A DNA stretch of 34,748 bases, taken from Candidatus Kuenenia stuttgartensis. Lineage in GTDB: Bacteria > Planctomycetota > Planctomycetia > Planctomycetales > Planctomycetaceae. The stretch covers positions 1 through 34,748 of the forward strand of contig CAMAXD010000017.1 in the NCBI GenBank assembly GCA_945861975.1. The letters run 5' to 3'. This document shows positions 1 to 34,748 of the stretch, in pieces (positions within the stretch are counted from its first letter, which is position 1; the number at the start of each line of letters is the position of its first letter). Position numbers and translations under genes: made by a program. The notes below the pieces were generated by a model. The model made no database searches and was not told the DNA's origin. It worked only from the letters and a program-made list of their open reading frames with translations.

Positions 1-720
1 CGGCGATCGCTTCTGTCACAGATCGATGTTGAACGACGACGGCTGGATCAGTTTGCATCCGTGACGCCGTCCTCCTATCAACGCAATCAGCGGCAGGCGT
101 TCGATATTCTAACCTCGTCGGCCATGCGGCAGGCATTCGATTTGTCGCAGGAAGATCCAAAGATGGTGGATCGATACGGCCAAACCCTGTTTGGGAATTC
201 CACGTTGATCGCGCGGCGTCTGATTGAGGCGGGCGTTCGCTTCGTCAATGTCACCTGGGATCTGTTCTGGGGCCCGGTGAATGTTGACTACGATGCCTGG
301 GACACGCACAACAACAACTTCAACATCCTGAAGAAGAATAAGTTACCAGGATTTGACCAGACCATGCACGCTCTGATGACGGACCTGCAGGAACGCGGAC
401 TGCTGGATGAAACGCTGATTGTGGTGACCAGTGAAATGGGTCGCACGCCGCGTATCAACGCAAACTCGGGGCGAGACCACTGGACGAACTGTTATGGTTC
501 GCTATTGGCCGGAGCCGGAATTCGCGGCGGCACGGTCTACGGCGCATCCGACACTCAAGCGGCCTATGTTGCTGATAACCCGGTTCGCCCGGCAGATCTT
601 CTTGCAACTATCTATCGAACATTAGGCATCGATCCAGCGATGCGCGTGCCCGATCAAACCGGCCGTCCCATCGAGATTGCTCAGGGCGGTCATGAGATCT
701 TCGAAGTCATGACCGCATAA
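1..720 (+). CDS. DUF1501 domain-containing protein, C-terminal part (5' end lies outside the window)
   Basis: Frame is open from base 1 (RRSLLSQIDVERRRLDQFASVTPSSYQRN...), so the listed start at 61 is not the true start. Motifs: ARRLIEAGVRFVNV, LLDETLIVVTSEMGRTPRIN, GRDHWTNCYGSLLAGAGIRGGTVYGASD, as in DUF1501 proteins. Confidence 0.9.
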   Translation, partial: RRSLLSQIDVERRRLDQFASVTPSSYQRNQRQAFDILTSSAMRQAFDLSQEDPKMVDRYGQTLFGNSTLIARRLIEAGVRFVNVTWDLFWGPVNVDYDAWDTHNNNFNILKKNKLPGFDQTMHALMTDLQERGLLDETLIVVTSEMGRTPRINANSGRDHWTNCYGSLLAGAGIRGGTVYGASDTQAAYVADNPVRPADLLATIYRTLGIDPAMRVPDQTGRPIEIAQGGHEIFEVMTA

Positions 721-733
721 TCCTGCTCAAACA

Positions 734-3700
734 CTACTCGTCCTGTTTCGGAGCGAATCCACGACGCATTGTGTTCTCCGACACATTAATCGGAATCAAG
801 AACTGCAGCAGGTAGTCTGGACCACCAGCTTTGCTGCCAATGCCCGACATCTTGTACCCACCAAACGGATGACGTTGCACAAGTGCACCCGTGATCTCAC
901 GATTCAGGTACAGGTTGCCCACTTCAAACTCATTGCGAGCACGTCGTAGGGTCTGTGGGCTGCGACTGTAGACGCCTCCGGTCAGAGCGTATCGCGTATT
1001 GTTGGCGATACTGAATGCCTCATCCAGATTCTTAGCCCGGATCACTGAAAGAACCGGCCCGAAGATCTCGTTCTGAGCCAAAGGAGAGGTCGGATCAACA
1101 TCGATGAAGATGTGCGGACCGACGAAACTCCCCTGCTTTGTCAGAGGTCCCGGATCCATCGCAAGTGTCAGAATTCCACCATGCTCCGGATCAACTTTGC
1201 GAATCGTCTCGAGAATTCTGTCACGAGCCTCATCGTCAATCACAGGACCAATTGTCGTACTCGGATCTTCAGCCGTACCAATCTTCAGACTCTTCGTCGC
1301 TTCGATCAAGCGGTCCACAAACGGCTTATAGGCAGCCTCGAGAATGATTACACGAGAACACGCTGAACATTTCTGTCCGGCATAGCCAAACGCACTGCGA
1401 ATGACTCCCATAACGGCTTCATCAAGATCCGCGTCGTCGTCGACGATGATGGCATTCTTGCCACCCATTTCCGCAATGACCCGTCTTACATTCTTTTGAC
1501 GTTTGTCGGTGTCAGCGGCAGCGCGATTAATCTCCAGCCCGACATTCTGTGAACCGGTGAAGGCCACGAGATCTACATCCGGATGTCCGGCCAATGCTGG
1601 GCCGATTTCTTCGCCGATGCCAGGCACAAAATTGACAACTCCGTCCGGGACACTGGAGTTGCGAATAATTTCCATCAGTTTGGCAGCAACAACGGAAGAC
1701 TGCTCCGCGGGCTTCATGACGACAGTATTGCCAGTCACAACGGCCGCCAGTGTCATCCCCGTCAGGATCGCAAACGGAAAGTTCCAAGGAGCAATCACCA
1801 CGCAGACACCACGCGGACGGTAAGAATAGCTGTTGTCTTCGCCCAGAAAATCACATTTCTGAGCAGAACCAAGTCGCTTCATTTCATGAGCATAGTACAT
1901 GCAGAAATCGATGCCTTCGGCAACATCTGCATCCGCATCGGCCCACGGCTTACCGGTTTCGAAGACAACCCACGCCGTCAACTCAAAACGACGTTCACGA
2001 ATTTCAGCCGCGATCAGTTCCAGGTATTCCGCACGAGTTTCCACCGGAGTTGCGGCCCACATTCCGTATGCTCGTCGGGCCGCTTCAATCGCATCGGTCG
2101 CCTGATCAACTGTCGCCGAAGCGACGCGTCCGATGATCTCCGAAGTCTTCGAAGGATTTCGGGAAACGAGTGTGGCACGGCTGTCGCATGATTTGCCATC
2201 AATGATCAAAGAGTAGACGCCACCAAACTGATCGCGAACTTCAGACAAGGCGTGGGCCATCGCGTCACGGTTCTCCTCTTTCGAGAAGTCGATCAGCGGC
2301 TCGTTATTGAATCCAGGGCGAGGAGTACTCTGAATCGGAGGTTCTGTAGCGGAGTGGCTGGATGGCTTCATAAGAAGTTTCTCGACGGCAATATGTTCGG
2401 TGAAGCTTTGGCGGAGGAAAGAATCGTTTGACGTGTTCTCAAGCAGTCGACGTACGAGGTACGCCATGCCGGGAAGTAAATCGCCAAACGGCGTATAGAT
2501 GCGGACACGATGACCACGTTCCAGAAACAACTGGGCCTGTTCATCGCCCATTCCGTAGAGCATCTGGATTTCCATGGCCCGATCCGGAACCTGCAGCTCT
2601 TCTTTCAGAGCCAGACCATAAGCCAGACTGCGGAGGTTATGACTGGCCAGAGCCGGACGGAGCCACTGATAGTTTTCCATCAACACGCGTGTCAGTCGCT
2701 CATAACTGTCGTCTGATTGCCACTTGCGGCGAAAGACAGGAACCGGCCAGCCGCGATACTCGGCTACGATATTTTCGTAATCCCAGTACGCGCCTTTGAC
2801 CAGACGGATCCAGATCGGCGTGCCACGATTCTTCGCCCACTCCAGCATCTTGTGGAGATCGCTTTCGGCGGATTCCAGATAAGCCTGAATAACGATGCCA
2901 CAGTCCGCGTAGTCACGGAACTCATCTTCCATCAGAACTCTGCGGAAGATTTCAAAAGTCAGCTCGCGATAATCGTTCTGCTCCATGTCGACGTGGACAT
3001 ACGCATTATTGTCACGAGCTGTTCGCAGAATTGGTCGCAGCCGAGCCGAGACGCGACGAATCGTGCCTTCCGCGTCAATCGGTGAAAACTGACTGTCCAG
3101 AGCGGACAGTTTCAGACTGACGTTGACGCGAGGAATTCGACCTTCGTGGTCAGAATCCAACAGCATGTCCTCAGGCCATTCATTGACCTGCTGAGCCATG
3201 CCATTGATAAGATCGATGTACGATTGCTGATATCGATCCGCTTCATAATCACTGATGACCGCTTCGCCCAGCAGATCGAGAGTGAATGCATAGCGGTTTC
3301 GGCGAATGCGGCGAACAGAGGCCAGAACTTCATCAACATTGGAGCCCGCAATAAACCGCCGAGCCATCCGTGCCGCATTCGTGCGTGCATTAAAAGCCAG
3401 CGCGCGACTCAGAATGCTGTTGCTGGTTGACAGATCAAGCCCAAGGCGAGCGGCCCATGGCAGGTGATCTCGCACTTCTTCAAAGTACTCGTCAAGGTGA
3501 CGTGCGATCGCGGTGTGATCCCGAAGCATCGGCAACACATCGACAAAGCGAAACATCTGAACTTTGACCGCTTCGTCATTCATCGCCCACGACATCAGGC
3601 GATCTTCCCACCAGCGACCATGGAAGATCGACGGCGAACGATGCTGAATCCGGCCGAATAGCTCACGACCAATTTCCAGCGTCCGCTGCTCAGTCTGGTC

Positions 3701-3859
3701 GTTGTCCGTCGAACTGCTCTTCACAGCAGCAGAAGCAGCTTTCTTCGGAGTCTTTTCCGATGCTGAGCGCGAAGCGGGATTTGCAGTTTGCTTCTCAGCC
3801 GGCTTTACTTCACTGGCTTCTTCAGCCTTTGCTGCTGATTTTGCTGCCTTTTTGGCCAT
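734..3859 (-). CDS. putA: Bifunctional proline dehydrogenase / delta-1-pyrroline-5-carboxylate dehydrogenase (PutA-type)
   Basis: 1041 aa. PRODH half: VNVSLKLSALDSQFSPID, RLVKGAYWDYE, ASHNLRS, YTPFGDLLPGMAYLVRRLLENTSN. ALDH half: IAPWNFPFAILTGM, FTGSQNVG, AEMGGKNAIIVDDDADLDEAV, GYAGQKCSACSR. Lys/Ala-rich N-terminal tail. Confidence 0.95.
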   Translation of the reverse strand: MAKKAAKSAAKAEEASEVKPAEKQTANPASRSASEKTPKKAASAAVKSSSTDNDQTEQRTLEIGRELFGRIQHRSPSIFHGRWWEDRLMSWAMNDEAVKVQMFRFVDVLPMLRDHTAIARHLDEYFEEVRDHLPWAARLGLDLSTSNSILSRALAFNARTNAARMARRFIAGSNVDEVLASVRRIRRNRYAFTLDLLGEAVISDYEADRYQQSYIDLINGMAQQVNEWPEDMLLDSDHEGRIPRVNVSLKLSALDSQFSPIDAEGTIRRVSARLRPILRTARDNNAYVHVDMEQNDYRELTFEIFRRVLMEDEFRDYADCGIVIQAYLESAESDLHKMLEWAKNRGTPIWIRLVKGAYWDYENIVAEYRGWPVPVFRRKWQSDDSYERLTRVLMENYQWLRPALASHNLRSLAYGLALKEELQVPDRAMEIQMLYGMGDEQAQLFLERGHRVRIYTPFGDLLPGMAYLVRRLLENTSNDSFLRQSFTEHIAVEKLLMKPSSHSATEPPIQSTPRPGFNNEPLIDFSKEENRDAMAHALSEVRDQFGGVYSLIIDGKSCDSRATLVSRNPSKTSEIIGRVASATVDQATDAIEAARRAYGMWAATPVETRAEYLELIAAEIRERRFELTAWVVFETGKPWADADADVAEGIDFCMYYAHEMKRLGSAQKCDFLGEDNSYSYRPRGVCVVIAPWNFPFAILTGMTLAAVVTGNTVVMKPAEQSSVVAAKLMEIIRNSSVPDGVVNFVPGIGEEIGPALAGHPDVDLVAFTGSQNVGLEINRAAADTDKRQKNVRRVIAEMGGKNAIIVDDDADLDEAVMGVIRSAFGYAGQKCSACSRVIILEAAYKPFVDRLIEATKSLKIGTAEDPSTTIGPVIDDEARDRILETIRKVDPEHGGILTLAMDPGPLTKQGSFVGPHIFIDVDPTSPLAQNEIFGPVLSVIRAKNLDEAFSIANNTRYALTGGVYSRSPQTLRRARNEFEVGNLYLNREITGALVQRHPFGGYKMSGIGSKAGGPDYLLQFLIPINVSENTMRRGFAPKQDE

Positions 3860-3914
3860 AACGTCTCAAACTCAATGCCGAATACCAAACAGAACGATCG
3901 TCGGATGCAAGCTG

Positions 3915-3988
3915 AGAAAAGGGGTCAGGAACCAATAGCCAATAGGCCCGAAGGGTGCTGCGCACGATTGGTTCCTGACCCCTTTTCT
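3915..3988. repeat. Long perfect inverted repeat (22-bp arms, 30-bp spacer), REP/REPIN-like
   Basis: AGAAAAGGGGTCAGGAACCAAT (3915-3936) and its exact reverse complement ATTGGTTCCTGACCCCTTTTCT (3967-3988), in the gap upstream of putA. Confidence 0.9.
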
Positions 3989-4309
3989 GAGTCTGCGGAT
4001 TCTAGGAGCATTCGCGTTTTCGGAAAGAACGTCTGCCGCATTTTCGCGCAGCGAGCGGAGGATTCCCGAAACAAACGCGAACCACCTAACGAAACCTCCG
4101 TTCAATTTCTACGGAGACGTTGCTTGAAAGTCGACGAATTTATGCCGGTTTTGGTTGAAAGCGGGCGAGACACGACAGGTCAGCAATCTGTTTCAATCAC
4201 CCGATTTCGGAATCCGCATAACCGGGGTTGAAGTGCATTACGCCGAATAACGTCAGCAAAACTGTCAACAAGTTCCTGCAGATGCCATGACGCTGAGCCA
4301 TCTCGTAAA

Positions 4310-5611
4310 CTATTCAATCGCGTACAGGAACTTATCGGATCTCACAAGCAGTCGTGAACCATCGACGGCAAAACTGCCATTGAAGAGCGATCGATCATTC
4401 AGATCATTTGAAGCCAGTTGTTCGAATTCTGGCTTCGCCGCAACAACGAAGGTGCGGCCTTCGCGAGTCAGATAATAAACTCGACCATTGGCCAATAACG
4501 CAGAAGCATACACCTGTCCCGAACGATTCATCCGCTGTTCATAGACGACTTCTCCCGTCTCCGCTTTGGCACAGTAGGCGATCCCGAGATTGTCGTTCAT
4601 CCAGTAGAGATGTCCGTCGTGAAACACCGGTGATGTGACATTGGAACCTTTGAAGCTGGTCCAAAGTCGATGCGTCTTCGTGATATCTCCTCGACCGCCT
4701 GTCTTTACCGCCAGAGAAGCGACTCCCGAGCGACCTCCGAGGCAATAGATAATTCCGTCGTGGGAAATAACACTCGGAACCATGTACCAGGTGATGTCCG
4801 TCGCACAGGTCCACAGTTGCTCTCCGGAATCAGGATCAAAAGCCTGAATGCTTCCCTGAGTTGCGATAATCAACTCCGGCTTGCCGTCCACATTGGCGAC
4901 CACCTGAGGAGTATTCCATGCCTCCTTGATCTTGCCTGCTCGCCAGACTTCCTTGCCGGTATTCTTATTGACAGCCACCAAAGACTCGCTTTCAACACTG
5001 GCATTGATAAACAACAAATCCTTGTACAAAGTCGGTGAAGCTGATGTTCCCCAGCCATGCGTCTTCGAACCAACATCCGCAGTCCAAAGTTCTTTGCCAT
5101 CGTGGCTAAAGGCCATGACACCGGTTTTTCCAAAGAAGCAGTAGACTCGATCTTTGTCTGCTGTTGGAGTATTCGCCGCGAAGCCATGATCTCTGATTCG
5201 TTCTTCTTCCGGCAGCTTTGCGGGAATAATCTTCTGCCAGACTTCTTTTCCTGACTTGCGATCCAGACATAACAGATGTCTCTTCAGGTCTTCCTGCGTC
5301 CCTCCCGGATTGTTCGGAACAAAGAAGCCTGAATAGGCGGTGATGTAGATGTGATCGCCAAACACAACCGGACTGGAAGCTCCCGGTCCCGGCATTGGTA
5401 TCTTCCACGCGATATTCTCGGTGGTACTCCATGTCAGTGGCGTTGTCTTCGCAGACGAATCACCCTGCCCAGTTGGCCCTCGGAACGTTGGCCAGTTGTC
5501 ATCTGATGGAGACTGACTTCGCCTTGTCGACTGAGCAACGACTGTTGCTGAACTGACCAGAGTTGTGAAGGCGATACAAACACTCAAAGGCCTGAAGTAT
5601 CGCGAATCCAT
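4310..5611 (-). CDS. Exported PQQ-binding-like beta-propeller repeat protein
   Basis: Start chosen at internal Met (MDSRYFRPLSVCIAFTTLVSSATVVAQ, signal peptide; GGGAG upstream). Propeller-type repeats: HLLCLDRKSGKEVWQKI, FSHDGKELWTADVG, VAVNKNTGKEVWRAGK, AFDPDSGEQLWTCA, YCAKAETGEVVYEQR. Confidence 0.88.
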   Translation of the reverse strand: MDSRYFRPLSVCIAFTTLVSSATVVAQSTRRSQSPSDDNWPTFRGPTGQGDSSAKTTPLTWSTTENIAWKIPMPGPGASSPVVFGDHIYITAYSGFFVPNNPGGTQEDLKRHLLCLDRKSGKEVWQKIIPAKLPEEERIRDHGFAANTPTADKDRVYCFFGKTGVMAFSHDGKELWTADVGSKTHGWGTSASPTLYKDLLFINASVESESLVAVNKNTGKEVWRAGKIKEAWNTPQVVANVDGKPELIIATQGSIQAFDPDSGEQLWTCATDITWYMVPSVISHDGIIYCLGGRSGVASLAVKTGGRGDITKTHRLWTSFKGSNVTSPVFHDGHLYWMNDNLGIAYCAKAETGEVVYEQRMNRSGQVYASALLANGRVYYLTREGRTFVVAAKPEFEQLASNDLNDRSLFNGSFAVDGSRLLVRSDKFLYAIE

Positions 5612-5778
5612 CAGGATGGACTCCCTGCAGAAACGATTAGGAAAGAACAACTGCGTGAAAGACGATTACTTTTCTGGTTGCCAAACCTACTCACCGTAAG
5701 CACGAGGCCGAAGGGGGCGATTTGGTACAGTCGAACTAAATCAACAATCTGACAGAATGCTGTGTCGTGCAGAAAAAG

Positions 5779-8700
5779 TTATTTCTTCAGCGTTCTGACA
5801 TATTCAATCACATCTGCCAAATCCTGATGTGACAGATCTTTCTCCAGACCTTCCGGCATTAGTGATTTTCCGGTGCTTCGAAGTTCTTCAATGTCACTGC
5901 GGAGAATCGACTCGGTTTTGGCCTCCGCTGCGACCAGGGTCAGGCTGCTGCCTGTTTCGGTCGACAGAAGACCGATGACGCTTCGCCCAGATGTCGTGAC
6001 GGCCACGAAATTAAGGTACTTCGCCTCGACTGCGGCACTGGGGTCGAGTATGGCGCTGAACAGAGTTTCCGGCGTTCGATTCGTTAGAGATGCCAGATTG
6101 GGGCCTACCTCAAAACCTACACCGTTTTGCTTATGACAAGTTGAACACCGCTTATTGAATACCGCAGCGCCTCGCGTGGCATCGCCCGAAAGCTTCAGTG
6201 CTGGCTGGAACGATTCCATGACGGCCTTTCGATCAGCAGAAGTACCGGAGGCAAAGATCTTCTCCAGGCGTTCGCGAATGGCTGGCTCGCGAGTCGTCAA
6301 GAGTCGCTGCCTCATGGACGCATCGATCTCTGCTGCGGCAACCTGTCCCGATTCCATTTGCGTCAGGAGCTGAACGACCCACTCCGGACGGCTCGAGAGA
6401 ATGGAAAGAATCTGTGCACGTATCGCCGGAGAATGTGATGGCCAGCCGGCGAGCAATGCCTCTGCGGCGGCACTGTTGGACTGCGTTCCAAGATGCTGAA
6501 TGGCAGCAACTTGCACTGCGGTGGGAGTTTGCGGAGTCAGCATATTCTGCAACGTCGCAACATCCTCCGTGTGCGCGGGATCTCGCAAAAGTAGTGGGAT
6601 TGCGGCGACTCGAAGGATCTCATGCTCAGCGGAATCAGACGCCATTCGTCGCGCAATCACAAATGCCTGAGCGACGAATTCCCTGCCCTGCCCCTGCTTA
6701 ACGTGTTCGTCGATCGACCAGTCGCGAGCCTTCAGTCGATCCAGCATCCTTGCCAGACTCTTCATCTGCCATGCCTGCAGGCGATCATTCGAATCATCTA
6801 CGGTCAGCAACAGCAGCCGTTCCAGATCGTCGTGCCCAGCCATCGAAGCTGCCTGTTCAAACAGCGTGCCCGTGAGTTCGTCGCGATCTGTCGCAGAAAA
6901 TCCGGTGATACGGGATACGTCGGGCTCCAGTTCAAGGGACTCTGCCTGAACGATGGCACCAAAGCGATCGATTGTGTTACTGATGTTGCCCGCGTTGAGT
7001 GAGCTCATGACGGCCGCTCGCAGGTAAGGATCGGTATCGCGCAGCAGGAGCTCTCCTAAAATGGCTCCGGCGGCATTATCGCCCGGTCGACCGGCAACGC
7101 AGGCCAACTCCAGCCTTACTTTGGCATCAGGATCGCTGGTCAATGATGCCAATGCCTTCAGCTCGAGCCCAGACGCCGGTGCCAGACGTACGGCCCAGCG
7201 TCGAACTGCGGGATGAATGTCCTTGAGTGCCGTAGCAAGGATTTCCGGCGTCAACTTCCCAAGTCCATCCAGCGTACATAACGCCTGAAGGCGAGCCGTC
7301 GGGCGATGCCCACGAACAACCATCGTCTGTAACAACGGTGCGGCGGAATCGTCTTTTGAATCCACCAACAACCGTTGCGCGATATCACGACGCCAGCCGT
7401 TGGAACTCTCCAGTTCTGCCACAAGCTGAGGCGTGGAAAGTTTGTCGAATTGCTCCGAAGCGTTCCCATAAGCAGCCCCGTTTTTCTCATCGCCCTTCCG
7501 CACGATTCGATAAATTCGACCGCGGTCATCGCCGGATCGAAAGAATGGCCTGAGTTCATCCTGACCTTCTTTAGGCAGCCAATGAGGATGCTCGATCATA
7601 TAACGATACATGTCGACAATCCAAAGTGCTCCGTCGGGGCCGGTGCGGACCATAACAGGTCGGCACCAACGATCCTCGGATGCAAAGAAATCGTGCTTTG
7701 CATCAACTTCGGCAGGATCACGTTCCAGCCGAAAGCTGACACCGTCATCAATCAACAGGTTGTGCTGAACGAGATTACTGAAGGGTTCACACGTAAAGAC
7801 GTGCTGCGTATTGAGGCTTAATCGGCCATCCTCTTCCGATACCCCGAACAACACCTCATCCAGATACACCATCCCCGAACAAGCTGACGTATATCGCCCT
7901 GACTGCTCAAAGCTGTGAAATCGTTTCTCCGGCGGCGCAGCCGCGTAGACCGGTGGATTGGAGGGCGTCATCAACCTCCGAGGATCTGGCGGAGCAAAAA
8001 ACGGATTGCGTCGTATGTACGGATCTTCAAGCACGTAATGCCACAGAGGATAACTGTTCTGTTCGCCGAACCAGTTGCCCCACGCATCTCGATTTCGTCC
8101 AAACTGCGAGGGACCACTCTGAGGATCAATCAATCCTTCATCGGGACGAATTCGAAAATCCCGACTTCCAACGGTCGTCTTCTGATTGGTCACGTGCGAA
8201 AGAATCTGGCTGTCGGCACCGTAACCGGGATGATGACTGCCACTGGCACAATGCACCCAGTTATCCAGACCCCAGCGAAGACCGTTGACTCGCAGTTGCT
8301 GATTGCCTTCCAGAAATCCCGAAAACAATGTTTTGCGAACATCGACTGTTCCATCGTTGTCTGTGTCCTCAGCGTAAATAATCTCCGGGGCCGCCGTGAC
8401 CAATACTCCCTTACCCCACGCCATGACGCCAGTTGGAAACGGGATATCCTGAAGCAGCACCGTCGATGTTTCGTATTGGCCGTCGCCGTCCTTGTCTTCC
8501 AGATATCGAATTCGCCCGCCGGGCTTGCCATTGTTGTCCATGCCAGACGGATAATCGGCCATCTCCGCGACCCATAACTTCCCATCGGGGCCCCAGTCGA
8601 TCGCAACCGGGTCAATAACGAGCGGTTCTGCAACAACCAGTTGAAGTTCAAAGCCCTCACGAACATGAGCAACTTTCATGGACTCCGCAGGCGACATCGG

Positions 8701-10965
8701 CGGTGTGTCAGGGCGAGCAATCACTTCGTTGATTTGTGCTTCCTGAGTGGCTTTTGCGATCGCAAAGTGGGCCGCGACTTCATCGACATTCAAAACTCTG
8801 TCGTACAAAGCCACTTCGTCCAGTCGGCCTTCAAGCCCAAACATGCGATCATTGCGACCTCCAAGGAAGATGTTGTCTGAGTCCCCTAACGTCGGCTCCA
8901 ACTCACCATCAATCTCCGGCGAAGGATTTCCATTGAGATAGACACTGAGGTGTTTGCCACTTCTGACGAGTACAACGTGATTCCACGTGCGAGGTTCCAG
9001 GACAGTTTTCCCGACCAGAGCTTCATCACGCTCGTTCCCGTTAAACATCATCAATTTGCCATCCCATCCGTGGTTGAGGTAGCTTCCTCCGATACCCAAA
9101 TGATCGCCGGCAACTTTTGAATCTCCGTCAGGCCCTCGAGAAAAGAAGTAACCGGTGACGGCGCGGTCGCTGTTCGGAAAACCGTTCCAAACCCAGCACT
9201 CAACAGAATAGGTGTCCCCAAGCTGAGGCACATTGGCAACAACGCGACCACCAGCAAAATGAACAGCCCTGTTTCCTCGAGGCTGCTGTTCAAACCCCTC
9301 GCCTCTTGGTCCAGGCAAATAAAACGCGAGACCTGCTTCACCCAATGCGGGATGATTTCCCGTGGCGTCTGCGATTGTGCTCACCATTGTACTCATCTCG
9401 CTCTGCGAGACGCCCTTTCCCTCTTGAGGAAGAGGAGCAGTACATTCGATTTCGCCAAGTCGCCAGAAAGCCACCGGCTTGGAATCAAGAACAGCCTTCG
9501 CATACGAATGAAGTTCGTCGGCAGTTGGTCGGCGTGGCTTACCAGCAACTTTCTCCAGCAAGGTCGTCAGAGTCTCCACGATCTGAGGCTCTGCCGTCTC
9601 CTCGAGACCAGCCGTTCGAGCTGCCCAGGTTGTGTACCCACCGAGTTTGTGCTGTTCCGGTGGCGGAATGTATCCCTCGGCGCCATTCGCGAGTTCGATG
9701 TTCATCGTCACTGCCATTGGACTGCGATTCTTCAACTTGATGCCGGTGATGCCAAAGACTTCGTCAGGCATCGCAGTAATACCCAGATCACCAATACGAA
9801 CAGCCTGCAGCTTTAGTTCTGCCGTGGGATCTTCATGCAGTCGAAGTTGTTCGAACGCATAGACCTCTGACCAGCCTCGAGGCAATCGATCGCCAACCTG
9901 TGCCGCGAGATCCTGAGCCCACTTCAATCGTGCTTCATCCGGAACACGGCGATTGAGCTTCAGCGTGGCTTCTTCCATTGCGAGAGAAATATCCTTGCGA
10001 TAGACGATTTTGCTGTAAGCCTCTGCTGCAATCTGAGCAACACTGGTCGTGTAAGCTTCAAGATTATTCTGTCCTGCTGGCTTGCTGTAGTCTGGCCACA
10101 TGCTGTCGCCGCTGGTGCCTTGTGACATGATGCCGACAAATCCTGTTTGCTGGTTGTTCGCTCCGATAAGTTCAGCCAGCTTCAGCCCGAAGCGTCCGCA
10201 GAAGTCTCCTGAAACCAGCGGTGATCCGTAGTAGTGCATCGCGTAATTCGCGAGCACGGCCAACGGTTGGCCTTCCGCCGTTTGTACAGAGAGGAGTGTC
10301 AGGTCCGTATCCGCCGGGCCAGAAGGTCCGATATGATTGGGACTTTGATATCCGGGATGCATATGGGCTCGCACATTGAGTTGCCCAAATGGATCGGCCA
10401 TCATCATACGGTCGGAACGAAAGATCCAGCGTCGGCAATGGTTGTGCTGATCGTCGGTCGTGACGGCCCAGCCAGCCTGAGCCGGAACCAGCTTCTCATT
10501 GGCCTGCACGATACTTCGAACAATTTGCCCCGACAGAAACTGAGCATACTCCGGATCGACTCGACTACCGAGACACGGCATCGCCGACGGCGCAGAATGC
10601 GTATGGGTCGCAGAGATCAACATGCGATGCGTTGGAATTTCTGTGAGCTGAGAGGCCTGCTCTTTTGCATCATCCAGCATCGCACGAGTCAGCATCAGAC
10701 TGTCAACAACGACGATCGCGATCTTCTCTGCACCGTCGTCAAGCACAAGAGCTCGACTCATGAGTGCATCATGAGCTTTCTCAGCTGTTCGTTCTTCCAC
10801 CATCCCGTTGACGATCACAGGAAAGACTGTCGGAGTAATGTCGACCATGGCCGCGCCGGCACGGAAGACAGCAGGCTTCGACTCCTGCGCGTCGACGGCA
10901 GGAAACGCTGTTGTTGACAACAGAAGTACCAATGCCCGGATTGTTGTCCATTGCCGCATCATCAA
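5779..10965 (-). CDS. Giant exported multidomain protein: neutral/alkaline ceramidase-like N-terminus + LamG-like domain + PVC-type membrane-bound dehydrogenase domain + HEAT-like region + C-terminal heme-binding domain
   Basis: 1728 aa. Signal peptide; [10 protein letters not shown]...[17 protein letters not shown] (ceramidase-like); [10 protein letters not shown]...[15 protein letters not shown] (LamG); [39 protein letters not shown] (TIGR02604-like); [36 protein letters not shown] (CxxCH, TIGR02603-like). Confidence 0.9.
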   Translation of the reverse strand: [1728 protein letters not shown]

Positions 10966-11024
10966 GAGTCCTCAATTTCAGTATGTATACTTCGCGCGGG
11001 GCAGAGTGAGATGTTTCTTTGTAG

Positions 11025-11084
11025 CCGGATTCGTGAGAATTCGGTGCGACTCCCGGGAAGTAATCCGAATTCTCACGAATCCGG
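11025..11084. repeat. REPIN-like inverted repeat (20-bp perfect arms, 20-bp spacer)
   Basis: CCGGATTCGTGAGAATTCGG (11025-11044) and CCGAATTCTCACGAATCCGG (11065-11084). Each arm can also fold alone: CCGGATTC-GTGA-GAATTCGG (one G.U pair). Confidence 0.88.
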
Positions 11085-11311
11085 ATACTCTCAACACACT
11101 CCACTCGGAGTATAACCAGAAGCATCTGCTGCATGATAATGCCGATGCATCGAGAATGCCTAACGAGCCACGCACACGCTTAGTCGAAGAGTGCTTTGCC
11201 GGCGACTGAAGAGACACATTTCCCGATCGAGATTGCACTTTCGAACCAGACAAGTGTACGCTGCGCAACTGACGAGAGCCTGCGGTTCTGATTTTTGCTA
11301 AGGAGTTGGCG

Positions 11312-12868
11312 ATGTCTCGTAGTCACTCGCGTCGAGGTTTTCTGGCCGATGTTGGACGAGGAACGCTGCTGGCGACTCTCGGCCCGGCGATGCTGAGTGA
11401 TCTGGGGCTCGCTCCAAAATCCTTCGCAGAAGAACTGGATTCTCCGCTGCAGTTCGGTGACCTTGAACCGCTCGTCTGTGCCTTGCAGGAAACACCGGTC
11501 GAACAATTGCAGTCTTCGTTGGTGAAAAAGCTGCAGGCAGGATTGCCCCTGAAAACTTTGGTGGCCGCCGCTGCTCTCGCAAACGCCAGAACCTTTGGCG
11601 GTGAAGATTATATCGGCTTTCACACATTCATGGCGCTCGGCCCGGCATTCAAGATGTCTGCCCTGATGCCGGCTGGTTCTGAAGCGTTGCCGGTTCTGAA
11701 AGTGCTGTATCGCAACAGCAGTCGAATTCAGGAATTCGGAGGCCGCGAATCCGAAGTGCTGCATGGTCTTTCAGCATCATCGCCAGTCAATGAACTCAAC
11801 CCGATGGCTCTCCATGACGCAATCAAAGCCAAAGATGCTAATCACGCGGAGCAGATTCTTTCTGCGTTCGTGTCAGCTGATCCTCGAAGTGCCCTGGACG
11901 CGTTGATCCCGGCCGTTCAGGATAATCCGGAAGTTCACCGAACGGTTCTGCCATACCGTGCCTGGGACATGCAGGAGATCGTCGGTACTCAGCACGCCCT
12001 CACATTGCTTCGCCAGTCGCTGCGATACTGCGTTCGCGCAGAACCAGCGCGTCGCGCGGAGTGGGACGAACATGGTAAAATGCTGGTCAGCCTGCTCGAT
12101 GAGTGCCATCTGAATGGCAAAGAGCCGGGCACAAAGAAAGCCGAAGACGCATTCGTACAGCATCTTAGCCAGACATTTGCCACGGGCACTCCGAGTGACG
12201 CAGCGCAAGCTGCCGCAACCGCCCTCGCCGAAGGTTATGAATCGGCTGCAATTGGTGAAGCGATTTCTCTGGCTGCCAGTCTACTGGTTCTGCGAGACGG
12301 CGGCCGCCTTCCTCAATGGGAGGATCGTCTCAAACCTGCGGGTACGGTCCACGGTGATTCCGTTGGTGTCCATGCCAGCGACGCGGCCAATGCCTGGAGA
12401 AATCTGGCTCGTGTCAGCAGTGGACGAAATGTGTTCGCCTGCCTGATTATCGGAGCCTGGCAAGTCGCACGAGATCGCTCGTATCCAGGTAACCTGCTGG
12501 CAGAAGCACTGCCTTCAAAACACCATCTCGATCGCTTATCTGTAACTGATGCAGATGGCCTGCTGCTGAAGCTGGATGAAGCCGTTCAGAACAACCTTCA
12601 GGGGCATGCAACTGCGGTTGTGCAACGCTACGGGTCATTGGGTCTTCCAGCCGACCGACTATTCAGCACTCTGCTCAAGTACGCCGTTAGTGAAGATGGT
12701 GCGTTGCATGCGGAGAAATACTTCCACACTGTTTGGGACGATTTCCACTCAACCCGCGAATCCGTCCGATGGCAGCATTTGGTTTCGTTGTCCCGTGTCA
12801 CCGCCAGTGAATATGGCAAACCGGCCGCAGGCCAGGAAGAAGCTCGATCGCTGCTCGGTTTGTCCTGA
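11312..12868 (+). CDS. Tat-exported hypothetical protein (about 518 aa)
   Basis: ATG at 11312 preceded by AAGGAG at 11300-11305 (the listed start at 11306 is a TTG). N-terminus MSRSHSRRGFLADVGRGTLLATLGPAML is a twin-arginine-type signal. No domain recognised. Confidence 0.85.
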   Translation: MSRSHSRRGFLADVGRGTLLATLGPAMLSDLGLAPKSFAEELDSPLQFGDLEPLVCALQETPVEQLQSSLVKKLQAGLPLKTLVAAAALANARTFGGEDYIGFHTFMALGPAFKMSALMPAGSEALPVLKVLYRNSSRIQEFGGRESEVLHGLSASSPVNELNPMALHDAIKAKDANHAEQILSAFVSADPRSALDALIPAVQDNPEVHRTVLPYRAWDMQEIVGTQHALTLLRQSLRYCVRAEPARRAEWDEHGKMLVSLLDECHLNGKEPGTKKAEDAFVQHLSQTFATGTPSDAAQAAATALAEGYESAAIGEAISLAASLLVLRDGGRLPQWEDRLKPAGTVHGDSVGVHASDAANAWRNLARVSSGRNVFACLIIGAWQVARDRSYPGNLLAEALPSKHHLDRLSVTDADGLLLKLDEAVQNNLQGHATAVVQRYGSLGLPADRLFSTLLKYAVSEDGALHAEKYFHTVWDDFHSTRESVRWQHLVSLSRVTASEYGKPAAGQEEARSLLGLS

Positions 12869-12881
12869 CAGGATACGGTTC

Positions 12882-12919
12882 GTAGGGCTTGTGGTTGCGA
12901 TGCGCTGACCACCGGCTAC
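12882..12919. repeat. Single REP-like hairpin
   Basis: GTAGggcttGTGGTtGCGatgCGCtgACCACcggCTAC: nested complementary blocks GTAG/CTAC, GTGGT/ACCAC, GCG/CGC between convergent genes. Confidence 0.6.
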
Positions 12920-12927
12920 CTTCTGAA

Positions 12928-12940
12928 GTCCCTTCGGGAC
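12928..12940. repeat. Short hairpin GTCCC-TTC-GGGAC
   Basis: Perfect 5-bp stem with a 3-nt loop, directly after the previous hairpin in the convergent gap. Confidence 0.5.
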
Positions 12941-13043
12941 GAGTCGCAGCAGGTCGATTTCCCGAATCTATTTCAGTCCTTTTTTCGAAGCACGCCCTTC
13001 ATTGTTCACTGACATTTGGCCATTGGTTACTTCATTCCGTCAT

Positions 13044-14831
13044 TCATTTTCGCTCGTAATCAAAATCCAGCGTGGTCTCTGCCAGAGTGATACTTTTGAC
13101 AGCCTCCAGAAGACCTTTGTGAGTAGCCTGTAGCGGGGACAGTTTCAATTCCTCTGAAAGAGCGAAGACCGTGATGTGATAAGTCTTCACTCCGGGTCCG
13201 CGGGAGCACATCGGATCAAAGGCCGCTTTCCTGCGGTCGTTGAAGCCGAACTTTCCGATATCTTTCTGATTCTGCTTCAAGCCATTCACGGACGCCGGAA
13301 TGTTGTAAACAACCCAGTACGATTTTTCCTGATCCGGCGCGGTGTGCCAGAGACTGAATGCGATAGACTTCGTTCCTTTCGGGAGGTCACTCCATGCGAT
13401 TGCCGGGGATTCACTTTTGCCATCGCAGGTGCAGTCGACGTTGAGCATTCCATCCTTGTCGATTGAAGAACTCGTCAGCTTCATGTCGCCCACGGACTTT
13501 CGTGATGCAGACTTTGGCTCATCCTTTGGCATCTCTTTACGTGGAGGCCCCTTGCCCTTGCGACCGCCTTCCGGTCGATCATCTCGAGGCGGCCCACCCG
13601 GCCGACCTCCTCGGGCTGGCCTCGCGATGTACTCTTCCGTGGTTGTTTCGCCGTCGGGGGTTTTGAACGTGAATTTGGCAGAGCCACTTTCAGCGACCGT
13701 ATAGCTGACTGTGCCCTTGCGACCGCGAAATTCGTACGTCAGCACATGGCTGCCAGGTTTGGTCGTTTCAAAGTCAACAATCTTCGCTCCCGGAATTGGT
13801 GGAAGAGCTGGTCGGGGTGATTCGGCTCGCGGCTGAGGATCGACTTGACCATCACGTTCGACGACTTCTCCATAGAAGCCACCGTTGAGATAAGGGTACT
13901 TCTTCGTTGCGTGGTAGTGATAGTTCCCATCGGCATCTTTGTGCCCGTTCCACTGATCCAGCGGAGCAAAGTCCGGAGCCTTCTCGTCCTGATAGCCATA
14001 AATCGGATATCCATCCAAAGCCCAGGCGACAGGAACGTCATTACCAATCTGCTTCTGCAAATGAATCGGTGCGATGTGATAGTGATAATCGTCGGCTCGA
14101 CCGCAGTGGCCTCCCCAGTTATCGAGTTCCCCGGCGATCAACGTGTCAGTTCGCCCGTCGTTTTTAATCGGATTGAAGATCGGCATGCCATTGACTGCGA
14201 CAGCGATGGCTCCTCGAAAGAAGTTGTCCTTCGCTGACATGGGTTCCTTCGCTGGAACTGGATGCAACGGAATCTGCCACGCGTTGCTGCCGGTATATTT
14301 TTGAGGCATCGGCACTTGCTGCTGCCATGCTGTGATACCGACCATCATCTGGTGATCAGGAATACCGTTGGATTCGACGAAAAAGTAGTCCGCATCGGAT
14401 CGAGTCTTCACGGTCGACTTGAACGGCTCGAAACTCTTCTGAAGCAGCGGAAGACCTGGATCTGAAGACGCGTTACGACTCTTTGCGGCTCGCTTCGCCT
14501 GTTGCGAGGTCAGAACATATCTGGGCTGAGTATTGATCGCCGCGATTTCGCGGGTTCGTTCTTCGATCCAGCTTTGATCAGATGCTGCGAGTCGATCAAT
14601 AGTGACCGGTCGCACAAGGCCATCCGTCTGCCGAATGTAGACGCGTGCATCTTTGACAGCGACGAACGTGCCTTCGATGGTTGTTTTGGATTCGTCGATG
14701 GTCCAAGTGCGAACATTGATGGCCGCAGATGAATGGACGTGATCATCTGCGCCGTCGTGGGCGAATAAAGAGCTTTGTGATGCGAGAACACCAAGCGAAA
14801 GCAGCAGCAAACGAGCGATAGATTTGGACAT
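13044..14831 (-). CDS. Exported SHD1-like + YHYH domain + YbhB/YbcL (PEBP)-like domain protein
   Basis: 595 aa. Signal peptide; RTWTIDESKTTIEGTFVAVKDARVYIRQTDGLVRPVTIDRLAASDQSWI (SHD1-like); YHYH signatures DDYHYHIAPIHLQKQIG and DADGNYHYHATKKYPY; C-terminal SESPAIAWSDLPKGTKSIAFSLWHTAPDQEKSYWVVYNIPA (YbhB/PEBP-like). Confidence 0.88.
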   Translation of the reverse strand: MSKSIARLLLLSLGVLASQSSLFAHDGADDHVHSSAAINVRTWTIDESKTTIEGTFVAVKDARVYIRQTDGLVRPVTIDRLAASDQSWIEERTREIAAINTQPRYVLTSQQAKRAAKSRNASSDPGLPLLQKSFEPFKSTVKTRSDADYFFVESNGIPDHQMMVGITAWQQQVPMPQKYTGSNAWQIPLHPVPAKEPMSAKDNFFRGAIAVAVNGMPIFNPIKNDGRTDTLIAGELDNWGGHCGRADDYHYHIAPIHLQKQIGNDVPVAWALDGYPIYGYQDEKAPDFAPLDQWNGHKDADGNYHYHATKKYPYLNGGFYGEVVERDGQVDPQPRAESPRPALPPIPGAKIVDFETTKPGSHVLTYEFRGRKGTVSYTVAESGSAKFTFKTPDGETTTEEYIARPARGGRPGGPPRDDRPEGGRKGKGPPRKEMPKDEPKSASRKSVGDMKLTSSSIDKDGMLNVDCTCDGKSESPAIAWSDLPKGTKSIAFSLWHTAPDQEKSYWVVYNIPASVNGLKQNQKDIGKFGFNDRRKAAFDPMCSRGPGVKTYHITVFALSEELKLSPLQATHKGLLEAVKSITLAETTLDFDYERK

Positions 14832-14878
14832 TGTCTTGGAGACTCCGATTTGAGCGACTTAGGTGTCTAAAGAAGATT

Positions 14879-14928
14879 CCCGCCGACGGAGCGGCGGGTG
14901 TACGGTACACCTGTCGCTCCGCCGACAG
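14879..14928. repeat. REPIN-like double hairpin around a GTGTAC-G-GTACAC palindrome
   Basis: CCCGCCG-acggag-CGGCGGG TGTACGGTACA CCTGTCG-ctccgc-CGACAGG: two perfect 7-bp hairpins in inverted orientation. Confidence 0.85.
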
Positions 14929-14939
14929 GCTCACTGCGA

Positions 14940-15677
14940 CTATCTCTTCTTTCCCTTCTTCCCTCCGCCGCCAGGAGGACTGTCAGGCACGACGTTGTTC
15001 AGATTGCGAAAGTCGATGCGAGCTTTTCCGTCTGGGGGTGAATCAACTCGATGGCGGAAGATCACTGTGTTGTCGAGAGCGATGTCGTCGGACCAGATGA
15101 ACTTCGCGCCATCGAAATCGTTTTCGAAGTAAGGCTGCTTTGGATCAACTTCCTGTTCGGAATACTCTTTCGCGTTCTTCCATGAACTGTCATCGAAGTC
15201 GACGGCAAACCAGTTCTCTGGAATTGGTTCGGATCGCACCTGAGGATTCTTGGTGTCTCGATCAATCGGACCGTGGAAGAACGACCTAGCCTTCCACGAC
15301 GCATTCGTCACCGTGCCGTCGGCAAACTTCAGGATGAAACCCGCATCGCCAATGTTCGTGTTGGCGTATTCCATTCCGGTCTTCGAGTCGGCATTGTCTT
15401 TTGCCATGACTGCGATGTTCATCGGATATGCCGGAAGGATGTCAACGGAGATCACGTTGTGCGGAATGAAGCGGATGGAGTCTACCGCAACGAGTTCTCC
15501 GTTGATGTATAGCTCGAACGTGTTGTCTGCGTAGACGTTGGCTTTGATCGTATCGGCCATCGACGGCTTGCGAAGCTTTTGCTGTCCATTCTTTGCAGTT
15601 TCGTCCTGAGACAACGCCACTGTGAATGCCGCGCCAATTAGGAGCAAGGCTGCAATAGAGATGCGAAGAGTGTTCAT
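14940..15677 (-). CDS. Exported hypothetical protein, possible beta-sandwich, with Gly/Lys-rich C-terminus
   Basis: 245 aa. Signal peptide MNTLRISIAALLLIGAAFTVALSQ; NVYADNTFELYINGELVAVDS; ends SPPGGGGKKGKKR. Confidence 0.82.
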   Translation of the reverse strand: MNTLRISIAALLLIGAAFTVALSQDETAKNGQQKLRKPSMADTIKANVYADNTFELYINGELVAVDSIRFIPHNVISVDILPAYPMNIAVMAKDNADSKTGMEYANTNIGDAGFILKFADGTVTNASWKARSFFHGPIDRDTKNPQVRSEPIPENWFAVDFDDSSWKNAKEYSEQEVDPKQPYFENDFDGAKFIWSDDIALDNTVIFRHRVDSPPDGKARIDFRNLNNVVPDSPPGGGGKKGKKR

Positions 15678-15842
15678 GACGAAAGGCCCTGATGATCATC
15701 GGTAGAGTTAGAGAATCTTGCTTAAAAGTGTTTAACAGGAAGGCAAACGCGCCGGGAACTTGAAAGCGGTCGCCTTTGGCTCACCGTTCAATAACTGGTT
15801 GTCGTTCGAAGGCAGTGTCGCCAAACTTCCTGAGCCCAGACC

Positions 15843-17267
15843 TTAATCTTTTGGCCTGCGACCACCATTGGCCCCTTTGGGTTTGGTGGGCTTCATACCA
15901 CCTTTTCCACCCTTGCGAGAGACTGGTTCGGCGTTGGGGTCGTAATCGGGATTCGGCGTGGCGAATTGAGCATCCACATCCTGGAGGTAAGTCATCAGAC
16001 GCTTCTTCAGCATTTCCGCGTCACGAGGTTGTTCCGCAGCGAGGTCGTTTTGTTCTGAAATGTCTTTTGACAGATCGAACAGCACGTCACGATCTGATTC
16101 GTAGAAGTGGATCAGCTTAAGATCACCCAGTCGAATCGCCGAATGTGGTCCGTCGTCGCTTTGATAATGAGGGAAGTGAAAGACGAGTTCTTCCCGAGCA
16201 CGTTTGACCTCACCCTGGCAATTGTTGGCCAGCAGTGATGCAATACTGCCGCCTTCGATGGTCTTCGGAAGCTTGCCTGCGGGAACATTGGCCCATTCAC
16301 AAAACGTCGGATAGAGGTCATATCCAACGACGGGAACATCACACCACGAGTTTGCATTAACGCCCGGCCCGCGAACAATGAAGGGAACTCGAATGCCACC
16401 TTCCCACATCGTGCCTTTGCCGCCATTCAGTCCTGTTCGTTTTCCTCCGCCCGCGCCGTTGTCGGACATGTAGATCACGTAGGTGGTGTCCGCGAGTCCC
16501 AGCTTGTCGATGGATTCCATCACTCGACCAACGCCGGTATCCAGATCTTCCGTGATCGCGGCGACTGACGATTGCTTCGCATTATTGCCTGCCGAAACGT
16601 TCGCGTACTTCGCCGTGGTCGCTTCAAGAGCATTCTCGGCTGCGTGCAGAGCATTCCACGAAAGCTGAATAAAGAACGGCTTGCCTGTTTTCTGGCATTT
16701 GGCCATGAAGGCTTCGGTTCGTTCCGCCATCCCAAAGATATCGACGGGATTAGGATCTTTGAACTGGTAAGCGTTTTCGTTGCCGGTGTCGCCGTCGCTC
16801 TCGTCGTAACCGTGCTTCTCCGGGCCTCCACCAGCGATATGCCATTTGCCGTAATGAGCCGTCGCGTAACCAGCGTCACGCAGAATTTCGCCGATCGTCG
16901 TTTCATTCGTAGCGATATTCTTGATCAGCCTCGGTTCCGTCAGCTTGTGGCCCGCTTCGGCCGGAGCCGCCTTGGTCCAATGTAGAGATGCCGGACTCCG
17001 TCCGGTCTGCAGACTAATCCGAGTCGGTGAACAGACCGATGCTGGCGCGTAGCCAGCGGAGAATCTCATGCCCTGAGATGCCAACCGTTCAATGTTCGGA
17101 GTGTGAAAGATCGTGCCTTTCGCACCTGGATGATTGGGATGCATTGCCACCGAAAGCCCACTCCATCCCTGATCGTCGGACAGCATCAGAATGATGTTGG
17201 GTTGGTCTGCAGCGAAGGCGATCGCGGGGGCAAGCATGAGGATTATAAGCGTGAGTGTTTTCATCAT
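15843..17267 (-). CDS. Sulfatase (Cys-type, formylglycine-dependent)
   Basis: PNIILMLSDDQGWSG, CSPTRISLQTGRSPA (C-x-P-x-R sulfatase signature), HYGKWHIAGG, YVIYMSDNGAGGGKRTGLNGGKGTMWEGGIRVPFIVRGPG. Signal peptide; basic Gly/Lys-rich tail. Confidence 0.95.
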   Translation of the reverse strand: MMKTLTLIILMLAPAIAFAADQPNIILMLSDDQGWSGLSVAMHPNHPGAKGTIFHTPNIERLASQGMRFSAGYAPASVCSPTRISLQTGRSPASLHWTKAAPAEAGHKLTEPRLIKNIATNETTIGEILRDAGYATAHYGKWHIAGGGPEKHGYDESDGDTGNENAYQFKDPNPVDIFGMAERTEAFMAKCQKTGKPFFIQLSWNALHAAENALEATTAKYANVSAGNNAKQSSVAAITEDLDTGVGRVMESIDKLGLADTTYVIYMSDNGAGGGKRTGLNGGKGTMWEGGIRVPFIVRGPGVNANSWCDVPVVGYDLYPTFCEWANVPAGKLPKTIEGGSIASLLANNCQGEVKRAREELVFHFPHYQSDDGPHSAIRLGDLKLIHFYESDRDVLFDLSKDISEQNDLAAEQPRDAEMLKKRLMTYLQDVDAQFATPNPDYDPNAEPVSRKGGKGGMKPTKPKGANGGRRPKD

Positions 17268-17284
17268 GATGTCTCAAGATTTTT

Positions 17285-17385
17285 GTAGGGTGGGACCAGC
17301 GGCTGCTAAGCCGCGCCGGCCCACCATCATCAACGTGCAAACATGGTGGGCCGGTGCTCGCGTTCGCTTGCTGGTCCCACCCTAC
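17285..17385. repeat. REPIN-like element: outer 16-bp and inner 12-bp perfect inverted repeats
   Basis: GTAGGGTGGGACCAGC (17285-17300) / GCTGGTCCCACCCTAC (17370-17385); CCGGCCCACCAT (17316-17327) / ATGGTGGGCCGG (17343-17354). Each half also folds alone by GGTGGG/CCCACC pairing (17289-17294 with 17320-17325; 17345-17350 with 17376-17381). Confidence 0.9.
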
Positions 17386-17394
17386 GATTTAAGA

Positions 17395-18222
17395 TCATTC
17401 CACCTCAACGCGGCGATTTGCGTCATGATGCGACTCATGATCGAAGAACCGTTCATCCAGTAAATCCTCCGACAACAGTGTTAGTCGGAGAGTCAACGAT
17501 TCAGGACCATAGGGCATTTCGATGAATCGCATTTGGCGTATGAGTCCACTTTCGACTTCGTAACTGATCTCGACTCGCCTTGGCCCGCGTTCTTTGGGAT
17601 GGCGAACAGCAACCAACAAACGCGTCGCCGGTTCGGAACTCTCACCGTTTTCAACCGGAAGCAGTTGAACGTCATAGGCCCGACGAAGACGTTCCAGGCC
17701 ATCGTGAATGTTGACCAGCGGCATATCATGCTCGTGGCCGGGAAGATCACGATTAAATCGGTTCAGATCTTCGCTGTATCGCACTGGACCATCTGGTCGA
17801 ACTGCCCAGCTCACTTTGCCGTTGCTACCAGTCACAAACGGGCCAGCATTGGTGATGCGACTGAGTACAAATTGCTGGCCATCGCGAACATACAACGTCG
17901 CTCCGTCCATCGGAGCTTTGGGAGGCCGGCCATCTTCCGGCGATGGCCTACGACGACCCCGGTGAGGCAACACGGTTTCTTCCACAGTGATCTGATACGT
18001 TCGGTCCATCGTTTGAGCATTCAATTCTATAAGCCGTTGTAATTCACCGGCAGCAGCAAGCGTTGGACTGTCACCGAAGCTTTTAAAGAACAGGACGACC
18101 GCAACATCCTGCAGGACATCGTCTCGGTCACGAAAGTCGCGGACGACCGAAGTAATGAATGCGGAAACAGCCGGCTGAGCCAGCGTCCACATTCGAGTTG
18201 CCTGTCGAGTTTGGTCGTCCAC
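17395..18222 (-). CDS. Chimeric ORF: N-terminal fragment of an ECF sigma factor (region 2.1-2.2) fused to an unrelated C-terminal domain
   Basis: 275 aa. MDDQTRQATRMWTLAQPAVSAFITSVVRDFRDRDDVLQDVAVVLFFKSF is ECF region 2-like. From GDSPTLAAAGELQRL onward there is no region 2.3-4, but a domain DGATLYVRDGQQFVLSRITNAGPFVTGSNGKVSWAVRPDG...LERLRRAYDVQLLPVE...RGPRRVEISYEVESG. Confidence 0.75.
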   Translation of the reverse strand: MDDQTRQATRMWTLAQPAVSAFITSVVRDFRDRDDVLQDVAVVLFFKSFGDSPTLAAAGELQRLIELNAQTMDRTYQITVEETVLPHRGRRRPSPEDGRPPKAPMDGATLYVRDGQQFVLSRITNAGPFVTGSNGKVSWAVRPDGPVRYSEDLNRFNRDLPGHEHDMPLVNIHDGLERLRRAYDVQLLPVENGESSEPATRLLVAVRHPKERGPRRVEISYEVESGLIRQMRFIEMPYGPESLTLRLTLLSEDLLDERFFDHESHHDANRRVEVE

Positions 18223-18373
18223 AAATTTCCCCTGTTGATTGGTTCAACGTTTACTTATCCATGGGAAGTGGATTATGACCAGAATTTCTGAAAAACTGCT
18301 TTGAGCGGGCATGCCTCCCTGATCGAAACCCGGCAGGGCTCAGTAAAGATCGGGAATTCTCGAGCGGTACCAA

Positions 18374-18407
18374 CAAAAAAAAACCCGACTCACTGGGAGC
18401 CGGGCTT
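18374..18407 (-). terminator. Intrinsic terminator downstream of the first amt gene
   Basis: Minus strand AAGCCCGGCTC-CCAGT-GAGTCGGGTTTTTTTTTG: 11-bp stem allowing G.U pairs, then a T-run; just beyond the stop at 18440. Confidence 0.82.
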
Positions 18408-18439
18408 CAGAAGAATCAGGGCTGGATTCAGCCGATCGT

Positions 18440-20020
18440 CTAGTTCATACGATAGGCTGTTTCACCGTGTTCCGTCACGTCGAGGCCTTCTTCTTCAGCT
18501 TGATCTGTGACCGTGAATCCGATTGTTTTGTGGATAATCAGACCGAGCACTGCCGTCAGCACGAAGCCATAGACGGCCGCCGCACCGATTCCGGTCAACT
18601 GCAGCATGACTTGATCCATCCCGCCGACGACAGGTCGAATAGTGAAGTAACCTACAAGAACAGCTCCCAGAGCTCCACCGACTCCGTGAACGCCAACGAC
18701 GTCCAGTGAGTCGTCATACTTCAGAACCTGCTTAAGCTGCACTCCGAGAAAGCAAACAACGCCACCAATCAAACCAATGACCAGAGCACTACCCGGACTG
18801 ACGTGGCCCGCACATGGAGTGATCACAACCAGACCAGCCACCATTCCGGACGCAACACCGATGGCCGTTGGCTTACCAGCATGAAGCCACTCCGCGATCA
18901 TCCACGACCCGGTGGCTGCTCCACCTGCAATCGCTGTTGTCGCAAAAGCCATCACCGCCACTGCACCAGACACTGGAAGAAAATCTTTACCGACGGCGAT
19001 AGCAGATCCGGCGTTAAAGCCGAACCAGCCAACCATCAGGAATCCTGCTCCCATAAGAGTCCAGCCGATGCTGTGAGGCAGGAATGGTCCCTTTGGAAAC
19101 CCATGGCGTTTTGGAAGAATCAGGATCAGGGCGAGAGCGGAAGCTCCGGCAAGTACATGCACCACAGTGCCGCCCGCAAAGTCCAGTACGCCCTTCTGGA
19201 ACAACCAACCGTTGACATTCCACACCCAGTGAGCAACGGGGTCGTAGACAAGAGTGGCCCATAGAACAACAAAGATACACCAGGCACTAAACTTCACTCG
19301 CTCAGCAATCGCACCGACAATCAGAGCGGGAGTAATAATCGCAAACATCATCTGGAACATGGCAAAAAGCAGTTCAGGAACACCAGTCGGCGACGCACCA
19401 GTCGTGTCACCACTGGTAACGATCTTGCCAAAATAATTTGGGCTGGCAGGATCAACGTCGGAGAAACCTTTCAGAAACACAAGGCTTGAATCCCAGCCCA
19501 AATAGCTGAGCGCTGGCTTGTCGGAACCGTCTTCATTCTTTCCACCATCCACGGTGATCGCTGATGGAACAGCAAAAGTCAGACTATAGCCACAAGCCAC
19601 CCACTGAATCGTGATGATCGGAACGCAAACCATCACACACATGAACATGTTCAGCACGTTTTTGGCACGCACCATACCGCCGTAAAACAATGCCAGTCCC
19701 GGCATCATGAAACACACCAGAGCCGCACTGACCAGAAGCCAGGTCGTAGAACCGGTATCAATAGTTCCTGCAAGGTGAGGAACAGGAGCGGCCTCTGCAG
19801 CGGGAGTTGCCTCCTCAGTTGAAGGTGCTGGTGCTGTGACTTCCGCCGACGGAGCAACTTCTGCTGACACCGCTGCAGCTTCAGCACTCTCGGGTGCTGC
19901 CTCCTGAGCGTCCGCATTCAGATTCGTTATCAAACCAACCATCGTGGCCAAAACCATTATCCAAATGGCTTTCAGATACGGCCTGCACAAACTACTCATT
20001 GCCTGTTTTCTCTTTCTCAA
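18440..20020 (-). CDS. amt: Ammonium transporter (Amt family) with N-terminal signal and Ala/Pro/Glu-rich linker
   Basis: 526 aa. TTWLLVSAALVCFMMPGLALFYGGMVRAKNVLNMFM, LDFAGGTVVHVLAGASALAL (conserved His), GWFGFNAGSA, DVVGVHGVGGALGAVLVGYF (second conserved His). Confidence 0.95.
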   Translation of the reverse strand: MRKRKQAMSSLCRPYLKAIWIMVLATMVGLITNLNADAQEAAPESAEAAAVSAEVAPSAEVTAPAPSTEEATPAAEAAPVPHLAGTIDTGSTTWLLVSAALVCFMMPGLALFYGGMVRAKNVLNMFMCVMVCVPIITIQWVACGYSLTFAVPSAITVDGGKNEDGSDKPALSYLGWDSSLVFLKGFSDVDPASPNYFGKIVTSGDTTGASPTGVPELLFAMFQMMFAIITPALIVGAIAERVKFSAWCIFVVLWATLVYDPVAHWVWNVNGWLFQKGVLDFAGGTVVHVLAGASALALILILPKRHGFPKGPFLPHSIGWTLMGAGFLMVGWFGFNAGSAIAVGKDFLPVSGAVAVMAFATTAIAGGAATGSWMIAEWLHAGKPTAIGVASGMVAGLVVITPCAGHVSPGSALVIGLIGGVVCFLGVQLKQVLKYDDSLDVVGVHGVGGALGAVLVGYFTIRPVVGGMDQVMLQLTGIGAAAVYGFVLTAVLGLIIHKTIGFTVTDQAEEEGLDVTEHGETAYRMN

Positions 20021-20104
20021 TTGCGTGGATTAAAAACAATCTGGACTTCATGCCGGCAGTGTAATTGGGAACCGGTAAGGCCCGTTACGACAACAACTCT
20101 AAAC

Positions 20105-20143
20105 AAAAAGAGAACTCCCTCTGACAAATCAGCGGGAGTTCTC
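20105..20143 (-). terminator. Intrinsic terminator downstream of the second amt gene
   Basis: Minus strand GAGAACTCCC-GCTGATTTGTCAGA-GGGAGTTCTC-TTTTTG: perfect 10-bp stem and T-run, in the gap between the two amt genes. Confidence 0.85.
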
Positions 20144-20160
20144 CGATCGCATACGAAAAA

Positions 20161-21918
20161 CTAGCTGTTCTTGATTGTGAAGTCTGGATAGGCATGTGCA
20201 CCCATTTCCGGACCGTCCAAACCGATAAGTTCATCCTGCCTGCTCACTCTCAGCGGAGCAATCAGGTTACTAATCTTGAACCAGACAAAGGCCATTGAGA
20301 AACCAAAGACCCAAACCACACCGACGCACAGCAGCTGAGCCCAGAGCTGTGAAACGTCACCGTACAGTGCTCCGCGAACACCGTCAGTCAACACACCATC
20401 GGAATCGCCTGTCGCGTCAAACGCCGTTCGCACAACACCATTCCAACCCATGCCATACTTGCCGTTTGCAAAAATCCCGAGTGAAATTACTCCCCACGTT
20501 CCATTCACTCCGTGTACAGAAATCGCGCCACACGGATCGTCGATTCCTCTTTTCTCCCAGAAGAAGACGCTGATCACCACCAGCACTCCGGCGATTCCAC
20601 CGATTACGACAGCAGCCCAGGTGTCGACGAACGCACAAGGAGCAGTAATCGCGACCAGGCCAGCCAACATACCGTTACACATCATTGTCGGGTCGGGCTT
20701 CATCCCTATGACCATCATGTACAGCATTGTCGTGATACATCCGGCAACTCCGGCAAGCATCGTGTTAACAACAACGGCACTAATGCGCAGGTCCGTGCCT
20801 GACAGTGTTGACCCAGGATTGAACCCAAACCATCCGAAGCAGAGAATGAAGGTACCAGCCACCACCATCGGAATATGGTGAGCTGTCATCGGCACTGGTT
20901 TCCCATCCACGAATTTTCCAATTCGAGGACCAATAATCCACGCACCGGCCAAGGCAATTGCCCCACCCATTGCATGCACGACACCGGAGCCGGCAAAGTC
21001 CACTACTCCGTGTCCAAGTCCCCAGTTCTTTCCAGCTTGAGCCAGCCAGCCACCACCCCAAACCCAGTTTGCAAACAAGCAATAAGGAAGCGCGACCCAC
21101 AGACCATATAAGCAAAAATTCTTCCAGCTCCAGCGTTCCGCCATGGCCCCGGTTGGAATCGTGGCCGTGGTGTCCATGAACACCATCATGAAGAAGAACA
21201 GCGCAAGAACACTAACGTCATCCATTCCCTGAAGGAAAAAGCCCTTTGTGCCCATCAGTCCATAAGTGAAGATGCCTGGAGCAGCAGGATCCCCGCCAAT
21301 ACCGATTCCTTCATTCAAAATTGAAGTGCCTGGGCCGAGTGCTGAATACCAGCCTGGCGCCACTGGACCGTTGAACCAGTTACCCCAACCAATCGCGAAT
21401 CCGTATGCCCAAAAGGCGATACAGCCAAGCGGATAAATCATGAGGTTCATTGCCGCTGTGTGGGCACCATTCTTCGCCCTGCACAGACCAACTTCAACCA
21501 GCATGAAACCTGCCTGCATGAACATTACGAGAAATCCGGCGACCAACACCCAGACCATGTTGATAGAGAACATGTTATGCACGGATCGGTCATACAACTT
21601 TTCCGGAGTCATCTCCTTAGGATCACCATCACCGACAGGACCGGCGGATGGTGTGATCCAATAACCAGCAGCACCACCGCCAGCATCTGGCCAAACCGGC
21701 GCTGCCGGATCAGGATTAGTGCCGGTAAAATAAGCTGGAAGAGTTGGAGCAGGTGCAGCTTCAGGTTCAGCAGCCGGAGCCTCGGCTGCAGGGGTCGCCT
21801 CAGCAGCCACAGGAGGATCCTGAGCTTGCAAACCAGAACCCACACCTACCAAAATGGCAGTCCCTGCTGCAAATGCGAAAATACGCCGCCGCAACCGAGA
21901 CCAATGTATGGCCATCAT
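20161..21918 (-). CDS. amt: Ammonium transporter (Amt family), longer paralogue
   Basis: 585 aa. MVWVLVAGFLVMFMQAGFMLVEVGLCRAKNGAHTAAMNLMIYPLG, VDFAGSGVVHAMGGAIALAGAWIIGPR, CFGWFGFNPGSTL, GAISVHGVNGTWGVISLGIF; signal peptide and Ala/Pro/Glu-rich linker. Confidence 0.95.
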   Translation of the reverse strand: MMAIHWSRLRRRIFAFAAGTAILVGVGSGLQAQDPPVAAEATPAAEAPAAEPEAAPAPTLPAYFTGTNPDPAAPVWPDAGGGAAGYWITPSAGPVGDGDPKEMTPEKLYDRSVHNMFSINMVWVLVAGFLVMFMQAGFMLVEVGLCRAKNGAHTAAMNLMIYPLGCIAFWAYGFAIGWGNWFNGPVAPGWYSALGPGTSILNEGIGIGGDPAAPGIFTYGLMGTKGFFLQGMDDVSVLALFFFMMVFMDTTATIPTGAMAERWSWKNFCLYGLWVALPYCLFANWVWGGGWLAQAGKNWGLGHGVVDFAGSGVVHAMGGAIALAGAWIIGPRIGKFVDGKPVPMTAHHIPMVVAGTFILCFGWFGFNPGSTLSGTDLRISAVVVNTMLAGVAGCITTMLYMMVIGMKPDPTMMCNGMLAGLVAITAPCAFVDTWAAVVIGGIAGVLVVISVFFWEKRGIDDPCGAISVHGVNGTWGVISLGIFANGKYGMGWNGVVRTAFDATGDSDGVLTDGVRGALYGDVSQLWAQLLCVGVVWVFGFSMAFVWFKISNLIAPLRVSRQDELIGLDGPEMGAHAYPDFTIKNS

Positions 21919-22156
21919 CGCCTTATCCCCTTAGTTTGTATTTGTGCCGTGTGTTTTCGTGCTTCGTTCCTTGGATAAGGAACTTCATTCGCTGCGATGG
22001 GTGGCCAAAGAATTGGCATTGCAGCCTCATCGGTGACGAAGACTGATCGTGGCGATGTTCCAAATCCCGGCCGAAATCAGAACAACCCCCAGAGGCACTC
22101 CTGCCAGCCTTCTTCAGCAACCATCCATGCCAACGAAATGAACTGCTAATGAGAAA

Positions 22157-22173
22157 TGCAAACAACGTGCCCG
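22157..22173 (-). promoter_or_regulatory. Predicted sigma-54 (RpoN) -24/-12 promoter upstream of the amt genes
   Basis: Minus strand CGGGCACGTTGTTTGCA against consensus YTGGCACGRNNNTTGCW: GG-N10-GC spacing and 2 mismatches at defined positions; about 240 nt upstream of the amt start at 21918. Confidence 0.6.
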
Positions 22174-22352
22174 AGCGTTCAATAATGTGCTTTCGTTCTA
22201 ACCTAAAATCAATTACAGCAATGACTTGTGTGTTTTGAATCAGTGTGAGAATTGAACAAAAAACAGTGCCCAAACGGCTTTATGCTTTCATTTCACGCAT
22301 ACGTGTCCAGTTCGAAGGCACAGGTAATGAACAGCGACAATCCGGACTTGGA

Positions 22353-22403
22353 GACGTCCCCCTATTCCGCCAGTTTTTGTCGATGACATCCCACTATTCT
22401 GCC
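22353..22403. repeat. Imperfect direct repeat, 19-bp units with 32-bp period
   Basis: GACGTCCCCCTATTCCGCC (22353-22371) and GACATCCCACTATTCTGCC (22385-22403); noncoding. Confidence 0.5.
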
Positions 22404-22744
22404 CCGGATATGAATCCGCTGCCTATCTGCGTGGCATTATGCCTGCAGTCCATTTTCAGGCTCTGCACCGTGCATTTTGCGGTTTAGGGAGGTAACAGCC
22501 CAGATTGTTCAGGCTTTCAATCTTCAGATCTCACCGCGGATGAACTTTGCAGAACGGGGCGGTCGATTTAGCGGAGAGACCGCAGGAAATGGGGGATTTG
22601 GTGGCTTCAGCCCCTGAAAATACGATTTCCGTTCTGGATTCAAATAGCCGTCAAAGCCACCATGGATGAAGGCGGTCTGCCTCCGTTAGCAGGACAATTC
22701 GTTGCCTGCAGCCCTAGGTGAGTTGGAAAGATTGGAATCCTTAG

Positions 22745-24757
22745 ATGCTTGTTCCTGAACGATTCGTAGTATCGCTCAAAAAGAGCCGACTTACCGGACT
22801 CGCGCTGATCCTTTCCTGTGGTTCCGGAATCCTCGCTCAGGAGTCTGAAACACCGACGGACGCGAATTCAGAGTCAGCCGCGGCTTCGGCGGCTTCGATT
22901 GCGATTGCTCCGGACCTCTATCAGTTCCCACCCTCGACCCCTGAAGAGCTTCTGCGAGCCGCACGGACAACTCTGCGTTTCGATCGAGTTGGTGACTCGC
23001 GTGCGTTTCTGAGACGCATTCTGGAACTTCAGTTGGGCGACACCGAGCTTACTGAGCTCCGACGCAAGGCAGGAATCGACGTATTCCTCGAACTGCGTCA
23101 GGATAGCCGTCTGCAACCAGAAGCCGAGCAGCTCCTTAAATCGATCAATGCGGCCAGCAAGGCGAGGACACGAACGGCAGAGGAACTAACCGAGTTCGTC
23201 AAGAATCTGTCGGTGCCAGGCTCAGTCGGGGAGAATGCGGCCACTGAACTGCTTACGGCTGGCGACGCCGCTGTTCCCGTACTGCTGAATGCCGACGAAA
23301 GCACCGAAGCCGGACAGCTTGCGAATAAGCTTTTGAGCACACAGGCTGCTTCGCTCAAGTACGCATACTTGAAGGAACTACCTGCCGCCGATTCCACAAC
23401 GAAAACAAGACTCCTGGGATTGATCGGTCACAGTGGTGACTCGAATTTGGCGATCTACCTGTTGCGATGGCAGTTTGATTCAGGACTGGATTCAAGTATT
23501 TCTGAGGCCGCTCGGGATGCTATCAGGCATCTGCGTGCCCCCGAGAGCTCAATCGAATCGTCAACGCAGGCTGTCGAGCATTTGCTGACGACAGCAGAAT
23601 CGCTGATCAGCACAGGGCACAAGCGATTTGCGTCGTTGGACTCGTCATCACTCGCAACCACGGCTGCCGAATCGTCGCCATCTGTGCTGCCGTTGCTGGA
23701 GCAGGACATCAGGATCATCGCGTTTCAGAAAGAATCGAACGCGGCTCAATCCTATCTGAGATCTCTTGAGATCGGTGAGATCGAAGCGGACAACTCGAAA
23801 AATTACGCCACGGCACTGACAGACGCAAAGGCCCGAGTTAAAGCGGCCACCGAACAATTGGAAGCTGGTGTTGCAGAAAGGCAGTCTCTGCTGAAAAGCC
23901 TCCAGTCATCGGCAATCACGAGAACCGATGAACTCGCCAGGAATCATCTCACCGATGCGTTAACGCTCGACCCAAATAACGCCAAAGCCCGTCTTCTGAT
24001 GATGGTCGTGACGGCCTCTGCAGCAGAACCGGCTCCGGAGTCAGGTGCCGAGGCTCCTCCGGAAGTGACGAACGATGATCTTCTGAACGCTCTGGAAGTT
24101 GTCCTGGATCTCCAGTGTTTTGACGCCGCGGCTAGCTTCCTGAGAGCCTTCCCCAAGAACTCAGCAGACTCGGCCTTCAACTCCCGGGCTCCACGAGTCC
24201 TGAGCGAGGCATTAAAAAGTCCCGATGCCAGGGTTCGAACTCTGGCCGCCAGAATTGCTCGCACACGTTTCTCAGGACAGTGCAGCAGTTCAACCGTTGC
24301 CCGTACATTTTTGGCGGCGAAAAACGGAAGTTTGAAGTCTGAGATCGTGATCGTGAGTCCCGACGACAGTCAATTGCGTACGTTGCAGGCCGTCTTTCAG
24401 GATGCGGGATTCACGGCCGATATTGCAGAGACTGGTCCTGATGGATTTCAACTGGCAGCATCGCAGCTGAACTGCGAACTATTTGTGTTGCAGGCTGAGT
24501 CGCCAATCTGGCCGATGGCCACAACTGTGGCCAATCTTCGGGCCGACGTGAGAACTCGCAACACACCTGTCGTGATTATCGGACACCCAAGGTCCCAGGA
24601 TCGTGTCGCAGCTCTCGCTGACATTTATGACGGTGTCTGGTTTATTTCGGAACCAGCCGGAACCGAATCACTGCTCAGCAAAATGGCTCAGACGAACATT
24701 CCTCCGGCCGCGCTGACTGCCGAGGATCGTGCAGCGATAAAGGCACTCGCTGAGTAA
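22745..24757 (+). CDS. Exported hypothetical protein with helical-repeat-like body and degenerate receiver-like C-terminus
   Basis: 670 aa. Signal-peptide-like N-terminus (LTGLALILSCGSGILAQE); C-terminal KSEIVIVSPDDSQLRTLQAVFQDAGFTADIAETGPDGFQLAASQLNCELFVLQ...TPVVIIGHPRSQDRVAALADIYDGVWFISEPAG follows receiver-fold order. Confidence 0.82.
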   Translation: MLVPERFVVSLKKSRLTGLALILSCGSGILAQESETPTDANSESAAASAASIAIAPDLYQFPPSTPEELLRAARTTLRFDRVGDSRAFLRRILELQLGDTELTELRRKAGIDVFLELRQDSRLQPEAEQLLKSINAASKARTRTAEELTEFVKNLSVPGSVGENAATELLTAGDAAVPVLLNADESTEAGQLANKLLSTQAASLKYAYLKELPAADSTTKTRLLGLIGHSGDSNLAIYLLRWQFDSGLDSSISEAARDAIRHLRAPESSIESSTQAVEHLLTTAESLISTGHKRFASLDSSSLATTAAESSPSVLPLLEQDIRIIAFQKESNAAQSYLRSLEIGEIEADNSKNYATALTDAKARVKAATEQLEAGVAERQSLLKSLQSSAITRTDELARNHLTDALTLDPNNAKARLLMMVVTASAAEPAPESGAEAPPEVTNDDLLNALEVVLDLQCFDAAASFLRAFPKNSADSAFNSRAPRVLSEALKSPDARVRTLAARIARTRFSGQCSSSTVARTFLAAKNGSLKSEIVIVSPDDSQLRTLQAVFQDAGFTADIAETGPDGFQLAASQLNCELFVLQAESPIWPMATTVANLRADVRTRNTPVVIIGHPRSQDRVAALADIYDGVWFISEPAGTESLLSKMAQTNIPPAALTAEDRAAIKALAE

Positions 24758-24805
24758 GCTAAGCTACTGCAACGTCGGGGAAATCAGACAGTCCGAAGGT
24801 ATGAT

Positions 24806-24964
24806 TCAGACGTTCGGCCCCTTCAGCAGGCAGTAACCAATAGCGATCGCAAAGACCAGCATGATGCTGTAGTCCTGCGGAGACAGATGATCCAACTTGT
24901 AATTCAGGATCCTCTGAATCTGCATCGCCCAATGCTGCAAACCAGAAACTATGCTGAGAAACAT
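24806..24964 (-). CDS. 52-aa putative single-pass membrane microprotein
   Basis: Not in the supplied ORF track (too short). Translated by hand: MFLSIVSGLQHWAMQIQRILNYKLDHLSPQDYSIMLVFAIAIGYCLLKGPNV*. Hydrophobic span YSIMLVFAIAIGYCLL. No strong Shine-Dalgarno. Confidence 0.5.
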   Translation of the reverse strand: MFLSIVSGLQHWAMQIQRILNYKLDHLSPQDYSIMLVFAIAIGYCLLKGPNV

Positions 24965-24980
24965 GACAAGATGCCTGTAA

Positions 24981-25000
24981 GAAAAGTCCGGAGACGGACT
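24981..25000 (-). terminator. Weak terminator-like hairpin downstream of the esterase gene
   Basis: Minus strand AGTCCG-TCTC-CGGACT-TTTC: perfect 6-bp stem and short T-tract. Confidence 0.35.
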
Positions 25001-25160
25001 AACCTGGAAAGCGGATCTTCCCGAATACAGATCTAGTCTTGGTCATGGGATCGGCCCTGCGGAGAGAGCCAGAAGATTTCCCGACAGGGTCGCCGACAAC
25101 GGTGTCTGGTTGCATGGGAAATGACGATCCACCGAATTGTAACGGACCGATCAAAAGGCC

Positions 25161-27173
25161 TCAGTCACCAAAGACGATCGACCTACCTTTCCAGTCTGTG
25201 CTGGATGTGGCTTCCGCTGCGAACTGTGCTTCGGCTCTTACCGTTGCAGTGAACAACCGCGATCTGGATGCCACCAGCACCGGCAGCATCTCAATCGGCA
25301 TTGAACGAGTCAGGTTCAGGATGGAGGGCTGCTGATCTACTCCACCGTTGATCATCGGGGCAATCGCGATTTCGACTGGCGGTTCGTACAGCGATGCCAG
25401 CAGCACGATCGTCTCAACCCCGGACCGAGCACGCAGCCTCAGTTCTTGCAACTTGGGGCACTCCTGACGCACAATCTGGATAGCTCGTCGAATATCCCAG
25501 ACTCGCATCTCATCAACCGTCATGCCCAGCAACTGAAACCGGCGACGAATCTGGATCTGTTTGGCTTCGTTACCGAGCCATGCCCCGCGGCCTGCACCTC
25601 GCGGAGCAGTCACAGCCTGCGCCTGAACAGGAGGCAGATCCACATTCACACTGCCCTTCTCCGAATCAGAGTTCAGTTCGACCACAAGTTCCAGCGACGT
25701 AATCTCCTTCAGCGATTGACCATGAGGGACGCTGACGTCGACGGACAGAGAAACATGCGGTTCACTGTCGAAGTTGAGTCGGTGCACATCCTGCACATCT
25801 CCTTCAGAGATTTGCTCAACGTGAACCCTATTTGAGATCGCGGCGCTATCCATCTGCGGCCACGCTCGAAAGCTGCGATCCAGTAACCGAGTTCCAAATC
25901 CATTCAAAAGCGTCTCCTGAGTCTTCAGCACTTCTCCGACCGATAGTGGTGTGGCAGCAGGAACAAACAACTCATCAACTCGAGTATTGATTTCGTCGGC
26001 AGGAGTCTGTCCCAGCACTTTCAACTGTTCGGGCTGAAAATATCTGACCGCCGTTTTATCAATCATGGACATGTCGTCTTTGAGGAAGCGATTAAACCAG
26101 CGAAACGCATGAATATGCAGCTCCTGAGTGTCGGAGTGCGGACCTTCGGTGATTTGCAGGCCCAGATTCTTATCAGCATCCAGCAACCGATAGATGTGCC
26201 GCACCTGACGATGAATGTCGACAACTCCTTCCAGCGGAAAAATTGTGTCTTTGTCGGTGTTGGAAATCAGCAGCGGTCGAGGAGCAACCAGCGCAGCGAC
26301 TTTTGCGTAATCCCACCGATAGGTGTTAACCATGAACATGCAGTCGCAATGACCTTCGACGCAGCCATTCACCACATGATCACGCAGCGATGTAATTCCA
26401 GCGACTGGAACAGCACAGCGAATGCGTTCATCAAGTGCGGAGATCCACCAACTGTAGGCACCGCCACCGGACCGACCTGTGACGCCAATTCTGGTCGCAT
26501 CCACTTCCGGACGAGTCTCAAGATAATCCAGCGACCGAATACAGTTCCACGCTTCGACTCCCGCCGGCGTGTAGCCGCGGGAGTTCCACCACCAGCGATT
26601 CATCTTGTAGGTGCCATGATGAATCCCCTCAATCTCGCCCAATTGCAGAGTATCAATGATCAGGCAGTTGTACCCGTTGCGGGCGAACCAGCTTCCGTGA
26701 TAGTGATAATGAGTCTTATTGCCGTAACTGACGCCGTCCTTTTTGACCTGTCCGTGACCGCAAACATACAGAATTGTGGGCAGTGGTTTATCAGCGTTCT
26801 TTGGTCGGTAGAAATTACCTGTGACGTAGAGCCCTGGCATGGACTGAAAGTGAACTCGTTCGACAACGAATTCCGCCTCGTCCGTCGTTCCCTCTACCAC
26901 AGGCTGCAGCGGCGTCTTCGCCGGCAGCGGATTCAGCCCAAGCATATCGAATAGTTGTTCTCGCAACTTCGGCTTTGCTTCATTCCATTCTGCCGCCGAC
27001 TGGAACTGAGACAATTCGTTCGCTTGTTCAAGTTTGCTGACTTCTGATTCGAAGTAAGCAGCAAGTTCGGGATTCTCGCGAAGTGACCAATCCTGAGCCC
27101 TGGCCGACACACTCACCGAAAAGGTTATGAGATAAATCAGCAGGGCCACGACAGAGAATGAGCAGCGTCGCAT
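25161..27173 (-). CDS. Exported acetyl-xylan-esterase-like alpha/beta hydrolase
   Basis: Start chosen at internal Met MRRCSFSVVALLIYLITFSVSVSARAQ (signal peptide). PTILYVCGHGQVKKDG, GVTGRSGGGAYSWWISALDERI (G-x-S-x-G nucleophile elbow), PRPLLISNTDKDTIFPLEGV. Confidence 0.87.
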   Translation of the reverse strand: MRRCSFSVVALLIYLITFSVSVSARAQDWSLRENPELAAYFESEVSKLEQANELSQFQSAAEWNEAKPKLREQLFDMLGLNPLPAKTPLQPVVEGTTDEAEFVVERVHFQSMPGLYVTGNFYRPKNADKPLPTILYVCGHGQVKKDGVSYGNKTHYHYHGSWFARNGYNCLIIDTLQLGEIEGIHHGTYKMNRWWWNSRGYTPAGVEAWNCIRSLDYLETRPEVDATRIGVTGRSGGGAYSWWISALDERIRCAVPVAGITSLRDHVVNGCVEGHCDCMFMVNTYRWDYAKVAALVAPRPLLISNTDKDTIFPLEGVVDIHRQVRHIYRLLDADKNLGLQITEGPHSDTQELHIHAFRWFNRFLKDDMSMIDKTAVRYFQPEQLKVLGQTPADEINTRVDELFVPAATPLSVGEVLKTQETLLNGFGTRLLDRSFRAWPQMDSAAISNRVHVEQISEGDVQDVHRLNFDSEPHVSLSVDVSVPHGQSLKEITSLELVVELNSDSEKGSVNVDLPPVQAQAVTAPRGAGRGAWLGNEAKQIQIRRRFQLLGMTVDEMRVWDIRRAIQIVRQECPKLQELRLRARSGVETIVLLASLYEPPVEIAIAPMINGGVDQQPSILNLTRSMPIEMLPVLVASRSRLFTATVRAEAQFAAEATSSTDWKGRSIVFGD

Positions 27174-27276
27174 CAGCGTCTCCACGATCGTCCGGTTCAA
27201 CGAAACAGGGTCGTGACAAAATGCCACGGCCCTGAAAGTTTCAATCGGATTTCACTCAGACGCAAGCGACTGGAGA

Positions 27277-27489
27277 TTATCGGCGAAAGATCCCCCGCGA
27301 TACACCAGTCGATCGCTGACTTGAAGCACGCTGGTAGAAGTTTGAAGTTCGAGTCCGCAGATGATATCGAGCGGCCACACTATTGGTCGCATCTGACAGC
27401 ACGGACAGGTCCCATGTCATCGCGGATCCGGCACACAGTGTTACCATCAGTGCAACGCCCAGAATTCGTCGTACGTTTCGAGCAGTCAT
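27277..27489 (-). CDS. Possible 70-aa secreted basic peptide
   Basis: MTARNVRRILGVALMVTLCAGSAMTW (signal-peptide-like) followed by an Arg/Ser-rich tail; AAAGGTG upstream of the ATG. Confidence 0.35.
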   Translation of the reverse strand: MTARNVRRILGVALMVTLCAGSAMTWDLSVLSDATNSVAARYHLRTRTSNFYQRASSQRSTGVSRGIFRR

Positions 27490-27840
27490 CGCAGCACCTT
27501 TGTTCGTTCGGTTCTGTAAAAAATTAGTCTCGGGTTGCGCTGAATACTACACGGTCTGTTCGACAAGTCTCACGATCTTTGTTGAGCCGGAACTGTAATC
27601 TCTCAAACCTTGCGCGAACGTGTCGCAGGTCTGAGAAAGTATGATTTGTTGCCGAACGGCATCTACCGGGAGTTACCCAGCAGAAAGTCCGTGTTTTCCG
27701 AGGAGTTGCCGGTTGTCAACCTGTGGAGAAGCCGCGGAATCTGCAACACTGTAGTTACAGCGGGGCTCCAGGGACTTCAGGGTTCGGCAAGGGCTGGCTT
27801 TGGCCCATCGTTTTCGGTTTTATTTCAAACTGTCCACATC

Positions 27841-28581
27841 ATGCGTCTGATTTTTCTGGGAACCGGTGGCTACCACCCCAATGAGCGACGACATACCGCC
27901 AGCCTGCTGCTGCCGGAGCTGGGTATTGCGTTGGATGCGGGAACTGGCTTTTTTCGCCTGCCTGCCCACCTGAAAACCTCAACTCTTGATGTGTTCCTGA
28001 CTCATGCTCACCTCGATCACGTCTGCGGACTGACATTCATTCTGGTGCCCATGCTGCGAGGTGAAATCTCCCGAGTTCGTGTATTTGGACTTCACACCAC
28101 ACTTGAGGCTGTGAAGACTCACTTGCTGGCGAATGAGATGTTTCCTGTGCTGCCGGATTTTGAGTGGGTTGAGCTGGATACAGTTTCAGAGGTCCCTGTG
28201 GCGGATGGCGGACATCTGCTCTGGACACCACTTGTTCATCCGGGAGGCTCCGCTGGTTTTCGCATCGACTGGCATGATCGGTCCATAGCTTACATTACCG
28301 ACACAACGGCTCCAGGAGATTACTGCGAATTCATCAGAGGCGTCGACCTGCTGATTCACGAGTGCTATTTCCCGGATGAGCTGAACGACTGGGCTCAAAA
28401 AACCGGCCACAGCTGTGCAACGCCGGTGGCCTTGCTGGCCAAACAGGCCAACGTCCGTGAACTGTTCTTGATTCACGTCGATCCACAACGACCAGACGAT
28501 GATCCCGTCGGCCTGCCCGCTATCCGTGAGATCTTCCCCAACACGCATCTCGCCGAAGACCTGCTGGAGATTGAATTCTGA
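27841..28581 (+). CDS. MBL-fold metallo-hydrolase (RNase Z-like)
   Basis: Start chosen at MRLIFLGTGGYHPNERRHTASLLL. Metal motif FLTHAHLDHVCGL; LIHECYF; GHSCATPVALLAKQANVRELFLIHVDP. Confidence 0.88.
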   Translation: MRLIFLGTGGYHPNERRHTASLLLPELGIALDAGTGFFRLPAHLKTSTLDVFLTHAHLDHVCGLTFILVPMLRGEISRVRVFGLHTTLEAVKTHLLANEMFPVLPDFEWVELDTVSEVPVADGGHLLWTPLVHPGGSAGFRIDWHDRSIAYITDTTAPGDYCEFIRGVDLLIHECYFPDELNDWAQKTGHSCATPVALLAKQANVRELFLIHVDPQRPDDDPVGLPAIREIFPNTHLAEDLLEIEF

Positions 28582-28828
28582 AAGCGGTTTCGCTCTGAAA
28601 ATCTCTCTCAGCATGCTCAGTGCACCACCCGGAAAGCATCGGCCTACCATTTATGGTCCATTTCACTGCACACCCAAACGCCGCCAGAGTTGCACTCCAG
28701 CGTCACCAAACTCTGCGATTCAACTCCGTGTTCTCTGTGACCTCTGTGGTCAATCTTCGCACTCCGACACATCATCCGAAGCAAAGGGTTCTCACTCGGA
28801 GAGCTCACGCTCTGCCGCTCGCCAATTG

Positions 28829-30265
28829 CTAAATCAGAATGTCGTGCAGAACTTCGCCGTGGACATTCGTCAGACGTCGCTGGATACCGTTGTGGTAATA
28901 GGTCAGCCGCTCGTGGTCGATTCCCAGCAGATGCAGCACCGTCGCGTGGTAGTCGTACCAATGCACCGGCTTTTCAACAGCCTTCCAGCCGATCTCGTCC
29001 GTGGCTCCGTAGGCCACCCCATGCTTCAGACCGGCTCCTGCCATCCAGATGGAGAACCCATACATGTTATGATCACGACCCGTACCGACCTGATCGGCAC
29101 CGGATTGCGTAAACGGTGTTCTCCCAAACTCGGAGGTACACAGGATCAAAGTATCCTCCAACATCCCGCGCTGGCGCAGATCCTTCAGCAGTGCCGCGAC
29201 AGGCTGATCGAGTCGGCCGGCTTCACGCGTGTGATTCTCCTTCACGTCTTCGTGGCCGTCCCAGTTAATCCGCGGAGAACCAAACGAGCCACCGGAAAAC
29301 AACTGCACGAAACGAACGCCCTTCTCCAGAAGTCGGCGAGCCAGCAAACAGCGGCTGCCGAAATCAGACGTCTCCTCCTTATCGAGGCCATACATCAGAC
29401 GAGTCGCTTCCGTCTCCTGTTTGAGATCAGTCACATCAGGAACAGCCAGTTGCATCTTCGCAGCCAGCTCGTAACTCTTCATTCTCGCCAATAACGCATC
29501 TTCAGTTCCGGTGACCGCCAGATGTCGGCGATTAATCTCTTCCAGAAGCTTACGGCTGGCCAGATCAGAGCCAGCAGGAAGCTCACGCGACGGAAAGAGA
29601 TCGTAAATCGGCGGCCCCTGACTCTGAAAAGTCACGCCCTGATGTTGAGCGGGCAAAAAACCATTTGACCAGTTGATCGTGCCTCCAGCAGGAAGACCTC
29701 GTCCGTCCGGCAAAACAACATACGAAGGAAGCTCGTCCGTTTCACAGCCAAGGCCATATGAAACCCACGACCCCATCACAGGAAAACCATTGAGCCGAAA
29801 GCCGGTGTTCTCTTCAAAAGTCGCAGGCGTGTGGTTCGCTGACTCTGCAACCATGGACCGAACCACGGTGAGTTCATCGGCAACCTCGGCGATATGAGGA
29901 AACAGATCAGAAACCCACAGCCCACTCTGTCCACGCTGCTTGAACTCCCAGTCATTCTTTCGAATCAATCCGACCTGGTTGAAAAACGTCGCAGGTCGTT
30001 CTTCAGACTGCAACGATTTCCCATGAAACTTCTCCAGTTCCGGCTTGTAGTCGAATGAGTCGATATGGCTCACTCCGCCACACAGACACAGATGGATAAC
30101 GCGCTTCGCCTTCATAGGAAGATGAGGTGTTCCTTTCGCCTCGGCCGGAACAGCATCAGCTCTCGCAATGTGATCCCTCATCAGCAATGAAGTGAAAGCA
30201 GCACCGGTAAGTGAAGCGGTGGAAAAATCGAGCACTCGACGTCGAGAGATTCCGGCTGTTTCCAT
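28829..30265 (-). CDS. DUF1501 domain-containing protein (Tat-type signal)
   Basis: Start chosen at METAGISRRRVLDFSTASLTGAAF. KRVIHLCLCGGVSHIDSFDYKPELEKFHGKSL, GRGLPAGGTINWSNGFLPAQHQGV, LILCTSEFGRTPFTQSG, GRDHNMYGFSIWMAGAGLKHGVAYGATDEIG. Confidence 0.93.
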   Translation of the reverse strand: METAGISRRRVLDFSTASLTGAAFTSLLMRDHIARADAVPAEAKGTPHLPMKAKRVIHLCLCGGVSHIDSFDYKPELEKFHGKSLQSEERPATFFNQVGLIRKNDWEFKQRGQSGLWVSDLFPHIAEVADELTVVRSMVAESANHTPATFEENTGFRLNGFPVMGSWVSYGLGCETDELPSYVVLPDGRGLPAGGTINWSNGFLPAQHQGVTFQSQGPPIYDLFPSRELPAGSDLASRKLLEEINRRHLAVTGTEDALLARMKSYELAAKMQLAVPDVTDLKQETEATRLMYGLDKEETSDFGSRCLLARRLLEKGVRFVQLFSGGSFGSPRINWDGHEDVKENHTREAGRLDQPVAALLKDLRQRGMLEDTLILCTSEFGRTPFTQSGADQVGTGRDHNMYGFSIWMAGAGLKHGVAYGATDEIGWKAVEKPVHWYDYHATVLHLLGIDHERLTYYHNGIQRRLTNVHGEVLHDILI

Positions 30266-30319
30266 GTTTGACCTCATCAGATTGCTCAGTAATTGGCATA
30301 AGATGTATTGCTTGAATCC

Positions 30320-30340
30320 CCCCTGAGCCTGTCTCAGGGG
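30320..30340. repeat. Perfect hairpin CCCCTGAG-CCTGT-CTCAGGGG
   Basis: 8-bp perfect stem, 5-nt loop, between the PSD1-type gene and the DUF1501 gene. Confidence 0.75.
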
Positions 30341-30371
30341 CCTGCGGGCTTTTGCACCACTTACCAATCGA

Positions 30372-33300
30372 TTACTGTAGATACAGGAACTCATTGCTGT
30401 TCAGAATGACTCTGCAGAACGCCGCAAGTCCCTGGCTCGCAACAAAATCGTCCGCCAGATCGATCTCCTCCGGAGTCGCCTCGCGTCCAAATGCTCGAAG
30501 ATAGACTCGAGATACCTGCGTTTTGATCTCTTCACCCGCCTCCTGCTTCACCTGCTTTGCGAAGTAATCGGCCATCGCAAAGACAAGCGAGTTATTCATC
30601 AGAGATAATGCCTGCAGCGGAGTGATCGTATTTGCTCGCTTCGGCGCTGTGGTTGAGGGATCCGGACAATCAAATGTATCAAGAAACGGATTCCGTCCAC
30701 CACGCGGCATAAAGCGATAGATCGTGCGACGATGAGTTTCAAAGGTCGCTTCCTCAAGCAGCTTGTAGAAATTACTGCCTTTGAATTTGAAATGCTCGAC
30801 ATCGCGATAACCGCGGCCACCGATTTCCGGATTCAATCGCCCTGTGACCACCAGCACCGCGTCACGCAGCTCTTCTGCGTCCAGACGCTGCGGGGACTTT
30901 CTCCACAGGAGTCGATTGTCGGCATCACTTCTGCTGTTTGCTTCAACAGGTGCCGAGCCTTGCCGGTAAGTCGCTGAAGTCACGATCAACCGATGCAATG
31001 GCTTGAGCCGATATCCCATTGACTGAAACTGCACAGCAAGCCAGTCCAGCAGTTCCGGATGGCTTGGCCGCCCACCGTTAAAACCGAAATCGCTGGGCGT
31101 GGCGACCAACCCCTGACCAAAGTGGTAGTGCCAGACTCGATTCACCATGACTCTGACAAACAACGGATTGTCACGATGAGTAATCCAGTCAGCCAGCCGA
31201 ATTCGACGCTCCGCATCCGGGGCATCCGGAGCCAGTCCAAAGCCTGCCTCGCCTCCGGGCACAGCCGAAAATCCGGTCGGCGTCACAACATCGCCGGGAC
31301 TTCCCACATCGCCTCTACGCAGAACACGCGAAGCACCCGGATTGGTCGAGACACAGGTGTAGAGTGTTCGTGATTCGGAGTTCACAAGATTCTGGCGTTC
31401 AATGCTCAATAGGCTCTTTTCATCCACCAATGCCTGATGGTTTTTACGCTGTGTTGCCGTCAGTCTTGCCAGAATCTCCTTCTCGGACACATGGTTAATA
31501 TCCGATGCACCGGCGGATGCGGCGACTTCCTCGGCCGTCAATGCACGATCGTAGAGCACGGCTCGATCAATGCGACCGGCCAGCATTCGATTACCGCCGG
31601 GGAGCCCGTGACGCAGCCCAAAGACGAGCTGAAACTTTCCTGAAGCATACTTTTGGAGTTCACCCGGTCGATTTGCAGCACCATACGGCTTCCCATCGCG
31701 ATAGCCCACAATTGTCCCATCAGCCTGATAGACGATCGCGAAGTGAATCGGTCGTTGAGTGGCCTCTGTTTCTTCCACTCCATTTAACGGCATTGTTCGA
31801 ACGAAACCGTTGCTTCCGGCCATCCATTTGCGAGCTTCGCGTTCGCCAAACACAATCGCGTCAAACGTAGCGCCATCTAACGTCTGCAGGCTGATCGCTG
31901 CTCCCCCGCCCTGCTCCAGGGTATCAAGCTGAACCCAAGCCTCCAGAGTTTTCTCGGCGATATCCGTCGCAATCGGTGCCGAGGCGACGAAGCCATCTTT
32001 GCCGTCGACGACCAGCATTCCATTCTCCAGGCGTGCTCCACCGCTGAGCGTGCCCTTGATCATGCCCGCGCTGTCATTCGGGTCTTCGTTGAACTCCCAT
32101 CGTGCCCAGGCTATGGGCGGCTCCGGCCCCTTGTAGCCAGAGGCTTTGCGTTCCGCGGCAATCGCACCCCGAATTGGCTGTTGGATCGCTTCGAATTCGT
32201 TTTGCAGTCCTTTCATTCGCTGATCAATTAACTGTATTCGCTGCTGCTGTTCGGCCGACAGTGGTACTCGAATCATCCGTTCGCCGTGAGTCACACCATT
32301 GAGCGTTGCAGCAAACTGGTAATAGTTCTGCTGCGAGATCGGATCGAACTTGTGATCGTGACACCTGGCACAGTTGGCCGTGAGTCCGAGAAATGTCTGG
32401 CCTACAGAGCCAACCAGATCCTCCAGTTCATCCTGAGCCATCGACATCCGCATCTTGTCGTTTGAAGGCAGAGTTGTATTGTGCGGTCCAGCCACCAGAA
32501 ATCCGCTGGCCGAAATCGCACTGAAATCATCCGGATGCAGTACGTCACCGGCTAACTGCAATCTGACAAATTGATCATAGGGCATGTCCTGATTCAACGC
32601 ATTAATGACCCAGTTCCGATAGTGCCAGAAGTTGTCCCGCGGTTCGTCATATTCAAACCCATTGCTTTCTCCGTACCTGGCAACATCCAGCCAATGCCGC
32701 GCCCAGCGTTCGCCATAATGAGGCGAGGCCAGCATGCGATCGACGAGTTTCTCCCAGGCATCAGCAGAGTTGTCGGCCAGAAACGCATTCACTTCGTCGG
32801 GTGTGGGCGGCAGCCCCAGCAGATCAAAACTGAGTCGACGAATCAGCGTTCGTTTATCAGCGATCGGTGACGGCGACAGACCTGCTTTTTGAAGTCTCTC
32901 CAGAACAAAGGCATCCACAGGATTCTCGGACCAGCCAGAAAGTTCAACCTGAGACGGTGTGTGACGTTGCAAAGGTTTCAAGGACCACCAGTCAACACCC
33001 GCTCGTGAATCCGTCGTGAATCGAAACGGATCAATTTTCTCGGTCCCCCATTTCGCACCGCCAGCGATCCATACTTTCAGCGTCGCTTTTTCTTCTTTTG
33101 TCAACGGCTTCTTCGGCGGCATCGTATCCGATTCCACCTGCTGCCAGAGAAGACTCTTTTCCAGATCACCGGGCTCAATGATCCGTCCAGACTCTCCCCC
33201 CGCTCTAGCGGAATCGCGATTCGAAAGATCCAGCTTTCCTTTCGCATCCGGCCCTTCGTGACAGCTCAGGCACCGCTGTACGAACAAGGGTGCAATCGTT

Positions 33301-33389
33301 CGATCAAAATCTGTAGTGTCGTCAGCGGCGACGATCCGCACCGACGTCACAAAAGTCAAAAGTACCAGAATATTTCTCGGTGCAATCAT
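30372..33389 (-). CDS. Planctomycete PSCyt1 (cytochrome c) + PSCyt2 (DUF1549) + LamG-like + PSD1 (DUF1553) protein
   Basis: Start chosen at MIAPRNILVLL. FVQRCLSCHEGPDAKGKLDLS (CxxCH); NPVDAFVLERLQKAGLSPSPIADKRTLIRRLSFDLLGLPPTPDEV; HWLDVARYGESNGFEYDEPRDNFWHYRNWVI; WITHRDNPLFVRVMVNRVWHYHFGQGLVATPSDFG. Confidence 0.95.
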   Translation of the reverse strand: MIAPRNILVLLTFVTSVRIVAADDTTDFDRTIAPLFVQRCLSCHEGPDAKGKLDLSNRDSARAGGESGRIIEPGDLEKSLLWQQVESDTMPPKKPLTKEEKATLKVWIAGGAKWGTEKIDPFRFTTDSRAGVDWWSLKPLQRHTPSQVELSGWSENPVDAFVLERLQKAGLSPSPIADKRTLIRRLSFDLLGLPPTPDEVNAFLADNSADAWEKLVDRMLASPHYGERWARHWLDVARYGESNGFEYDEPRDNFWHYRNWVINALNQDMPYDQFVRLQLAGDVLHPDDFSAISASGFLVAGPHNTTLPSNDKMRMSMAQDELEDLVGSVGQTFLGLTANCARCHDHKFDPISQQNYYQFAATLNGVTHGERMIRVPLSAEQQQRIQLIDQRMKGLQNEFEAIQQPIRGAIAAERKASGYKGPEPPIAWARWEFNEDPNDSAGMIKGTLSGGARLENGMLVVDGKDGFVASAPIATDIAEKTLEAWVQLDTLEQGGGAAISLQTLDGATFDAIVFGEREARKWMAGSNGFVRTMPLNGVEETEATQRPIHFAIVYQADGTIVGYRDGKPYGAANRPGELQKYASGKFQLVFGLRHGLPGGNRMLAGRIDRAVLYDRALTAEEVAASAGASDINHVSEKEILARLTATQRKNHQALVDEKSLLSIERQNLVNSESRTLYTCVSTNPGASRVLRRGDVGSPGDVVTPTGFSAVPGGEAGFGLAPDAPDAERRIRLADWITHRDNPLFVRVMVNRVWHYHFGQGLVATPSDFGFNGGRPSHPELLDWLAVQFQSMGYRLKPLHRLIVTSATYRQGSAPVEANSRSDADNRLLWRKSPQRLDAEELRDAVLVVTGRLNPEIGGRGYRDVEHFKFKGSNFYKLLEEATFETHRRTIYRFMPRGGRNPFLDTFDCPDPSTTAPKRANTITPLQALSLMNNSLVFAMADYFAKQVKQEAGEEIKTQVSRVYLRAFGREATPEEIDLADDFVASQGLAAFCRVILNSNEFLYLQ

Positions 33390-33610
33390 TCGAAAACAAC
33401 ACATCCCAATGGCCTCGCGCGTGGGCTCCCGTTCAGTCAGGGACTACTGCGTCATCAGGATAACCAGCCCATTGAACCATGTCACTGAATCGGCGTGGTT
33501 CATTCAGAATCGGAATGTTCCGTTTGGGATGGTTGGCGATCTGAAACGATTCGATTACACCCCGCAATGGTACCCTGCAAATTGCAGAAAACTCTCATTG
33601 AAGACAATCG

Positions 33611-34264
33611 GTGAAAACACTTCAAACTCTCGTGCGCCGTTCGTTGATCGTCGGAATTCTCGCTGCCGGATTACTCAGATCGATGGAGCCATTGATTGCG
33701 GCGCCACCTGAAGGCTTCGTCGCACTATTCAATGGGAAAGACCTCGACGGATGGAAAGGTCTGGTGGCAACTCCGGAAAAGCGAGCGGCCATGAAACCGG
33801 AAGAACTGGCTGAAGCTCAGAAGCATGCTGATGCCAACATGAAGGAGCACTGGTCCGTCGTCGATGGCGAAATGGTGTTCGACGGGAAAGGCGACAGCCT
33901 CTGCACTATCGAAGACTATGGCGACTTCGAACTGTCCGTGGACTGGAAGATTCTGGAAGGCGGAGACAGCGGGATCTATCTGCGAGGCAGTCCTCAGATT
34001 CAGAGCTGGGATACCAAGTTTGAAAAGTACCAATGGCCGGGAGCTGACAAAGGTTCCGGCGCTTTCTGGAACAATAAAACTCACCCACGTTTTCCAATCG
34101 CCCATGCCGACAAACCGGTGGGCGAGTGGAACACGTTTTTCATTCGCATGGTCGGCGAACCACTAGTTCACGGGATCCGAAGTTCAATTGCCTTCAGTTC
34201 ATCATCGCGGTTGATCGTCAGAGACACTCGCTGGCCGGTGCGAAAGGCGGCTAGTTGTTGCTGA
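33611..34264 (+). pseudogene. 3-keto-disaccharide hydrolase (DUF1080) domain protein, apparently 3'-truncated
   Basis: EGFVALFNGKDLDGWKGL...HWSVVDGEMVFDGKGDSLCTIEDYGDFELSVDWKILEGGDSGIYLRGSPQIQSWD...PVGEWNTFFIRMVGE. Homology stops near 34157; the remaining codons run antisense through the end of the neighbouring protease gene. Confidence 0.75.
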
Positions 34265-34748
34265 AAGTCGGTGATGCTGGTGATCACAGCATCCTCAACA
34301 AGCACAATCAGGTCCCCTCGCTGCAGGCCCGACTTTCCGGATAAAGAATCCGTTGCCACATCGTCAACAAACGCGGGGGTTCGTTCAACGACGTTTGGAA
34401 CCATTGTCAAACCGTACTTCGCCGTGAGATCTTTATCTGAGATCATGGGCACATCGCTGGTTGCATCTTTGGGCCTCTGATCGATTTTCCTGCCAGCCAT
34501 GAGGGCTTCAACAACCGGCCTCAACATCGTCAGAGGAACTGCATAGTTGACCCAGGTGCGACTCGACGCATGACGAATTTCTCGACCAATCAAACCCACC
34601 GGCATTCCTGCGGCGTCAGTCAAAAGTCCACCGGCCGCTCCGGAGTTATTCGTGATGGCATCGATCAGCCATATTGGCGATTTGACAGGAAACTTCCAGC
34701 GTCCCTGAGTGGCTTCCAACGGCACTCTGGCCGCGATAACGCCATGAA
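34168..34748 (-). CDS. Trypsin-like serine protease with PDZ domain, C-terminal part (5' end outside the window)
   Basis: Frame open to window end (HGVIAARVPLEATQGRWKFP...). Protease-like IDAITNNSGAAGGLLTDAAGMPVGLIGREIR; PDZ-like VPNVVERTPAFVDDVATDSLSGKSGLQRGDLIVLVEDAVITSITDFQQQLAAFRTGQRVSLTINRDDELKAIELRIP. Confidence 0.85.
   Translation of the reverse strand, partial: HGVIAARVPLEATQGRWKFPVKSPIWLIDAITNNSGAAGGLLTDAAGMPVGLIGREIRHASSRTWVNYAVPLTMLRPVVEALMAGRKIDQRPKDATSDVPMISDKDLTAKYGLTMVPNVVERTPAFVDDVATDSLSGKSGLQRGDLIVLVEDAVITSITDFQQQLAAFRTGQRVSLTINRDDELKAIELRIP

Follow-up and report, generated by a model that had tools for sequence, protein, structure and literature searches.

Does an ECF sigma factor head joined in frame to an unfamiliar C-terminal domain represent a new protein architecture, or does it merely record a rearrangement? 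The question is raised by an open reading frame (ORF) of 275 codons with a GTG start, located on the minus strand at 17395..18222 of the window, by which we mean the whole 34,748-nucleotide stretch of DNA that was analyzed. From the reading of the ORF, its match to the profile TIGR02989, and its comparison with relatives, we conclude, with a probability of roughly 0.92, that the ORF is a recent deletion scar of a sigma/anti-sigma operon and a young pseudogene. The event is an ordinary one, and so, otherwise, is such an operon for a planctomycete; the locus does, however, illustrate neatly how, in a single genome, a young deletion between short direct repeats can pass for a convincing "new architecture".

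Domain content of the fusion ORF

The TIGR02989 profile, which describes an ECF sigma family of Rhodopirellula and Verrucomicrobium, matches residues 7-47 of the fusion ORF (E 6.9e-07). This bears out the initial annotation, which had read an ECF sigma head on an open 275-codon frame, but the score of 29.3 bits falls far short of the full-length cut-off of 124.55 bits. The partial match and the alignment together delimit a sigma remnant of codons 1-42 (18098..18222, minus strand), comprising region 2.1 and the start of region 2.2, with codons 40-42 lying within a shared 9-bp repeat. In this remnant, 116 of 126 bases are identical to the sigma gene of G015, the closest relative, and 118 of 126 to that of G004. 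The sigma part had been taken to extend over ∼49 residues; it ends at residue 42, and the VLFFKSF that follows is part of VAVVLFFKSF (residues 40-49; 18076..18105, minus strand), which alignment with intact relatives and hydropathy identify as the latter half of the anti-sigma protein's transmembrane helix. The remainder, residues 53-275 (17398..18066, minus strand), is assigned by alignment and predicted structure to the extracytoplasmic domain of the presumed anti-sigma protein, with a LolA/RseB-like fold.

The fusion ORF, which retains residues 1-42 alone, lacks a complete region 2, the part that binds the core and the -10 element, and region 4 (-35 binding) is likewise absent as judged by Pfam, TIGR02989, and alignment to relatives. 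A Pfam search of the ORF gave zero matches, including none to Sigma70_r2, in agreement with the earlier view that regions 2.3/2.4 and 4 are missing.

The intact operon in relatives

In G015, the head of the fusion ORF lies within a 176-aa sigma gene (L032 1159-1689) and the tail within an overlapping 347-aa gene (L032 1686-2729), and the same gene order is found in other relatives. The G015 sigma factor scores 146.5 bits against TIGR02989, which is above the cut-off, and has Pfam matches to Sigma70_r2 (40.2 bits) and Sigma70_r4_2 (30.3 bits); the tails of the fusion ORF and the G015 gene are 97% identical over residues 40-275. The tail, which had been described as unrelated to the sigma factor, thus corresponds to the C-terminal domain encoded by the gene that follows in the same operon. 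Upstream of the G015 sigma gene (L032 1-1000), the ammonium-transporter gene is represented by no more than a short remnant similar to its 3' end, which adjoins an unrelated 299-aa ORF.

A profile of the second gene has matches in 13 other genomes of the genus, and in 11 of these the ECF sigma gene and the downstream tail gene, sought on the strength of the initial annotation, are separate ORFs; in G009 and G002, the profile match is partial and near a contig end. Every examined relative that has both head and tail carries them on two separate ORFs. By a count from the match table, head and tail are matched separately in about 27 of 149 genomes of the order, and none of eight related loci in the species-level collection is fused. 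Four genomes of the genus (G011, G013, G014, and G017) have no match to the second-gene profile. Since two of them, G011 and G014, are 98-99% complete and yet lack a tail-gene match, loss of the tail gene seems tolerable.

Topology and fold of the presumed anti-sigma partner

The protein encoded by the intact neighbor gene begins with a helical part, crosses the membrane once through a transmembrane helix, and ends in a LolA/RseB-fold domain. In the G015 protein, hydropathy reaches its maximum of 2.62 at residues 100-118, indicating a single transmembrane helix between two domains, and the structure model of the intact neighbor places a helix at residues 100-120 with moderate to low confidence. 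Foldseek matched the intact neighbor to LolA (2w7q, E 3.6e-10) and to RseB (3m4w, E 1.3e-5), and the fusion-ORF tail to LolA (4mxt, E 9.2e-10) and RseB (2p4b, E 3.1e-06), so that LolA is the best fold match in both cases, ahead of RseB. Neither Pfam nor NCBIfam has a family that the intact protein matches by sequence above cut-off. A sequence search of solved structures returned only designed or repeat proteins, over a 25-residue stretch. Because no anti-sigma domain was recognized by sequence, the presumed anti-sigma role of the second gene is drawn from its context and topology. Most likely, the parent operon consists of an ECF sigma factor and a single-pass membrane anti-sigma factor with its own LolA/RseB-like sensor, and the fusion tail would hence be the presumed sensor domain of the operon partner.

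The deletion junction

Alignment of the window with G015 DNA leaves a gap of exactly 743 bp, and the 9-bp sequence TGTTGCGGT stands at both ends of this gap in G015 (L032 1275 and 2018). A single copy remains in the window, at 18098..18106 (minus strand), and it is this block, rather than the 18061-18090 interval proposed initially, that marks the junction. The alignment shows that the window genome, as assembled, lacks 743 bp of the two-gene operon relative to its closest relative, with one copy of the 9-bp direct repeat at the join. The deletion begins at codon 42 of the sigma gene and ends at about codon 111 of the anti-sigma gene, in the middle of the transmembrane helix. Both an ancestral intact form in close relatives and a clean breakpoint were found for the fusion ORF, and the relatives uphold the initial proposal of an in-frame deletion that fused the beginning of a sigma gene with the end of a downstream gene.

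The deletion may have occurred between the two 9-bp copies through slipped mispairing or microhomology joining. The two genes have two 9-mers in common, and none longer, where 2.1 are expected by chance; since shared 9-mers are at chance level, the repeat fits slipped mispairing but leaves this mechanism unproven. The lost segment, as seen in both G015 and G004, includes a 32-bp inverted repeat whose arms are 94% complementary and separated by 45 nt, and strong folding is predicted for the G015 segment as single-stranded DNA (z -4.9 over its full length). We infer from these two genomes that the palindrome was present in the window's ancestor, where it possibly helped the deletion; archaeal polymerases have been shown in vitro to slip on a template that carries a hairpin and short direct repeats (PMC4134008).

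The palindrome is itself a copy of a dispersed, REP/REPIN-like repeat with two 32-bp arms that contain GGAGGGCTGACGCCCTGCCGCTCGC and are 45 nt apart. The repeat occurs at L032 1852-1960 and L033 9451-9559, and also in L035; in three relatives, it sits where the presumed anti-sigma gene codes for the linker, and short matches to it number in the dozens throughout the window's genome.

An open frame across the junction could be read as a sign of function. In G015, however, the start codons of the sigma and anti-sigma genes are 527 bases apart, and because 527 and 743 both leave a remainder of 2 when divided by 3, the deletion puts the anti-sigma frame in phase with the start codon of the sigma gene. 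Since the tail was already open in the anti-sigma frame, the chance of an intact frame after one deletion is about 1 in 3. The 275-codon frame, from which the initial annotation had derived recency or retained function, is thus confirmed but in itself unremarkable.

Biological deletion versus assembly artifact

The assembly is a draft of 612 contigs and the operon is intact in relatives, so we considered that the organism has an intact operon that was collapsed or misjoined in the draft. Usual assemblers, however, need overlaps longer than the 9 bp found at the join; the missing 743 bp is on no other contig of the genome, where other short matches correspond to the dispersed palindromic repeat; and both flanks are collinear with G004 (18098-26968 at 94% and 14942-18106 at 91%). 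Moreover, the relative identity to G015 and G004 does not switch at the join. We consider an artifact very improbable on this evidence. The absence of an identity switch also leads us to reject a strain chimera at the junction, and the absence of the segment from the rest of the genome leads us to reject translocation of the missing piece. No intact copy of the sigma or the anti-sigma gene was found elsewhere in the window's genome, and a real deletion would have left the sigma regulon without its sigma factor.

Adjacent to the fusion ORF, from about 14440 to 17300, the window is 96-100% identical to G015 (mostly 98.5% or more), as against 84-93.5% to the left of this region and 92-95.5% just to its right. 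The synonymous divergence of a 245-aa gene is 0.006, as against 0.2-0.28 in the outer genes. The region looks like the product of a recent homologous exchange between species.

Constraint on the tail and age of the deletion

Comparison of the tail with that of G015 gave a dN of 0.014 and a dS of 0.205 (ratio 0.07). When changes were polarized with G004, G012, and G001, the window branch was found to carry 3 nonsynonymous and 12 synonymous changes, exactly as does the G015 branch. Under no constraint over the entire branch, the tail should by our own estimate have gathered roughly 35 nonsynonymous changes; the estimate takes nonsynonymous sites to be about three times as numerous as synonymous ones. 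Because only 3 are seen, these substitution counts suggest that the deletion is young or, less likely, that the remnant is still selected. A young deletion is the simpler reading because the fusion occurs in a single genome; if young, it probably took place in the final fifth or so of the branch.

Predicted properties of the fused product

The maximal hydropathy of the fusion product is 1.27, as against 2.62 for the G015 protein, which indicates that the membrane anchor is lost. The product is thus without (i) the promoter-binding parts, (ii) the cytoplasmic anti-sigma domain, and (iii) the membrane anchor. AlphaFold modeled the head with a pLDDT of about 44-48 (mostly below 50) and most of the tail with 80-92; on this prediction, the product would at most be a LolA/RseB-like domain misplaced in the cytosol and attached to a sigma stub that folds poorly.

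Could such a product nonetheless have been kept? A stable, soluble region 2.1-2.2 stub and the LolA/RseB-like domain might act together in the cytosol, e.g., as an RNA polymerase decoy or a ligand-binding protein. The open frame and conserved start region, the tail dN/dS of 0.07 with no excess of amino-acid changes on the window branch, and the good confidence with which the tail domain is predicted to fold are all compatible with this. The head, however, is poorly predicted, the domain, stripped of its anchor, would sit in the wrong compartment, and a recent deletion explains the selection pattern equally well. Furthermore, no contiguous match to residues 1-275 was found in any other genome among 59 relatives, 149 members of the order, and the species-level collection. 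We therefore give a functional fusion, whether as a joint activity of its two parts or as a stable product kept for use, only a slight chance. With the contiguous match confined to the window's own genome, a new family with conserved architecture is rejected, and the decoy architecture entertained initially gains no support. A literature word search on sigma/anti-sigma fusions found nothing relevant. Most likely, the fusion ORF has no function and is, as a deletion scar, a young pseudogene.

Comparison with known systems

The fusion head is the N-terminus of a TIGR02989-type sigma factor, cut down to its first 42 residues. The intact neighbor resembles the RseA/RseB and MucA/MucB systems, in which a membrane anti-sigma factor works with a LolA-fold periplasmic sensor, in that it likewise combines a helical part, one transmembrane helix, and a LolA/RseB-fold domain. 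RseB and MucB, however, are separate proteins, whereas the intact gene of the relatives places the presumed anti-sigma factor and sensor in one chain; it also differs in matching no family by sequence above cut-off.

ECF41, ECF42, and ECF56/SigG1 carry a sigma part and an extra C-terminal domain in one chain (PMC8103513; PMC7730460), as does the fusion ORF; these groups retain the sigma2-sigma4 core, whereas the fusion ORF has lost nearly all of its sigma factor and occurs in one genome only.

The intact operon, with an ECF sigma factor beside a one-chain presumed anti-sigma factor and LolA/RseB-like sensor, is a little more interesting than the scar, and its second gene, as found in the L040-L047 operons, may merit a family model of its own. 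In L043 (CAMAVB010000245.1), the operon has 76% protein identity; this assembly is titled Candidatus Kuenenia stuttgartiensis, a title that looks wrong, as the contig is the same as that of G001 of the window's genus.
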